The notes beneath the pieces were generated by a model. The model saw nothing but the letters and a program-made list of their open reading frames with translations, did not search any database and was not told where the DNA came from. From positions 496,001 through 560,000 of the forward strand of contig CANMWO010000001.1 in the NCBI GenBank assembly GCA_947501695.1: 64,000 nt of DNA, given 5' to 3'. The stretch is from an uncultured Sphingomonadaceae bacterium. Lineage in GTDB: Bacteria > Pseudomonadota > Alphaproteobacteria > Sphingomonadales > Sphingomonadaceae. The translations under genes were made by a program, and so were the position numbers. This document shows positions 1-64,000 of this stretch, in pieces. Position 1 is the first letter of the stretch. Each line of letters begins with the position of its first letter.

Positions 1-103
1 CTTTCGCAGTTAAACTCTGTGCTCGCGACATGCCTATGCGCCAATGTCGTGTTACGATGGTTGCGCTAGTAATCTCTATTTCGGGTTCATCTAGTGATTT
101 TAA

Positions 104-445
104 TCAGATGCCGTAGCGTTTTTTGATATAGGCGAGCACGGCGCTACGGCGATTGCTTTTGATCTCAAAGCGGCCAGCGCGCACCGCCTGAGCAACTTCA
201 GGCGCTGTTTCACGATTGAGCTTGTTATGATACTCACAGCTTTTGCAGGTGATGTACCTGCGCACTTGTGCGCGGCCCCGCGTGATCACACGATTCTCAT
301 TTGAGATAAGGCTGTTGTTGCCTTTTCTGACATCCGTGCCCCAATCGTTGCCAGCGGTACCGCGGCCAGACGAACCCGAAGCAAATGCAACTGTAGAACT
401 GGCAACCAACGCTAACAATGTGGCAGAAATCAATACTCTCTTCAC
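104..445 (-). CDS. Small secreted CxxC protein, copy 1 (uncharacterised family)
   Basis: 113 aa, with a GTG start preceded by an AAGG-like site. Residues 1-22 look like a Sec signal peptide. The mature part begins Gly/Ser/Asn-rich, and the C-terminal half carries ITCKSCEY (Cys67 and Cys70), then a basic stretch ending AVLAYIKKRYGI. The C-terminal ~50 residues match the protein at 4469-4804: ITCKxCEY, VxAGxFxxK, RxAVLxY, RYxI. The CxxC is followed by Glu, not His, so it is not a normal haem c site. It could be a degenerate cytochrome domain or a metal or redox thiol site. I recognise no named family. The export prediction is fairly safe; the function is unknown. Confidence 0.75.
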   Translation of the reverse strand: MKRVLISATLLALVASSTVAFASGSSGRGTAGNDWGTDVRKGNNSLISNENRVITRGRAQVRRYITCKSCEYHNKLNRETAPEVAQAVRAGRFEIKSNRRSAVLAYIKKRYGI

Positions 446-795
446 CGGCCGTTACCTTTTTATACGAACAAAACTTCGCTTTCTCGCACTCGCGACTTTA
501 GCTGACGAGTTAGTTAGTATCCGAGATTTAGCATCGATGGAAGAGTAATGTGACCGATTGTACTTTCGCGCGTGAACATTGGCCCACAATGCTGGTTTCG
601 TGCGATCATCATCCTGGCCTGCTCCTCGCCTGCGTGAATTTATATCCATAAAAATGACATCCATTCGTCAGCAATGTCCGCTATTGTACCCATACAGACA
701 TAAGCGCAGTGACTGCAATATCCCGAAAATTGGTAATGCAGTCACTAATATTGGTAGTGCGAATATCGGTTCACAATGTCATGAGGCGAAACTGA
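446..795. other. Divergent intergenic region
   Basis: This 350-base gap lies between the CxxC protein (minus strand) and the methyltransferase (plus strand). It must carry both promoters. The only structure I see is the inverted repeat at 708-746. Short open frames here have no credible ribosome site or protein-like composition. Confidence 0.6.
708..746. promoter_or_regulatory. 10-bp perfect inverted repeat upstream of methyltransferase
   Basis: Arms AGTGACTGCA (708-717) and TGCAGTCACT (737-746) are separated by 19 bases. The second arm ends 49 bases before the methyltransferase ATG at 796. It could be a two-half-site operator or an RNA hairpin in the leader. No T-run follows, so it is not an obvious terminator. 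Confidence 0.5.
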
Positions 796-1377
796 ATGCA
801 GCTATTTTGGAAAATCCCTCTTATTGGTCGGGGCATATTCGCTGTCTGGGAAATTGACGCCAAGCGGAAATACCGGTTGACAAAAGACGGGATCAAGCGA
901 GCGGACAAGTTGCTTGAGATTGGTTCAGGCCCTGGCAGCGTTGTAAAGGTTTTTCGTGAACAAGGGCTGGATGTGACGGCGCTGGATATAGCCGACAACG
1001 GCTTTACGGATGACCTGAAACCTACCATATATGATGGCGATATCATGCCATTTGCGGACCGGTCATTTGATATCGCTTTGCTCCTGACCGTGTTGCACCA
1101 TACGGCTGAGCCGGACAACATCTTGCGGGAAGCCGGGCGCGTTTCAAAAAGATTGATCATTATGGAAGATGTCTATGACACTCCATTTCAGGCCGCTTAC
1201 ACCAAGCTGACGGACAAGATTACCAATATGGAATTTATCGGTCATCCCCACAGCAACCGGTCACATGCCGAATGGCTGGAAACTTTTGACCGCATGGGAT
1301 TCACCCTTCGCCACAGCGAAATCCATAGAGTAGCAAAATTTTACCAGCAGGCGGTCTATATCGTGGACACAGAATGA
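796..1377 (+). CDS. Class I SAM-dependent methyltransferase
   Basis: 193 aa, with GAGG 9 nt before the ATG. Motif I is EIGSGPG (residues 41-47); the acidic residue that would bind the ribose lies in VTALDIAD (~60-67). Motif IV-like LLTVLHHTAEP fits a Methyltransf_11 fold. The substrate cannot be read from the sequence. At under 200 aa it is compact but complete: the C-terminal strands and the closing VYIVD are present. It lies just upstream of the DUF547 and glycosyltransferase genes, so a role in surface-glycan or arsenosugar modification is possible but is inference. Confidence 0.8.
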   Translation: MQLFWKIPLIGRGIFAVWEIDAKRKYRLTKDGIKRADKLLEIGSGPGSVVKVFREQGLDVTALDIADNGFTDDLKPTIYDGDIMPFADRSFDIALLLTVLHHTAEPDNILREAGRVSKRLIIMEDVYDTPFQAAYTKLTDKITNMEFIGHPHSNRSHAEWLETFDRMGFTLRHSEIHRVAKFYQQAVYIVDTE

Positions 1378-1500
1378 AAAGGCGCGGCGGCGATATTCGC
1401 ATCAGATCATTTTTTGGAGCATTGTAACGCTTACCGGTTTTAGGACGAATATTGGTTATACATTCCGAATACATCACATAATTATTCCACAAGGCTCGAC

Positions 1501-2454
1501 ATGAAACATCGCTATATCGCTCTATTGTCCCTTCTCGTTTCTGCGCCCGCACAGGCGGCGGGTTTTGATCATTCCAGCTGGAATGATCTTTTGGCCGAAA
1601 ATGTTGAAATGGTGCCGGACGGCAGTTCCTCGACTGTAAACTATGCAGAATTTGAGGAAGACCGTGCCGTGCTGAAATTCTATCTGGATGCGATGGCTCA
1701 GGTCAGCCGCGCTGAGTTTGATGCCTGGTCGAAACCGGATCAACTCGCTTTCCTGATCAATGCCTATAACGCCTGGACGGTCGAATTAATTCTTAGGCAA
1801 TATCCCGATTTGGTGTCGATCAAGGAACTGGGGTCGCTAACCCAGTCACCCTGGCAAAAGGCTTTTATCCCGCTCTTGGGCGAGACATTATCGCTCGACA
1901 ATGTCGAGCATGACATTATCCGCGGCAGCGGACTATATAATGACCCTCGCATCCATTTTGGTGTGAACTGTGCAAGCATTGGTTGCCCGGCCTTGCTCAA
2001 CGAAGCATTTGTTGGAAGCAAGTTGGAACAACAATTGGATATGATGACCAAGGGTTTTTTGAGCGACCGCACTCGTAACCGGCTTGAGGATGGAAATCTC
2101 GCTGTGTCGAGCATCTTCAACTGGTATGGTGATGATTTTGAACAAGGCTGGCGCGGCGCCGAAACGCTGGACGAATTTTTCGCGCTTTATGCCGATAGTC
2201 TTGGGCTGTCCGCCGCTGATGTCGAAGCGCTTGATAGCGGTGATATGGAAATTACATTTCTGGAATATGACTGGCGGCTCAATGATAGCAAAGGACCGGG
2301 CACCGTCAAGAATTCGAACTTCATCTCGCCAATTTGGCTGATAAGGTCAAACCCCATGCTCGGGGCCGCAGCTGGCGGTGTTCTGTTGGTGCTAGTTGGC
2401 GGAACCATATTTTTCATCCGTCGGCGGCGCCGCAGGAAAGCAACGCAAGCTTAA
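1501..2454 (+). CDS. DUF547 domain protein, secreted and C-terminally membrane anchored
   Basis: 317 aa, ATG with AAGG 6 nt upstream. Residues 1-19 are a signal peptide (cut near AQA-AG). The DUF547 core shows FLINAYNAWTV, the cysteine motif NCASIGCPAL and a closing FLEYDWRLN. Near the C-terminus is one hydrophobic helix (AAGGVLLVLVGGTIFFI) followed by a poly-Arg stop-transfer tail, so the domain should face the periplasm with the tail in the cytoplasm. The biochemical role of DUF547 is not established. Its stop overlaps by 4 bases the stop of the convergent glycosyltransferase gene. Confidence 0.85.
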   Translation: MKHRYIALLSLLVSAPAQAAGFDHSSWNDLLAENVEMVPDGSSSTVNYAEFEEDRAVLKFYLDAMAQVSRAEFDAWSKPDQLAFLINAYNAWTVELILRQYPDLVSIKELGSLTQSPWQKAFIPLLGETLSLDNVEHDIIRGSGLYNDPRIHFGVNCASIGCPALLNEAFVGSKLEQQLDMMTKGFLSDRTRNRLEDGNLAVSSIFNWYGDDFEQGWRGAETLDEFFALYADSLGLSAADVEALDSGDMEITFLEYDWRLNDSKGPGTVKNSNFISPIWLIRSNPMLGAAAGGVLLVLVGGTIFFIRRRRRRKATQA

Positions 2455-4472
2455 CGGAAGAAAGCTTCCCGCCCGATAACATATAATATCTTATTCCCCG
2501 CGAGCAGCACGCCACGAACCGTACCTGATATTTTCGATATACCGATGCGGCGACGGTAATTGGCCGGACGTTCGGTTATGCGCATATCCTGTTGCACAGC
2601 CTTGACCTGCATCTCAATGGTCCAACCAAAATCCCTGTCTGCCATATTCAGACTCTCAAGCGCATCGGCACGAATAGCTCGGAACGGACCGAGGTCGGTC
2701 ATTCTTTTGCCCCAAATCAGCCAGATCAATCTGGTCGCAAGCCAATTACCAAATTGTTGCGGGAAGGTCATGGCCCCTGCCTGCTTTTGCCCCAAGGCCC
2801 GTGATCCGATGACCAGATCGGTGGTGCCATCTATCAGCGGTGCAATCAATGCAGGGCCTTCCTCCGGAACATCTGCACCATCCCCGTCCATGAACAGAAA
2901 TATATTCGTATCTTGAGGGGCGGCAGCTATACCCGCCAAACACGCAGCGCCATAGCCGCGCTTTGGCTCTCGTATAATTGTCGCCCCGGCGGCCAGCGCC
3001 TGTTGCGTGGTGTCGTCGGTAGAGCCATTGTCAGCGACAATAATGCGAGGCGGGGCAGACCAGTTTTGCGATTGGAGATCGCGAACGACCGCTCCGATTG
3101 AGTTTTCCTCGTTCAGTGCCGGGATAATGACGGCGACTTGAGGCTGCGCAATTGGTGTGCGCAAAACCTCTGTCGGATCGCCAGCGTTGTTTTCTCTTTG
3201 AAACCGCAGAAAATCCCAGCCAGCCGCGGCCAGCAATATAATGATCTGAGCCACCCAAGCCATCCAATGCACTTCAAAATCCCTCAGCGCCGGGTTTTCA
3301 AGGTTAAGCCCCGTCAGATAGCTGAGCGGCAATGCGACTGCCGCCGCGAAAGGCCAGACCATGCGGCTTTTTGTCGCAAACGGTAATATCCACAATAGAT
3401 ACCAGGCGTTCACCGCGGGTGCGAACAGCAGAATAATGCCGAATATCATCGCTATCGGTGCAACTTCTAAACTGCGGGTTCGGGCATGTAGGACCATGAT
3501 GATACCAATACCGATCAATGCAGCGCTCAGCCTTGCTATCGAGGAAGGCAGCAGGGCATCAAGCAACGCAAAGCCCATGGGGTTATAATACCAATCAGCC
3601 GCGAAAATGCCGGTTGATTCGAATCCTGCACCCTGTCCCTGGAACAGGAAGATGCCATAGATAACCGCCGATGTTGCCATAGCCGATGCCACGGCCCGCC
3701 ATCCCATTCGCAAAAGCAGGGGCCAAAGGGCGAGCGCGACAATTTTGGCACCTGCGGCTAATCCGAAGAATAAGCCAGCGGCCAGCGGATAACGCTTTGC
3801 CAATAATATTCCCGCCAGCAGCAACATTGCCATTATGCCGTCGGGATGAATGTGAATGATTGTTTCTGCCAATACCAAAGGGCACCAAGCATATAGTGCT
3901 GCTTTTTCAGGACTGGTCCAACGTAGCAGCAACGCCACGAGGATCAGGTTGATGATAGCAAAAACTATCCGCAACCCTATCGGATCCGTGCCAGCGGACA
4001 GATAGGCCAGCGAGAATATAAATTGCAACGTTGGGCCGTAAATTGTCGACAAATGCGGATTGTTCACTCCATCCAGGGTCAGCGCAAGCCTGCTATCGGG
4101 GAGTGTCTTTCCAAAAAATTCGGCCGGCGCAACACCATAAGGTGTACCCGATATTATCGACCTCCAGCCATCCCAAATGAACCGGAAATAGTCATCTTCA
4201 AAGGCTGCAAAGCCAAAGATCGCCATGATATGAAGAATCAGGGCAACGCCGAATACCGTTCGGACCGTCAATGCCGTTGATCGCCAGATGCCGATGAAAA
4301 CGGCCAAGCTACCAAAGCTCAGCAACGCAACATAGGGTAGGACAGTGCTTTCATCGCTTTGCGATAACAACACAAGCCCGGCGGTGGCCGCAATTGCCAC
4401 CACCGCAGTCAATATAGTGGAAAATCCCATTGCTATGCCGTCAGGCCGGGCGGCAGTCGCTTGTTGGCTCAA
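2451..4472 (-). CDS. Fusion of multi-pass GT-C-like membrane protein with GT2 polyprenyl-phosphate sugar synthase
   Basis: 673 aa. Residues 1 to ~430 are about a dozen hydrophobic helices of mannosyltransferase type (RFIWDGWRSIISGTPYG gives an acidic residue in the first large loop). Residues ~445-673 are a GT2 domain: VAVIIPALNEENSIG, ADNGSTDD, then MDGDGAD as the metal-binding DxD, closing like dolichol-phosphate mannosyltransferases. One polypeptide may thus make a lipid-linked sugar and transfer it. The TTG start overlaps the TGA of the upstream small protein (TTGA). An ATG at 4430 is the alternative start; neither has a strong ribosome site. The acceptor is unknown. Confidence 0.82.
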   Translation of the reverse strand: MSQQATAARPDGIAMGFSTILTAVVAIAATAGLVLLSQSDESTVLPYVALLSFGSLAVFIGIWRSTALTVRTVFGVALILHIMAIFGFAAFEDDYFRFIWDGWRSIISGTPYGVAPAEFFGKTLPDSRLALTLDGVNNPHLSTIYGPTLQFIFSLAYLSAGTDPIGLRIVFAIINLILVALLLRWTSPEKAALYAWCPLVLAETIIHIHPDGIMAMLLLAGILLAKRYPLAAGLFFGLAAGAKIVALALWPLLLRMGWRAVASAMATSAVIYGIFLFQGQGAGFESTGIFAADWYYNPMGFALLDALLPSSIARLSAALIGIGIIMVLHARTRSLEVAPIAMIFGIILLFAPAVNAWYLLWILPFATKSRMVWPFAAAVALPLSYLTGLNLENPALRDFEVHWMAWVAQIIILLAAAGWDFLRFQRENNAGDPTEVLRTPIAQPQVAVIIPALNEENSIGAVVRDLQSQNWSAPPRIIVADNGSTDDTTQQALAAGATIIREPKRGYGAACLAGIAAAPQDTNIFLFMDGDGADVPEEGPALIAPLIDGTTDLVIGSRALGQKQAGAMTFPQQFGNWLATRLIWLIWGKRMTDLGPFRAIRADALESLNMADRDFGWTIEMQVKAVQQDMRITERPANYRRRIGISKISGTVRGVLLAGNKILYVIGREAFFR

Positions 4473-4804
4473 GGAACGATGCTATAACGTTCAGACATAT
4501 AATAGAGTACGGCTTGCCGCTGCCTATCTTTCAGATTAAACTCGCCAGCTTTCACCCTGGCGGCGACTGCACGTGCTGTTTTACCATCGGTAAAGCCACC
4601 CTTATACTCGCACTTCTTGCAAGTAATACGCTTTTTGAACGCTCTTTTGCCTTTGCTAAACGCCGCTGCACGAGGATCGCGTGGTTGAGACGCGCCAAAT
4701 CCGCCACCGCCACTATAACCTCCGCCGCCACCGCCGCCAGACGCCAATGCCGGTGCCGCAACCATCATAGATACTGTTGCCAAAATTAAGCTCAGCTTTT
4801 TCAT
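4469..4804 (-). CDS. Small secreted CxxC protein, copy 2 (uncharacterised family)
   Basis: 111 aa, ATG with a strong TAGGAG site. The signal peptide is residues 1-22, followed by a glycine-rich linker and RITCKKCEY (Cys62, Cys65), then a basic C-terminal domain ending YYMSERYSIVP. It is a paralogue of the protein at 104-445. It overlaps the start of the membrane/GT2 fusion by 4 bases, so the two are probably co-translated, linking this family to cell-surface glycosylation. The function is not recognised; the conserved Cys pair could bind metal or act in redox. Confidence 0.8.
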   Translation of the reverse strand: MKKLSLILATVSMMVAAPALASGGGGGGGYSGGGGFGASQPRDPRAAAFSKGKRAFKKRITCKKCEYKGGFTDGKTARAVAARVKAGEFNLKDRQRQAVLYYMSERYSIVP

Positions 4805-4996
4805 TTTGCACTCCTAAATTATCAGTCTGGGTTTTGAACCCTCAGTATAATTTCGGAGAAGCATAGCATTTTGTTACAGGCTGGTTTGAAAATAATGAAA
4901 TTTATGTAACGATATAGCCGTTTCAATCGAACCATGTGCTACTCAGCCGCCGTCATAAGGACACCAAAGCATGCTTATTTTGGCCGGACCCGGCTC

Positions 4997-5581
4997 ATGA
5001 ATACTGTTCGGTTGGTGCTCTTCACCCGTTATCCGGTTCCTGGATCTGCGAAAACACGGCTGATCCCGGCATTGGGCAAAGACGGGGCGGCGACCATACA
5101 TAAGCAGCTGACCGAGCGAACAGTGGAGACGCTAAAGCAAATCGGTGAGCCTCTCGAAATCCGGTATAGCGGCGGTGATGCGAATGCCTTTAACCGTTGG
5201 TTGGGTAGCGACCTTATTTATGAACCGCAGGTAGAAGGCGACCTGACAGACCGTCTATTGGCCGCGATCGACCCCGCGCCTGTCATATGTTTAGGGTCCG
5301 ATACGCCTGATTTATCTGCCAGCCATTTGAATGCGGCGATTGATGCTTTGCAAAAGTCCGACGTAGTTATTGGGCCGGCAGATGACGGCGGCTATTATCT
5401 TATCGGCATAGCAAAGCCCTATCCCTTTCTATTTCAAAATATGCGCTGGAGTACGGAACATGTTATGCCCGATACGCTTGATCGATTGCGACAGCACAAG
5501 ATTGGATTTGAGATTTTGGAAACATTGCATGACTGCGACCGCCCTGAGGATCTGGATCGATGGCCATGGCTGAATCCATAA
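4997..5581 (+). CDS. TIGR04282-type (DUF2064) sugar/nucleotidyl transferase, arsenosugar-associated
   Basis: 194 aa from ATG 4997, which gives the typical N-terminus MNTVRLVLFTRYPVPGSAKTR; the open frame extends 63 nt further up but without family character. Features are a GT-A-like N-terminus (FTRYPVPGSAKTRL), ICLGSDTPDLSASH and GPADDGGYYLIG, as in DUF2064. The family is found next to TIGR04283 glycosyltransferases in arsenosugar or rSAM-associated clusters. The next gene starts 22 nt before this one ends, so they form an operon. The reaction is unproven; a transferase acting on an activated sugar is likely. Confidence 0.85.
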   Translation: MNTVRLVLFTRYPVPGSAKTRLIPALGKDGAATIHKQLTERTVETLKQIGEPLEIRYSGGDANAFNRWLGSDLIYEPQVEGDLTDRLLAAIDPAPVICLGSDTPDLSASHLNAAIDALQKSDVVIGPADDGGYYLIGIAKPYPFLFQNMRWSTEHVMPDTLDRLRQHKIGFEILETLHDCDRPEDLDRWPWLNP

Positions 5582-6306
5582 ACCGGGTTACTATATTGAT
5601 CCCGATGCTTAATGAAGAACGGGCATTGCCCAACACTTTGGATTGCGTCAGATCGCTGGATCCACCGGCGGACCAGGTTTTGATTGTTGACGGTGGCAGC
5701 TCCGATGCCTCTGTCGCGCTTGTGCAGGCAGCGGGACTGAAAGTCATCGGTGCACCAAAAACAGGACGCGGAGCACAGATTAATTTCGGAGTACGGGAAG
5801 CGCAGGGTGAGATTGTCTGCATACTACATGCCGACAGCATATTGCCAACAGATGCCGTTACAGTGATCCGTTCTGCGATGGCCGACGGAAGAACGGGTTT
5901 GGCCAGCTTCACACCGCGTATCGCTGGACCACAGGGTACCCGTTGGGGTTCGACCCTGCATAACTGGATAAAGACCTGGTACGCGCCACTCCTTACTCGG
6001 CCACATTTGTTCATTCGCGGTGTGCGGCTGCTATTCGGTGACCATGCGATGTTTTTCAGGCGGGAACAGTTTCTGGAAATTGGTGGCTGCGATGAGCGGC
6101 TGGTGGTGATGGAAGAAGCCGATCTTTGCATCAAGCTGTCCCGCTTTGGCAAAATCCGTATGATACCGCGCTGGGTCTGGACTTCGGATAGGCGAATTAC
6201 TGCATGGGGCCGATGGCGGGCCAACTGGATTTATCTGAAAGTTGGAATGATGTGGGCCATGGGTGCCCGCGAACGACTAGCTGATGAATATCCCGATATT
6301 CGCTAA
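5560..6306 (+). CDS. TIGR04283-type GT2 glycosyltransferase, arsenosugar-associated
   Basis: 248 aa. The GT2 fold shows ILIPMLNEERALPNTLD, IVDGGSSDAS, ARGAQINFG-like GRGAQINFG, and the catalytic DxD equivalent LHADSILP. The closing WGRWRANWIYLKVGMMWAMG is typical of the family. It overlaps the preceding DUF2064 gene and is convergent with the SDR-ArsM run. In characterised arsenosugar loci this family is thought to build the sugar part; here that is inferred from context. Confidence 0.87.
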   Translation: MAMAESINRVTILIPMLNEERALPNTLDCVRSLDPPADQVLIVDGGSSDASVALVQAAGLKVIGAPKTGRGAQINFGVREAQGEIVCILHADSILPTDAVTVIRSAMADGRTGLASFTPRIAGPQGTRWGSTLHNWIKTWYAPLLTRPHLFIRGVRLLFGDHAMFFRREQFLEIGGCDERLVVMEEADLCIKLSRFGKIRMIPRWVWTSDRRITAWGRWRANWIYLKVGMMWAMGARERLADEYPDIR

Positions 6307-6318
6307 CCTTATATAATC

Positions 6319-6345
6319 TGGCCCGACGTTTATTGGGCCATTTTA
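6319..6345 (+). terminator. Hairpin with short T-run after the transferase pair
   Basis: Stem TGGCCC / GGGCCA (6319-6324, 6335-6340) with a 10-base loop, followed by TTTTA, begins 13 nt after the TIGR04283 stop. It overlaps the last codons of the convergent SDR gene. The short T-run makes it a moderate terminator candidate. Confidence 0.45.
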
Positions 6346-7400
6346 CGGGGTGGTCGCGCATCGCGGATGAAACCGCTTTTGATGCAATGCTCGATCATTC
6401 TTTCCAATGCTGCAAGATCAACGGTTGGGCAGGTTCGTCCATTGATTTGGCGTAGATTGTCGGTTTTAAAGTGGGGACAGCGTTGAAAATAGCTGGCGTA
6501 AAAAGCAGCAACATGCGTGTGTAGTCGACGTTCCAATTCCGGTAATTCTTGAACGGCGAAGATCTCAGGACGCAATAAACTGGGCGGATCCAAATGGTCA
6601 AACAGGCTAATCGCTTCGGCGAGCAGGGTAGTGGGAATAGCAGCACCTGACGTAAGGTGAATAATCTGCCCCTCCGCCTTGTCCCAATGGCTTACAATGT
6701 CAGTCAGTCCGCCCACAACATGGTCGATAGGAACAAAATCCAGCGTCGCCTCGGTCGCTACGGGGAGCCGAGTAATATGACCTTCTGCAATCAATCGGAA
6801 CAGCTGATAGAAGCTATCAAAGCGATGAAAGCTGCCATCATCATGTGCCCCAACAACGATGCTGGGCCGAGCAATGACTGCGCGCCTGTCCGCTGCGAGC
6901 ACCAGCGCCTCTCCCGCCGCCTTTGATCGCTCATAACCATTAGCGAAAATCTGATCAGGTGCGCATGCTGCTTCGGCAATTGGTCCGTCTTTAAGTCCGC
7001 AAACATAAGCTGTGCTTACGTGAAGGAAGCGGGCATTGGGTAAGGCCGCAAGAACATTGAAGACACCATTAATATTGACGGTTTGATAGACATCTGCGCA
7101 GGCATTGAAATCAGTGGTAGCGGCACAATGAATGACCAAATCAATCTGGTGCTGGAGCAATATCAAGGCGCGATCATCGAGACCAAGTTTGGGCAATGTC
7201 ACATCTCCGGTCAGCTTTGCTACGCAGCCAGCTTCAGGCATGACATCTGCAAAATCGCTAGCGGCCAACAACCGCCCGTCATTTGCATATATGTCGCGAG
7301 TTTTCCGGACCAGCGCGACGACCGCATGGCCAGCGGCAACCAACCGCGCAGTGAGCTCTCCGCCGATAGTTCCCGTTGCACCTGTGAGCAATATATTCAC
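6330..7400 (-). CDS. SDR / NAD-dependent epimerase-thioester-reductase-like protein
   Basis: 356 aa from a GTG at 7400, giving VNILLTGATGTIGGEL; the frame stays open upstream, but that part overlaps ArsM and lacks family character. The Rossmann motif is TGATGTIG, the catalytic tyrosine/lysine are in GYERSKAAGEAL, and HVSTAYVCG supplies the Ser/Thr. The architecture is closest to the NAD_binding_4 (male-sterility/thioester-reductase) branch of SDRs. It starts 4 nt after the ArsM stop, so the two are coupled. A role in finishing an arsenosugar or arsenolipid is context inference only. Confidence 0.8.
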   Translation of the reverse strand: MNILLTGATGTIGGELTARLVAAGHAVVALVRKTRDIYANDGRLLAASDFADVMPEAGCVAKLTGDVTLPKLGLDDRALILLQHQIDLVIHCAATTDFNACADVYQTVNINGVFNVLAALPNARFLHVSTAYVCGLKDGPIAEAACAPDQIFANGYERSKAAGEALVLAADRRAVIARPSIVVGAHDDGSFHRFDSFYQLFRLIAEGHITRLPVATEATLDFVPIDHVVGGLTDIVSHWDKAEGQIIHLTSGAAIPTTLLAEAISLFDHLDPPSLLRPEIFAVQELPELERRLHTHVAAFYASYFQRCPHFKTDNLRQINGRTCPTVDLAALERMIEHCIKSGFIRDARPPRKMAQ

Positions 7401-7404
7401 GGTG

Positions 7405-8460
7405 TCAGCAGCAAGGCGCTGGATCTGCTTCTGCACCGCTCGTGACGGATGTATAGGGCATGCTGCTGCCGCATCCTTCAAACACGCCATAGTGACGAGA
7501 AAAGTCGCCAATAAAATCAAAATAGGGCGCGAAGCGTGTGTCGGACAGCATACGCCATGAATTACCGCAAATCGGAAAAACCCGGCCGACCTCGATCGTG
7601 TGTCCCTTGTCCAGTTCGAACAGGCGCTCCTGTCCCTCTATGCCGCCTTTGTAGATCACGGCTTGACCATAATCTTCGCACTCAGGCTCAAGCTCCTCAA
7701 GTTTGAAAAGTCGATAGGTTGCCGAGTAGAAATTTATTCCATCCAGCATTTCGACAATTCGCGCATCACCAATGCCAAGCGAGCGATCTTTTACCAGACG
7801 CGGGTCGTCGAAACCGGCGCTCTTCGCCTGTGCCATGAAATCACCCCAATACAGGGCGCCGGAGAGGCATTCACCGTGAAGGACCGGATCATCCAGCAGA
7901 TCCGCTGGCACGCGGCGGTCGGCATAGACATCGGAAAAATACAGCTCGCCACCGGGCTTCAAAAGATTGAAAGCTGCCCGAAAAACCGCAGCTTTGTCTG
8001 CCACCAGATTAATGACACAGTTGGAGACGATAATGTCGAAACTGTTGGGTTCGAGGTTCAATTCGTCAAGCTTTTCAATATCGCCTTCGATAAAGCGGAC
8101 ATTGCTTTGCGCATAGCCAAAGCGTTCGCGGTGCCATTCGATATGGCGATTGGCGACTTCGAGCTGCGCAGCCGTAGCATCAACGCCGACAACGGCGCCA
8201 TCTTCGCCAACAAGTTGCGCCAACAAATAGGCGTCTTGGCCTGATCCAGAACCCAGATCGAGTATGCGCGCGTCATCGATTAATTGCGGAGTAACAAGGC
8301 CGCAACCATAATAACGACCTTTCACTTCTTCATGCACGTTATCCAGTGCTGCTCTGACGCGGGCATCCGGCGCATCGGCCATGGTGCAGGCGTCAGTCAG
8401 TAGGTCGGATGTTCCTGCAAGGACTTCCCCATAATATTTCTGGCTATTTTCAAGTTTCAT
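7405..8460 (-). CDS. arsM: ArsM-like arsenite S-adenosylmethionine methyltransferase
   Basis: 351 aa from ATG 8460, chosen because GGAGCC lies just upstream; a longer frame to 8496 has no such site. SAM motif I is ILDLGSGSGQDAYLL. Cysteines sit where ArsM binds As(III): TDACT near the N-terminus, SNCVINL, and HGECLSGALYWGDF. A C-terminal domain adds FPICGNSW and ends in CC. This length and the tail match the longer arsenosugar-type ArsM. The enzyme would methylate arsenite to mono- or dimethylarsenic in the cytoplasm. It lies between the pit and SDR genes. I see no ArsR-type regulator in the window. Confidence 0.88.
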   Translation of the reverse strand: MKLENSQKYYGEVLAGTSDLLTDACTMADAPDARVRAALDNVHEEVKGRYYGCGLVTPQLIDDARILDLGSGSGQDAYLLAQLVGEDGAVVGVDATAAQLEVANRHIEWHRERFGYAQSNVRFIEGDIEKLDELNLEPNSFDIIVSNCVINLVADKAAVFRAAFNLLKPGGELYFSDVYADRRVPADLLDDPVLHGECLSGALYWGDFMAQAKSAGFDDPRLVKDRSLGIGDARIVEMLDGINFYSATYRLFKLEELEPECEDYGQAVIYKGGIEGQERLFELDKGHTIEVGRVFPICGNSWRMLSDTRFAPYFDFIGDFSRHYGVFEGCGSSMPYTSVTSGAEADPAPCC

Positions 8461-8787
8461 TGAGTGGCTCCGCAATTTTACACCACTGGTTCGCATATTG
8501 TCGCCAAGCGGTTACAATATTAGACCAACGGATGTTTGTGAAGCGTAAGGGAGAAACCATTCCTCACTTCGCTGCCCTATGATCTGCAAATTGATATCGG
8601 CGGAACATTGAAGGAGGCTAGCCAAATTGTGGCATTAAACCACCCGCATTGCGCGTTTTTGCGTTCTGGGCGGGGCGAGCTGTTCGGCTTAAGCCCCGAT
8701 TCCCCGATAAAACTCGATGTCCATTCGCTCATAGTAGAAAACCCGCCCCGATTGAAATTTTGTTAGCCGGATTTGACCGGAGGCTTC
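8461..8787. other. Intergenic region between pit and arsM
   Basis: This 327-base gap lies within the minus-strand run. It has a GC-rich patch around 8670-8760 with imperfect complementarity (GGGGC / GCCCC) that might end the pit transcript, and it must hold the arsM promoter if arsM is separately transcribed. No gene is seen. Confidence 0.4.
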
Positions 8788-9873
8788 CTAGGCTGAAAAT
8801 GTCATTACCATCCATGCAATGGTTCCTGCCAGCGGCAACGTGCCGACCCAAGATAGAAGGATCGTCCGGACCGTTGATCCGGATAACGTCTGCGCGCCCG
8901 CGCCCACACCAGTAATCGCGCCAACACTGACATGGGTTGTGGATACCGGTAGGCTCTTGAAACTCGCAGCGAGAACAAGCGCTGCAGTGGTTAGGTTGGC
9001 GGTTAATCCCTGTGTTGGAGTAAGAGTGGTGATTTTCTGGCTCATCGTTTCGGCGACGCGGCGTGAAAGCAATAGTCCGCCCATAGCCACCGCAATCGCA
9101 ATGGCAACCAACGACAATATCGTGTTGCCAACATTTACCACGACCATCAAACCTGCAAGCTTTGGCGTGTCGTTGACCGAGCGGGCAAAACAGATGGTTG
9201 CAGCAGATGCGATATGAGCAGAATTGAGTGTCTTGCTAACCGAAACACGGGTAGCTTCAGACCCATGAACAGCGCAGGCTTGATCCGTGGCAATGACAAC
9301 TGCAGGCACAGTCAGGGCCCGTTTCATGGTGCCGTCATTTATTACTTGGGGTGCCGTTTTTACAACACACACACAGTCTGTTTGAACGTTTCTCTTCGTT
9401 AGAAATCTGTAGACCAAATAACCGATGAAAGCCGAAACAAACGGACTGACCAGCAAAGGCAAGATGAAAGCCGAACCCAAGTTACCGACGTTGACCGCGC
9501 CTGCGCTGCTTGCAAGTCCGGCCCCAATCAGACCGCCGACCAGTGCATGGGTCGTTGAAATGGGCAGGCCAACCCGCGTCGCAATCATTACCGCCGCAGC
9601 CGCACCGCTCGCGACCGCAAGCGCAAAGGAAGGCAAGGCAACAATTTCATCCGGAACCAGGCCCTTGCCCGAAAATTGTTTTACCAGACCATGGGCGAGC
9701 AAAATCGACAGCAAACTGCCGGCCAGCGCAGCAATTGTCGCGATGATTAACGCTTTACGGTAATCAAGGGTTGCTGAACCCCATACGGTAGCGAAGCCTT
9801 TGAAATTGTCATTCGCTCCATTTGCGAAGGCAAGGAACAGTGCTGCCGCTATAACCAGTATTATCGTCATCAT
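8788..9873 (-). CDS. pit: PiT-family inorganic phosphate permease
   Basis: 361 aa from ATG 9873, supported by AAAGGG about 7 nt upstream; the open frame extends 66 nt further. It has about ten membrane helices and the duplicated PiT signature: FANGANDNFKGFATVWG and LPISTTHALVGG in the first half, CFARSVNDTPKLAG and LPVSTTHVSVGA in the second. It imports phosphate (and, as known for Pit systems, arsenate) with cations. Its position directly before arsM suggests either competition with arsenate or supply of arsenic to the pathway. Confidence 0.92.
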   Translation of the reverse strand: MMTIILVIAAALFLAFANGANDNFKGFATVWGSATLDYRKALIIATIAALAGSLLSILLAHGLVKQFSGKGLVPDEIVALPSFALAVASGAAAAVMIATRVGLPISTTHALVGGLIGAGLASSAGAVNVGNLGSAFILPLLVSPFVSAFIGYLVYRFLTKRNVQTDCVCVVKTAPQVINDGTMKRALTVPAVVIATDQACAVHGSEATRVSVSKTLNSAHIASAATICFARSVNDTPKLAGLMVVVNVGNTILSLVAIAIAVAMGGLLLSRRVAETMSQKITTLTPTQGLTANLTTAALVLAASFKSLPVSTTHVSVGAITGVGAGAQTLSGSTVRTILLSWVGTLPLAGTIAWMVMTFSA

Positions 9874-9942
9874 ATACCCTTTGTCTATTGGCAAAGGTTC
9901 GGTCTGATGAACGCGATAGTTACATGCCGCTGGTCGCAAACA

Positions 9943-10491
9943 TCAATATCGGGTGTTTTCCTGGTCTTTGACCATACGGCCCCAAACCGGATTATAGGGA
10001 TGGATATATGCGGTTGGTTTCGCTCCGCCAGTGTAAAGCGGGCGGCTTTCATTATGCCATTTGAAAATCCCGCCCTCCAGATTATAGGCCGCTTTCGCAC
10101 CCGACAATATCAAAGCGCCTTGCACCCGGTCAGCAAGATCGGAAGACCGCTGGCCAACCGAACAATAGAATATCGCGGTTTTTCCTTTCGATATGTCAAT
10201 ATATTGCGCGATAAAATCTTGCGCCGACATACTCGGGTCAACATGAATTGCATCCTTGAGATGACTGACAGAATATTCCGACATCTCACGCACATCGAAC
10301 AGCACTATGCTCTCTTTGTTCATGGCTGACAGACCATCGCCATCAACATGAGCCACCTCGGAAAATTGGCTTTTTATTCCGTCATGGACTTTCGCAAGGC
10401 CGCCATCATCGCTGGTTAATAACATAGAGCCCGCCGCAATTAGCGGACTGCAAAGCAGCGTTGCGATGAAAATTTTTGCTTTCCACTTCAT
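9943..10491 (-). CDS. Periplasmic rhodanese-domain protein
   Basis: 182 aa with an N-terminal signal or anchor helix (residues ~6-24). The rhodanese core includes LFDVREMSEYSVSHLKDAIH and the active-site loop FYCSVGQRSSDLA with its catalytic cysteine intact. It should bind or transfer sulfane sulfur outside the cytoplasm. It starts 9 nt after the sterol-desaturase gene and precedes pit by 69 nt. In this arsenic neighbourhood a link to thio-arsenic chemistry is conceivable but unproven. Confidence 0.85.
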   Translation of the reverse strand: MKWKAKIFIATLLCSPLIAAGSMLLTSDDGGLAKVHDGIKSQFSEVAHVDGDGLSAMNKESIVLFDVREMSEYSVSHLKDAIHVDPSMSAQDFIAQYIDISKGKTAIFYCSVGQRSSDLADRVQGALILSGAKAAYNLEGGIFKWHNESRPLYTGGAKPTAYIHPYNPVWGRMVKDQENTRY

Positions 10492-10500
10492 TCCGCATTC

Positions 10501-11445
10501 CTAGCTTTTTGGTCCAAAAGGGCGCAGCATATAGTCGCGTAGCGAAGCGATCGGTGGATATCCATCAATGCCAGTCTTTGGAAATTCTCCATCTTTCGGC
10601 ATATATTGTGTGCCAAATATACGATCAAAAAATGAAAAAAAGGACGCATAATTTTTACCGATGTGGCGGACATCACGTGTGTGATGTTGATGATGGTAAA
10701 CATTGTCAGCAACAACATGACGCAGGGGCGCAGGAAATGACAGCGCCGGAGCATCAGAATGCATGTAATAATTAGATATCAGATAAAATGTGGTTACCAG
10801 CATGATATGCTGCTGCGGAGCGTCGATCAAAAGTACCAGCGGCGTTGTAATCAGCAATATGTAGACTACATCCTGCCCGAAATGGGAATAGCTGCGGGCC
10901 GCATTTAGGTCTTCAATCTGATGATGGATGGCGTGAAAGCGCCACAGAAAATCATAGTAATGCAACGCACGATGTAACCAATATTCCATCAAGCCCAACA
11001 ACAAAAGATAAGCTAGCGGAAAAGCGACAAGCACAGGCCCTAGGTCACCGGCCGCAAATAGTGGCCGCACGCCCAATGACCGCAATAAGCTAAACTCTGC
11101 CGCTTGAACCAATATAGAAATTGCTAGCGCCGTCACGCTATAGATCAAGCCATCGCGATATCGGATACGAAAATCTGAAAAGCGCAATTGCCGCCATTCG
11201 ACGATGACAAAAAGCCCAGCCACCGCCAAAAAGGTAAAGATACCGTTGGTCAAGACCACAATCAGATTCGCAACCAGCGACCCAATTTCCATGTCTAGTA
11301 ACGAAAGCTCCAGTCGTTGCTGTATCCAACCGGCGACATAGAGCAACAGTTCCGCAGTCATCAGCAGTACCGTAAAAGTTGTAATGAAGTACCAATAGCC
11401 ACGTTGCTCGACCTGCTTGCCGGTAATGTTCGGAATCTTTACCAT
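10501..11445 (-). CDS. Sterol desaturase / fatty acid hydroxylase superfamily membrane protein
   Basis: 314 aa with four to five hydrophobic helices. The di-iron histidine clusters are visible: EYWLHRALHYYDFLWRFHAI continuing into HH, then HSDAP, then NVYHHQHHTRD. It closes with FDRIFGTQY, standard for the superfamily. It would use a di-iron centre and O2 to oxidise a lipid C-H bond at the inner membrane. It is the first gene of the minus-strand run with rhodanese, pit, arsM and SDR. The substrate is unknown. Confidence 0.87.
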   Translation of the reverse strand: MVKIPNITGKQVEQRGYWYFITTFTVLLMTAELLLYVAGWIQQRLELSLLDMEIGSLVANLIVVLTNGIFTFLAVAGLFVIVEWRQLRFSDFRIRYRDGLIYSVTALAISILVQAAEFSLLRSLGVRPLFAAGDLGPVLVAFPLAYLLLLGLMEYWLHRALHYYDFLWRFHAIHHQIEDLNAARSYSHFGQDVVYILLITTPLVLLIDAPQQHIMLVTTFYLISNYYMHSDAPALSFPAPLRHVVADNVYHHQHHTRDVRHIGKNYASFFSFFDRIFGTQYMPKDGEFPKTGIDGYPPIASLRDYMLRPFGPKS

Positions 11446-11762
11446 CGCTCCACCGTCGATCTATTCTAGAAATTGAGGGCCATATAAGATGCTGTTCGGT
11501 CAAAAGTCCAATCGCGTTACAGCGACGTTAGTTTTTGGCGCCCTATGCCACTTGTTTCGTTTTTTAACGACCCGCAACTTTGTGCCTACTTTTGATGATT
11601 GGGAAAATAACCGTGAACAAGAAAGTTGGGTTTCCAACGGACGTAGAATGAACGAATTTCTAACGTCCGCTCTTGCGCCCATAGCGGACACTAGCGTTGT
11701 GTCTGCTTTATCCCGAAAGCGGACACTAAGTTTTCAAATTGTCCTGCAGTATCCTAATACGA
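11446..11762. other. Intergenic region carrying a composite palindromic repeat
   Basis: This 317-base gap lies upstream of the desaturase and downstream of the secreted ClpP-like gene. It contains the repeat at 11665-11724. A frame open across it shows no protein-like features. Confidence 0.55.
11665..11724 (+). repeat. Composite palindromic repeat: type 1 plus type 2 unit
   Basis: The type 1 unit (11665-11689) has arms GTCCGCT / AGCGGAC around CTTGCGCCCAT. After 11 bases follows a type 2 unit (11701-11724) with arms GTCTGCTTT / AAAGCGGAC around ATCCCG. The same family recurs at 12662, 14189, 19335, 25235 and 26522. It is always between genes. Confidence 0.8.
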
Positions 11763-12572
11763 TCAGTTCAACCGAACGTCTCCATTGATTATCTCGGGAT
11801 AATCAGCGCCGGTGCGCTGTTCCTCAGTACATTCTTGAAGAGGTGGTTTTTTGGGATCTTCAAATCCTACTAAAGTCTCAGGAATTATCGACATGCTAAC
11901 AGACTCAGGAATGTTCTTCTTGATTGAGGTTACCAACTGCTCCGGTGTCTCAGCCCAGCGACCACTGATCCGTTGGTTTGTTAATTTCTGATATGTTTCA
12001 TTTTTAAATACGAAACTACCAAAGCTTGTCGCAACCGCAGCATAACCAATTCCTGTATCCTCAGACCGAACGAAGCAAATAGGTTCTTTTAGTTCAAATG
12101 GTCGGGTCAACAATATGCTTGGAACTCCGATGTCTTTGTAAAAGGATGACTCCTCGGATGCTACTTCCGAGTATCCTCCAACCTCATCCTCAGCACCGCT
12201 TTGGATCAGTATTTCCATAATAAATGTGCTGGTTTGGTGAAAAGCTACGACCGCTCCTGCTTCAACAATCAGAGATTTCGTACTTGGCATAAGCCATTGG
12301 GCGCAAGCCGACAGGCAATATTTTTTGACAGTTAATTCATAATTTCTCTCTCGAATAATCTGACCTATCGAAATAGCGGTAAGAGTATCGCCACCTTGGC
12401 TAGTGATTTCAATTTTTCTAATGCTATTAGGTAGATTTTCGATGTGTAGCAGCAAGTCAGGATTGATCCGTCCTTCTATTTTCAATGTGTCGCCTTCCGA
12501 GGCAGCTTGCGCACTGCAACTTCCAAACAGAATTGCAGCTAAAACAATAGATTGGAGAAAAATTTTTTTCAT
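11763..12572 (-). CDS. Secreted ClpP/crotonase-like (COG3904-type) hypothetical protein
   Basis: 269 aa with a clear signal peptide (residues 1-23, cut at AQA-AS). The core looks like a periplasmic ClpP-fold protein: ITSQGGDTLTAISIG would form the oxyanion strand, KYCLSACAQWL supplies a candidate nucleophilic serine, and VVAFHQTS a histidine. After that it is low in recognised motifs. It is AT-richer than its neighbours and sits between two palindromic repeats, which hints at a separately acquired segment. The protease-fold reading is by motif only. Confidence 0.65.
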   Translation of the reverse strand: MKKIFLQSIVLAAILFGSCSAQAASEGDTLKIEGRINPDLLLHIENLPNSIRKIEITSQGGDTLTAISIGQIIRERNYELTVKKYCLSACAQWLMPSTKSLIVEAGAVVAFHQTSTFIMEILIQSGAEDEVGGYSEVASEESSFYKDIGVPSILLTRPFELKEPICFVRSEDTGIGYAAVATSFGSFVFKNETYQKLTNQRISGRWAETPEQLVTSIKKNIPESVSMSIIPETLVGFEDPKKPPLQECTEEQRTGADYPEIINGDVRLN

Positions 12573-12891
12573 AGCTAAGTTTTGCGGGTCAAAGGCAGTA
12601 ACGCAACAGAATTATGGTGAAAGTTGTTATAATCTTTGCGTCTTCGACCCCAATTCCTAGTGTCCGCTTTTGCGCCCAAAGCGGACATTGGGTTTGTCTA
12701 ACGACGATTTGTCAAAGCATGTTTCAACATAGAACCGCCGCGGGTCGTACTATTTTCTTAATCACACAGACCGAAACATTCTTGTCTTACTGATCTGGAT
12801 TGCTCTACGCTGCTCGCCAATCGATCTAGATGTTGAGCCTTGATCGCCAGGCTCTGATTTTTTGATTGGATCACCAACTTGGGGCAGTTTG
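12573..12891. other. Divergent intergenic region with palindromic repeat
   Basis: This 319-base gap lies between the ClpP-like gene (minus) and the serine hydrolase (plus). It contains the type 1 palindrome at 12662-12686 and nothing else that I can support. Confidence 0.5.
12662..12686 (+). repeat. Palindromic repeat, type 1 (best copy)
   Basis: Perfect 9-bp arms GTCCGCTTT / AAAGCGGAC with loop TGCGCCC. It is followed by ATTGGGTTTGTC, and related flanks follow the copies at 14189 and 19335. It would form a strong hairpin in RNA or DNA. Confidence 0.85.
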
Positions 12892-14187
12892 ATGGGAAGA
12901 TATTTGGCGCCACTGTTCGGACTTGCCGCAATATTGCTCGTCGGCTGGTATGGCTATCGCGCCTTCGTTCAGGAAGAGATCTCATTTCCGCTAGCCGAAA
13001 GCGCCGAAGCTGCCCCACAGGATCGATTGCCGACTGAACCAGATGACTGGCAAGGCAAGATTGATTATCTCAACCTTAATCGACGCGTTGCAGCGCTCGC
13101 GGCACGTCCTGAAATGGCAGGGCTAGCTGTCGCAATTGTCGAGGAAGGTGAGATTCGTTTTGTACAAACCTATGGCGTGACTGATAAACGCAGCGGAGAA
13201 CAGGTGACGCCACAGACCGTTTTTCGTTGGGCTTCGGTATCAAAGGGCGTGGCGGGCTCACTCGCGGCAAAATTGTCAGAAAAAGGTAAGCTTGATCTCG
13301 ACTCGACACTGAACCGCTGGCAAACGTCGCTCAAGCTTCCCGGAGAAGCTATGTCACGGATCACGCTGGCACAGCTTTTGTCGCACCAGACCGGTCTCAC
13401 CAAAAATGCATATGACCGCAAACTGGAGGATGGAGAAAGCCCAGGCCTACTCCGTACAAAGTTAGGAACTGCGCCGCTCCAATGCATGCCCGGTACCTGC
13501 CATAGCTATCAGAATATTGCTTTCGATACCGCCAACGAGATTTTAGGACAGGCGGCGATGACTATGTATGACGACGCTGCCCATAAGCAATTGTTTGAAC
13601 CGCTTGGTATGGAGAGTGCGCAATTCGGGATGATAGGCTTAACCGGCGCTGACAGCTGGGCGCGACCGCATCGCGGCGATACAGTGCGGACACTTGTGGA
13701 ATCATATTGGCGTCTTCCAGCAGCAGCCGGTGTTAGCAGCAACATTGTGGATATGGCGCGCTGGCTTCGTGCGCAGATGGGTGCGAATGAAAATATCCTG
13801 TCTGACCAGATGCTGGAGGTTGCTCATGCACCCTTGGTCAGCACTGGGAGGGTATATGGCGGCGATCTCGCTCGCGCTCTGACGGAGCCGTCTTATGGAC
13901 TGGGTTGGCGCAATTTTACTTATCATGGCCGGCGATTGATCGGACACAGCGGTGCGGTGGATGGCTATCGCGCGACAATTATATTCGATCCCGCCGCCCG
14001 AACGGGGGTTGTTGCGATGTGGAACAGCGGCTGGGGAATGCCCTTTCGGATACCCTTTGCCGCGCTTGATAGCTATTACGGCCAATCCGCAAGCAGCCAA
14101 ACCGAAAACGACTGGCTGGACCTGTCCGATCGGCCACCTCCCGATACCTTTCAATCGTCGATGCCCGACAATCAACCCGGTCGTTAG
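12892..14187 (+). CDS. Beta-lactamase-family serine hydrolase, membrane anchored
   Basis: 431 aa from ATG 12892, with GGGG upstream. An N-terminal helix (residues ~5-22) anchors it with the catalytic domain outside. The penicillin-binding/AmpC-type motifs are present: SVSK (in WASVSKGVAG), YQN (CHSYQNIAFD) and HSG (RLIGHSGAVDG). It could be an esterase, a D-aminopeptidase or a peptidoglycan hydrolase; nothing shows that it breaks beta-lactam drugs. Palindromic repeats lie on both sides (12662 and 14189). Confidence 0.87.
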   Translation: MGRYLAPLFGLAAILLVGWYGYRAFVQEEISFPLAESAEAAPQDRLPTEPDDWQGKIDYLNLNRRVAALAARPEMAGLAVAIVEEGEIRFVQTYGVTDKRSGEQVTPQTVFRWASVSKGVAGSLAAKLSEKGKLDLDSTLNRWQTSLKLPGEAMSRITLAQLLSHQTGLTKNAYDRKLEDGESPGLLRTKLGTAPLQCMPGTCHSYQNIAFDTANEILGQAAMTMYDDAAHKQLFEPLGMESAQFGMIGLTGADSWARPHRGDTVRTLVESYWRLPAAAGVSSNIVDMARWLRAQMGANENILSDQMLEVAHAPLVSTGRVYGGDLARALTEPSYGLGWRNFTYHGRRLIGHSGAVDGYRATIIFDPAARTGVVAMWNSGWGMPFRIPFAALDSYYGQSASSQTENDWLDLSDRPPPDTFQSSMPDNQPGR

Positions 14188-14188
14188 T

Positions 14189-14213
14189 GCCCGCTTTTGC
14201 GCCCAAAGCGGAA
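14189..14213 (+). repeat. Palindromic repeat, type 1 (variant arms)
   Basis: CCGCTTT / AAAGCGG around TGCGCCC begins one base after the serine hydrolase stop. The outer pairs have decayed compared with 12662. In this position it could also serve as a hairpin at the end of the transcript. Confidence 0.75.
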
Positions 14214-14394
14214 ACAACGTTTGTCGAAGCAAATATCAGCATATACCTCGATAGCGTGTTTAATAGATTGGCACATATGCTTGTTACAGAAACCGTCCGA
14301 AAGTCGCCTCCATCGCGGCGACGCTTCATCCCTTGCTTACGCTGAGAGAGTTTTTCAGACGACAGTCATTCGGACCGGCTCCGATCTCAAAAAC

Positions 14395-14471
14395 TGGTAG
14401 CGGAGGAGGGACTCGAACCCCCGACACATGGATTATGATTCCACTGCTCTAACCACCTGAGCTACTCCGCC
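14395..14471 (-). tRNA. tRNA-Met (CAT)
   Basis: The minus strand reads as a full cloverleaf: acceptor GGCGGAG / CTCCGCT, D-arm with AGCTCAGGTGGTTAGAGC, anticodon loop ATCATAA (anticodon CAT), T-loop GGTTCGAGTCC, and an encoded CCA (14395-14397). The form is the elongator Met type; a tRNA-Ile with modified C34 is the alternative for CAT but is less like this body. Confidence 0.92.
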
Positions 14472-14648
14472 ATTGGTTTCTCGTCGCGACCTTGAGGCGC
14501 TCCAAAAATCCTTGGATCGCGGCGCTATAGTCATAGCATTCTTATCGGTCAACAAGTTGCCGATCATTTTCTGCTAAAGCTTGCAAGGGGACGGTCATCC
14601 GGGCTAACAGTCGTAACCTTGCCGCTTGGCGGCGCAATGGGGCCAAAT

Positions 14649-15884
14649 ATGAACAAATCCTACGATATTCTCATCGTTGGCGCGGGCCATGCTGGCGCGC
14701 AAGTTGCTATTGCACTGCGTCAGCAGAAATTTGAAGGCACGATTGGCCTGATGGGGAATGAGAAATATCCGCCCTATGAGCGCCCGCCGCTGTCCAAAGA
14801 ATATCTCGCCGGAGACAAGCCGTTTGAGCGTATCATGCTCCGCCCGGAGAGCTTTTGGGGTGAACGTAACATCGATCTATTGACCGGTCGTCGCGTCGCG
14901 AAAGTCGATCCGATGGACAAGAGGGTTACACTAAGTACCGATGATGAGGTCAGTTTTGGCAAACTGGTCTGGGCCACTGGCGGTTCACCGCGGATGTTGG
15001 ATTGTCCGGGCAGTCAGGCGCGCAATATTCACGGCGTGCGGTCGCGAGCCGATGTCGACAAGATGATGGCCGCGCTGCCCACCACCGAAAAAGTTGTGGT
15101 CGTTGGCGGCGGATATATCGGGCTGGAGGCAGCTGCTGTGCTGACGAAGCTCGGCAAAAAAGTTACGATAGTCGAAACGCTTGACCGGGTCTTGTCGCGG
15201 GTTGCCGGAGAGACGCTTTCGCGTTTCTATGAGGATGAACATCGTCAACACGGCGTCACTATCGAGCTTGGCGCGATGGTCGAAGCTTTTGAGACCAATG
15301 ATGAAGGCATGGCGACTGCAGTGAAGCTCTCCGATGGGCGCATATTGGAAGCGGAAATGTTTATTGTCGGTATCGGGATTATCCCTGAAACCGGACCTTT
15401 GGTGGCCGCTGGCGCTGCAGCTGGTAATGGCGTTGACGTCGACCAGCATTGCCGCACTAGTCTCGAAGATATTTACGCAATTGGCGATTGTGCAGCGCAT
15501 AGCAATCGCTTTGCCGCTGGCGCGCATATCCGACTGGAATCGGTACAAAATGCAAATGATCAGGCAAAGGTTGCGGCGCTCGATATTATGGGCGAGGATT
15601 GTGAATATGATGCTGTGCCTTGGTTTTGGTCGAACCAATATGATCTAAAACTGCAAACTGTCGGCCTCTCCACGGGGCATGACGAATATATCGTGCGCGG
15701 TGATCCGGCGAGCCGAAAATTTTCTATAGTCTATCTGAAAGACGGCAAGGTGATCGCCCTTGACTGTGTCAATGCAACCAAAGACTATGTGCAGGGGCGC
15801 AAAGTTGTGGAAGCCGGTTTATCTCTGGACCAAGCACAATTGGCCGATACCGAGATACCGATCAAGGAAGTAGAACGCCTTTAA
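14649..15884 (+). CDS. FAD-dependent ferredoxin/rubredoxin reductase-type oxidoreductase
   Basis: 411 aa from ATG 14649 (MNKSYDILIVGAGHAGAQ); upstream ATG/TTG codons in frame add only 10 residues. The first Rossmann motif binds FAD (VGAGHAG), KYPPYERPPLSKEYL is a family hallmark, the second motif VVVGGGYIGLEAA binds NAD(P)H, and EDIYAIGDCAAH closes the FAD site. The C-terminal reductase domain is present. It transfers electrons from NAD(P)H to a ferredoxin for a P450 or dioxygenase; no such partner is in the window. Confidence 0.9.
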   Translation: MNKSYDILIVGAGHAGAQVAIALRQQKFEGTIGLMGNEKYPPYERPPLSKEYLAGDKPFERIMLRPESFWGERNIDLLTGRRVAKVDPMDKRVTLSTDDEVSFGKLVWATGGSPRMLDCPGSQARNIHGVRSRADVDKMMAALPTTEKVVVVGGGYIGLEAAAVLTKLGKKVTIVETLDRVLSRVAGETLSRFYEDEHRQHGVTIELGAMVEAFETNDEGMATAVKLSDGRILEAEMFIVGIGIIPETGPLVAAGAAAGNGVDVDQHCRTSLEDIYAIGDCAAHSNRFAAGAHIRLESVQNANDQAKVAALDIMGEDCEYDAVPWFWSNQYDLKLQTVGLSTGHDEYIVRGDPASRKFSIVYLKDGKVIALDCVNATKDYVQGRKVVEAGLSLDQAQLADTEIPIKEVERL

Positions 15885-16396
15885 CCGCGAAACGGCCATT
15901 CGCCAATATTTTGCCATGGACCATCCATGTAATGGTGCAGCGCTAGGCCTTTAATCTGAAACGGCCTGGGTTCGAAATCCAGCGATAATCGCGTCAGCAG
16001 ATCTTTAGCTTCCTTCGCAGGCACCTTATTTTGAACCGTGACGTGCAGACGTGGTACCTGTTGATCCTGCGCCACCAATAATCCATGGAACCGATCCGAT
16101 AATAGCATCCGCATCTCCAGGAGATCAGGGGAATGTAGCTTATAGGCCACGCCGCTGCCCAAATGGATAAGACGCTGCAATGACGTCACCGGCGGCGCGT
16201 TATATTGAGCCATTTCCTTCACCGCCTGCTTGATTTCGTTCAAGGCTTGCGGTGGCAGATGATGAAACAGCGTAATATGCGCTGGCAGGACATTGCGCTC
16301 AGCGGGATAATATTGACGCCGCAAGGCGTCAGCCCATGCCAAATCTTGTTTACCCATCATGGCGGTCATGATGATCGGTTTGTTGAGCGATGTCAT
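15881..16396 (-). CDS. 2'-5' RNA ligase / 2H phosphoesterase family protein
   Basis: 171 aa. Both HxT motifs of the 2H superfamily are seen: HITLFHHLPP in the N-terminal half and RLHVTVQNK in the C-terminal half. It probably acts on cyclic phosphate or 2'-5' linkages in RNA; the true substrate in bacteria is uncertain. Its stop overlaps the stop of the convergent reductase by 4 bases. Confidence 0.85.
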   Translation of the reverse strand: MTSLNKPIIMTAMMGKQDLAWADALRRQYYPAERNVLPAHITLFHHLPPQALNEIKQAVKEMAQYNAPPVTSLQRLIHLGSGVAYKLHSPDLLEMRMLLSDRFHGLLVAQDQQVPRLHVTVQNKVPAKEAKDLLTRLSLDFEPRPFQIKGLALHHYMDGPWQNIGEWPFRG

Positions 16397-16421
16397 CGGC
16401 TCAGACTATCGTCAAAACAAA

Positions 16422-16453
16422 AAGACCGCGAACGAATAATCGCTCGCGGTCTT
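16422..16453 (-). terminator. Rho-independent terminator after the peroxiredoxin gene
   Basis: 10-bp perfect arms AAGACCGCGA / TCGCGGTCTT (16422-16431, 16444-16453). On the minus strand the hairpin is followed by TTTTTGTTTTG, so it ends the peroxiredoxin transcript before the RNA ligase gene. Confidence 0.88.
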
Positions 16454-16476
16454 CTTAAACTTTCAACTGTCGACGT

Positions 16477-17031
16477 TTAGGCCGCTTTCTGAACTGCACC
16501 ATTTTCATTGAGCCATGACAGCATGTTTTCCGGTGCGGTTTCACCATAAGGGTCGTTGTCCACACCATCGTCGTTGATGCCGGGCTCTTCAAACCAAGCG
16601 CTGATCACACCGTCATCAGCTATCATTGCATAGCGCCAGCTGCGATCACCAAAACCGAGATGATTTTTCTTGATCAGCATGCCCATGCGGCGGGTGAAAT
16701 CACCGGAGCCGTCTGGCAGCAATTTGACATTTTTGAGACCCAGAGACTGGCCCCATTGATACATTACGAAAGCGTCATTGACCGAGATACAGTAAATTTC
16801 ATCGACGCCTTTGGCTTTGAATTCGTCGTAAAACCGTTCAAAAGCAGGGCATTGCTCGTTCGAACAAGTTGGCGTGAAAGCACCGGGCAATGAGAACACA
16901 GCAATGCGTTTTCCGCTGAATATGTCCTTAGTATCAACGTCCTGCCAGCGGAACGGATTAGGACCTTCGACGCTTTCATCACGAACACGGGTACGAAGGG
17001 TAACTTGGGGGATATTTCTACTAATCATCAC
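16477..17031 (-). CDS. Peroxiredoxin, Prx5 type
   Basis: 184 aa. The peroxidatic cysteine lies in PGAFTPTCSNEQCPAF (TPTC), and the second Cys of that motif is also kept. RMGMLIKKNHLGFGDRSWRYAMI and the closing Prx5 segment are complete. It reduces H2O2 and alkyl hydroperoxides with thiol or glutathione reductants in the cytoplasm. It is a single-gene unit with its own terminator. Confidence 0.9.
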   Translation of the reverse strand: MMISRNIPQVTLRTRVRDESVEGPNPFRWQDVDTKDIFSGKRIAVFSLPGAFTPTCSNEQCPAFERFYDEFKAKGVDEIYCISVNDAFVMYQWGQSLGLKNVKLLPDGSGDFTRRMGMLIKKNHLGFGDRSWRYAMIADDGVISAWFEEPGINDDGVDNDPYGETAPENMLSWLNENGAVQKAA

Positions 17032-17236
17032 TTACTCCATCAGTTTGAGAGCGCTGATATAGGGAGGTTTCTGGAGTCATAAAGCGGATAAAATCAATCG
17101 CAGATATTGGTATTCTCGATCAACAATATTTCATCGAAAAGACGCATATAGGCGTGCGGTCCATTCTGGTTTATAAGGACCATTAATCGAGATTCTACAC
17201 CTGTTCGGGCGGAGTTTGTCGAGAAAGGGGATTCAG

Positions 17237-17674
17237 ATGGAGCAAGCCGGAAAAACACCAATTTGGTTCTGGATCGTGGGGATATTTGCGCTGCTATGGA
17301 ACGGTATGGGGGTGGGGGCCTATGCAGCCGATATCATGATGACTGCTGAGGACTTTGCGAGGCTAACTGAAGCGGAACAGAATCTATTAGCCAATCGGCC
17401 ATTTTGGGTGACTGCGGCTTTTGCCGTTGCCGTAATAGCCGGTTTTTTCGGGTCCGTGATGCTGTTGCTGCGCAAGCCAATTGCCGTGCGCCTATTCCTG
17501 CTGTCGTTGATCGCGGTACTAATCCAGTTTAGCAGCTATTTCGTTCTCGATGGCTATGCGGACTATATCAGCAAAACAGGGTGGTGGATGCCGATATCCA
17601 TTCCGGTTTTGGCGGTCTTATTTTTCTTCTTCGCGCGCTGGGCGGATAAAAACGGAATATTTCGCATAAACTAG
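17237..17674 (+). CDS. Four-helix membrane protein, function unknown
   Basis: 145 aa from ATG 17237, chosen because AAGGGG is 8 nt upstream (a TTG 21 nt earlier is less likely). There are four hydrophobic segments: IWFWIVGIFALLWNGMG, FWVTAAFAVAVIAGFFGS, AVRLFLLSLIAVLIQFSS and ISIPVLAVLFFFFARW. I do not recognise the family or see a catalytic motif. Confidence 0.75.
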   Translation: MEQAGKTPIWFWIVGIFALLWNGMGVGAYAADIMMTAEDFARLTEAEQNLLANRPFWVTAAFAVAVIAGFFGSVMLLLRKPIAVRLFLLSLIAVLIQFSSYFVLDGYADYISKTGWWMPISIPVLAVLFFFFARWADKNGIFRIN

Positions 17675-17690
17675 CGAGAAAACCAGCAAT

Positions 17691-18422
17691 TTATATCGAT
17701 GTACTAAACGGTGTGAAATTCGTTGATTCGTCATAAATATCAACGCCCTCGCGCCGTTTCAGCCAACCAACAACCGCATAGGTCACTGGTGTCAAAACAG
17801 CCTCCCACAGAACTTTCAATAACCAGTTGGTGACCATGACCGTCAACACAGCCGATGTTTCCCAAACGCCCCAAAAAGCCAAAGGATAGAAAATCAGACT
17901 GTCGACGCCTTGCCCCACTACCGTGGAACCAATGGTCCGCGTCCAGAGCTTCTTGCCCTGCGTCCAGACCTTCATCCGCGCCATCACATAGCTGTTCACA
18001 AACTCGCCAGCCCAAAAGGCAACAATTGACGCCGCTACGATACGAGGTACCTGCCCAAAGACGCTTTCATAAGCAGCCTGTCCCTCCCAGCCCTCTGCGG
18101 GTGGCAGGGAGACGACAACCCAGCTCATGAATGCCATGAACACCAGAGCGGCAAAGCCGGCCCAGATAACCCGTCTTGCGCGCGCATAACCATAAACCTC
18201 GGTCAGGATGTCGCCGATCACATAGCCCAGCGGGAAGAATAATATCCCGGCCCCATAGACCCATTGCTCGCCGCTGATGGTAATGAAGGTCGGCTTTGCC
18301 GCACCGATAACGTTGGACAGCAACAAAATGGTGACAAAGGCGGCCATCACAAAATCAAAAAATCGAAAATTATGGCCGGCCTGACTGGCGGCGGTGCTGC
18401 GCTTGATCGGATCTGTGCTCAT
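17691..18422 (-). CDS. Queuosine precursor transporter (YhhQ / VUT family)
   Basis: 243 aa from ATG 18422; a TTG 18 nt earlier is possible. Six or so helices include FFDFVMAAFVTILLLSNVIGAAK, FPLGYVIGDILTEVYGY and WAGEFVNSYVMARMKVWTQG, which are hallmarks of the YhhQ/DUF165 family. It imports preQ0/preQ1 for tRNA queuosine in organisms lacking full synthesis. No preQ1 riboswitch is evident upstream. Confidence 0.9.
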   Translation of the reverse strand: MSTDPIKRSTAASQAGHNFRFFDFVMAAFVTILLLSNVIGAAKPTFITISGEQWVYGAGILFFPLGYVIGDILTEVYGYARARRVIWAGFAALVFMAFMSWVVVSLPPAEGWEGQAAYESVFGQVPRIVAASIVAFWAGEFVNSYVMARMKVWTQGKKLWTRTIGSTVVGQGVDSLIFYPLAFWGVWETSAVLTVMVTNWLLKVLWEAVLTPVTYAVVGWLKRREGVDIYDESTNFTPFSTSI

Positions 18423-18694
18423 CACGGGATGATTAGCCAATCGGTCTCAACATTCAATAATATAACTGATAGCTCGCTGCTTTATCTCGAACCGGCCGTT
18501 AGAAATCGATCGAAAAATAGCCGTCAGATAAAAAGAGATTGATGGTTTTTTCTCTTTGGCAAGTCGCTAGTATAACTCGTTTGCTTGATATCATGCAGCT
18601 TGGTTTTCGTTGAGCTATTTTTTAACTGGCTGTATCCTTTTCATTTGCGCCAGCGAATAGCTGGGAGGGATCAAATTCATCAAAGGAAACTGTT

Positions 18695-19294
18695 ATGGAA
18701 TTCACACAAAGTCGCACGGTTAAAATTGTTGCCGTTCTGCTGCTTCTGGCAGCCATTTCACAACCAATCTATACAGCCCTGTATCTTGGTGCACCCGACT
18801 TTAATCGCCAATTCCTTTGGGGGTTGGAAGGGCTATTGTTTGTGCTGCTGGCAACTTTTGCGGGTTCCGCTCTGGTCATGGCGAAACGCTACACTTTAGG
18901 CTTTTCCGCGATCGCGTTCAGCGCGGTGCTCAATGTGGTGCAGGTTGGCGTGGGCCTGACTCAATTCGGCCCATTTCGCATGGCGGCCGAATCGAATGCT
19001 GACCTCAGCGATATCGCATCCTCAGTCGTCGCATTCTCTTTCTTCGGCTATAATGCGGCAAAAATCCTGTTGGGCCTTGCCGCGGTGGTTTTCGGCATGG
19101 CCAAGATAAGCGAAGGCAACAAAGCTCTGGGAGGCGCGACGGTATTGATTGGCGCAGTGGCGTTTGTCGCCAACACCTTAGTTATGATTTTCGGCTTGCA
19201 GGGCTTTTTACCTTCGCCTGTAGCTGGAGGCTCTGGAGTTTTGGCCACTTTGCTCCTGGCGTTGTGCCTGTTCAGCGTCAGCAGCGAAGACTGA
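18695..19294 (+). CDS. Multi-pass membrane protein, function unknown
   Basis: 199 aa, ATG with AAAGGAAA upstream. Five or six hydrophobic helices cover most of the chain, for example VKIVAVLLLLAAISQP, GLLFVLLATFAGSALVM, AKILLGLAAVVFGMA and GVLATLLLALCLFSV. It has no charged catalytic motif and no recognised family. It stands alone between the transporter and the DUF3299 gene. Confidence 0.72.
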   Translation: MEFTQSRTVKIVAVLLLLAAISQPIYTALYLGAPDFNRQFLWGLEGLLFVLLATFAGSALVMAKRYTLGFSAIAFSAVLNVVQVGVGLTQFGPFRMAAESNADLSDIASSVVAFSFFGYNAAKILLGLAAVVFGMAKISEGNKALGGATVLIGAVAFVANTLVMIFGLQGFLPSPVAGGSGVLATLLLALCLFSVSSED

Positions 19295-19334
19295 CCACAC
19301 CACCCATATAAATAATGGGCGGGTCAACGCTAGT

Positions 19335-19359
19335 GATCGCTGTTGCGCTGAAAACGGAC
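19335..19359 (+). repeat. Degenerate copy of the type 1 palindromic repeat
   Basis: The element reads GATCGCTGTTGCGCTGAAAA then CGGAC, followed by ATTACGTTT. It keeps the TTGCGC core, the CGGAC arm and the flank, but the left arm has decayed. Confidence 0.5.
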
Positions 19360-19456
19360 ATTACGTTTCACGAATTTTCTAATATACTGAGTTTGGAGGA
19401 CGAAATCCTGATGCAGAACAAGAAGAATCAACAGCGGCATTAAGGATTATCAGGTT

Positions 19457-19960
19457 CTATGATGGGCTCGCAGCTTTTAGCCGATAAAAAATTCCGCTTT
19501 CGTCTTGGCCCGTAAGCTCAAGCACACCGCTTACCACATGCATCTTCCTCTCGTCCGTGGGGAAGGGAATGTCAGCCAGCACTTCGATAAACTGGTTCGG
19601 CATCGCGTGGAAATGGAAAGGGCATCCTGGCGGGTAGGCGAGCAATACGAACCTCTTCTGCTTCGCGCCTTTTTCCAGTGGTGTCATCCACCCCGCCACC
19701 TTGATACGCTTTCCTGCGAGCGATTTAACTTTCGGTGTGAATAGCGGCTTTGAATAGATATAACCGTCCTTGCCCTTTCGCGTTTTCTCTTTTGTTCCTT
19801 CTAAAACAGCCCATGATACGCCGCCTTTCGGGGTCGCGGCGGGTTTCCAGACATCCTTTATCGGTGCCTTGCCGCCATCTTGCATGGCCGCTGGCGCTGG
19901 CGCTGGTGCAGCGGTCAAGGAGAGTGCTGATGCGAAGATTATGGCGTGCAGGATTTTCAT
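19457..19960 (-). CDS. DUF3299 secreted protein of Zur-type ABC locus
   Basis: 167 aa from ATG 19960, where GAGGT lies 7 nt upstream; an ATG at 19972 overlapping the permease stop has no such site. The signal peptide is residues 1-24. The core includes RIKVAGWMTPLE and a likely metal site, YPPGCPFHFHAMPNQFIEV (Cys plus two His). DUF3299 proteins are exported and often lie behind MacB-like ABC genes. It is the last gene of the four-gene unit starting at 22333. A periplasmic zinc-handling role is inferred from the neighbours. Confidence 0.85.
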   Translation of the reverse strand: MKILHAIIFASALSLTAAPAPAPAAMQDGGKAPIKDVWKPAATPKGGVSWAVLEGTKEKTRKGKDGYIYSKPLFTPKVKSLAGKRIKVAGWMTPLEKGAKQKRFVLLAYPPGCPFHFHAMPNQFIEVLADIPFPTDERKMHVVSGVLELTGQDESGIFYRLKAASPS

Positions 19961-19968
19961 GGGTGACC

Positions 19969-21255
19969 TCATGATGTTCGGGCGAGGCTGTTCGCCAGAT
20001 TAATGTGGAAAATACGCGCTGCGGGAACAAGCGCTGCAATGATACCGATGAGCAGCACAGCAGCGATGATACCAAACTCGGCGGGGAGAAACTGTGTTGC
20101 GCTTAGTCCAAGATCACTAAGCGTCTGGAAACTGCGGCTGGCAACAAAAAGCGCTGCGTGAGCAGTAGCGATCCCGAGAGCTGCCCCGGCAGCCGCTGTT
20201 ATCAGACCTTCCAGCAATATTGTTCCAAACACCTGGACCTTACTTGCTCCCATTACCCGCAATAGCGCAAGGTCGCCCTCACGTGCGCGGGCCATGTTCA
20301 AAAGTGCAATAAAAATAGCTAATCCGCCAGTGGCCGCCAGTATCCAAGCGAATATCCGCGCGCCTTCTATCCCTGCACCAAATAGGTCGAGCAAGCGTGC
20401 TGTTTCCACCGCTGGCGTTGCGGCCTGCATCTCGGTCTGACGGTTGATCATGGCAGGAATACGGATCGCCCCGGCAGCATTGCGATAGCTTACCAAAATA
20501 GCAGTGAGTTCAGGTTGCAAGCCGCCGCGCGCGGACAGCGCCTCGTCATCCGTATCATGATCATGCCTCCCACCGTGGTCGTGGTCATGGTCCTGACCGG
20601 CCTTTTCCTGGCCTCCATGATCATTATGATCATGTTCAATGCCGTGAACGTCCCAGACACTCTCAACCGAAGTCAGAATAAGGCGGTCGATGACGGTACC
20701 GGTCGGGGCCAAGATACCGACAGTTTTGAAGGGCGCATGGTCATGCCCTTGCCCATCTCCGTCTTCCGTTTCAAGGCCATGGCTGCCAATAAACTGCTGC
20801 CCAAGCTGCGCGCCGGTTGTTTTGGCTACCGCGGCACCCAAAACCGCGTCCATTGGCTTTTCGAACATTTTTCCCTGTTCTACTTCGCTGCCATAAAAAG
20901 TCGCATAGGATGCATCTGTTCCGACAATCCGGTAACCATCAAAATTATCGCCCAGTGCCAAAGGAATTGCCTCTTTCACCGCTGGGTCACGGCGCAACAT
21001 ATCAAGGCTATCGAGTGGAATATTGCCGGTCGGCTGGTCAATATGAAAAATGCTCGACAGGATGAGTTGCAGCGGTGAGCCCTTCGCTCCTACGACCAGA
21101 TCAACACCTTGCGCATCACGATCCAGACGGCTGGAAAGCTGGTTACCAAATTGCACCAGCAGGACCAGCATGGCCACCGAAATGGCCAGTAACAGGATGT
21201 TGAGTGCGGTGGTGAGACTGCGGTCGCGCAAATAGGCAAGAGCAAGTCTAAACAT
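19969..21255 (-). CDS. FtsX/MacB-type ABC permease with His-rich periplasmic loop
   Basis: 428 aa. There is one N-terminal helix (~15-37), a large outer domain, and three C-terminal helices (FAWILAATGGLAIFIALL and following) with the FtsX signature LRVMGASKVQVFGTILLEG. Inside the outer domain lies a strongly histidine- and aspartate-rich stretch, including HGIEHDHNDHGG and DHDHDHGGRHDHD (about residues 205-240), a classic low-affinity zinc-binding pattern. It pairs with the ATPase upstream (3-nt gap) and overlaps the DUF3299 frame. Confidence 0.9.
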   Translation of the reverse strand: MFRLALAYLRDRSLTTALNILLLAISVAMLVLLVQFGNQLSSRLDRDAQGVDLVVGAKGSPLQLILSSIFHIDQPTGNIPLDSLDMLRRDPAVKEAIPLALGDNFDGYRIVGTDASYATFYGSEVEQGKMFEKPMDAVLGAAVAKTTGAQLGQQFIGSHGLETEDGDGQGHDHAPFKTVGILAPTGTVIDRLILTSVESVWDVHGIEHDHNDHGGQEKAGQDHDHDHGGRHDHDTDDEALSARGGLQPELTAILVSYRNAAGAIRIPAMINRQTEMQAATPAVETARLLDLFGAGIEGARIFAWILAATGGLAIFIALLNMARAREGDLALLRVMGASKVQVFGTILLEGLITAAAGAALGIATAHAALFVASRSFQTLSDLGLSATQFLPAEFGIIAAVLLIGIIAALVPAARIFHINLANSLARTS

Positions 21256-21258
21256 GCG

Positions 21259-21912
21259 TTAGGCTGCTTTCAACATATGTTCTGTTAAAGCAATGCGATT
21301 AGGAAACACCGGGGTCAACCGGTCATCATGGGTGGCGATGAGCAACGTGACACCATAGTCTGTGGCACATTCCAGTAAGAGATCGGCGACCTGCTGGGTA
21401 TTGGTTTCATCAAGCGCAGAGGTTGGTTCGTCGGCAATGAGCAGCCGGGGCCGGGTAACCAACGCTCTGGCAATTGCTGCCCTCTGTGCTTCGCCTTGAC
21501 TCATCTGGTGGGGTTTCGCTCTGGCGCGGTGCGCTATGCCGAGCCTCTCTAACAGAGAAGCGATCAAGGGCGCATCTGTGGTGCCACGCGACAGGCGCTG
21601 AGCCAGCAAAAGATTGGCCGACAAATCCAGGGCCGAAACCAGTCGTAACGTCTGGAAAACAATCCCGATATGTTCACGCCGAATTTTATCGCGGGCGCTT
21701 TCAGAAATAGATGCGATATCATGGTCCGCCACTCTGATCACACCTTTTTCCGGCGATAACAGCCCGCAGATCAAATTGATGAGTGTTGTCTTTCCCGACC
21801 CTGAGAGGCCCACGAGAAGATGATGACTCTGTTCTTCAATGGAGAGGTTAAAGCCGGCAAACAGTGGCTTTTCATTAATATTATAATGAAGATTCTCGAT
21901 TTCAAGCAGCAT
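21259..21912 (-). CDS. MacB/LolD-type ABC transporter ATP-binding protein
   Basis: 217 aa. Walker A is GLSGSGKTTLI, the signature is MSQGEAQRAAIARAL (Q-for-G variant of LSGGQ as seen in LolD-like proteins), and Walker B is RLLIADEPTSALD. It would power the FtsX permease encoded next. Such complexes usually couple ATP hydrolysis to a periplasmic mechanical step rather than direct translocation. It starts 4 nt after the preceding gene. Confidence 0.93.
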   Translation of the reverse strand: MLLEIENLHYNINEKPLFAGFNLSIEEQSHHLLVGLSGSGKTTLINLICGLLSPEKGVIRVADHDIASISESARDKIRREHIGIVFQTLRLVSALDLSANLLLAQRLSRGTTDAPLIASLLERLGIAHRARAKPHQMSQGEAQRAAIARALVTRPRLLIADEPTSALDETNTQQVADLLLECATDYGVTLLIATHDDRLTPVFPNRIALTEHMLKAA

Positions 21913-21916
21913 GGAT

Positions 21917-22333
21917 TTAGTAAAACATCGCTCTGTCGGTGGCCGGATCGCTGGTTGATGCTGACGTCAGACTTTGCTGATCGTCGCCTGTGTCGATTCC
22001 CTGTTCTGAAACTTGATCTAGTCCGCTTTCATCATCGCGTCGGCCAATTGGCGTTCCGCCGGAAATGGGCTCTTGTTCATCTATGCTCTGCGTATCATTC
22101 CATGGTTCTTCTGCAGGTTCTTCATCGGTATCATGCGTTTTAGGCATTGGGGACATTTTTCTCTGTTGGACGAGGTTAGCACTCCATGAGCTGCTATTGT
22201 CATAGGGTTCTGCTTGAAACGGGTTGAACCGTTGCATCCCAAAGCCAGCATCAAAATCCCCATGAAGACCACAGGCATGTACCGGTGTGCCAAAGCCCAC
22301 TATTGCCAGTGATAGAATCGCAACTACACGCAT
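21917..22333 (-). CDS. Secreted acidic protein, first gene of the Zur-type ABC operon
   Basis: 138 aa from ATG 22333, which gives a clean signal peptide (MRVVAILSLAIVGFGTPVHA, then CGLHG). An ATG at 22351 would sit on the predicted transcription start, leaving no leader. The mature chain opens with CGLHGDFDAGFG and is then Asp/Glu/Ser/Gln-rich and probably disordered. Its place before a MacB-type ATPase, FtsX permease and DUF3299 matches the layout of the Zur-controlled PA4063-PA4066 locus of Pseudomonas aeruginosa, where the first product is also a small exported protein. The function is unproven. Confidence 0.75.
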   Translation of the reverse strand: MRVVAILSLAIVGFGTPVHACGLHGDFDAGFGMQRFNPFQAEPYDNSSSWSANLVQQRKMSPMPKTHDTDEEPAEEPWNDTQSIDEQEPISGGTPIGRRDDESGLDQVSEQGIDTGDDQQSLTSASTSDPATDRAMFY

Positions 22334-22355
22334 GTTTTTCGTTTCAATCATAAAT

Positions 22356-22373
22356 GAGATGATACATCATCTC
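22356..22373. promoter_or_regulatory. Putative Zur operator (perfect inverted repeat)
   Basis: GAGATGATACATCATCTC is an inverted repeat with 8-bp perfect arms around AC. It shares 13 of 15 bases with the site at 23232-23246 (GAxATGATACAxCAT). It covers the -10 box of the ABC operon promoter. It fits a Fur-superfamily repressor site, most simply Zur encoded next door. Confidence 0.72.
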
Positions 22374-22387
22374 TAATGCTTATCCAA
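22359..22387 (-). promoter_or_regulatory. Predicted sigma-70 promoter of the ABC/DUF3299 operon
   Basis: On the minus strand, TTGGAT (22382-22387) and TATCAT (22359-22364) are 17 bases apart. Transcription would start near 22352, about 19 nt before ATG 22333. The -10 lies inside the palindrome at 22356-22373. Confidence 0.6.
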
Positions 22388-22425
22388 GCGTAATTTAGTT
22401 GAGCATAGCCAATCGAGCATCTGTA

Positions 22426-22797
22426 TCACGGTTTGCAATCTTGGCAGGTTCCGGTCATTTCGAGGAATATCTGGTTGATCTGGAAGCTTCGCTTGTTGCA
22501 ATGGCTTCCCAATTCGTCGATGGCATCGGGGCATTCCAGCGGCTCAAACGCGCCGCATTTGCGGCAGATGACGATGACATCGGTTTGGGGAGATCCTGCC
22601 ACGAAGGCATTGCGCGCAGCTATGCGTTTTGCTTTCCCGGTTGAGACAAGGCGTTCAAGGGCGCGATACACTTGTGCTGCGGCAACTCTAGGTAGCATAT
22701 TTGCTATCTGATAGGCGCCAACAGGCTGCTTGCTGCCGCTAAGAACCTTCCAGACCTGTTCGTCAACGACAAAGGCTTTCCGGCGCTTCAATTTCAA
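22426..22797 (-). CDS. zur: Fur-family zinc regulator (Zur type)
   Basis: 123 aa. An N-terminal winged helix (VGAYQIANMLPRVAAAQVYRAL) precedes a regulatory domain with the structural zinc pairs CRKC and CQDC and the regulatory segment VICRKCGAFEPLEC. It lacks the His cluster typical of ferric Fur. It overlaps the merC stop by 4 bases (ATGA). The neighbours (COG0523 GTPase, DUF1826, His-rich ABC system) are classical Zur targets, so zinc is the likely co-repressor. Confidence 0.88.
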   Translation of the reverse strand: MKLKRRKAFVVDEQVWKVLSGSKQPVGAYQIANMLPRVAAAQVYRALERLVSTGKAKRIAARNAFVAGSPQTDVIVICRKCGAFEPLECPDAIDELGSHCNKRSFQINQIFLEMTGTCQDCKP

Positions 22798-23183
22798 ATA
22801 CCGCTATTGGCCAAACACCGCGAGCGACGCTTCCAGTTTTTAATATGGGCTAGCGCTAAACCGGCAGCACCGACAACGGTCAGGATGATTTCATCGCTGT
22901 GAAATTTTTCGGTCAGAGCGGCAGTCATAAATAACAGCCCCAGAATACCGACTGCCAGTGGCATGAATGACTTATGTTGGCGCGAACCATAAGCAAGTAC
23001 CGTCAGGCTTAGGGGTAAGGCCGTAATTACAAGATAGAAATGAACGGCTTCCGGTACCGCCAAGACAGTAGCTAATGCAGGAAGCGCCGCCAAAAGCAAC
23101 GGGAGGCCCAAGCAGTGCATCAGACAGAGCCCTGAGAGCAACAACGCCGAAGTCTCGAGCCGGTTGGCATATTGTGGAGGCAC
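22794..23183 (-). CDS. MerC-domain membrane protein
   Basis: 129 aa from GTG 23183, chosen because AAGGAAA lies 7-10 nt upstream. The ATG at 23246 would lie within the divergent operator and has no ribosome site. Four helices are visible; LCLMHCLGLPLLL carries the Cys and HC pair typical of MerC. MerC moves mercuric ions in mercury operons, but here, coupled to zur, it is more likely tied to zinc or another thiophilic metal. It is the first gene of the merC-zur unit. Confidence 0.82.
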   Translation of the reverse strand: MPPQYANRLETSALLLSGLCLMHCLGLPLLLAALPALATVLAVPEAVHFYLVITALPLSLTVLAYGSRQHKSFMPLAVGILGLLFMTAALTEKFHSDEIILTVVGAAGLALAHIKNWKRRSRCLANSGI

Positions 23184-23211
23184 TTTTGAATTTTCCTTGC
23201 AGCTATCAGGA

Positions 23212-23239
23212 TTGAAAACTAGATCGAAGATGATATGAT
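23212..23239 (+). promoter_or_regulatory. Predicted promoter of the COG0523 GTPase gene
   Basis: TTGAAA (23212-23217) and TATGAT (23234-23239) are 16 bases apart, giving a start near 23246 and a leader of about 27 nt to ATG 23273. The -10 is embedded in the operator at 23232-23246. Confidence 0.55.
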
Positions 23240-23246
23240 ACAACAT
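23232..23246. promoter_or_regulatory. Putative Zur operator in the merC-zur / GTPase divergent region
   Basis: GATATGATACAACAT matches the palindromic site at 22356 in 13 of 15 positions. The wider context ATGAT...ATCAT-like is an imperfect dyad. Its location can repress both merC-zur and the GTPase-DUF1826 unit. Confidence 0.68.
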
Positions 23247-23272
23247 AACATGATTCGCAAGGGCTCAGTTTT

Positions 23273-24508
23273 ATGATTTTGGATTCCAGCAAGCGCTTAC
23301 CCGTAACTGTCCTTTCCGGCTTTCTAGGAGCAGGCAAGACAACGCTATTGAATCACATTCTAAGCAACCGCGATGGCAAACGGGTTGCGGTGATCGTGAA
23401 TGATATGTCGGAAGTGAATATCGACGCTGATCTGGTGCGCGGCGGAGAGGCGGCTTTGTCGCGATCTGAAGAGACGCTGGTTGAAATGACCAATGGCTGC
23501 ATCTGCTGTACGTTGCGCGATGATTTGCTGCTTGAAGTGCGCAAGCTGTCCGAGGAAGGCCGCTTCGACTATCTCGTCATTGAAAGCACGGGCGTGTCCG
23601 AGCCTCTACCGGTCGCGGCCACTTTCTCGTTCCGCGACGAGGACGACCAATGTCTGGGCGATGCGGCTCGGCTCGATTGCATGGTTACTGTGGTCGATGC
23701 GATCAACTTGATGAACGATTATTCCAGCCATGACTTTCTGGCGGATCGCGGAGAAACGGCTGGCGAGGGCGATGACCGGCGCCTGGTAAGCCTGCTGGTC
23801 GAACAGATTGAATTTGCCGACGTCGTCATCGTCAACAAAGCGAGCGCGGTATCCGCTGAGCAGTTGGCTGTGGTCAAACAGGTTGTGGCCTCGCTAAACG
23901 CCGATGCCAAGATTATCGAGGCGGATTACGCGAAGGTCGATCTTGACCAGATTCTCGACACTGGCTTGTTCGATGATGAAAAGGCGGAAATGCACCCGCT
24001 TTGGGCCAAAGAATTATACGGATATGCAGACCACCGTCCCGAGACCGAGGAATATGGCGTCGAGAGTTTTGTCTACCGCGCGCGCCGCCCGTTTGATCCC
24101 TCGCGCTTTTATGATTTCCTGACACAAAATGGGCTCGATAGCGTTATCCGCGCCAAGGGTCATTTTTGGCTCGCCACTCGCCCCGATTATCTGGGCGAGC
24201 TGGCTGTTGCCGGTAGCCAGACCATTACAGCGCGCATGGGACGCTGGTGGGCAACAGTTCCTAAGAATCGCTGGCCCGAAGATGGCTCTTTTGAAGAGTT
24301 TGTCTTGAAACATTGGGATTCAACATGGGGCGACCGGCGGCAGGAACTTGTGTTCATCGGCATCAGCATGGACGAGGCGCGGATCCGCCGCGAGCTGGAC
24401 GCGTGTCTGGTCGAAAGTGATGCCTTTACGCCAGAGCAATGGACGGCGCTTGCCGATCCCTTCCCAGCATGGGAAGCTCCGCAGCCTGCGCTGGAGGCTG
24501 CGGAATGA
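23273..24508 (+). CDS. COG0523 GTP-dependent zinc chaperone (ZigA/ZagA type)
   Basis: 411 aa, ATG with AAGGG upstream. The G1 motif is [11 protein letters not shown], the metal-binding CxCC is in [13 protein letters not shown], the catalytic region has ESTGVSEP, and VNKAS is the G4 motif. The C-terminal CobW domain has [10 protein letters not shown] and ends with [12 protein letters not shown]0523 proteins of this size under Zur deliver zinc to client enzymes during starvation. It overlaps DUF1826 (ATGA). Confidence 0.92.
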
Positions 24509-25122
24509 GCGTGGATGTAAAGGAGGGTTCGCTTGCGCTGATTGCCGGAAATAGCAAAGCCCTGGGCGCGATCCGAGAGGAAGGCGTAGGAATTGCTATT
24601 TGGCAACGATCAGCACCGCCGGGCCTGTCGGATCTTAAACTCGATGGAATAGTTGATGTCCGCTTCACAGCAGATATCGATGAACTACCGGCCACGCTAA
24701 ATAGTGCTCTTGACGATGCAGGTCATGAAAGAGGCAGTGGCCGGGACATCTTGCACAACGATATTCTGGTGCTGGCCAATCGCTTCGCTGAGGTCATGCG
24801 GAGCGAGTTTGTCGAAGTGCGGTTGGAGCATGTCACGACAAACGCTTGCAAGAAATTTCACGCCGATTATGTCACTGCGCGGTTGATCACCACTTATGTT
24901 GGTCAGGGTACGCAGTGGCTTGATCGCGACGTTCCGGTCGATTGCGATTGCGGTGATCCGCATAATATCCAGCAGATGCAGGCAGGTGATGTTGCCCTAT
25001 TCAAAGGCCGCCTCTGGTCCTCAGATGCTCCAGCCATACACCGCTCCCCACCGATAGAAGGCACCGGCGAAGAGCGATTGATGCTGGTTGTAAATCCAGC
25101 TCAGTCGAACAATGCTGTTTAA
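24505..25122 (+). CDS. DUF1826 domain protein
   Basis: 205 aa from ATG 24505, overlapping the GTPase stop by 4 bases; the frame stays open upstream inside the GTPase gene. It carries [30 protein letters not shown] and RLMLVVNP, all typical of DUF1826. The conserved acidic and Cys/His residues suggest metal dependence, possibly a cupin-like fold, but no activity is known. It is a frequent partner of COG0523 genes in Zur regulons. Confidence 0.88.
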
Positions 25123-25442
25123 CAATAATCCAGACTGCAAACGAGGATGAAAATCCTGCACGCAAGGCAGTCGTCAAAATTTCAACGGCTCGCAGAAGGC
25201 CAAATAGCTAGACCAAGCAATAGTGAGTTTTTACGTCCGCATTTAGGTCGATAGCGCAAATCGATGTGGTGACTGCTTTATCGCGAAAGCGGAATTTCGC
25301 TTAAATTTATCTTAGCTGATGGCTTGATTTCAAAGCCTATCGGATGATCTTTGTCGAGTTGGACTAGACAGTCTGTCATTCTTGCAATTTTATATTTACG
25401 CACTTAGCCTCGCTTGCTGGTGGAATGTACGAGGAGGCATAT
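25123..25442. other. Intergenic region with a degenerate composite repeat
   Basis: 320 bases. It contains the repeat at 25235-25293 and an upstream small hairpin-like AGGATGAAAATCCT (25144-25157). No gene is visible. Confidence 0.5.
25235..25293 (+). repeat. Composite palindromic repeat, degenerate type 1 plus type 2
   Basis: A decayed type 1 unit (GTCCGCATTTAGGTCGATAG then CG, 25235-25256) is followed after 15 bases by a type 2 unit (25272-25293) with arms CTGCTTT / AAAGCGG around ATCGCG. Order and spacing resemble 11665-11724. Confidence 0.65.
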
Positions 25443-26513
25443 ATGTTGAAATGGGGCGTCCGAATTGGGCTGGTTGTTCTACTGGTGCTTGGTGTATCCT
25501 ATTTTTTTCGCGAACAGATAATATTTGCCGTGATGAAATCACAAATGGAACCATCTGAGGCATTTGACGCAACACAAGTTCCCGCTGAGCTAAATTATAC
25601 TGACGATGAAGCCTGGGCTGCATTACCTAGTAAAAAAGATGGCGCAGATTTCATTCCCGATCAACTCGAAGGACAAGGGCAGCCTTCCGACGTCGCGGTA
25701 TTTTTCCTGCATCCAACGACTTACCTATCGGACGCGGGCTGGAATGCGCCCACAGATGATCCGGAATCCAGCGAATTCCGGGATGAATTAGTGATGCGCG
25801 CTCAGGCAAGCGCATTCAATGGCTGTTGCGAGGTTTATGCTCCTAAATACCGCCAAGCAACGCTTTGGTCTTTCATGGATGAAACCGGCTCTGGCGACGA
25901 AGCACGAGCATTTGCCTTTACGGATGTTGAGCGAGCGTTTGATGGATTTCTTACCCGTATTGGTGATCGGCCTTTCATTCTTGCTGGGCATAGCCAGGGC
26001 GCGGATCATGTGGTTCGGTTGCTGAAGGCCAAAATCACCGGGACATCGTTGAAGGATCGGATGGTCGCTGCTTATCCGATTGGGTTCGGCATCAATCCTG
26101 CTGATATGAATGAGACTGTGGCTGACATCCCTGTTTGTGATACGCCTCAGCAGACCGCATGCTATGTCACTTGGAATTCGCTGGGTCCAAATGCGGAGCC
26201 TTTTCCCGATTATATCGGCGCTGTTTGCGTCAATCCGCTTAGCTGGACAACCGATGGAAGGACTGTAGCTGCAGAACAGAATATCGGCGCCCTCTCAATC
26301 GGTGATAAGGTTCGCTATGAGGCTGGCGTAACCGGTGCTCAATGCCAAAGCGACAGGCTTCTTGTAGGCAATTTCCAATCCGATATGTTCGATGATTTGC
26401 CGGTAAACATGGGAGAGGATAACTTTCACCTGATAGATTTTTCACTATTCTACGGCAGCATTAGAAAAAATGCGCAGGACAGAGTCAAAGCGTTTCTCTC
26501 CGAAGAGCGATAG
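25443..26513 (+). CDS. DUF3089 alpha/beta hydrolase, membrane anchored
   Basis: 356 aa from ATG 25443, set by GAGGAGG 4 nt upstream. The N-terminal helix is residues ~5-20. The nucleophile elbow is FILAGHSQGADHVV (GHSQG). Family features FFLHPTTYL and YAPKYRQATL are present, and an HLID near the end gives the candidate catalytic His. DUF3089 proteins are lipase/esterase-like; the substrate is unknown. Confidence 0.88.
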   Translation: MLKWGVRIGLVVLLVLGVSYFFREQIIFAVMKSQMEPSEAFDATQVPAELNYTDDEAWAALPSKKDGADFIPDQLEGQGQPSDVAVFFLHPTTYLSDAGWNAPTDDPESSEFRDELVMRAQASAFNGCCEVYAPKYRQATLWSFMDETGSGDEARAFAFTDVERAFDGFLTRIGDRPFILAGHSQGADHVVRLLKAKITGTSLKDRMVAAYPIGFGINPADMNETVADIPVCDTPQQTACYVTWNSLGPNAEPFPDYIGAVCVNPLSWTTDGRTVAAEQNIGALSIGDKVRYEAGVTGAQCQSDRLLVGNFQSDMFDDLPVNMGEDNFHLIDFSLFYGSIRKNAQDRVKAFLSEER

Positions 26514-26521
26514 GTCGCCCG

Positions 26522-26544
26522 TCGGCTTTATCCCGAAACCGGCT
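26522..26544 (+). repeat. Palindromic repeat, type 2 (variant)
   Basis: GTCGGCTTTATCCCGAAACC then GGC, nine bases after the hydrolase stop. Arms pair in 7 of 8 positions around TATCCCG. Short CTG-rich repeats (GACTGCTGGCTGCTGGCT) follow. Confidence 0.65.
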
Positions 26545-26640
26545 GCTGACCGCTGACTGCTGGCTGCTGGCTAAGATGAGCTGCGCCATTTTCTGCATGG
26601 GATTGATCACGGCGTCTGCGCCAATGATGGCCAGTGAAAT

Positions 26641-26717
26641 TGGTCGGGACGAGAGGATTCGAACCTCCGACCCCCACACCCCCAGTGTGATGCGCTACCA
26701 GGCTGCGCTACGTCCCG
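26641..26717 (-). tRNA. tRNA-Pro (GGG)
   Basis: The minus-strand cloverleaf has acceptor CGGGACG / CGTCCCG, D-arm GTAGCGCAGCCTGGTAGCGC, anticodon stem TCACA / TGTGG around CTGGGGG (anticodon GGG), T-loop GGTTCGAATCC, and an encoded CCA at 26641-26643. Confidence 0.92.
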
Positions 26718-27005
26718 ACCTTCAATGCGGCATTGCCGACCGAGGCCGGGGATATATGGTGGTCGAGCGGCCTTGGCAAGCGCTTTGCCAAGCATATTTT
26801 TCAGCCCTTGATCTCGCGGCATCGCTCTCCCATTTACGAAGCAGCATAGAACGTACTTCTCAACCGGATACTGTAGCTGTCTATTAGATTGCTTTCACGG
26901 GGGGTGCGTGATAGGCGCGCGCAGCATTAATGTCCGGCGTTTTGCGGAAGCAATATTGGCGGTCAATCGGCCTAGAATTCAGACTGTTTAATTGGGGATA
27001 TTGAA

Positions 27006-27335
27006 ATGACTTCACTTCTAATCACAGCGCAGGCAGCTTCCGGCGGAGCGGGCGGATTTTTGATCTCGATCATGCCGCTGGTATTGATTTTTGCTGTGTT
27101 CTATTTCCTTTTGATCCGCCCACAGCAAAAAAAGATGAAAGAACATCAAGGCAAAATCGCCGCTGTGCAGAAAAATGACGAAGTGGTCACTGGCGGTGGT
27201 CTGGTTGGCAAGGCGATGAAAGTCGATGATGAATATGTCGAAGTCGAAATTGCCAAGGGCATTCGCGTGAAGGCGGTTAAGGCTACGTTATCTGACGTCA
27301 TGCCACGCGGCAGCGGCAAACCGGCTAACGATTGA
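27006..27335 (+). CDS. yajC: Sec translocon accessory subunit YajC
   Basis: 109 aa, ATG with GGGG about 9 nt upstream. One membrane helix (GGFLISIMPLVLIFAVFYFLL) is followed by the hallmark IRPQQKKMKEH and then the small SH3-like domain with KNDEVVTGGGLVGKA. It binds SecDF-YidC at the inner membrane. It is first in the yajC-secD-secF unit (25 nt to secD). Confidence 0.95.
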   Translation: MTSLLITAQAASGGAGGFLISIMPLVLIFAVFYFLLIRPQQKKMKEHQGKIAAVQKNDEVVTGGGLVGKAMKVDDEYVEVEIAKGIRVKAVKATLSDVMPRGSGKPAND

Positions 27336-27360
27336 ACCTTAGGGAACGGATAGTTTTACG

Positions 27361-28965
27361 ATGTTAGATTTCCCGCGCTGGAAAGTCATTTCCATATCTC
27401 TGCTACTGGCTTTCGGCGTGCTGATGTCGCTTCCCAGCCTGTTTTTTGGCGAAAGCCATAAATATTGGCCGGGTTTTTTGCCGGACGAGACCATCAATTT
27501 GGGGCTCGATCTGTCGGGTGGTAGCCATATTCTTTTGGAAGCTAACCCCGCAGATGTAGGCGAAACCCGTTTGCAGACGATGGAAGAATCCGTGCGCGCG
27601 GAAATGCGGCGAGCAAGTCCCCGGATCAATATTGGCGATATCTCGCGGAAAGACGGCGTATTGTCTTTCATGGTCCGCGATTCCACGCAGGTGGATTCTG
27701 CACGGGAAGCGCTTTTGCCCTTGACTACCGGCGCAGGTCTAACTGGCCAGCGGGATTGGGATATCGAAGTACGTGACGATACGCGTTTCGTTGTTTCGCC
27801 GACATCGGCTGGTCTCGACAATGCGGTTGATAATGCGATGGATACAGCAACAGATGTGATCCGGCGGCGTATCGATGAAATGGGGACACGCGAGCCGACG
27901 ATTATTCGTCAAGGTGATACGCGGATCGTTGTACAGGTCCCTGGCCTGGAAGACCCAGAAGCCTTGAAAGAGCTGTTGGGTAAGACCGCTAAACTCGAAT
28001 TTAAACTGGTTGATTTTGAAGCTGATCCCAACGCTGTTGCTGCAGGACGTCCGCCGGTAGGCAGCCAGATATTCCCTTATCCTGATAGCCCGACCGGACT
28101 ACCTAATATTGCGGTCAAGCGTCTCGGCGGTATCTCCGGCGATAAGCTCACTGATGCTGGGCAGGGTTTTGATCAAGAAACCAATGCACCGGTTGTCAAC
28201 ATTACGTTTGATACCGAAGGTGGAGCAAAATTCGCTCGCTTGACCCAGAATAATGTCGGGCGTCCTTTTGCAATTATCTTGGACGGCGAAGTACTCTCTG
28301 CCCCGAATATCAACGAACCCATATTGGGCGGATCAGCTCAGATCTCCGGTAATTTTACGGTCGAGGGAGCCAACCAGCTTTCGATCGCGCTGCGTTCAGG
28401 CGCTCTGCCGGTTGAACTAAAGGTTGTTGAAGAACGTACCGTGGGTCCTGACCTTGGCGCTGATTCCATTCGTAAAGGCATGATTGCTGCGATCATTGGT
28501 ACAGCTGCAGTGCTGGCTTTCATGGTGGTGACCTATGGCCGCTTTGGTTTTTACGCGAATTTTGCGCTGACACTGAATCTTTTTCTGATCCTAGGGGTCA
28601 TGGCGATTTTTAATGCTACTTTGACGTTGCCAGGAATTGCTGGCTTCATTCTGACGGTCGGTTCGGCGGTTGATGCAAATGTGTTGATTAATGAACGAAT
28701 ACGAGAAGAACGAAGACGGGGCAGGCGCGTGGTGCAAGCGGTTGAGGTAGGATATAAAGAAGCTTCTCGCGCTATTTTCGACGCCAATATCACCAACGTC
28801 ATCGCTGGTTTGCTGCTGTTTATTTTTGGTTCCGGTCCAGTTCGCGGATTTGCCGTAGTTCTGATTATCGGGATTGTCACATCAGTCTTTACAGCCGTTG
28901 TCGTGACGCGGATGCTGGTCGCACTGTGGTTGCGCCGTACCCGTCCGCAAGAGCTGTATATATAG
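27361..28965 (+). CDS. secD: Protein translocase subunit SecD
   Basis: 534 aa, full length for an alphaproteobacterial SecD. The N-terminal helix, LGLDLSGGSHILLE (P1 start), the periplasmic domain, ISGNFTVEGANQLSIALRSG, and the six-helix RND-type membrane domain with GFILTVGSAVDANVLINERI are all present. It uses the proton gradient to pull secreted proteins outward. It is separated from secF by a few bases. Confidence 0.96.
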   Translation: MLDFPRWKVISISLLLAFGVLMSLPSLFFGESHKYWPGFLPDETINLGLDLSGGSHILLEANPADVGETRLQTMEESVRAEMRRASPRINIGDISRKDGVLSFMVRDSTQVDSAREALLPLTTGAGLTGQRDWDIEVRDDTRFVVSPTSAGLDNAVDNAMDTATDVIRRRIDEMGTREPTIIRQGDTRIVVQVPGLEDPEALKELLGKTAKLEFKLVDFEADPNAVAAGRPPVGSQIFPYPDSPTGLPNIAVKRLGGISGDKLTDAGQGFDQETNAPVVNITFDTEGGAKFARLTQNNVGRPFAIILDGEVLSAPNINEPILGGSAQISGNFTVEGANQLSIALRSGALPVELKVVEERTVGPDLGADSIRKGMIAAIIGTAAVLAFMVVTYGRFGFYANFALTLNLFLILGVMAIFNATLTLPGIAGFILTVGSAVDANVLINERIREERRRGRRVVQAVEVGYKEASRAIFDANITNVIAGLLLFIFGSGPVRGFAVVLIIGIVTSVFTAVVVTRMLVALWLRRTRPQELYI

Positions 28966-28977
28966 GAGCGAATGATC

Positions 28978-29961
28978 ATGAAACTTCTCAAACTCGTTCC
29001 TGACAATACCAATATTGCATTCCTCAAATGGAGGAATATTGCGGTTGCTATCAGCATCTTGATGATCATCGGTTCGATGGCACTGGTTGCACAGCGTGGG
29101 CTGAATTTCGGCGTAGATTTCGTCGGCGGTCAGATGATCCGGACAACATTCACGCAGAGTGCGGACGCGCCGATTACAGAATTGCGCGAAAAAGTAGGCG
29201 CGCTGGGCTATGGCGATCCTACGATCCAACGTTTCGGTGAGCCTAATGAGGTTTCGATCCGAATGAAACTGCCCGAAGGCGCGGATCAGGAGCCAGAGCT
29301 GGCGAATACTATGGCTGATGAAATTACGTTGATGTTGAAGGCGGACTATCCCGATGTCCGTATTGACGGTGTGGATTCTGTCTCTGGCAAGGTATCTGAG
29401 GAGCTTTTGTCTAAAGGTGTTTGGTCATTGGTTGGGGCAATGCTGGCAATTACCCTCTACATTTGGATCCGTTTCGAGTGGCAATTTGGCGCCGGAGCAT
29501 TATTTGCCTTGTTCCACGATGTTGCGTTGACCTTTGGGTTTTTTGCGCTGACGCAGCTGGAGTTTAACCTCAATATCGTGGCGGCACTGCTGACAATTAT
29601 CGGCTATTCTTTGAACGATACGATCGTGGTCTATGACCGGATCAGGGAAAATCTGAAGAAATATCGCAAGATGGATATCGTCGCGCTGCTCGACTTGTCG
29701 GTAAATGAGACGCTGGCGCGTACGGTGATGACCAGCTTGACCATGTTGGTTGCTCTGGTCGCGTTGATCATCTGGGGCCCGGATGTGATCTTCGGTTTTG
29801 CCGCGGCCATGTTCCTTGGTGTGCTCATTGGTACTTATTCATCCGTCTATATGGCAGCGCCGATATTGATCTGGTTGAAAGTCGGTCCGGACAGTTTTGT
29901 GCCACCAGCGACTGCAGGCGACAGGGCAGAAAAAATCGGCGGACCAGAAGAAATCGGCTGA
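28978..29961 (+). CDS. secF: Protein translocase subunit SecF
   Basis: 327 aa from ATG 28978, where GGAG lies 9 nt upstream; the ATG at 28972 is too close to that site. It has LNFGVDFVGGQMIRT, TIIGYSLNDTIVVYDRIREN and FAAAMFLGVLIGTYSSVYMA, all diagnostic. It partners SecD in the same operon. A run of imperfect GATGGTTGAA repeats directly follows its stop region. Confidence 0.95.
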   Translation: MKLLKLVPDNTNIAFLKWRNIAVAISILMIIGSMALVAQRGLNFGVDFVGGQMIRTTFTQSADAPITELREKVGALGYGDPTIQRFGEPNEVSIRMKLPEGADQEPELANTMADEITLMLKADYPDVRIDGVDSVSGKVSEELLSKGVWSLVGAMLAITLYIWIRFEWQFGAGALFALFHDVALTFGFFALTQLEFNLNIVAALLTIIGYSLNDTIVVYDRIRENLKKYRKMDIVALLDLSVNETLARTVMTSLTMLVALVALIIWGPDVIFGFAAAMFLGVLIGTYSSVYMAAPILIWLKVGPDSFVPPATAGDRAEKIGGPEEIG

Positions 29962-29988
29962 TGGTTGAAGATTGATGGTTGAACTCTG

Positions 29989-30369
29989 ATGGTCGAACTC
30001 AGGCGCGATGTTGATTTTGAAGGGCCAGTCGTCACAGGCTTTACGCTCAATGGCTATAAAATTGGCGATCAGCGTTTTGATGATGGTCTGTTGTTGTCGC
30101 CCGAACAAGCCTTGTCTTGGGATACACCAGCACGTGATGATCTGAATTTAACAGATATTGTCGCAACCCTAAATCTGTCTCCGGCCCCCGAATTTTTGCT
30201 GTTTGGTAGCGGCTCGAAGATGGAGCAACCGCCTGCCGCCTTTCGCCGTGCTGCAGATTCGGCGAAACTGGGTATCGAGGTTATGGATAGCCGCGCAGCG
30301 GCGCGCGCCTGGGGCGTGTTGCGGGCAGAGGAGCGCTGGATTATCGGCGCGTTTATGCCGCTACGCTAA
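29989..30369 (+). CDS. Mth938-like domain protein (DUF498)
   Basis: 126 aa. The Mth938 fold is seen as VTGFTLNGYKIGDQRFDDGLLLSPEQAL and FLLFGSGSKMEQPPAAFR, closing with AARAWGVLRAEERWIIGAFMPL. This family commonly follows secDF in sphingomonads; in animals a relative assists mitochondrial complex I assembly, but the bacterial role is unknown. The ATG lies within a small direct repeat, so initiation may be unusual. Confidence 0.88.
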   Translation: MVELRRDVDFEGPVVTGFTLNGYKIGDQRFDDGLLLSPEQALSWDTPARDDLNLTDIVATLNLSPAPEFLLFGSGSKMEQPPAAFRRAADSAKLGIEVMDSRAAARAWGVLRAEERWIIGAFMPLR

Positions 30370-31545
30370 CTAGCGTTGAGCAATGTTGTTGAATAGCTTC
30401 ATCAAAGCATCGCCATTATTCTGCCAACTAAAATGACTGACGGTTGCGCGCACATCCTCTTGTGTCGGCGGGTTGGCCAAGATAGCTTTGATGGCATCGA
30501 CAATTGCCAAGTTATTCTGCTCCACAATCCGTCCGGCGATATCGGAGTCAACCAGCTCCCGGGCTCCGCCCGCTTCGCTGATGATAATCGGTGTGCCACA
30601 AGAAAGCGCCTCTACCCAAGCATTAGCCAAACCTTCGGATTTTGACGGCAGGATAGAAATATCCGCCGCAGCGACCAATGCTGGCAATTCATCATGCGGG
30701 ACATTGCCAAGAAAGCGGATGCGATCCTTGATACCCAATTTTTCGGCCATTGCGCGATATGCTTTTTCTTCCTCACCAGTGCCCGCTAGCAAGAGGGTAG
30801 CGTCTGGAAAAGATGTCATGGCCTCAATCACCAGCGCTTGGTTCTTGCGTTTGATAAGCGCGCCGACGCAGATGAATAGCGGGCCTTCAACTTTCAATTC
30901 CAGTTTGGCGGCATCGCGATCGACGGGTTTGAATTTCTCTTGATCAAGACCCGTGTAATGGACCGTAATCTTGTCACTTTCCATGCCGAGTATTTCCATA
31001 TCTCGCTTCAATGCCTTGGATACGGCCAACAGGCCTGACGATTTTTCGGCAGCAGACAATATCTGCGGCAAGCATTTGGGATCGTTGCCCCAATGGTGAA
31101 TATCTGCGCCGCGCGCCTTGATGGAAAAGGGAATGTTCAGAGCTGCCGATAGCAGCATCGCAGCGGGACCATCGGGATAGAAGAACTCTGCGTCAATGAG
31201 ATCAATCGGGTTGTCATTGTGGAGTTTTTTAACGAGCGGCAGGATGGCAGCCGCGATTTTTTGAGGGTTTTTGGAACCACCGAATTTCGGGACCAAGGTA
31301 AAGCGGGGACGATGAACATTAAGCCCGTGCCAATGTTCATGATCGGGTAGCCCATTGAGTGCGCGATAGGGTGTGAGCCCTCTAAGTGGTGGCGGAGGAA
31401 TGCCCAGCGGGTTTATGACCGTCACGTCGGCTTCCGCTCTGCTCGCCAGCTCTGCTGTTTGTCGCTCGACAAATATCCCAAAATTGGGCGACGCGGCATT
31501 GGGAAACAGCGTCGATAGCGTCAATATGTTGAGCGGACGGGTCAT
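30370..31545 (-). CDS. GT4-family glycosyltransferase
   Basis: 391 aa. The GT-B fold shows LSTLFPNAASPNFGIFVERQ, SIKARGADIHHWG, FICVGALIKRKNQALVIEAM (start of the nucleotide-sugar domain) and the EX7E motif in SEGLANAWVEALSCGTPII. It transfers a sugar to a cell-surface lipid or oligosaccharide. It stands apart from the 45-56 kb polysaccharide cluster. Its stop abuts that of the Mth938 gene. Confidence 0.9.
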   Translation of the reverse strand: MTRPLNILTLSTLFPNAASPNFGIFVERQTAELASRAEADVTVINPLGIPPPPLRGLTPYRALNGLPDHEHWHGLNVHRPRFTLVPKFGGSKNPQKIAAAILPLVKKLHNDNPIDLIDAEFFYPDGPAAMLLSAALNIPFSIKARGADIHHWGNDPKCLPQILSAAEKSSGLLAVSKALKRDMEILGMESDKITVHYTGLDQEKFKPVDRDAAKLELKVEGPLFICVGALIKRKNQALVIEAMTSFPDATLLLAGTGEEEKAYRAMAEKLGIKDRIRFLGNVPHDELPALVAAADISILPSKSEGLANAWVEALSCGTPIIISEAGGARELVDSDIAGRIVEQNNLAIVDAIKAILANPPTQEDVRATVSHFSWQNNGDALMKLFNNIAQR

Positions 31546-31569
31546 GGGGACAGCTTTAGGACAAATCCT

Positions 31570-32133
31570 TTAAAGCGCCCTTACCAGACGCACGGCCACT
31601 CCAATCCATTCGGGGTCTTTGACTACCTGTTGCCGGCCGCCGCTACCCAGTGGCAAAACCTGTATCATGTCACCCTCTCGCCCAATCAGGCGGCCGAATA
31701 GAAAGCGTCCCGCTGGACGGGGTACCAATATGTCTCGGTTTAGCACGGCACTATATTGATCTGGCGTCCGCCGCGACAGCCAGACATCATCGCCAGAACG
31801 ATAATCGCCAATGCTGCTCTTTACGCGGAGGGCAACCATATCCGTTTCTATAGTGGGTTGAGAAATACTATCGGTCTTCTTGAGCGCATGGGCCCCTTTA
31901 TGGTCCAGCATCGCGGCCACTGGTAACTCGTCCTGATCGGGAAGAGCCAGCAATTCCGCACTATCAACAGCAAGCGCATCGGCGATCCGGTTTAGCCAGT
32001 CCAGCGATAGTGTGCGCATCCCGGTTTCCAGTCGACCGATGGTTTGGGCCGTGGTTGGCGGATCACAGCGCTTTGCGACATCATCCAGCGTAAGTCCCTT
32101 GGCTTTGCGGACATCTCTTATGCGGCTAATCAT
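31570..32133 (-). CDS. XRE-family helix-turn-helix regulator
   Basis: 187 aa from ATG 32133 with GGAG 8 nt upstream (an in-frame TTG lies 12 nt earlier). The N-terminal HTH is ISRIRDVRKAKGLTLDDVAK with TAQTIGRLETGMRTLSLDWL. The C-terminal half looks like an S24-type beta domain (GDDVWLSRRTP, FGRLIGREGD), without a clear Ser-Lys catalytic pair. There are no phage genes nearby; it probably regulates a chromosomal target. It is divergent from the DUF6456 gene. Confidence 0.85.
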   Translation of the reverse strand: MISRIRDVRKAKGLTLDDVAKRCDPPTTAQTIGRLETGMRTLSLDWLNRIADALAVDSAELLALPDQDELPVAAMLDHKGAHALKKTDSISQPTIETDMVALRVKSSIGDYRSGDDVWLSRRTPDQYSAVLNRDILVPRPAGRFLFGRLIGREGDMIQVLPLGSGGRQQVVKDPEWIGVAVRLVRAL

Positions 32134-32221
32134 TATCTTCTCCAACCTATATGGTTTCTTCTTTCCTACATCTTAGCCAAAATGGCAAGGGGATTTCGGA
32201 TCACTTGAAACGGAGTTCATC

Positions 32222-32740
32222 ATGTCCTCAACCAAAAAAGACAAATATTCAGACCCACGTATATTAGAGGAGCGACCACTTCCCCGAGATGGCAGGGATC
32301 GCGCAAAGAGCCGGATTAAAGGGCGTCCAGCGCGCAGCGTGACGGTCAATGTTTCGGAATCTCCACTAGGCTGGCTGCATTCGCGAGGGCATTTGACGGA
32401 TCGCCAGTTTGACGGTGGAGAGAAGCTACGCGCCGATTGGGAACGAGCCAATCTGGCCCCAAGCATCACCATGAGCTGGAACAGCACGCCGCCAACCGGC
32501 GGACGGAGCGCGGCTCCGGAGATGCTGAATGCGACCGAAGCGCAGATCGCCGCGAAGCAGCGTTTCGACGATGCCATCTCTTATCTGGGCAGCGATTTAT
32601 CCGACATTGCTTGGCGCATCATCTGCGCGGGTGAGGGCGTTCCTGCAGCGGAAAAAAATCTCGGCTGGCCAGCGCGATCCGGGAAACTGGTGCTGAAAAT
32701 CGCTTTGGACCGGTTGGGTGATTTCTATCGGCTAGCCTGA
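32222..32740 (+). CDS. DUF6456 domain protein
   Basis: 172 aa, ATG with GGAG 6 nt upstream. It has ESPLGWLHSRGHLTDRQFDG, GEKLRADWERANLAPSITM and DRLGDFYRLA, as in DUF6456. The last ~70 residues form helices reminiscent of a replication or repressor HTH. The family is common in alphaproteobacteria and uncharacterised. It is divergent from the XRE regulator, which may control it. Confidence 0.8.
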   Translation: MSSTKKDKYSDPRILEERPLPRDGRDRAKSRIKGRPARSVTVNVSESPLGWLHSRGHLTDRQFDGGEKLRADWERANLAPSITMSWNSTPPTGGRSAAPEMLNATEAQIAAKQRFDDAISYLGSDLSDIAWRIICAGEGVPAAEKNLGWPARSGKLVLKIALDRLGDFYRLA

Positions 32741-32847
32741 GAAGTCCAGCTTGCCGAATAATGGTTATAAACGCTCAAATCCGGTTGATTGCATGTGGCT
32801 ATAAGTTAAGGTGATTTTCAAATTCATCGATCAGGAAATATCGTCCC

Positions 32848-33957
32848 ATGAAAACCCGCGCTGCAGTGGCCTTTGAAGCTAAAAAGCCTTTGGAAATTGT
32901 TGAACTGGATCTGGAAGGTCCAAAAACGGGGGAAGTATTGGTCGAGATTATGGCCACCGGGATTTGTCATACGGATGCTTACACGCTTGATGGGCTCGAC
33001 AGCGAAGGCAAGTTTCCTAGCGTTTTGGGCCATGAAGGGGCTGGTATTGTCCGTGAGGTTGGCCCCGGGGTAACATCGGTTGCACCCGATGATCATGTAA
33101 TCCCGCTCTACACGCCGGAATGCCGGCAATGTAAATCCTGCCTTTCCGGCAAAACCAATTTATGCACCGCCATTCGCGCGACACAGGGGCAGGGATTAAT
33201 GCCCGATGGTACCAGCCGTATGTCGTATAAGGGCGAAGCAATTTATCATTATATGGGTTGCTCCACTTTCTCCAATTTTATCGTGCTGCCAGAAATAGCG
33301 GTCGCAAAAATCCGTGACGATGCTCCGTTTGACAAAAGCTGTTATATCGGATGCGGCGTGACGACTGGGGTTGGCGCTGTGACCAATACGGCTAAGGTTG
33401 AGCCCGGTGCCAACGTCATCGTTTTCGGTTTGGGCGGCATTGGGTTGAACGTCATTCAGGGCGCACGGATGGTCGGTGCGGATAAGATTATTGGCGTGGA
33501 CCTAAATGATGACAAGGAAGCATGGGGTCGCAAGTTTGGCATGACCCATTTCGCTAATCCGGCGAAGATTGAAGGTGATATTGTTGAACATCTGGTCGCT
33601 CTGACCGATGGCGGGGCTGATTATACATTTGATTGCACTGGCAATACCGATGTGATGCGGCAAGCCTTGGAAGCGTGCCATCGCGGTTGGGGTGAAAGCA
33701 TCATCATTGGTGTTGCAGAAGCGGGTAAGGAAATTGCCACGCGACCGTTTCAACTGGTCACCGGACGAGTCTGGAAAGGCACCGCTTTCGGCGGGGCACG
33801 AGGACGGACTGATGTGCCTAAAATTGTCGATTGGTACGTGAACGGCAAGATCGAGATTGATCCGATGATCACGCACACGCTTACATTGGAAGACATCAAC
33901 AAGGGCTTTGATCTAATGCATGCGGGTGAGAGTATCCGCAGCGTCGTAATATTTTAA
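32848..33957 (+). CDS. frmA: S-(hydroxymethyl)glutathione dehydrogenase / class III alcohol dehydrogenase
   Basis: 369 aa, full length. The catalytic-zinc ligands are in [13 protein letters not shown] and [13 protein letters not shown], and the structural zinc loop is [16 protein letters not shown]. The NAD fold is [14 protein letters not shown]. It oxidises the glutathione adduct of formaldehyde to S-formylglutathione. It is the first gene of the formaldehyde cluster, 23 nt before the VOC gene. Confidence 0.95.
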
Positions 33958-33980
33958 AAACTCAACAAAGGAGAAGAGTA

Positions 33981-34361
33981 ATGTACAGCCATATCATGGT
34001 GGGCGCGAACGACATGGAAGCGTCTAAGAAATTTTACGATGCGACGCTTGGTGCGATGGGTTACCCTGCAGGCACACCTGATGACAAAGGCCGGGTTTTC
34101 TGGTTTACCGACACAGGTATATTCTCAATTACACCCCCCATCGATGGTGACCCAGCAACCTGTGGCAATGGCAGCACTGTTGGTTTTGCTGCCAAAGATC
34201 CTGCAACTGCTGACGCTTGGCATGCCGCTGGCGTCGCCAATGGCGGGACAACGTTGGAAGACCCTCCTGGCGTTCGCGAAGGCGGTCTTGGCAAACTCTA
34301 CCTTGCTTATCTGCGCGATCCTTCAGGCAATAAACTTTGCGCTTTGCATCAGATGAAGTGA
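33981..34361 (+). CDS. VOC (glyoxalase/dioxygenase-fold) protein
   Basis: 126 aa, ATG with AAAGGAGAAGAG upstream. It is a single VOC module: MYSHIMVGANDMEASKKFYD, FAAKDPATADAWHAAGVA and AYLRDPSGNKLCAL. Candidate metal ligands are His4, the mid-chain His and a Glu near the end. It lies between the frmA and frmB genes, so it may act on a glutathione adduct, but this is context only. Confidence 0.88.
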   Translation: MYSHIMVGANDMEASKKFYDATLGAMGYPAGTPDDKGRVFWFTDTGIFSITPPIDGDPATCGNGSTVGFAAKDPATADAWHAAGVANGGTTLEDPPGVREGGLGKLYLAYLRDPSGNKLCALHQMK

Positions 34362-34372
34362 TTTCTACATCG

Positions 34373-35200
34373 ATGGAAACTGTTTCAACCAATAAGGCGT
34401 TCGGCGGAGTGCAGGGTGTTTATTCCCATGCCTCCGCCGAAACCAAAACGGATATGACTTTTGCAGTCTTTGTACCGGATCATCAGGACGGCGCGAAGCT
34501 TCCTGTGCTTTGGTATCTGTCCGGCCTAACCTGCACGCACGCCAATGTTATGGACAAGGGCGAATATCGCCAATTGGCTAGCGAACTTGGATTGATCATA
34601 GTCTGTCCAGATACGTCTCCTCGTGGTGACGGTGTCCCAGACGAAAACAGCTATGACATGGGGCAGGGCGCTGGCTTTTATGTCGACGCGACTGAGGAGC
34701 CTTGGGCAACCAACTTCCGCATGCGCAGCTATATCGAGCTTGAGCTTCTTTCGCTTCTTTCAATCCATTTCCCGGTCGACAAGGATCGGCAGGGGATATT
34801 TGGGCATAGCATGGGCGGTCATGGCGCGCTAACCATGGCGTTGCGCAATCCGGACCTTTTCAAAAGTGTGTCGGCCTTTGCACCGATTGTTTCTCCGCTC
34901 CAATGCCCCTGGGGTCATAAGGCGCTAGGTGGATATCTCGGTGCTGATCAAGCGGCTTGGCGGGCCTATGATGCATGTGCGTTAATCGACAATGGAGCGC
35001 GGGTTCCTGATATTCTTGTCGATCAAGGCACAGCAGATCAGTTTCTCGAAGAACAACTCAAACCAAATTTGTTAGTGGAAGCGTGCGAGCGGGCCGCTAT
35101 CCCTCTGACGCTCAATATGCGCGAAGGATATGACCATAGCTATTTCACCATCTCAACTTTTATGGACGACCATTTGCGCTGGCATGCGGAGCGGCTCTAA
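34373..35200 (+). CDS. frmB: S-formylglutathione hydrolase
   Basis: 275 aa from ATG 34373, which matches the family N-terminus (METVSTNKAFGGVQGVYSH); the frame is open 36 nt further inside the VOC gene. It has LPVLWYLSGLTCTH (oxyanion), FGHSMGGHGALTMAL (nucleophile Ser), DQGTADQFL (Asp) and GYDHSYFTI (His). It splits S-formylglutathione into formate and glutathione in the cytoplasm. It overlaps the next gene by one base (TAATG). Confidence 0.94.
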   Translation: METVSTNKAFGGVQGVYSHASAETKTDMTFAVFVPDHQDGAKLPVLWYLSGLTCTHANVMDKGEYRQLASELGLIIVCPDTSPRGDGVPDENSYDMGQGAGFYVDATEEPWATNFRMRSYIELELLSLLSIHFPVDKDRQGIFGHSMGGHGALTMALRNPDLFKSVSAFAPIVSPLQCPWGHKALGGYLGADQAAWRAYDACALIDNGARVPDILVDQGTADQFLEEQLKPNLLVEACERAAIPLTLNMREGYDHSYFTISTFMDDHLRWHAERL

Positions 35201-36360
35201 TGTGGAGTGATACGCCAGAAATAGCGCAGATGCGCGAAGCCGTTCGCGCCTTGTGTGGCGATTTCCCAGGCAGCTATTGGCGTGAAAAAGACCGCGAACG
35301 TGACTATCCTGGCGAATTTGTTGATGCACTTACCAAAGCGGGTTTTCTCGCCGCCTTGATCCCGGAGGAATATGGCGGGAGTGGACTGGGATTGACGGCC
35401 GCCGCAGCGATTCTTGAGGAAATTCACAGCAGCGGCTGCAATGCCAGCGCCTGCCATGCGCAAATGTATATCATGGGAACGATATTGCGCGACGGCAGCG
35501 ATGCGCAGAAGCAACAATATCTCCCCAAAATCGCAACCGGAGAGTTACGACTGCAAGCCTTTGGGGTGACGGAACCGGGTAGTGGCACCAATACACTCGG
35601 TCTGAAAACCACCGCCGTTCGTGATGGCGATGACTATGTAATCAATGGTCAGAAAGTCTGGACGAGCCGAGCGGAATATAGCGATTTGATGGTTTTACTG
35701 GCGCGCACCACACCGCAAGACCAATTGAAAAAGCGCACGGACGGGTTGTCGGTATTCATTGTCGATATGCGTGAAGCGATTGGCAATGGGCTGACCATCA
35801 AACCCATCCGTACGATGATAAATCATAGCACGACCGAAGTTTACTTTGACGATCTGCGCGTACCAGCGGAAAACCTGATTGGCGATGAAGGCAAAGGGCT
35901 GCGCTATATCCTCAATGGTATGAACGCCGAGCGGGTATTAATCGCTTCCGAGTGCATCGGCGATGCGCGCTGGTTCACTGCCAAAGCATCACATTATGCC
36001 AGCGAGCGAGAAGTGTTCGATCGGCCCATCGGACAAAATCAGGGCGTCCAGTTTCCGATCGCGCGCAGCTATGCACAAACTGAAGCAGCTGATCTGATGG
36101 TGCGCAAGGCGGCGGCGATGTTCGATGCCGGTGAAACGATGGCGGCAGAAGCCAATATGGCGAAGATGTTGGCCTCCGAAGCCTCTTGGGCGGCGGGGGA
36201 AGCGTGTATGCAAACACATGGCGGTTTTGCTTTTGCCGAGGACTATGACATTGAACGGAAATGGCGCGAGACGCGGCTCTATCAAATCGCGCCGATCTCC
36301 ACGAACCTGATCTTGTCCTATCTTGCGGAGCATGTCCTCGACCTACCGCGCTCTTACTAG
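35200..36360 (+). CDS. Acyl-CoA dehydrogenase family flavoprotein
   Basis: 386 aa. It has the N-terminal helical domain, FGVTEPGSGTNTLGLKTTA (FAD loop), YVINGQKVWTSRAEYSDLM, and the C-terminal QTHGGFAFAEDYDIERKW. Where many ACADs have the catalytic Glu in YEGT, this protein reads YQIAPIS (Gln362), so the base may lie elsewhere, as in isovaleryl- and long-chain types. It is translationally coupled to frmB. The CoA substrate is unknown. Confidence 0.88.
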   Translation: MWSDTPEIAQMREAVRALCGDFPGSYWREKDRERDYPGEFVDALTKAGFLAALIPEEYGGSGLGLTAAAAILEEIHSSGCNASACHAQMYIMGTILRDGSDAQKQQYLPKIATGELRLQAFGVTEPGSGTNTLGLKTTAVRDGDDYVINGQKVWTSRAEYSDLMVLLARTTPQDQLKKRTDGLSVFIVDMREAIGNGLTIKPIRTMINHSTTEVYFDDLRVPAENLIGDEGKGLRYILNGMNAERVLIASECIGDARWFTAKASHYASEREVFDRPIGQNQGVQFPIARSYAQTEAADLMVRKAAAMFDAGETMAAEANMAKMLASEASWAAGEACMQTHGGFAFAEDYDIERKWRETRLYQIAPISTNLILSYLAEHVLDLPRSY

Positions 36361-36472
36361 TAATCGTCCCTAGTATTATTGATTGTATCAGGACTGGCCA
36401 GATTGGCGATTTTCCTGTAATTATTATAAATCCCAGCATCCTTTGGGAATCTAAACAGATATGGAGGCCTTG

Positions 36473-37000
36473 ATGAAAACTCTTCGGGTAAAGATTGCAG
36501 TTCCGGCTATCGCTGCCGTAATGATGCTAAGTGCATGCGGCGATAGCGGCGGATCAGAAGCTGAGATAGAAGCTTCAAACGAAGCTGCCAGTGCACAATT
36601 ACCCAATGGGATGACCATCAAGGAACAAATTGAGGCGCGTCAGGGACAGCTCGAAAAGGTTGGCGATGCTTTCAAGGCGATCGTCGACCAACTGAAAGCT
36701 GATAGCCCGGATATTGCTGTCATTCAGGAAGCCGCTGCTGCGGTTCCGGAAGCGACGGAAGGTATGGCCGATTGGTGGCCGGAAGGTAGCGGACCTGAAG
36801 CTGGTGTCGAAACAGATGCGCTTCCTGCCATCTGGGAGAATATGTCAGACTTTCAGGAGAAGGTTGGAAACATGCAAGAAGCTGCAGCGGCTCTCAATAC
36901 AGCCGCACAGGGTGGTGACATGGCTGCCATTGGTGAAGCATTTAAGAATACTGGTGGTACCTGCAAGGCATGCCATGATGATTATCGTCTGGACGACTAG
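36473..37000 (+). CDS. Cytochrome c' (class II) lipoprotein
   Basis: 175 aa from ATG 36473 with a GGAGG-type site; an ATG 12 nt upstream is less likely. The lipobox is LSAC (cut at about residue 21), followed by an acidic linker. It has a four-helix body and the C-terminal haem site TCKACHDDYR (CxxCH). It should be a membrane-tethered periplasmic haem protein, for electron transfer or gas binding. It lies 6 nt before a cytochrome b561 gene. Confidence 0.88.
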   Translation: MKTLRVKIAVPAIAAVMMLSACGDSGGSEAEIEASNEAASAQLPNGMTIKEQIEARQGQLEKVGDAFKAIVDQLKADSPDIAVIQEAAAAVPEATEGMADWWPEGSGPEAGVETDALPAIWENMSDFQEKVGNMQEAAAALNTAAQGGDMAAIGEAFKNTGGTCKACHDDYRLDD

Positions 37001-37006
37001 CTGGCA

Positions 37007-37669
37007 ATGACGCCCGGTAAGGCTCAGAACATTGTCTGGGACTGGACGATCCGCCTGTTTCACTGGCTGATCGTGCTGGCTATACCGCTGCTCTGGTGGA
37101 CGGCAGAAGAGGGGATGATGGACTGGCACAGGCGATTAGGCCTGACCATGTTCACCCTTATTTTGTTCCGTCTTATCTGGGGATTAGTAGGGACATGGAC
37201 GGCTCGTTTTATGCCTATGGTCAGGCGACTGAAATCGCTCCCCGGTTATGTTCGCGATTTACTGGCGCGCAATCACAAGCCTTCCTTTGGGCATAGTCCC
37301 ATTGGCACATTAAGTGTTTTTGCCTTGCTAGCGGCATTGACTATCCAAGTGGGAACCGGACTCTTTTCTGTCGACGTTGACGGGCTGGAGTCCGGGCCGC
37401 TGGCGATATTAATTTCTTTCAAAATCGGCCGGGAACTAGCGGATATTCACGAGTTGAATTTCGATATCCTCATCATATTAATCGCGCTGCACATCGCAGC
37501 TATTGCCGTCTATCGGTTCGTCTTCAAAGACAATCTGGTCAAGCCGATGGTGACAGGCCGCCGCTCCGACATAGATACTGTATCGGAGATCAGGGTACGA
37601 CCCGTTGCTCTTCTGGTCAGCGTGACCATTGTTGCGATCTGCCTATATGCGGTGATGAACGCAGGTTAG
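37007..37669 (+). CDS. Cytochrome b561 family membrane protein
   Basis: 220 aa with five hydrophobic helices. Haem-ligand histidines appear in IRLFHWLIVL, MDWHRRLGLTMF, ADIHELNFDIL and IALHIAAIAVY. It likely carries electrons between the quinol pool and the upstream lipoprotein cytochrome c'. The pairing is supported by the 6-nt gap, but the pathway end point is unknown. Confidence 0.87.
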   Translation: MTPGKAQNIVWDWTIRLFHWLIVLAIPLLWWTAEEGMMDWHRRLGLTMFTLILFRLIWGLVGTWTARFMPMVRRLKSLPGYVRDLLARNHKPSFGHSPIGTLSVFALLAALTIQVGTGLFSVDVDGLESGPLAILISFKIGRELADIHELNFDILIILIALHIAAIAVYRFVFKDNLVKPMVTGRRSDIDTVSEIRVRPVALLVSVTIVAICLYAVMNAG

Positions 37670-37683
37670 GCTATATTACAGCT

Positions 37684-39477
37684 TTAATAACCCAGTGCCT
37701 GCCCGTCTTTCCGCATCTCGGTAGCACCATGATAAACACCTGTTGCCGGATCACGGACAATTGCTTGATATCCCCCGAACATCGCGCCGTTACTGACAAC
37801 CTTTACCTTATGTCCCATTGTTTTGAGGCTATCGATGGTTGCTTGGGAAATGCCGGGTTCCACATTTAGCGTGCCGAGTGAATCAGCACCTGTACCCTTC
37901 AGATCCTGCGTTGGCTGGCGACCTCCATCATGGTTTAGCCGTGCCGCATCTCCTGCTTCCTGTAAGTTCATACCATAATCGACCATATTGATCATCACCT
38001 GTACATGGCCTTGCGGTTGCATGCCGCCGCCCATCAGACCGAAGGACATGTAAGGCTTGCCATCCTTTTTCATGAACGCTGGAATGATTGTCTGGAAAGG
38101 ACGTTTACCCGCTGCATAAACATTCGGGTGATTGGGATCGAGTGAGTAAAGCTCGCCCCGATCCTGAAACATGAAGCCCAGGCCATCAGCAACCAGACCG
38201 CTGCCCATACCACGATAATTCGACTGGATCAGCGAGACCATCATACCGTCTTTGTCGGCCACGGTTAGATAAGTCGTATCGCCTTCGCCTTCCAGCTTGG
38301 GTTCGCCGGGTCCGAATTCGGGGGTCGCCTTTTTCGGATCGATCAATGCAAAACGCTCTTTGCCGTAAGCATCAGACAGCAGCCAGTCGAGTGGTGCCGG
38401 AGACATATCAGGATCGGCATAGAAACGCGCAACATCCTCAAATGCGAGCCGTTTAGCTTCGGTAACATAATGCAACACTTCTGTACTGCCCCGAGGATAT
38501 TGCGCGAGGTCGATATTCTTGAGAATATTGGTCATCTGCAGCGCCGCAAAGCCCTGACTGTTCGGCGGAAGTTCACATAATTCATAGCCCTTGCGATAAG
38601 TTACGCAGCCCGGCTCGATCCATTTACTGCTATGTGCGGCTAAATCATTATAGCGCAGATTGCCGCCAATCCGTTTGAAATAGGCGTCGATGGTCCGTGC
38701 GATTTCACCTTTGTAAAACGCATCGCGGCCACCCGTGGCGATCTTGCTCAATGTGCTGGCCAGATCGGGGTTTTTGAACAGCTCGCCTTCCTTTGGTGCA
38801 CCATTAGCGAAATAGGTCGCGCGGGCATTTTTAAATTCACCGATCATTTCAAGGTTTTCCTCAAAGCGAATAAGGTTGCGGCCATAATAATAGCCAATGA
38901 CGGGCGCGATCGGGTGACCTTCATTGGCGTAATCTATGGTTGGAGCAAGGATTTCGGCCATGCTCAATTTGCCAAAACGCTCGTGCATTTCAAACCAGCC
39001 ATCGACCGTTCCGGGAACCGTGACGGGCATCGGACCAAATGGCGGTATCGTTTTGCTGCCGTCGAGCTGCTTGATAAACTGTTTGTAGGACGTACCCATC
39101 GGGCTTTTGCCTGACCCGTTTAGGCCATAGAGTTTTTGAGTTTTGGGATCCCAGATGATGGCGAAAAGGTCACCGCCAATACCGTTGCCAGTTGGTTCCA
39201 TCAGGCCCAAAGCGGCATTGGCTGCAATCGCTGCATCGACTGCTGTGCCGTTTTTTTTTAGGATATCGATCGCGACTTGACTAGCTAGTGGATGCGCTGT
39301 CGCGGCCATACCATTGGCTGCATAGACGGGACTGCGTGACCATGACTCCCCGACCGGTCGTCCGCCGCCGCCAATGTCTAGTGCTGGTTTAGCGGCCTCT
39401 GCCTTTGGCTGTTGTGCAGCGGCAGTTGTGGTCAAGAGCGCTGAAGCGAGCAAAATCGGAAAGAGAATATTGTACAT
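37684..39477 (-). CDS. ggt: Gamma-glutamyltransferase
   Basis: 597 aa from ATG 39477, which gives the signal peptide (cut near AAA-QQ). The precursor is full length: MAATAHPLASQVAIDILKK, LNGSGKSP, and the autocleavage/nucleophile threonine in EGDTTYLTVADKDGMMVS, then PRGSTEV and FGLMGGGMQPQGHVQ. It breaks glutathione gamma-glutamyl bonds in the periplasm. It is convergent with cytochrome b561 (14-nt gap). Confidence 0.94.
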   Translation of the reverse strand: MYNILFPILLASALLTTTAAAQQPKAEAAKPALDIGGGGRPVGESWSRSPVYAANGMAATAHPLASQVAIDILKKNGTAVDAAIAANAALGLMEPTGNGIGGDLFAIIWDPKTQKLYGLNGSGKSPMGTSYKQFIKQLDGSKTIPPFGPMPVTVPGTVDGWFEMHERFGKLSMAEILAPTIDYANEGHPIAPVIGYYYGRNLIRFEENLEMIGEFKNARATYFANGAPKEGELFKNPDLASTLSKIATGGRDAFYKGEIARTIDAYFKRIGGNLRYNDLAAHSSKWIEPGCVTYRKGYELCELPPNSQGFAALQMTNILKNIDLAQYPRGSTEVLHYVTEAKRLAFEDVARFYADPDMSPAPLDWLLSDAYGKERFALIDPKKATPEFGPGEPKLEGEGDTTYLTVADKDGMMVSLIQSNYRGMGSGLVADGLGFMFQDRGELYSLDPNHPNVYAAGKRPFQTIIPAFMKKDGKPYMSFGLMGGGMQPQGHVQVMINMVDYGMNLQEAGDAARLNHDGGRQPTQDLKGTGADSLGTLNVEPGISQATIDSLKTMGHKVKVVSNGAMFGGYQAIVRDPATGVYHGATEMRKDGQALGY

Positions 39478-39840
39478 AGGTGCGGTCCATTGGCTGGCGC
39501 TTTGCATCCTCTGCAGAGCGGAGATTAGGCATGTACCTTACCCACTCTCGGCGAGGCTTCAATATGTTTCGGTTGTTCATTAGCAAGTAATGATCATCGC
39601 GGCGCAATAATCATAAAGCTTGACTTCATATCGATTGCCCCTATGTTGCATTGCAGCAAAGGCAGATACCTGTCTGGCGAAAGTTCTGCGTGAGAGATGC
39701 ACAGTGTGTCTCGAACCTATCGCCTTCATTGCTTCTCATTTTCCGGCAGCCTGATCACGCGGGTCGTCTTAACCGACGGCGAACGCGCGCGCGAATTTTA
39801 TCGTGCCGCGCCCACTGGCTGCTTATTTAAGGTATTATTT
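39478..39840. other. Divergent region and long leader of the DEAD-box gene
   Basis: This 363-base gap lies between ggt and the helicase. It contains the promoter at 39620-39647 and about 190 bases of leader, in which the helicase frame remains open from 39697. No separate gene is supported. Confidence 0.5.
39620..39647 (+). promoter_or_regulatory. Predicted promoter of the DEAD-box helicase
   Basis: TTGACT (39620-39625) and TATGTT (39642-39647) are separated by 16 bases. The start would be near 39654, giving a leader of about 187 nt to the TTG at 39841; cold-shock helicase genes often have such leaders. Confidence 0.5.
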
Positions 39841-41220
39841 TTGACTAAATTTTCTGATTTCGCTCTGGCGGAACCAATCCAGAAACGTGTGGCCGATGGC
39901 GGTTACACCACTCCATCCCCCATTCAGCAGCAGGCGATTCCGCCCGCACTTGAAAGCAAAGACATATTGGGCATCGCCCAAACCGGTACCGGCAAGACCG
40001 CTGCTTTTTCTTTGCCCTCTATCCATCACCTGCTGAACAACAAGAAACGCGCTGGCCGGTTTGAATGCCGGATGCTGGTGCTCGCACCGACCCGTGAACT
40101 GGCCCGGCAGATTGCTGACAGCATGGTAACCTATTCCAAAGGCCTTGGCTTGTTTGTGACATCTGCTTTTGGTGGTGTGCCAATCAATAAACAGAAACGC
40201 GTATTGGAACGCGGTGTCGATGTTCTCGTAGCTACACCAGGACGCTTGCTTGATTTGATCGACCGGCGTTTCCTCACGCTCGACAAAGTCGAAATCCTTG
40301 TGCTCGACGAAGCCGATCAAATGTTGGATCTGGGCTTCATCGTGCCGCTCAAGAAAATCGTTCCAATGTTGCCGCGACAGCGCCAGAGCCTGTTTTTCTC
40401 AGCGACCATGCCTAAGACTATTTCTCAGCTGGCCGACCAGTTTCTAACTAACCCTGTGCAGGTTTCGGTTGCCCCGCAATCAACCACCGCGGAGCGCGTA
40501 GATCAGAAGGTTACCTATATTAATCAAGATGATAAACAGCGTCTCTTGAAAGACTTTATAAACAAAGAAAATCCCGATCACATGCTGGTCTTTACTCAGA
40601 CCAAACATGGCGCAGACAAGGTTGTGAAAAACCTAATGGCGGTCGGTATCCACTCCGCTGCCATCCATGGCAATAAAAGCCAACCGCAGCGTGAGCGCGC
40701 TTTGGGAGACTTTAAAAAGGGCAAGATCAACATTCTCGTTGCTACCGATATTGCGGCGCGCGGGATTGATGTTGATGGTATCACCCATGTCATCAACTTC
40801 GACATGCCGAATGTGTCTGAACAATATGTCCACCGTATCGGCCGGACAGCACGGGCAGGGGCCTCAGGCATTTCCTACTCGCTGGTCGCTCCTGATGAGC
40901 GTCAATTTCTACGGGACGTGGTAAAGCTCACAGGCGTAAAACCGGACGTCATCGCGCTGCCGGAAGGCTATGACGAACCGCCTCGAGAAGAAGTAGCTCC
41001 GCGTATCTATGGCCAGAAACCGAAGAAATATGGTGCAAAACCGACCCGTGGTGGACCTTCCAAGAACAAACATAGCGCCCGGAAAGGCCGTCCTGGCGGC
41101 GGCGGTGGCGGAAGCGGCCGTGGCGGTCCCGGTTCGAAACCTAAGGGTGACGGTCCCAAGCATTGGAACAATGGTGCGAAGTCTTTCAAACGTCGTCAGA
41201 CACGCAAAGCCGACGCTTAA
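39841..41220 (+). CDS. DEAD-box RNA helicase (RhlE-like)
   Basis: 459 aa from TTG 39841 (LTKFSDFALAEPI), supported by AAGG 8 nt upstream and by family N-termini; the frame is open to 39697 without such similarity. Motifs: Q (TPSPIQQQAIP), I (AQTGTGKT), Ia (APTRELA), II (DEAD), III (SAT) and VI (HRIGRTARAG). The C-terminal ~80 residues are Gly/Lys/Arg-rich, a likely RNA-binding tail. It remodels rRNA or mRNA. Confidence 0.94.
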   Translation: MTKFSDFALAEPIQKRVADGGYTTPSPIQQQAIPPALESKDILGIAQTGTGKTAAFSLPSIHHLLNNKKRAGRFECRMLVLAPTRELARQIADSMVTYSKGLGLFVTSAFGGVPINKQKRVLERGVDVLVATPGRLLDLIDRRFLTLDKVEILVLDEADQMLDLGFIVPLKKIVPMLPRQRQSLFFSATMPKTISQLADQFLTNPVQVSVAPQSTTAERVDQKVTYINQDDKQRLLKDFINKENPDHMLVFTQTKHGADKVVKNLMAVGIHSAAIHGNKSQPQRERALGDFKKGKINILVATDIAARGIDVDGITHVINFDMPNVSEQYVHRIGRTARAGASGISYSLVAPDERQFLRDVVKLTGVKPDVIALPEGYDEPPREEVAPRIYGQKPKKYGAKPTRGGPSKNKHSARKGRPGGGGGGSGRGGPGSKPKGDGPKHWNNGAKSFKRRQTRKADA

Positions 41221-42386
41221 TCGCTACGCAAAGCCCTAGTATCTGACAGATGCGCTATTTCCTCATCTGTCATACTTAGCCAATTTTGAAGCGCGGTGAC
41301 ATTATGTTCACCGCGTTTCGCCGTTTTGGCACTGCTATCGATGCCGCTTTTGGATTTTGAAAAGCGATAGGGTGACTGGACGGTTCTGCGCGCATTGCCG
41401 TCATCGTCTGTCACATCGACAATAGTACCGAGCGCTTCGATACTCGGTTGCTCATAGACGTCCGGACCAAATGGATGCACTTCCCCCCATGCAAGGTTAA
41501 GCCGGTCCATTGTCGCCGTCAGCGCATCGAAACTGTCATACGACTGGATATGCTGTTCCATTGCTTCGCGCCGCAGACGCACTTTTGTTGGAATGTCGGC
41601 GCCCTCTGGCGTGGGGTCTTGTAAACCATCTTTGGTTGAGAACATTATCCACAACCATTTCATGTCGGCGGTGATCAGCATCTCTCGCTTTTCTGGGGCC
41701 TTCCAGACCAAATTCTCTGGTGCTTTTGGCCAGATATCATCGAGCGCAAAATGAGCGTAATCATCCGCTGAATGCAGGACATTGAGCATCGCAAGGTCAA
41801 TATGTTGTCCTTCGCCCGTCTGGTCGAGCGTGCGTAAGGCCGATAGGATCGCAACAATGCCGTGCAGTGAGCTATAGCTATCTGCCATCGCAAATTGAAT
41901 ATCGGTCGGTTGCCCGCCGCTCATTTCTGCTTGCCTTGCAATCAGCCCCATCTCCGCGTGAAGCACCGGCGCATAGGCCGCTTTTTCACGCTCTGGCCCG
42001 TTCTGACCATAGCCGGAAATAGATAGCATCACTAAGCGAGGATTGACCTTGGACAGATCGCTCCATCCGATGCCGAATTTATCCATGATGCCGGGGCGGA
42101 AATTTTCCACGACAATATCGGCTTCGGCGGCCAGCTTCCTTACAAGTTCCGGAGCACCTTCGGCTTTGAGATCGAGGCAGATATTCTGTTTGCCGATATT
42201 GAGCTGCAGATAATTTCCGCTAACCCCGCTCTCACGCTTGGCGAGTTTACGGGTGACATCACCTTCAGGTGGCTCGACCTTTAACACTTCTGCACCGAGA
42301 TCAGATAGCATCCGTGTGGCATAGGGACCGGCCACTACGCGCGAAAAATCCAGGACCTTGAGCCCTGCTAGCGGGAAATTTGCCAT
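41217..42386 (-). CDS. CaiB/BaiF-type CoA transferase (class III)
   Basis: 389 aa, ATG with AGGC upstream. It has LAGLKVLDFSRVVAGPYATRMLSDLGAEVLKVE in the N-terminus (read in two parts: LDFSRVVAGPYATRML and LGAEVLKVE), VENFRPGIMDK, ISGYGQNGPE and the catalytic Asp in QFAMADSYSSLHGI. It moves CoA between organic acids. Its stop overlaps the helicase stop by 4 bases. It lies with the aldehyde dehydrogenase and CitE-like genes, suggesting degradation of a carboxylic acid. Confidence 0.93.
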   Translation of the reverse strand: MANFPLAGLKVLDFSRVVAGPYATRMLSDLGAEVLKVEPPEGDVTRKLAKRESGVSGNYLQLNIGKQNICLDLKAEGAPELVRKLAAEADIVVENFRPGIMDKFGIGWSDLSKVNPRLVMLSISGYGQNGPEREKAAYAPVLHAEMGLIARQAEMSGGQPTDIQFAMADSYSSLHGIVAILSALRTLDQTGEGQHIDLAMLNVLHSADDYAHFALDDIWPKAPENLVWKAPEKREMLITADMKWLWIMFSTKDGLQDPTPEGADIPTKVRLRREAMEQHIQSYDSFDALTATMDRLNLAWGEVHPFGPDVYEQPSIEALGTIVDVTDDDGNARRTVQSPYRFSKSKSGIDSSAKTAKRGEHNVTALQNWLSMTDEEIAHLSDTRALRSD

Positions 42387-42399
42387 AATTGCCTAACGT

Positions 42400-43854
42400 T
42401 TAGAGTTTCATCTGCTGTTTCATAGTCTTCTCGGTACCCGCGCCATAGGGAGGAAGGAAACCAGCAATTTTGGCAATATTCACTTTGGGTTGACGATAGA
42501 CGGCCTTCGCATGGCTGAATTCCTTGAAACCGTCGGGTCCGGTATAGGCGCCCATGCCAGATGGGCCGACACCGCCAAAGGGCAAGTCATGTTGAGCAAT
42601 GTGGAAAATCACATCATTGACGGTTACACCGCCTGAAATGGTCCGGTCCAGCACCTTACGCTTATCGGATTCCGTTTCGCCGAAGTAATAAAGCCCGAGC
42701 GGACGGTCATGGTCGTTTACATAATCTACGACTTCATCGAGGTTGCGATAGGTCTTCACGGGCAGCACCGGGCCAAAAATCTCTTCCTGCATGACCCGCA
42801 TGTCTTCGTTGACATTTTGCAGCACCGTGAGAGGCATTTTGTTACTGTTGGTGTTCGAGAAATCTTCGTCGCCCGGGTTGACCACTGTCTGCTTTGCGCC
42901 TTTGGCCACCGCGTCATCGATCAAGCCTTGCAGGCGCTCTTTATGTCTGCCGTTGATCACTGACGTGTAATCGTCATTGGAGATCATCGTTGGGTATTGT
43001 TCCGCAACATTGGAGGCAATTCCTTCGACAACAGCATCTTCTTTATCTGCCGGTACCATCAAATAATCCGGCGCAAGGCAGATTTGACCAGCATTCATCA
43101 TTTTGCCCATGGCAATCCGTTGGGTTGTTTTTTGGACATCAGCATCCGGTCCGATGATAGTAGGAGACTTGCCACCCAGTTCGAGCGTTACTGGCGTCAA
43201 ATTTTTAGCCGCAGCTGCCATGACATGCTTGGCAATTCCGCCGCCGCCAGTGAAGATCAGGTGATCCCAAGGAATTTCAGAGAAGGCTTGGCCGGTTGCA
43301 GGGCCACCAGTAATCACTGTCATTTCCTCTGGTGCGAAATATTTAGCGACCAATTGTTTCACCAATTCGCCGGTTTCCGGGCAGAATTCAGAAAATTTAA
43401 TGATCACGCGATTGCCTGCCCCGAATGCGCCAATGGCTGGGTCGAAAGCAAGGTTGATCGGAAAATTCCATGGTGCAATGACACCGACAACGCCTTTTGG
43501 TTGATACTCTACGGCACCGCTGGCGCCGAGAAGGCCCAATGGAAAATCCATTTTGCGTCGTTCCGGACGCATCCATTTGCGGAGGTTCTTTTTATGATCC
43601 TTGGCATGGCCAACGACCGACATCAGGTCGGTCATCACGGTTTGCACGCTGCTGCGATGACCGAAATCATTAGATACCGCTTCGCAAAGAGCATCCTTAT
43701 TGTCGATGATCATTTGCGCGGTCCGGTTAATCCGGTCCATCCGGCTTTCATAGCTGACCGGTAACTCTGCATGAAAGGCATCGCGCTGCGCCTGAAACGC
43801 CGCCATAATCTCGTCTTTACTGACTTCGCCAGCTGCTGCTTCCAATGCTTCCAT
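42400..43854 (-). CDS. calB: Coniferyl aldehyde dehydrogenase
   Basis: 484 aa, ATG with AGGAGAAG upstream. The ALDH motifs are APWNFPINL, ELGGKSPTIIGPD and the catalytic Cys in NAGQICLAPDYL; the C-terminal FGGVGPSGMGAYTGPDGF is complete. The short class-3-like form and the sequence style match CalB, which oxidises coniferyl and related aldehydes to acids. It starts upstream of the CaiB gene with a 13-nt gap. Confidence 0.9.
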   Translation of the reverse strand: MEALEAAAGEVSKDEIMAAFQAQRDAFHAELPVSYESRMDRINRTAQMIIDNKDALCEAVSNDFGHRSSVQTVMTDLMSVVGHAKDHKKNLRKWMRPERRKMDFPLGLLGASGAVEYQPKGVVGVIAPWNFPINLAFDPAIGAFGAGNRVIIKFSEFCPETGELVKQLVAKYFAPEEMTVITGGPATGQAFSEIPWDHLIFTGGGGIAKHVMAAAAKNLTPVTLELGGKSPTIIGPDADVQKTTQRIAMGKMMNAGQICLAPDYLMVPADKEDAVVEGIASNVAEQYPTMISNDDYTSVINGRHKERLQGLIDDAVAKGAKQTVVNPGDEDFSNTNSNKMPLTVLQNVNEDMRVMQEEIFGPVLPVKTYRNLDEVVDYVNDHDRPLGLYYFGETESDKRKVLDRTISGGVTVNDVIFHIAQHDLPFGGVGPSGMGAYTGPDGFKEFSHAKAVYRQPKVNIAKIAGFLPPYGAGTEKTMKQQMKL

Positions 43855-43950
43855 AGGTCTTCTCCTGCAAGGCGCTTTGTGGCGCTCATCATCTTTGGTT
43901 TCAATTGACCACTTAAACCATATTTTTGCAGTTTGTCGAGGCTGAACGCT

Positions 43951-44829
43951 TTAGGGGGACGCAACGTCAATGGCTTCGGCCAAAGCTATTGTTTGTTCAG
44001 CTTGTTGCAAATGAAGCCGTTCGGTCATTTTGCCATCAACAGTGATCACACCTTTGCCGGCATTGGACGGGTCCTTAAACGCGGAAATGATCGCCTGAGC
44101 CTCAGTAATTTTGTTGTGATCAGGAGCAAATGTGCGGTTGGCGATATCAATTTGTGCCGGATGAATAAGCGTCTTTCCATCAAAGCCAAAAGCCTTGGCC
44201 TGCCGACATTCCTGCTCAAAGCCATCAGGGTCTTTAAAATCATTGTAAACGCTGTCCAAGATATTCAACCCAAAAGCGCGCCCGGCCATGATCGTTTGGG
44301 CTATTGCTGGCGTAAATAAAGTCCTATCCTGCTCTGCGCGCATTTCCTTGGCGAGATCGTTAAATCCCATAACGAAAGTCGTCAGGCGGGTAGAGGATGC
44401 TGTCTCTGCAATTTGGGCAATGTTCAGCACGGCCATCGGCATTTCAATCATGGCCCATAGTTGCAAGCCATCACTCGCATTCTCGCCATCGATAATCTCG
44501 GAAATTTTGACAATATCGGCGGCGCTACAAACTTTGGGAACCAATATCGCGCTAGCTTTGCTGGCACTGATGCTCTTCATGTCATCCGCAAACCAAGGCG
44601 TATCCATGGCGTTCACGCGCACAACCATTTCCCGCTTGCCGTAGGCCCCGTCTGCCAGCGCATTGCAGGCGGCATCGCGAGCATCGTCCTTGGCGTCTGG
44701 CGCAACAGCGTCTTCCAGATCGAGGATGATCGTGTCAGCCGGAAGCGTTTTAGCTTTCTCTAACGCTCGCGCATTGGATGCAGGCATATAAAGACAAGAA
44801 CGGCGTGGGCAGAAGTTAGTTTCGGTCAT
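43951..44829 (-). CDS. CitE-like CoA ester lyase (HpcH/HpaI fold)
   Basis: 292 aa. It has RRSCLYMPASNARALEKAKTL, LDLEDAVAPDAK (metal-binding Glu/Asp), MVVRVNAMDTPWF, WAMIEMPMAVLNI and KTLIHPAQIDIANRTF. It is of the beta-lyase family that splits malyl-, citramalyl- or related CoA esters with Mg. It probably acts together with the CaiB transferase downstream. The exact CoA ester is not readable. Confidence 0.9.
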   Translation of the reverse strand: MTETNFCPRRSCLYMPASNARALEKAKTLPADTIILDLEDAVAPDAKDDARDAACNALADGAYGKREMVVRVNAMDTPWFADDMKSISASKASAILVPKVCSAADIVKISEIIDGENASDGLQLWAMIEMPMAVLNIAQIAETASSTRLTTFVMGFNDLAKEMRAEQDRTLFTPAIAQTIMAGRAFGLNILDSVYNDFKDPDGFEQECRQAKAFGFDGKTLIHPAQIDIANRTFAPDHNKITEAQAIISAFKDPSNAGKGVITVDGKMTERLHLQQAEQTIALAEAIDVASP

Positions 44830-44982
44830 GGCGCGAACTCTAACACCTCACCCTGACTCAGAAAACCATGAATTCCGGTATTTTTATACGTTTTGTTAAC
44901 CATAGCCTTTTAAGGCATTTTTAATGAATATTTTACGCTCATACCGGTTTGAGCGTTCGGATTAGTGGGGCTTTCGATCGAG

Positions 44983-45993
44983 ATGAAACTGATCATCCAA
45001 ATACCTTGTTATAATGAAGCAGAGAGCCTGCCAGAGACTCTGGTCGCGCTACCGCGTCAAATTGATGGTATAGATGTGATCGAGATACTGGTGATTGATG
45101 ATGGTAGCCGAGACGATACCAGTGCTGTCGCAAAGCGCTTTGGCGTACATCACATCGTCCGTCACCGCACGAATCGCGGACTGGCGGCAGCTTTTCAATC
45201 GGGTATCAACAAGGCGCTTGCAGAAGGTGCCGATATCATCGTGAATACGGATGCCGACAATCAGTATGAAGGCCAAGATATCAGTAAGTTAGTCGCTCCG
45301 GTTTTGGCGGGTGATGCTGATATTGTTGTCGGCGACCGTGGTGTCAGAGACAACGCTCATTTTGGCAAATTCAAACGCTTGCTGCAAATGCTTGGTAGCG
45401 CCACCGTCAAACGACTATCCAATACACAGATCACCGATGCTGTCAGTGGTTTCCGAGCAATTAGCCGCAGTGCCGCGCAGCGGATCAATATCACTTCCAG
45501 TTTTTCCTATACAACTGAGATGCTCATTCAGGCCGGACGTAAGCGTATGGCGATTGTTTCGGTGCCAATCCGCACCAATGGCGCTGTCCGGCCTTCTCGA
45601 CTGTTCAAATCTGTTCCGCAATTCATCACCAATACCGGCGCGACGATGATCCGGTCCTATGCCATGTATAACCCGCTTAAGGTTTTCGTAATGGTGGGGA
45701 CGATAATCGCACTAATCGGCGCAGCTCCTATTTTGCGCTTTATGTATTTTTACGCAATTGGTCAGGGCAATGGTCATATCCAATCACTGGTAATAGGTGG
45801 TTCGTTGATTGTGCTTGGCGTGGTTGCAATCATGTTTGGTGCGGTTGCTGACCTGGTCGGGCGTAACCGGCAACTTTTGGAGCAGACACTCGAACGTTTG
45901 CGCCATGTTGAAGATCAGTTGCGATCCAATGACGATCAGAGCGAAGATAGCCGCGATAGTGCACAGTCGCTTCGTAACGGAACCCATGGCTAG
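44983..45993 (+). CDS. GT2 polyprenyl-phosphate sugar transferase with C-terminal helices
   Basis: 336 aa from ATG 44983; a GTG 18 nt earlier is the alternative. It has LIIQIPCYNEAESLPETL, IDDGSRDDTS, NTDADNQYEG (DxD), ISRSAAQRI and two C-terminal membrane helices. It is of the dolichol-phosphate-mannose / undecaprenyl type that loads a sugar on the inner-leaflet lipid. It is the first gene of the polysaccharide cluster; the next gene starts within its end. Confidence 0.9.
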   Translation: MKLIIQIPCYNEAESLPETLVALPRQIDGIDVIEILVIDDGSRDDTSAVAKRFGVHHIVRHRTNRGLAAAFQSGINKALAEGADIIVNTDADNQYEGQDISKLVAPVLAGDADIVVGDRGVRDNAHFGKFKRLLQMLGSATVKRLSNTQITDAVSGFRAISRSAAQRINITSSFSYTTEMLIQAGRKRMAIVSVPIRTNGAVRPSRLFKSVPQFITNTGATMIRSYAMYNPLKVFVMVGTIIALIGAAPILRFMYFYAIGQGNGHIQSLVIGGSLIVLGVVAIMFGAVADLVGRNRQLLEQTLERLRHVEDQLRSNDDQSEDSRDSAQSLRNGTHG

Positions 45994-46972
45994 TCCTGCT
46001 GCTCCCGAAATATCCGGTGAACTATTGGCGCAGACCAACGCGAGGCACTCGCTTGTGCGAAAATCTGTCTATGCTGTCGGCAGCATCTTTTTTGCGCTCG
46101 CTATATTTTATATAGCCGCAACCATCCATGACAATTGGTCGGCGATCATTGAACATGACTGGCGCAATACTAACTATTCCTGGTTTGCAGTTGGCGCCGC
46201 AAGCTATGGTTGCAGCATGATTGTAACGGCAATGGTATGGCCATCAGTAATTGCAAAATGGGGTCACGAAATACCGCTTCGGACAGCGCTTGGTATAGGG
46301 CTGGCGGCGCAGATTGGGAAATATTTACCCGGCAATGTTGCCCATTATTTTGGCCGCGCTGCGCTTGCTAAACAGCATAAGATAAGCTTCACCCAGAGTG
46401 GGCTATCGACAATTGTGGAATTTGGCGCGGCTCTATTGGCTGCGGCGCTGGTAGTTTTTGGAGCGACACTGTTGGATAGTTCAATTTGGGTAGACGCGCC
46501 GATTGTTTCGATACTGCCGGAAGGTTTGTTCTGGCCGCTCGCGGTGTTAGCGCTCATCTTTTTCGCCGCTGTTGCAGCTTTTGTTTTCCGCCGTTTGCCC
46601 GAAATTCGCAGTCTGCTCTCGATAGATTTCTGGATAGCCCCAATTTGTTGGCTGACCATCGGCTTTTTGATTACTGGTTTTTCATTTTATGCGCTGGCCA
46701 TCGCATTCTTTGGTGCCTGGTCGATCCCAGTTGCTTCAGTGATTGCGATTTATGCCATAGCATGGGCCGTTGGCTTTCTTATTCCCGGTGCTCCCGCGGG
46801 ATTGGGGGTTCGCGAAGTCATATTAGTCGCGCTCCTAACGCCGATGATTGGTGCCCCTGCAGCTATCATGCTATCTCTCTTTCATCGCCTGCTGAGCGCT
46901 ATGTTGGACTTAACGGCTGCAGCGCTCGCCGCCGCTTTTTTGCTAAAGAAGGAACCGAGCCGTGCAAGCTGA
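45986..46972 (+). CDS. LPG-synthase-fold (UPF0104/YbhN) membrane protein
   Basis: 328 aa from ATG 45986, overlapping the GT2 by 8 nt. It has eight or so helices, with AAQIGKYLPGNVAHYFGRAAL, IYAIAWAVGFLIPGAPAGLGVRE and LLSAMLDLTAAA typical of the family. It lacks a C-terminal lysyl-transferase domain. Such proteins in glycan loci may flip or anchor lipid-linked sugars. That role is inference. Confidence 0.85.
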   Translation: MASPAAPEISGELLAQTNARHSLVRKSVYAVGSIFFALAIFYIAATIHDNWSAIIEHDWRNTNYSWFAVGAASYGCSMIVTAMVWPSVIAKWGHEIPLRTALGIGLAAQIGKYLPGNVAHYFGRAALAKQHKISFTQSGLSTIVEFGAALLAAALVVFGATLLDSSIWVDAPIVSILPEGLFWPLAVLALIFFAAVAAFVFRRLPEIRSLLSIDFWIAPICWLTIGFLITGFSFYALAIAFFGAWSIPVASVIAIYAIAWAVGFLIPGAPAGLGVREVILVALLTPMIGAPAAIMLSLFHRLLSAMLDLTAAALAAAFLLKKEPSRAS

Positions 46973-47315
46973 CTTAGTTCAACGTATCGATGACAAAGTG
47001 GCGATCAAAATTTGTTCAGCGATACGAAGCTCGCTGCGTCCGGATGGTAAACTTTATCTTCACACGCCTAATCTGGATTTCTTTATGGAGCGAGCCAAGG
47101 ATATTGGCGTGCTGAAGCAATTTCTCGAGAATGTTACTGTGCACTATGGCGAGGGCACTATAGATGTGCTGATAGAATCAGACTTTAATGCTGGTCAAAT
47201 TAAGGTCGAAACTATCGCGCATTACAGTATTCTGAAAGTGCTTCATCCGCTTGGTAAGCTTCCTGTAGTCGGAAAATATTTTCAGTCGCGGTTAGGGATT
47301 GAAGCATCGGTATGA
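46962..47315 (+). pseudogene. N-terminally truncated SAM methyltransferase remnant
   Basis: 117 aa from GTG 46962, which overlaps the LPG-synthase-like gene by 11 bases. The chain corresponds to the C-terminal half of a class I methyltransferase: RSSLRPDGKLYLHTPNLDFF and IAHYSILKVLHPLGKLP, ending VGKYFQSRLGIEASV. The SAM-binding motif I and the first strands are absent. The neighbours are tightly spaced, so the lost part was probably removed by an in-frame deletion. It is unlikely to be catalytic; it might still be translated. Confidence 0.72.
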
Positions 47316-48958
47316 TCAAAGCTTCGCCAATTGGATTTGAGACACGAAACCGGATGGGCCTCGTTTTCGGGGCTTTTGTTCTGGTGATCGCTGCTCAAGC
47401 TTGGTTGATCTTTGAAAAGGCGATAAATTGGGACGAGTTCCTGCACTTCGGGCAAATCTATGATTTAGCCGGTGGAAAGCTTAACAGTAGTGTACAAACG
47501 ATCCATACGCGGTTTTTTGGCTGGGCAACATTAGTCTCACAAGATGTCATTACGCAAATTCAGGCCGCACGCGTCGCGATGTTGGCTTGCGCAGTACTTA
47601 CAGCAATATGCGTCGTGATATTGGCTAAGCGTCTGGCCGATTTCCACACTGCACTTTTGTGCGGTATTGCTTATTTGACGGCGGGCTTTGTTTTTACGAA
47701 CGCTTTTACCTATAGGCCTGATCCGGTTGCAGCTGCCGCACTAATGGGCGCGTTATGCGTTTTCGCTTATGGACGTTTTTCATGGAAGCGCGCTGCTTTG
47801 ATGGGCATGCTTATTGGTTTGGCTGGAGCCGTCACCATAAAGAGCGTTTTCTATTTGCCTTGTTTTGCCGCGATTGCATGGCTGCACTGGAGCAGGCAGG
47901 AAGAACGGAAGCTTGTTGTTTTCTTTCTTTTTTGCGCCGTGGCCGTTATCGCGACTACGTGCTTCGCATTGTTGGTTGGACTGCACGGCTTAGGTATTCC
48001 AGCTGGTGACAATCAAGCGAGTAATCTTGGCAGGAGCATGGACAGTTTTATCCAATTCGGCGTGTTTGAAAAAGTACGCTACGTTTTTGCTGAGGCGATA
48101 TTCGCACCGCTGGTAACCATCAGCCTGATAGCGCTTCCGTTTGTCGCGCGAGGTTTGCCAAAGCAAACCATATACCTGTTACTCGGCTTGTGTGGGCCTT
48201 TGCTCTGTCTGCTTTTTTACCGCAACACTTTTCCTTATTTCTTTACCTTTCTCTTGCCGCCGATTTGCGTTGCGATAGCGCCGGTTTTGTCCAAGCTGGT
48301 CGAGCGCTACGGCCGTGTACCGGTTCTCATTCTTGCATTGTTCGGGCCGGTATTTCTGCTGGTACAAGAACCATTCGGTACGTTGGAGCGACAACGCGCG
48401 ACCATAAGCGAAGTGGAACGGCTCTTTCCAAATCCCACGCCCTATCTGTCCTATTCAAGCTATGTTCCACAATATCCTAGACAATTTCCTTCACTCATTT
48501 CGGGCGTCGCTTTGCGCTACTACTGGAGTGAAGGCGACAGCCGGATAGCGCGTGATATCGAAGCAGGCAGGATCGCTTTCGTTATTGCCACCGGCGATGC
48601 GCTTGAGGCAGTCTATCAAAATGAAGAGCCCGTTTCGATTCTGCCCGAGCGCGACGTGAAGGCGTTGCGCAATAATTTTCTGCGACATAGCGACGCGATT
48701 TATATTGCGGGTCGGGAAATTTGTCCGAAGCCGAACGATCAGGCCGTTACGATTGTTCGCGGTGGCCGCTATTCTCTCGAAGGAGGCGATCTTGTGATCG
48801 ACGGTCGCCGGGTGGAGGAAGGTGCTAGCCTCACGTTACGTCCAGGGACGCATCGGGTTAGTTACCGGCAGGGACTATGCGCCAAATTGTGGGCACTCGA
48901 TCAAGTCCCTAAGCTACCGAAAGGTTTTCCATCGGGCCCGATTGCTGGGGGGTTTTGA
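47312..48958 (+). CDS. GT-C (ArnT/PMT-like) membrane glycosyltransferase
   Basis: 548 aa with about eleven helices in the first ~380 residues. The first loop contains AINWDEFLHFGQIYDL, whose Asp-Glu matches the GT-C catalytic loop. The remainder is a soluble outer domain ending GPIAGGF with no known motif. It probably transfers a sugar from a polyprenyl-phosphate donor, which the upstream GT2 may provide. It overlaps the remnant methyltransferase by 4 bases. Confidence 0.8.
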   Translation: MIKASPIGFETRNRMGLVFGAFVLVIAAQAWLIFEKAINWDEFLHFGQIYDLAGGKLNSSVQTIHTRFFGWATLVSQDVITQIQAARVAMLACAVLTAICVVILAKRLADFHTALLCGIAYLTAGFVFTNAFTYRPDPVAAAALMGALCVFAYGRFSWKRAALMGMLIGLAGAVTIKSVFYLPCFAAIAWLHWSRQEERKLVVFFLFCAVAVIATTCFALLVGLHGLGIPAGDNQASNLGRSMDSFIQFGVFEKVRYVFAEAIFAPLVTISLIALPFVARGLPKQTIYLLLGLCGPLLCLLFYRNTFPYFFTFLLPPICVAIAPVLSKLVERYGRVPVLILALFGPVFLLVQEPFGTLERQRATISEVERLFPNPTPYLSYSSYVPQYPRQFPSLISGVALRYYWSEGDSRIARDIEAGRIAFVIATGDALEAVYQNEEPVSILPERDVKALRNNFLRHSDAIYIAGREICPKPNDQAVTIVRGGRYSLEGGDLVIDGRRVEEGASLTLRPGTHRVSYRQGLCAKLWALDQVPKLPKGFPSGPIAGGF

Positions 48959-48962
48959 AGTG

Positions 48963-50021
48963 ATGCATCGCTCAAATTTACCTGTTAGCTCGAAAAACCC
49001 TGCTATCCGATTCATCACTCGCAAATGGCCTCCCGCTATGGGTGGCATGGAAACCTATTGCCTGCGCTTGACCGAAGAAATGGCAAAAACGCAGAAACTC
49101 GAAATTATTGCGTTGCCAGGTAAATCTAATGGCGACGTACCGTCCGCTCTATCATTGATCTGGTTCGGAATAACGACGGCGGTGCAACTATTGTTTATGA
49201 AACCCGTTGCGACGGTTCATATCGGCGATGTCGCGAGCTGGCCTTTAGGATGGATCGCGTCCCTTCGTCATCCTCGGAGCAAGATTATCCTCTCTGCACA
49301 TGGCTCGGACCTGAACTTCGCGACCGGCACAGGACCCTGGTCGAGTATCTATGCAAAATACATATGGCTGGCCTCCAAGCTTTTGGGCAACGCAAAGATT
49401 ATCGCCAATAGCGAATGGATAGCTGAATTAGCCAGGGGTCAGGGATTTGCGCATGTGGTGACCGTTCCGCTGGCAACGGATATGAAGGCAAATCATGTAT
49501 CAAGCGGGCATAATGGCTGCCTGTTCTTTGCGGGAAGAATAATGCCGAGCAAAGGTCTATCATTCATTGTAGAACGAGTTTTACCATTGTTATCGCAGCC
49601 ATTGAAAATCCGTGTCGCTGGAACCGTATGGGATAAGCAGGAAGGTCTCATACTATCTGCCCCAGCCGTCGAATATCTGGGTGTACTTGAGCAGGACCAC
49701 TTAGCCCAAGAATTTGAGCAGGCCCTTTGTGTTGTTGTTCCAAGCCTCAGTAGAGAAGGTTTCGGGCTGGTTGCTGCAGAAGCTGCAGCTTGCGGAGGCG
49801 TCGTTTTAGCATCCGACCATAGCGGCCTTGCGGAAGTTGTAACGAAAGAGGTTGGGTTTGTGGCAGATTCAACAATTCCGGCAGATTGGGCAGCTGCAAT
49901 TGAAAAAATTCAAAACTGGTCGCAAAAGAACCGGGCGGATCATGTCCGACAATCGATGTCAGTCGCTCGCACTCAATATAGTTGGGATCGCGCAGCCCAA
50001 GACACATTGGCTGCCTATTAG
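48963..50021 (+). CDS. GT4-family glycosyltransferase
   Basis: 352 aa from ATG 48963, 4 nt after the preceding stop; the frame is open earlier inside that gene. GT-B features: PAMGGMETYCLRLTEEMAK, LSAHGSDLNF, FFAGRIMPSKGLSFIV and the EX7E motif SREGFGLVAAEAAACGG. It uses a nucleotide sugar at the cytoplasmic face to extend a surface glycan. Confidence 0.9.
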   Translation: MHRSNLPVSSKNPAIRFITRKWPPAMGGMETYCLRLTEEMAKTQKLEIIALPGKSNGDVPSALSLIWFGITTAVQLLFMKPVATVHIGDVASWPLGWIASLRHPRSKIILSAHGSDLNFATGTGPWSSIYAKYIWLASKLLGNAKIIANSEWIAELARGQGFAHVVTVPLATDMKANHVSSGHNGCLFFAGRIMPSKGLSFIVERVLPLLSQPLKIRVAGTVWDKQEGLILSAPAVEYLGVLEQDHLAQEFEQALCVVVPSLSREGFGLVAAEAAACGGVVLASDHSGLAEVVTKEVGFVADSTIPADWAAAIEKIQNWSQKNRADHVRQSMSVARTQYSWDRAAQDTLAAY

Positions 50022-50291
50022 GGCACTATGTTTCGTCGCCGATGGTATGGATTTCGACATATCATAACTCGTTAGCGTGATCATCTGGGGGCAGCTTTAA
50101 GCGATTCGTCGATGTCGATCAATTTTGCATCGGTATCTTAAAATGCCGCCGGCTCTAGGTAGAGAAGCTCTCGGTATTGTGCTGCTCATGGCTAACTCAA
50201 TAGTGACCGCTCTTCGTCTAAAATTTTCACAACCACGTTTTATCTTCACTTGTTCATTGACGGTTAGGGATCACTGAGCCAAGTGGCGCCT

Positions 50292-50669
50292 ATGCAATGG
50301 TTGGAAATCAAGATTTGGCTGGAAAGCGCGACCGGTTTCGATCGTGACGCGCTTCATATATATGGTGCTGTCATCATTCAATTCGGCCTTGCGCTTTTCT
50401 TTAGACGATCACTGGCCAGTCCTTGGCCCTGGATAGCGGTGCTGATTGTGGCGCTTGCCAATGAATATTTTGATTACCAACGCGTGGGCGAAAGTGCTAA
50501 TTCAAAGGCTATATTCCAAGCGGAAGGATACAAGGATATGTGGAACACGATGCTGATCCCAACTTTCCTGTTATTGGTCGCGCGGATTTGGCCAACATGG
50601 ATGATTGGTAAGTCGAAAAAATTGGATCGATCTGCAGCAGTTACCGTTCGAGAAAAAAACTCAAACTAG
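50292..50669 (+). CDS. VanZ-like / EPS-locus small membrane protein, function unknown
   Basis: 125 aa from ATG 50292 (a GTG 9 nt before is possible). Three helices are visible, with WLESATGFDRDALHIYGAV at the front, a pattern I associate with small proteins of sphingomonad glycan loci. It has no catalytic motif. Its stop overlaps the convergent manC stop by 4 bases. Confidence 0.72.
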   Translation: MQWLEIKIWLESATGFDRDALHIYGAVIIQFGLALFFRRSLASPWPWIAVLIVALANEYFDYQRVGESANSKAIFQAEGYKDMWNTMLIPTFLLLVARIWPTWMIGKSKKLDRSAAVTVREKNSN

Positions 50670-51733
50670 TCTGTGTTCTTCCGCGCTGTCACAATTTTTC
50701 TGACGTTTTGCGACTGCCCTTTTGGTAAGATCATGACTTGATCGCCGTTTGCAACGATGATCAGATGCTCGACGCCAAATGTGGTAATTTCTAGTCCATC
50801 GGCATGGATAAGATTGTTATTGGACTCTACCGCAACGACGTCGCCGGACGTTACATTGGCATCGTCGTCAGACTTACTGATTTCAAACAAGGAATCCCAA
50901 CTTCCGACATCGGACCATCCTGGATTAACCGGCGTCACAGCTACTTTCTCGGCTTTTTCCATGATTGCGTAGTCAATCGAATCTGATGGCGCACTGGCAA
51001 AACTGGCTTCATCTGGCTTGATCTGTGTCTGATCCCGATCTGCTTTTTCCATCGCATTTGCGGCAGCTTGCAGCATTTCGGGTGCCTGTTTGGCTAGCGC
51101 TTCCAAATAGGTGTCGGCCCTGAACAAAAAGATACCCGCATTCCAGTGAAAGCCACCTTCAGCAAGCATTTTTTCGGCGTTTGTGCGATTTGGTTTCTCT
51201 ACAAAACGCTGAGCTGCGAAGCTATTTTCACTACCCACAAGGGGTTCGCCTTGCTGAATATAGCCATAGCCTGTCTCGGCTTCCTGAGGTTCTATCCCGA
51301 ACGTGACCAGCCAACGCGCTTTGGCCAGTGAAATGGATTGCCTGACCGCTTCCTGAAACAGGGTCACATTTTTGATGACATGATCGCTGGGCATGACGAG
51401 CATCAGGTCTTGGGGATCTTTGCAGGCAAGAGCAGCTAAGGCAATGGCAGGGGCTGTATTTCTCGCGCAAGGTTCCAATATATGCGCCAGCACGTTTGCT
51501 CCAATTTCATCCATCTGTTGTTCGGCGAGGTCCGCATGTTTTGTTCCGCCGACGATGATCGGGAGATCAAAAAGGCTGGTTTCCCGGCAGCGCTCTAATG
51601 TAAGCTGGAACATGCTTAGCGGGCCTGTCAAATTGAGAAATTGTTTGGGGCATTTATCAGTCGAAACAGGCCATAAACGAGTTCCCGAACCACCGGACAA
51701 TATGACGGGCGTTATAAGATCATTTTGGTTCAT
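50666..51733 (-). CDS. manC: Mannose-1-phosphate guanylyltransferase
   Basis: 355 aa. The nucleotidyltransferase signature VILSGGSGTRLWPVSTDKCP and PKQFLNLTG, then FVEKPNRTNAEKML and FLFRADTYLEAL, are clear. It is single-domain: the C-terminal mannose-6-phosphate isomerase half found in bifunctional ManC is missing and supplied by the next gene upstream. It makes GDP-mannose for the adjacent glycan pathway. Confidence 0.94.
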   Translation of the reverse strand: MNQNDLITPVILSGGSGTRLWPVSTDKCPKQFLNLTGPLSMFQLTLERCRETSLFDLPIIVGGTKHADLAEQQMDEIGANVLAHILEPCARNTAPAIALAALACKDPQDLMLVMPSDHVIKNVTLFQEAVRQSISLAKARWLVTFGIEPQEAETGYGYIQQGEPLVGSENSFAAQRFVEKPNRTNAEKMLAEGGFHWNAGIFLFRADTYLEALAKQAPEMLQAAANAMEKADRDQTQIKPDEASFASAPSDSIDYAIMEKAEKVAVTPVNPGWSDVGSWDSLFEISKSDDDANVTSGDVVAVESNNNLIHADGLEITTFGVEHLIIVANGDQVMILPKGQSQNVRKIVTARKNTD

Positions 51734-51743
51734 ATTATTCGGC

Positions 51744-52547
51744 TCAATTCAAACTACACGCGATCAAGGACTTGATATTTTTGGATAAATCAATTTCTGA
51801 AGCGGTGGTGCATAAACCGCATTCTCCTGCAGCAATGGCTTTGCCTCTGGTCGTGACCTTACCTTCCAAAGGAAGAATTTGCCATTCGCCAGCCGATGTG
51901 CCTTTCAATATATTCGGGTCATCTCCAATGACCTGAAATAGCTTGAAACACGGTCCCTCAATCAATTGAACTGATTTATCGGTAACAATGTCCTGATAAT
52001 TTTTCATGTCATAGGGCGCGAAGGTCGCAACTGAAAGAGCGTCTTCCAAATGCAGATCACGCGGTCGCCCATAATCATATAGCCGGTAGGTTATATCGGA
52101 ATTTTGTTGGACTTCTATTAGCTGTATTCCCGGACCAATAGCGTGGATAGTGCCCGCTGGAATATAGTATAAATCCCCTGATTTTACGCGCTTCCAGTCA
52201 ATAAGCCCCTCGATTTGACCACAAGCCACGGCCGCATGTAATTTGGTTGCGCTTACTTTTTTTGTGAGGCCGATTCCTAACACGGCATCCGGTGCGGCTT
52301 CCAAGATATACCAACATTCTTCCTTGCCGTTAGGAAGGCCTTTCCGTCGGGCCTGCCGGTCATTGGGATGAACTTGTATGGACAGTTTCTCACTAGTGAA
52401 CAGATATTTGGACAATAATTTCGGGGTGATGCCTTTGGGCGGCTGAAACCAGATTTCGCCGATTTTATCTTTTTGCTTACCACCAAATATCTTGGGCAGG
52501 CTCATTTGGCCCCAAGGTTTTGCAACATTTTTCTGTTTCAGTTTCAT
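51744..52547 (-). CDS. manA: Mannose-6-phosphate isomerase, class I
   Basis: 267 aa from ATG 52547 (MKLKQKNVAKPWG), with the longer frame reaching back into ugd lacking family similarity. It has KPWGQMSLPKIFGGK, SIQVHPNDRQAR (zinc ligands), GLIDWKRVKSGDLYYIPAGTIHAIG and PRDLHLEDAL. It converts fructose-6-phosphate and mannose-6-phosphate. It lies 16 nt after ugd and 10 nt before manC. Confidence 0.92.
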   Translation of the reverse strand: MKLKQKNVAKPWGQMSLPKIFGGKQKDKIGEIWFQPPKGITPKLLSKYLFTSEKLSIQVHPNDRQARRKGLPNGKEECWYILEAAPDAVLGIGLTKKVSATKLHAAVACGQIEGLIDWKRVKSGDLYYIPAGTIHAIGPGIQLIEVQQNSDITYRLYDYGRPRDLHLEDALSVATFAPYDMKNYQDIVTDKSVQLIEGPCFKLFQVIGDDPNILKGTSAGEWQILPLEGKVTTRGKAIAAGECGLCTTASEIDLSKNIKSLIACSLN

Positions 52548-52563
52548 GCCAGTACCGCAACGT

Positions 52564-53868
52564 TCAGCTTCGACCGATACTGGTATATTCCAGTCCGCTT
52601 TTCGCGACATCGGCGGGATGATAGATATTGCGCAGATCAACCAATGTTTTTCCAGACATTGCTGATGACAACTTTTCAAGGTCGAGCGCTCGAAAGGCAT
52701 CCCATTCCGTAACAATGACGACAGCATTAGCGCTAGCAGCAGCCTCATAGCTGTTTTGAGTCATTGTAACATCTGGCATTATTTCTGCTGCTACTTCCAT
52801 GCCTTCTGGGTCAAACGCGCTGACCTTTGCCCCAGCATCCATCAATGTTTGTGCTATTGCAATGGACGGGGCGTCTCGCATGTCGTCAGTATTGGGTTTG
52901 AAGGTAAGGCCAAGTAAGGCAATTTTTTTGTCGCGCACCTCACCGCCCAGCGCTTGAATAACTTTGCGGCCCATTGCGCGTTTACGCTGATCGTTGACCT
53001 GAACAACCGCTTCAACAATACGGACTGGGCTTTCATGATCTTGGGCGGTTTTTAACAGTGCTAGAGTATCCTTTGGAAAACAGCTGCCACCATAGCCGGG
53101 GCCGGCATGCAGAAATTTGGAACCGATGCGGTTGTCCAAACCAATGCCGCGCGAAACTTCTTGAACATCGGCACCAACTTTCTCACACAAGTCTGCAATT
53201 TCATTGATAAATGTTATTTTGGTCGCGAGAAACGCGTTAGCTGCATATTTGGTCAATTCTGCTGTGCGGCGGCCGGTAAAGAGAATAGGGGATTGGTTCA
53301 AGAATAGTGGGCGATAAATCTCGCTCATGACTTCTTTTGCCCATTCTATTTCAGCACCGATGACGATGCGATCAGGCCGTTTGAAATCGTCAATCGCGGC
53401 ACCTTCTCTTAGAAATTCGGGATTGGATACAACGGCAAACTGATCGGCGTTAAGCTTTTTTGACAATATCATTTCGACTTCGTCACCAGTACCGACGGGT
53501 ACTGTTGATTTAGTGACGATGACAGTGGGTTTGGTGATTGCTTCAGCTATCTCTTCACTGGCTGCATAAACATAGCTCAGGTCAGCATGGCCATCACCGC
53601 GCCGCGATGGAGTTCCTACAGCAATGAACACGGCATCGCAATCTTTCAACGATTTTTTAAGATCGCCCGAAAAAGAGAGGCGATTGCCATTTACATTGCG
53701 TTCTACCAAACTGGCAAGGCCCGGCTCAAAAATGGGCATGATATTTTGATTGAGTTTGTCAATTTTGCTGGGATCCTTATCGACGCACACAACCTCATGG
53801 CCAAAATCAGCAAAACAGGCTCCAGAAACTAGGCCGACGTAGCCAGATCCGATCATTGCTATTTTCAT
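52564..53868 (-). CDS. ugd: UDP-glucose 6-dehydrogenase
   Basis: 434 aa, ATG with AAGGAAC upstream. The NAD fold is KIAMIGSGYVGLVSGACFAD, followed by VIVTKSTVPVGTG, FLREGAAIDDFKRPDRIVIG, the catalytic Cys in GPGYGGSCFPKDTLALL and ALLGLTFKPNTDDMRDAPS. It oxidises UDP-glucose to UDP-glucuronate, an acidic building block. It is first in the ugd-manA-manC run. Confidence 0.96.
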   Translation of the reverse strand: MKIAMIGSGYVGLVSGACFADFGHEVVCVDKDPSKIDKLNQNIMPIFEPGLASLVERNVNGNRLSFSGDLKKSLKDCDAVFIAVGTPSRRGDGHADLSYVYAASEEIAEAITKPTVIVTKSTVPVGTGDEVEMILSKKLNADQFAVVSNPEFLREGAAIDDFKRPDRIVIGAEIEWAKEVMSEIYRPLFLNQSPILFTGRRTAELTKYAANAFLATKITFINEIADLCEKVGADVQEVSRGIGLDNRIGSKFLHAGPGYGGSCFPKDTLALLKTAQDHESPVRIVEAVVQVNDQRKRAMGRKVIQALGGEVRDKKIALLGLTFKPNTDDMRDAPSIAIAQTLMDAGAKVSAFDPEGMEVAAEIMPDVTMTQNSYEAAASANAVVIVTEWDAFRALDLEKLSSAMSGKTLVDLRNIYHPADVAKSGLEYTSIGRS

Positions 53869-54233
53869 AGTGTTCCTTTGATATTCTAATACTTAAAACA
53901 TGTTTGAGTTTAATGCGGCGCTTCTGGCCTGATCAACATTTTTGGTCAAGCGCGGTAAATGGTTCCAACTTCTCTCAAGAGCATTCTGCCTTATATTAGC
54001 GATGGTTGGTAAAGATTTAATGTGTGTAAGTCAGCCATTGCTGAGCTGGCCGCAGTTTAAAAAAACTACACCCTTATGACCAATGGTCGAAATTGTTGGA
54101 AAATACCATAGTAGCCGCTAATAAGATCTGGTTAGATAAAGGCTTAGCGGTTTAGTATTTGAGTGACATAGGGATTTTTACAATCGAGATAATTACCGCC
54201 TTGATTACCACTGTATTGGCCAAAATTGCGAAT
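53869..54233. other. Divergent region between ugd and the FlaA1/CapD-type gene
   Basis: 365 bases, AT-rich. It should contain both promoters. The CapD frame is open from a TTG at 54159, but family similarity begins at 54234. I see no repeat, hairpin with T-run or RNA gene. Confidence 0.45.
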
Positions 54234-56099
54234 ATGACGCGATGGAAAAAGCAACTCACTGTCGTGAGTCTGGATGTAATCCTATGTGTCTTATCAATTA
54301 TAATTGCTTATTCACTGCGTATTGGAGTCTGGGTCTATTGGGATATGGCCATTCAGAAAATCGTCGTCGGATCTCTTCTGATATTGTTACCTGTCTTCTA
54401 TTTTAGCGGTGTTTACAACGCAATTTTTCGTTATGCAGGCTCTGGAATGATGAAGACTCTCGCGAGGGCTTTTATAGTTTATGCGGCTCCAATGGTCATC
54501 ATTTTTTCAGTAATTGGAATGGCAGGCGTTCCCCGGACTATTGGTGTTATACAGCCGATAATTTTCTTTATAATGGTCGGATTCTCGCGCGTTACCGCCC
54601 GTTACCTGATGGTCGATATATTGGGGCGCAATCTTTTTGGTGGGCAAGTCAAAACCGTCCTGATCTATGGCGCTGGCAGCGCTGGGCAGCAGCTTGCATC
54701 ATCGATGCGCTCCGAACCCGCGATGCGACTAAGTGGTTATGTGGATGATGACCGCAGGTTAAACGGGCAAAAGCTGGATGGCGACAAAGTCTTTTGGAGT
54801 GGCGACCTACCCAACACGATCAGTAAACATGCGGTGACCGACATATTGTTAGCGTTACCAAAAATCTCTCGCAAGAAGCGTCGCTCCATTGTCGATCAAG
54901 TTCAGAAATTCAAAGTTCATGTCCAAACGCTGCCGAATATGAAGGATATCATGGATGGGCAAGTTTCCTTTAATGACATTCGCGAACTAGACATTGAAGA
55001 CCTGCTGGGCCGGGAACCCGTGGCACCCAATGAATTGCTGCTCGGACGAACAATTGTCAGCAAAACAGTCATGGTTACGGGCGCCGGTGGCTCTATTGGT
55101 AGTGAACTGTGCCGGCAAATCGTTCAATCGGGAGTCGATAAACTGCTGTTATTCGAGCTATCAGAATTTTCTCTCTATGCCATTGAAAAAGAGCTCCGGG
55201 CATATGTAAAAGGCCATGCTCTCGAAAATATCGAGATTATACCGGTATTGGGTTCGGTTACGGATGACAGTCGGCTCAAGGAAATAATGGCCTATTGGCA
55301 GCCGGATACAATTTTCCACGCTGCCGCCTATAAGCATGTGCCGCTAGTAGAAGCGAACCCTGTCGAGGGCATTAGAAACAACATATTGGGCACATTTGAG
55401 CTAGCCAATGCGGCGCATGAAGCGAATGTTGGTGATTTCATCCTGATCAGTACCGACAAAGCGGTTCGTCCGACAAACGTCATGGGCGCAACAAAACGGG
55501 GTGCTGAACAGATCATACAAGCTTTTGCAGAGAAAAGTGAAACCAGATTCTCAATGGTCCGCTTTGGCAATGTTTTGGGATCAAGTGGCTCGGTAGTCCC
55601 ACTTTTCCGTCAGCAAATCGAAGCAGGCGGCCCCATCACGCTAACCCATCGCGATGTCACGCGCTATTTCATGACCATCCCAGAAGCCGCGCAGCTGGTT
55701 ATCCAAGCCGGCGGTATGGCCAAGGGGGGTGAGGTATTTGTACTCGATATGGGCAAAGCGGTTCGTATTATGGATCTGGCGAATACGATGGTCCAGCTAT
55801 CCGGCTTAACGGTTAGAAGCGATGTTGATCCAGACGGTGATATTGAGATTCAAGAGATTGGGATGCGTCCTGGTGAAAAGCTCTATGAGGAGCTCATCAT
55901 CGGTAATGATCCGAAATCGACGGTTCACAACCGGATTATGATGGCGCGTGAGAGTCACTTGGATCAGGCTGATTTGGACCAGCTATTGAGTGGTTTTAGG
56001 AAATGTCGTGACTCTGAGGAAGCGATTGCTCTTCTGAAAAAAATGGTCCCGGAATTTGATCATCAGCGTGACAATGAAAAGGTCGAAATCGCCTCTTGA
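54234..56099 (+). CDS. Membrane nucleoside-diphosphate-sugar epimerase/dehydratase (CapD/FlaA1/WbpM type)
   Basis: 621 aa from ATG 54234 (MTRWKKQLTVVSLDVILC); a TTG at 54159 would add 25 residues. There are four N-terminal helices, then a first Rossmann domain (LIYGAGSAGQQLASSM) and the catalytic SDR domain: VTGAGGSIGSELC, FHAAAYKHVPLVEANP, LISTDKAVRPTNVMGATKR and RPGEKLYEELI. It makes a 6-deoxy-4-keto sugar precursor at the membrane. It probably begins the sugar pathway of the locus. Confidence 0.92.
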   Translation: MTRWKKQLTVVSLDVILCVLSIIIAYSLRIGVWVYWDMAIQKIVVGSLLILLPVFYFSGVYNAIFRYAGSGMMKTLARAFIVYAAPMVIIFSVIGMAGVPRTIGVIQPIIFFIMVGFSRVTARYLMVDILGRNLFGGQVKTVLIYGAGSAGQQLASSMRSEPAMRLSGYVDDDRRLNGQKLDGDKVFWSGDLPNTISKHAVTDILLALPKISRKKRRSIVDQVQKFKVHVQTLPNMKDIMDGQVSFNDIRELDIEDLLGREPVAPNELLLGRTIVSKTVMVTGAGGSIGSELCRQIVQSGVDKLLLFELSEFSLYAIEKELRAYVKGHALENIEIIPVLGSVTDDSRLKEIMAYWQPDTIFHAAAYKHVPLVEANPVEGIRNNILGTFELANAAHEANVGDFILISTDKAVRPTNVMGATKRGAEQIIQAFAEKSETRFSMVRFGNVLGSSGSVVPLFRQQIEAGGPITLTHRDVTRYFMTIPEAAQLVIQAGGMAKGGEVFVLDMGKAVRIMDLANTMVQLSGLTVRSDVDPDGDIEIQEIGMRPGEKLYEELIIGNDPKSTVHNRIMMARESHLDQADLDQLLSGFRKCRDSEEAIALLKKMVPEFDHQRDNEKVEIAS

Positions 56100-56123
56100 T
56101 GGTTCTGTAAGGGACTATTGCTC

Positions 56124-56852
56124 CTAAAGCCCTTTTACCAAAGCCAATATGCGATTGGCATCTTCACTGTGACATATCAGTAAGTCAGGCAAATAAGTGT
56201 TCCTTTGATTATATATCAGCGGACGGCCATCGATGCGGGAACAATGGAGACCGTGCGCTTCGGCAACAGCAGCCGGAGCGCAATTGTCCCATTCGTATTG
56301 ACCGCCGGAATGCAGGTAAATATCAGCTTCCCCCCGAACAATAGCCATGGCTTTTGCGCCTGCGGAGCCCATTGGAATAAGGTCCGCATCCAATATCTCT
56401 GCAATTGCCACAGCTTCTTTGGCTGGTCGGGATCGGCTCACCACCATGCGCGGCTTATGGCTGCGAACCGACGAAGCAATCGGTAAGTCGCTGCGCAAGG
56501 TTAAATCGAAGCTCGGCAGCGCAACCGCCCCAACCACCGCTTTTCCGTCGATCGCCAAAGCGACATGGACAGCCCAGTCATCGCGGCCTTCGCTATATTC
56601 TCGGGTACCGTCCACCGGATCAATGATCCAGACGCGGTCTTTATCCAATCGACTGTCCGTGTCCTTGCTTTCTTCCGACAACAGGCCATCATCAGGCCGC
56701 TGCTCTCGAAGAGCTGCGACGAGCATTTCATTCGCCGCTTTATCGCCAGCGTCGCCTAGACTTTTACCAGTCAAATTGGAGTTTTCGCGCAGTTCCAAGA
56801 GCAAAGTGCCGGCATCTTCCGCCAGCTTTGCAGCCAATTCAGCATCTGTCAT
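56124..56852 (-). CDS. cysQ: 3'(2'),5'-bisphosphate nucleotidase
   Basis: 242 aa from ATG 56852 (ATGA overlap with cysNC); the open frame adds five residues. It has [12 protein letters not shown] (metal-binding), [25 protein letters not shown] and [19 protein letters not shown], the Li-sensitive phosphatase motifs. It recycles PAP from sulfate assimilation. It is the last gene of cysD-cysNC-cysQ. Confidence 0.94.
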
Positions 56853-58789
56853 ATCGTATAGGACCAACTACCGACTATTTTGTCCACGATAATTTCTGCC
56901 GCTTCTTCGGGGCTCATCTTGGTTGTATCGATCCGCATTTCAGGATTTTGGGGAATCTCATAATCGCTATCGATACCGGTGAAATTTTTGAGTTCCCCAG
57001 CGCGGGCCTTTTTATACAGGCCTTTGACGTCGCGTTCTTCGGCCACAGACAGCGGCGTATCTACGAATATCTCGATAAATTCGTCATCGGGCAACATGGA
57101 GCGAACCAGCTGTCGTTCGGCTCTAAACGGCGAAATAAAGGCGGTCAGCACGATCAACCCTGCATCGGCCATTAATTTCGCGACTTCGCCAATGCGGCGG
57201 ATATTTTCTACCCGATCGACGTCCGTGAAACCCAGATCTTTGTTCAATCCATGCCGTACATTGTCGCCATCCAGCAGGAAGCTGTGCTTGCCGAGCGCAT
57301 GCAGGCGTTTTTCAACCATATTGGCAATGGTCGACTTGCCCGAGCCAGAGAGGCCTGTAAACCAAACAACCCGCGGCTCCTGGCGCTTTTGCAAGGCATG
57401 GGCCGCGCGGTCTACGTCGACATCCTGCCAATGGACATTTTGTGACCGCCGCAAACAAAAGTGCAACATTCCTGCGGCAACAGTCGCGTTGCTGATCTTG
57501 TCAATCAGGATGAAACCACCAAGATCGCGATTATCGGCATAGGGTTCGAATATGATCGGGCGATCCGTGGCGATTTCAGCCACACCAATGCCATTTAGCT
57601 CCAGCGTCTTGGCCGCGAGCTGCTCCATATTGTTAACGTTGACCTGGTATTTCGGCGGTTGAACAGTGGCGCTCACAAACTGCGTGCCGATCTTCATCCA
57701 ATAGCTACGGCCCGGCAAGAGTTCTGATTCATCCATCCAGACAATGGTTGTTTCAAACTGATCAGCAACCTGAGGCGGTGCATCCACAGCGGATATGACG
57801 TCGCCGCGAGAGCAATCAATTTCATCTGCCAAAGTCAGGGTAACGGATTGCCCAGCGACAGCCTCATCAAGGTTGCCATCCAGCGTAACGATACGTTTGA
57901 CGGTGGTTGTTTTGCCAGACGGCAATATACGCACTGGATCGCCGGGTTTAACGGTACCACTGGCAATTTGACCGCTGAAACCCCTGAAATCTAGATTGGG
58001 TCGGTTCACCCATTGAACGCCCATGCGAAGCGGGCGCGCCTGATTGGCGGTCACCATCACCTCAACATTTTCGAGATGCTCCACCAGAGCAGGGCCATCA
58101 TACCAAGGCGTTTTTTCCGACTTGCTGGTGATATTATCTCCAGCCAGGCCAGAAATCGGTATGGGTGTGAATGCTGCTATGCCGATTTCCTCGGCAAAAG
58201 CGGTGTAGTCGGCAATGATTTTATCATAGACGACTTGGTCATATCCGACCAAATCCATCTTGTTCACGGCAACAACCAGATGCTTGATCCCGATAAGATG
58301 CGCCAAATAGCTGTGGCGGCGCGTCTGGGTTAAAATTCCTTGCCGTGCGTCGATCAATATCACCGCGAGATCAGCAGTGGAGGCACCAGTGACCATATTA
58401 CGGGTATATTGCTCATGACCGGGAGTGTCCGCGACGATGAACTTGCGTTTTTCTGTCGCGAAGAAGCGATAGGCAACGTCAATTGTGATGCCCTGTTCGC
58501 GTTCGGCGGCCAATCCGTCCACGAGCAGAGCGAAATCGATCTCCTGACCTTGAGTTCCGACCTTCTTGCTATCCGCTTCCAATGTAGCCAGCTGATCTTC
58601 AAAGATCATCTTTGAATCGTATAGCAAACGCCCAATTAGAGTTGATTTGCCATCATCGACTGAGCCACAGGTAATGAAGCGCAACATCGTCTTATGCTGA
58701 TGCGTTTCCAGATAAGCATCAATATCTTCGGCAATCAGGGCATCAGTCCGGTAGATTGTTTCGGGATCGATATCTTCAGAATGGGCCAT
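56849..58789 (-). CDS. cysNC: Bifunctional sulfate adenylyltransferase subunit 1 / APS kinase
   Basis: 646 aa. The N-terminal GTPase (CysN) shows [31 protein letters not shown] and NKMDLVGYD; the beta domains follow. The C-terminal CysC kinase begins near residue 455: [36 protein letters not shown] and [11 protein letters not shown]. It makes APS with CysD and then PAPS. It overlaps cysD by one base (TGATG). Confidence 0.96.
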
Positions 58790-59685
58790 CAGAAATATCC
58801 CTCCTGCTTTTTCTTTTCCATTGAGGCGGCTTGATCATGATCAATGGCCCGTCCCTGCCGCTCGGATGTGGTGGTCAGCAGCATTTCCTGAATAATCTGG
58901 GGCAGGGTGGTTGCCTCACTCTCGACCGCACCGGTTAGCGGATAGCAGCCCAATGTCCGGAAACGAATGGATCGCTCTACGGGCTTCTCCCCCTCCTCAA
59001 ACCGGAAACGTTCGTCATCGATCATCAGCAGCATGCCATCGCGTTCGACAGTCGGGCGACGCGCTGAGAAATAAAGCGGGACAATCTCGATATTCTCCAA
59101 GTGAATATATTGCCAGATATCCAGTTCCGTCCAGTTGGACAGAGGGAAAACGCGAATGCTTTCGCCTTTCGATTTGCGTGTATTATAGAGCTTCCAAAGC
59201 TCTGGACGCTGATTTTTCGGGTCCCAACGGTGGTTTGCGGATCGGAACGAAAAAATGCGCTCTTTCGCGCGGCTTTTTTCTTCGTCTCGCCGAGCGCCAC
59301 CGAAGGCCGCATCAAAGCCATGTTCATCGATAGCTTGTTTGAGTCCTTGAGTCTTCCACATATCGGTATGAAGACCGCCATGATCAAATGGATTGATACC
59401 ACGCTCTTTCGCTTCGGGGTTTTGGTGAACGAGTAATTCCATGCCCGCATCTTTGGCTGATTTCTCTCGCAAACTGTACATTTCCCGGAATTTCCACGTT
59501 GTGTCGACGTGCAAGAGAGGGAAGGGGGGCGGAGAAGGGAAGAATGCTTTTTTCGCAAGATGGAGCATAACCGCGCTATCTTTGCCCACGGAATAGAGCA
59601 TAACAGGTTTCTCGGCTTCGGCGGCGACCTCGCGCATAATATGTATGGCTTCGGATTCGAGGCGCTGGAGATGGGTCAGGCTCAT
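58789..59685 (-). CDS. cysD: Sulfate adenylyltransferase subunit 2
   Basis: 298 aa from ATG 59685 ([20 protein letters not shown]), which matches family N-termini better than the ATG 27 nt before. The PP-loop is [36 protein letters not shown] and [15 protein letters not shown] are diagnostic. With CysN it makes APS from sulfate and ATP. It is first in the cysteine/sulfate operon. Confidence 0.95.
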
Positions 59686-59885
59686 TGCAGGTTTGCTTTC
59701 ATAACATGTCACTTTTAGATGCCTATGAGGCTAAAGGCACCGATCAAGAGACATGTATATAACGAACTTGCAGCGCATTGGCTGTCAAGATTTTCTTATT
59801 ATGGATAAACATTGCTTGTACAATATCTTGCGACCCGGTCTGTGCGCATCTTGTTGCATCACCCGATCGGGCCGAGACATGGGGT

Positions 59886-62456
<2,571 letters not shown>

Positions 62457-62532
62457 TGGTGAGCCCTGCTGGGTTCGAACCAGCGACCTACTGATTAAAA
62501 GTCAGTTGCTCTACCGACTGAGCTAAGGGCCC
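62457..62532 (-). tRNA. tRNA-Lys (TTT)
   Basis: The minus-strand cloverleaf has acceptor GGGCCCT / AGGGCTC, D-arm TAGCTCAGTCGGTAGAGC, anticodon stem ACTGA-type around CTTTTAA (anticodon TTT), T-loop GGTTCGAACCC, discriminator A and an encoded CCA. Confidence 0.93.
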
Positions 62533-62618
62533 ACAACTGCACTAGTGCGGCTGCGAAGCGCCTCCCTAGTGGTGCATGGCCGATCGGTCAAGCGGCATTG
62601 AACGGTTTTACGAGGTTT

Positions 62619-63104
62619 TTAACGCTGGCTATTCCGATAAGCCAATTGCCTTACCGTCAGGCCGGTCACCGGATCTCTCCAACTGGCCGCAATTTCGGCG
62701 GCAGGGCGCAGAACGAACTCGCGCCGCTGCATCTCTTTATGGGGAATTATAAGTGCCGGGTTGCTGCTGGAAAATGCACCTTCACTCCACAAAATAATAT
62801 CGAGATCGAGCACGCGCCTTGACCAAGGCTGCCCGCGCCGTTGTCCGAAAACTGATTCGACCGTTTTCAATGTGCTTAGCATATCTATAGGATTCTGCTC
62901 GGTTTCCAAGATGGCAGCTGCGTTGGCATAGCGGCGGTTCGATGGTCCGATGGGTAAGGAGTTGATTATCGACGATTGTTTAAGGAGGGTGACATGATAA
63001 TCGTTCAATGTCGCAATCGCAGCCGAGAGAATCGCAGGCGGCAATCCATGACGGATATGCCGTTGATTAGACCCCAAAGCGATCAAGAAACGGCTTTTTT
63101 GCAT
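62619..63104 (-). CDS. folK: Hydroxymethyldihydropterin pyrophosphokinase
   Basis: 161 aa. It has FLIALGSNQRHIRHGLPP, the metal-binding RVLDLDIILW and PHKEMQRREFVLRPAAEIA, all typical of HPPK. It transfers pyrophosphate from ATP to the pterin in folate synthesis. The ATG has GGAG just upstream. It is divergent from sodC. Confidence 0.94.
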   Translation of the reverse strand: MQKSRFLIALGSNQRHIRHGLPPAILSAAIATLNDYHVTLLKQSSIINSLPIGPSNRRYANAAAILETEQNPIDMLSTLKTVESVFGQRRGQPWSRRVLDLDIILWSEGAFSSSNPALIIPHKEMQRREFVLRPAAEIAASWRDPVTGLTVRQLAYRNSQR

Positions 63105-63202
63105 AGAGCTCCGATCGATAAATGCTATTATATAAACGGTTTCAAGGTGATAGAAGCGCTGCTAACATGGAACCAACATAAGACAAACTGAGGAACGTCA
63201 TA

Positions 63203-63784
63203 ATGGGTAGTCGACTTGGGAAAACGAGTGGTGCGATAATAATGCTCACCGGGTTAAGCCTGTCACTATCTGCTTGCAGCGGTGGAAGTGCTGATTCCGA
63301 AGTTGCGCCAGCTGAAAGCATTGCGAGAGCGACATTGGTTGGGGCGGATCAAGCGCAATATGGCGAAGTCATTATCGGAGAGGGCGACGGGGGATTGATT
63401 GTTCGGATAGACGCCCGAGGCCTAGAGCCCGGGCCACGCGGCGTTCATATTCATGAAGTCGGGAAATGCGATGCTCCGGATTTTAAATCGGCTGGCGGCC
63501 ATTGGAATCCAACTGATAAACAGCATGGCTTCGATAACCCTGAAGGCGCTCATATGGGTGATTTTTTCAATTTGGTGATTAGGGAAGACGGAACCGGTTC
63601 GGTGGAAGCCACGATTGATGGTGGAAATTTGAAAGAGGGCGCAAATGCCCTTATGGACGCCGATGGAGCGGCTTTTATCGTTCATGCAGGTCCCGATGAT
63701 ATGAAGACTGATCCATCCGGAGAAAGCGGTGGTCGGGTGGCTTGCGGCGTTTTTGCGCTCCAGAAATTCGAGCCGGTTCGATAA
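63203..63784 (+). CDS. sodC: Cu/Zn superoxide dismutase lipoprotein
   Basis: 193 aa, ATG with GAGGAA upstream. Residues 1-28 form a lipoprotein signal ending LSLSACSGG (lipid on Cys). The copper and zinc ligands are seen in GVHIHEVGKC, GGHWNPTDKQHG, HMGDFFNLVI and AFIVHAGPDD; the disulfide Cys lies in RVACGVFAL. It dismutates superoxide in the periplasm, anchored to a membrane. Confidence 0.95.
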   Translation: MGSRLGKTSGAIIMLTGLSLSLSACSGGSADSEVAPAESIARATLVGADQAQYGEVIIGEGDGGLIVRIDARGLEPGPRGVHIHEVGKCDAPDFKSAGGHWNPTDKQHGFDNPEGAHMGDFFNLVIREDGTGSVEATIDGGNLKEGANALMDADGAAFIVHAGPDDMKTDPSGESGGRVACGVFALQKFEPVR

Positions 63785-63868
63785 TATCTATTTAGTATAT
63801 GGTCATGTGATGGCGGTCATATATAGCAAATAAAATCATGCTATTACAGTTAGCTATCGGGGGGTCGT

Positions 63869-64000
63869 ATGGCTATTTCAGTTCTTTTTGTTTGTATGGG
63901 TAATATCTGTCGGTCGCCATTGGCGGAAGCCGCACTGCGCCAGCAATGTGCTCTATCAGGGCAAAACATGATTATAGATTCGGCTGGGACCCACGATTGG
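63869..64000 (+). CDS. Low-molecular-weight protein-tyrosine phosphatase (partial, runs off the window)
   Basis: The first 44 codons are present. The active-site loop VCMGNICRSPLAEAAL (CX5R) lies at residues ~8-23, as in LMW-PTPs, followed by DSAGTHDW. A GGGGGG-type site precedes the ATG. The catalytic Asp region lies outside the window. In glycan-producing bacteria such enzymes may act on tyrosine kinases, but the context here is cut. Confidence 0.88.
   Translation, partial: MAISVLFVCMGNICRSPLAEAALRQQCALSGQNMIIDSAGTHDW

Follow-up and report, generated by a model that had tools for sequence, protein, structure and literature searches.

Gene Content of the Locus

The window analyzed here is a 64-kb stretch of DNA (positions 496001–560000 of its contig) from a bacterium that is a relative of Parasphingorhabdus, and gene coordinates are counted from its first nucleotide. 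Two forward-strand transferase genes converge on two reverse-strand genes. The first transferase (4997..5581) belongs to the TIGR04282 (DUF2064/CofC-like) family, with a score of 191.6 bits over a cut-off of 134; a further in-frame ATG is located at 4934. It is followed by a TIGR04283-type GT2 glycosyltransferase (5560..6306), for which the score of 174 bits is just below the cut-off of 182. Facing them is an SDR of the NAD_binding_4/Epimerase type (6330..7400; PF07993, 134 bits), located directly downstream of a gene encoding a Cys-rich ArsM-like arsenite methyltransferase (7405..8460) and 4 bp from its stop codon. The ArsM protein scores 151 bits against NF008823 (cut-off 263), 92 bits against the arsenosugar ArsM model NF038099 (cut-off 400) and 132 bits against the arsinothricin ArsM model (cut-off 500), under the cut-off in each case. 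All nine of its Cys residues, including the terminal Cys-Cys, are invariant in a 76-row alignment of the window protein and 75 relatives. These profile scores and invariant residues bear out the original prediction that a Cys-rich ArsM and an SDR occur here together with two such transferases.

Beyond ArsM, on the same reverse strand, the locus encodes a Pit-type phosphate (possibly arsenate) permease (8788..9939; PF01384, 212 bits), a rhodanese-domain protein nearest to NF045521 'rhoda_near_glyco' (9943..10491; 93.6 bits, below the cut-off of 145), and a fatty acid hydroxylase family protein (10501..11445; PF04116, 79 bits). On the opposite flank are a small SAM methyltransferase at the locus edge (796..1377, forward strand; PF08241, 49 bits), a DUF547 protein (1501..2454, forward; PF04784, 84 bits), a membrane-type protein with a C-terminal GT2 domain (2451..4472, reverse; PF00535, 76 bits), and a small protein with a signal-like N-terminus and a TCKxCEY motif (4469..4804, reverse) that had no match in the NCBIfam search. 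The hydroxylase and these four flanking genes are conserved in the loci of the four closest relatives (L131–L134), of which L134 is Sphingorhabdus sp. EL138, and the window SDR and both transferases are open frames with 82–92% identity to their counterparts there.

Remnants of Radical-SAM and MTA-Phosphorylase Genes

The window contains no intact radical-SAM gene; the genome has ten PF04055 matches, all located elsewhere. The original prediction that the 64 kb lack any such gene thus holds for intact genes, and has to be amended for a decayed fragment directly upstream of ArsM (8508..8689, forward strand). This fragment, with its pieces in three reading frames, is the counterpart of residues 254–319 and matches the C-terminus of the intact genes of L131–L134 (tblastn, E ~1e-15). 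Next to it, the initial 14 codons of an MTA-phosphorylase gene survive as a remnant (8691..8732, reverse strand; 71% over 14 residues). The match is not significant by itself (E 0.34 against the window), and is supported by its position and by a 205-bp blastn match of 81% on the same side. The space between the Pit and ArsM genes measures 327 bp in the window versus 1992 bp in the four closest relatives, in which the radical-SAM and MTA-phosphorylase genes are both intact at this place. As judged from the DNA, the remnants show loss by decay of the local radical-SAM gene and, by the weaker trace, of the MTA-phosphorylase gene.

An Intact Radical-SAM Gene at a Second Locus

We searched the whole genome for ArsS (TIGR04167) and found no protein over the 300-bit cut-off; the best match reached 57.5 bits. 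Nine of the ten radical-SAM proteins of the genome (MoaA, MtaB, MiaB, HemW, BioB, RimO, LipA, RlmN, and PA0069) were rejected as ArsM partners because each exceeds the cut-off of another named family. The tenth gene is intact and lies 836 kb from the window (L013:9707-10666), in an operon-like row of TIGR04282, TIGR04283, and radical-SAM genes that is tail to tail with an MTA-phosphorylase gene. The products of this second locus score 185 bits for TIGR04282 (over the cut-off of 134), 172 bits for TIGR04283 (just below the cut-off of 182), and 449.3 bits for the MTA phosphorylase (NF006492, over the cut-off of 437). In the phylogenetic tree, the radical-SAM gene belongs to another, well-supported clade than those of L131, L133, and L134, and is therefore probably not the relocated local copy. 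Homologues at the second locus most likely supply the function that was lost at the window.

Comparison of the Radical-SAM Family with ArsS

The family of the second-locus protein, of ~319 aa, matched no NCBIfam model over its cut-off. For comparison, we kept 56 rows with 46 distinct sequences (L019 and L038, which had no usable frame, were left out) and took ArsS sequences from 27 of the 30 phylum-sample ArsS loci. The candidate scores 57.4 bits against the ArsS model and aligns with it over the radical-SAM core only, and by profile it is nearer to the Rv1681 family (NF049973), which at 95 bits (109 bits for a clade B member) is the nearest NCBIfam profile. These proteins are far under the Rv1681 cut-off of 380 bits, with best-matching stretches of 152 and 176 residues that are mainly core. 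The core itself matches ArsS with an hhalign probability of 97.5% (E 5.7e-12), only moderately better than MoaA (95.9%, E 5e-9), and the C-terminal halves of the two families show no significant similarity (hhalign probability 1.2% and 11%).

Both families share the CxxxCxxC radical-SAM motif. A C-terminal triple-Cys pattern with a G-x-x-C/U end, defined after the alignment had been inspected, is present in 45 of the 46 distinct ~319-aa sequences and 26 of the 27 ArsS sequences, and in none of the nine other radical-SAM proteins of the genome; the Cys columns of the two families line up in a global alignment. A Sec motif, GxxU, is given for TIGR04167 in the literature (PMC13188914). The structure model of the candidate has a mean pLDDT of 79.7, with values <50 in residues 1–13, 51–65 (the cluster motif), and 310–319, and that of ArsS has a mean of 68.8. 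Both models best match BlsE (7vob) and SkfB (6efn), a result that does not discriminate between ArsS-like and other members of the radical-SAM superfamily. Searches against the sequences of solved structures matched other radical-SAM enzymes, and those only in part. The suggestion that ArsS might be encoded elsewhere is thus correct in part: an enzyme that apparently occupies the ArsS position exists at a distance, outside the family as bounded by the TIGR04167 cut-off, and it is a remote homologue of ArsS whose similarity is significant over the radical-SAM core alone. The finding named in advance as refuting the original prediction, an ArsS homologue at another place in the genome, was obtained only in the form of this remote one.

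Genomic Distribution and Co-occurrence

We compared 76 ArsM loci in named records (78 minus L207 and L208, which were partial, weak matches). The ~319-aa family is present in 30 of them, ArsS in 10, and neither in 36 within the fetched stretch, which extended up to 10 kb on each side and was <20 kb in 17 cases. When 47 of these ArsM genomes were searched in full, the ~319-aa family was identified in 31, ArsS in 15, neither in one, and both in none; judged from the fetched stretch alone, the remaining 29 comprise 19 with the ~319-aa family and 10 with ArsS. In a sample of 147 genomes from the order, ArsS over the cut-off is absent from all, and the ~319-aa family is carried by 30 of the 31 strong-ArsM genomes (out of 32, the weak match in G015 being excluded). 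TIGR04282 accompanies the family in 52 of the 54 order-sample genomes that have it, and in all 22 such genomes among 299 sampled from the phylum. ArsS was found in 114 of the 299 (112 over the cut-off and two partial matches below it, at 298 and 239 bits), with zero overlap with the ~319-aa family. Since the genomes are related and not independent, Fisher p-values for these co-occurrences overstate significance.

The gene neighborhoods are also alike. In the 30 loci with ArsM and the ~319-aa family, TIGR04282 is present in 27 and TIGR04283 in 28, as both are in 10 of 10 ArsS loci. An SDR was identified in 21 of the 30 and not found in nine, and only 16 have an MTA phosphorylase nearby, an enzyme that also serves in ordinary salvage. 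In one gene row (L043), the ~319-aa family is accompanied by ArsM, Pit, MTA phosphorylase, and a gene resembling arsenate reductase. A MerA/Lpd-like oxidoreductase occurs in 10 of 10 ArsS loci (29–41% identity) and in 16 of the 30 loci of the ~319-aa family, five of them at only 32–38% identity; it had no tblastn match in the window or in the second locus.

Proposed Pathway and Alternative Interpretations

The locus in the window is probably half of an arsenosugar-type biosynthetic cluster that has been split, its radical-SAM partner being at the second locus. The ancestral cluster would have contained TIGR04282, TIGR04283, SDR, ArsM, radical-SAM, and MTA-phosphorylase genes, together with Pit, rhodanese, and others, and at the window the radical-SAM and MTA-phosphorylase genes would have decayed to fragments. 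The ~319-aa family seems to fill the ArsS position, namely formation of the C-As bond. Drawn from the observed gene content, remnants, synteny, and co-occurrence, the chemical steps that follow are all putative. Arsenate would be taken up via Pit and then reduced, and ArsM would convert As(III) to a dimethylarsenical, to which the radical-SAM enzyme, like ArsS, would attach the 5'-deoxyadenosyl group of SAM. MTA phosphorylase may then remove adenine to yield a 5-arsenical ribose 1-phosphate. Activation of this to a nucleotide sugar may fall to the TIGR04282 protein, and transfer of the activated sugar onto an acceptor to the TIGR04283 protein. The SDR would act on the sugar or acceptor, without forming the C-As bond.

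The original prediction had offered, as one of two options, a different route that dispenses with a radical-SAM enzyme and leaves formation of the sugar-arsenic bond to the SDR or first methyltransferase. The lack of ArsS over the cut-off and the position of the SDR directly downstream of ArsM would agree with it, but the genome links an intact radical-SAM gene to the same transferase families, and a radical-SAM fragment adjoins ArsM itself. Moreover, the SDR is missing from the nine loci noted above and kept, with the transferases and the radical-SAM gene, in each of the five ArsM-less clusters that were fetched (L044–L048), on which grounds we rejected it as the C-As enzyme; the first methyltransferase is present in only 4 of the 76 ArsM loci. 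This route is very improbable. It is quite unlikely, too, that the pathway is decaying in this bacterium, with ArsM now only detoxifying by methylation and the second locus serving something else. The remnants do show loss at the window, and the surviving homologue is in a different clade from the genes of L131, L133, and L134, but the window SDR and both transferases remain open and highly similar to their counterparts, and transferases of both kinds are encoded again at the second locus, along with an MTA phosphorylase.

An unlikely, though less improbable, alternative is that the radical-SAM, TIGR04282, TIGR04283, and MTA-phosphorylase module makes a non-arsenical sugar compound (e.g., of another metalloid), ArsM being a frequent but separate methylation neighbor. 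The enzyme is outside the ArsS family by cut-off, and 24 of the 54 order-sample genomes with the radical-SAM gene lack a window-type ArsM; a search of these with NF008823 (E up to 1e-15) gave a divergent ArsM-like protein in nine, matches of only 58–67 bits in six, and nothing in the other nine. The five ArsM-less clusters keep the rest of the module, and the radical-SAM gene is alone in 11 of the fetched stretches, with no other reference gene near (L049, L054, L056, and L058 in ArsM genomes; L059, L061, L063, and L066–L069 in genomes without ArsM). The substrate could therefore be other than the ArsM product. Against this alternative stand the near-complete reverse dependence of ArsM on the radical-SAM family in the order sample, the alternation of the family with ArsS in the 47 ArsM genomes, and the L043 row, in which ArsM and Pit genes accompany an arsenate-reductase-like one. 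The balance favors the split arsenosugar-type cluster.

Relation to Known Systems and Implications

The proposed system resembles the ArsM-ArsS arsenosugar pathway in its clustered genes and in the Cys motifs of its radical-SAM enzyme, and differs in having the ~319-aa protein in place of ArsS. In the parts of the literature available to us, the steps of bacterial arsenosugar synthesis are assigned only to ArsM and ArsS (PMC12159101, PMC8552651, PMC10456119, PMC9312934, PMC13188914), and among the titles and abstract openings listed from an open-licence PMC full-text library there was no radical-SAM partner of ArsM besides ArsL and ArsS. The arsinothricin cluster arsQML is reported to pair ArsM with the C-As bond-forming radical-SAM enzyme ArsL (PMC8552651). 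The present system would likewise combine ArsM with a radical-SAM partner that putatively forms a C-As bond, whereas its ArsM is well short of the arsinothricin ArsM cut-off. No ArsL-named family is among the matches listed for the ten radical-SAM proteins, and the model set may hold no ArsL. The bisenarsan bsn cluster of Streptomyces reportedly needs BsnM, BsnN, and BsnJ and no SAM-dependent enzyme (PMC12159101). It is similar in yielding an organoarsenic product without ArsS, a product that is only predicted in our case, and unlike it the window has ArsM and a radical-SAM partner elsewhere in the genome.

On balance, we favor the view that arsenosugar-type clusters in the class of the window bacterium, and beyond it in the phylum, use a second, unnamed family of C-As-forming radical-SAM enzymes as a one-for-one substitute for ArsS, and that this family works with MTA phosphorylase and a TIGR04282 enzyme that activates the sugar. 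Because some clusters have no ArsM, its substrate range or product may differ from those of classical arsenosugars. As no sampled genome has both radical-SAM families, the assignment is directly testable. The decayed copy in the window illustrates how a search limited to one named family, or to one window, may point falsely to a new route. If the assignment is true, many bacteria that apparently have ArsM without ArsS would have a cryptic partner, and MTA phosphorylase, TIGR04282, and TIGR04283 would be candidates to carry out depurination, activation, and transfer.

Gene content of the window and radical-SAM genes of the genome

Profile matches placed all four genes named in the original prediction in the window: a TIGR04282 transferase (4997-5581, + strand), a TIGR04283-type transferase (5560-6306, +), an SDR (6330-7400, -) and a Cys-rich ArsM-like methyltransferase (7405-8460, -). 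The latter scored under the cut-offs of both NF008823 and NF038099; it looks like a functional arsenite methyltransferase because its nine Cys residues, including the terminal pair, do not vary across 76 aligned rows (the window protein and 75 relatives). Nearby genes encode Pit, a rhodanese, a fatty acid hydroxylase, a DUF547 protein, a membrane-type protein with a GT2 domain and a small methyltransferase, and the named proteins among the closest matches include those of Parasphingorhabdus. Two related small proteins (104-445 and 4469-4804, both -; 41% identical over 61 residues) have signal-like N-termini and an ITCKxCEY motif.

The absence of ArsS from the window was confirmed: none of the ten radical-SAM genes of the genome (PF04055) lies there. 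The same prediction had allowed for ArsS elsewhere, and here the outcome was divided, as a whole-genome profile search with TIGR04167 (ArsS) returned nothing over the cut-off, whereas an intact radical-SAM candidate for the ArsS position was found outside the window. Nine of the ten proteins exceed the cut-offs of named families (MoaA, MtaB, MiaB, HemW, BioB, RimO, LipA, RlmN and PA0069). The tenth (319 aa), which exceeds none (Rv1681, 95 bits, cut-off 380; ArsS, 57, cut-off 300), is encoded at 1340706-1341665 of contig C1, about 836 kb from the ArsM gene. Its gene shares an operon-like row with second TIGR04283 and TIGR04282 genes, 73% and 61% identical, respectively, to their window counterparts, and an MTA-phosphorylase gene lies tail to tail. 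The second TIGR04282 gene is preceded, in the same orientation, by an acyl-CoA ligase gene (12301-13920, -, of the second-locus stretch L013).

Decay of a radical-SAM gene beside ArsM

We scanned named records for relatives of the window ArsM and kept 76 of 78 loci. In the four closest (L131-L134, one from Sphingorhabdus sp. EL138; ArsM 92-93% identical), the gene order is that of the window with two more genes, for an MTA phosphorylase and a radical-SAM protein of the 319-aa protein's family (below, the new family), between Pit and ArsM, and the Pit-ArsM gap is 1992 bp versus 327 bp in the window. The window at 8508-8689 (+) holds pieces, spread over three reading frames, that match the radical-SAM protein of these relatives at residues 254-319 (tblastn E ~1e-15). 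The start of their MTA phosphorylase (14 residues) has a match at 8691-8732 (-), which is not significant when taken alone but is supported by a blastn match on that side of the gap (205 bp at 81%). The remnant at 8508-8689 in a shortened gap, together with the intact gene in the four relatives, indicates that a radical-SAM gene once adjoined the window ArsM and then decayed there. The "missing" enzyme is this decayed gene, with its intact homologue at C1:1340706-1341665, and the proposed new route through the SDR or first methyltransferase without a radical-SAM enzyme is not supported.

In the tree, the second-locus gene belongs to another, well-supported clade than the radical-SAM genes beside ArsM in L131, L133 and L134, and whole-genome searches of the four closest relatives gave one new-family match each, the local gene itself. 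The second locus is therefore more likely an old duplicate or acquisition than a moved local copy.

Co-occurrence with ArsM and alternation with ArsS

Within the fetched stretches (up to 10 kb each side of ArsM; 17 of 76 under 20 kb), the new family was found at 30 loci, ArsS at ten others, and neither within reach at 36. The radical-SAM gene is divergent from ArsM in 28 of the 30 loci, with gaps of 94-222 bp in 19, 1.5-1.9 kb in nine, where a MerA/Lpd-like oxidoreductase gene lies in the gap, and 3.4 and 6.2 kb in two. Relatives of the small protein at 4469-4804, which had no NCBIfam match, occur in nine of the 30. Whole-genome searches for both families, covering 47 of the 76 and including all 36 "neither" loci, detected the new family in 31 genomes and ArsS in 15; no genome had both, and one (L191, a 2.2-Mb MAG) had neither. 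Across 147 genomes of the order, the new family occurs in 54, TIGR04282 in 56 and both in 52; ArsS exceeded its cut-off in none, and of the 31 genomes in which ArsM matched strongly, 30 carry the new family, while the remaining one is 69% complete. Among 299 genomes of the phylum, 22 have the new family (identity is no higher than 33-35% in five), each together with TIGR04282, and 114 have ArsS, 102 of them with TIGR04282; no genome has both radical-SAM families, and 24 have TIGR04282 without either. Fisher p-values were very small and, since the genomes are related, are descriptive only. The new family accompanies ArsM and alternates with ArsS.

The two cluster types correspond in part. Common to new-family and ArsS loci are TIGR04282 (27/30 and 10/10), TIGR04283 (28/30 and 10/10) and the MerA/Lpd-like oxidoreductase (16/30 and 10/10), the last alike at the family level only because identity is just 29-41% in five of the 16 and in all ten ArsS loci. 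The SDR is present in 21/30 and 0/10, and MTA phosphorylase in 16/30 and 1/10. The recurring oxidoreductase is a MerA/dihydrolipoamide-dehydrogenase-like FAD protein (loci within L131-L163 and L177-L204), found with TVP38 in nine of the ten ArsS loci; tblastn detected none in the window or L013. In a locus of a distant new-family branch (L043; 33% identical over 302 columns), genes for TIGR04283, MTA phosphorylase, TIGR04282, Pit, an arsenate-reductase-like protein (64 bits, cut-off 174) and ArsM form a same-strand row with the radical-SAM gene.

Relation to ArsS and proposed chemistry

A global alignment sets four features of both new-family branches (CxxxCxxC, Met-Cys in the middle, one more Cys and the C-terminal triple-Cys motif) in the columns that they occupy in ArsS. 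The C-terminal pattern, set only after the alignment was inspected, occurs in 45 of 46 distinct new-family sequences, 26 of 27 ArsS sequences and none of the other nine radical-SAM proteins of the genome. The last Cys of the new family sits at the selenocysteine position of the GxxU motif that PMC13188914 gives for TIGR04167. Profile comparison backed homology with ArsS over the core alone (97.5%, E 5.7e-12; MoaA control, 95.9%, E 5e-9), the C-terminal halves showed no significant similarity, and structure models did not decide the relation. For these reasons we do not class the protein as ArsS; it probably works like ArsS.

Part of the data runs against this reading, as the radical-SAM gene also occurs without a window-type ArsM. 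In the order sample, 24 of the 54 new-family genomes lack a window-type ArsM: nine have a divergent ArsM-like protein, six have 58-67 bit matches only, and nine gave no ArsM-like match at E up to 1e-15. The divergent proteins at L075-L081, from genomes with the radical-SAM family and no strong match to the window ArsM, have open frames of ~380-400 aa, each matched by the HMM in two stretches. Among the clusters fetched from the window's family, five (L044-L048) keep the SDR, TIGR04282, TIGR04283 and radical-SAM genes, four of them also the oxidoreductase, and have lost ArsM. In 11 further stretches the radical-SAM gene has no other reference gene near it, four from ArsM genomes and seven from genomes without window-type ArsM (L059, L061, L063, L066, L067, L068 and L069). 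Where ArsM is missing, either methylated arsenic would come from outside or from another enzyme, or the substrate may not always be arsenic.

MTA phosphorylases cleave 5'-substituted adenosine, and this activity in a frequent neighbour makes the enzyme a candidate for an adenine-loss step. Arsenic is adenosylated by ArsS in oxo-arsenosugar biosynthesis, as PMC12159101 describes, and PMC10456119 reports a proposal of later adenine loss via a nucleosidase for an algal arsenolipid. MTA phosphorylase would remove adenine to give a ribose 1-phosphate product, which the TIGR04282 protein, with its weak match (37-39 bits) to the model for CofC guanylyltransferase, could activate, and the TIGR04283 protein would then transfer the activated sugar. 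The point of interest left by these results is the alternation of ArsS with a radical-SAM family that has no name.
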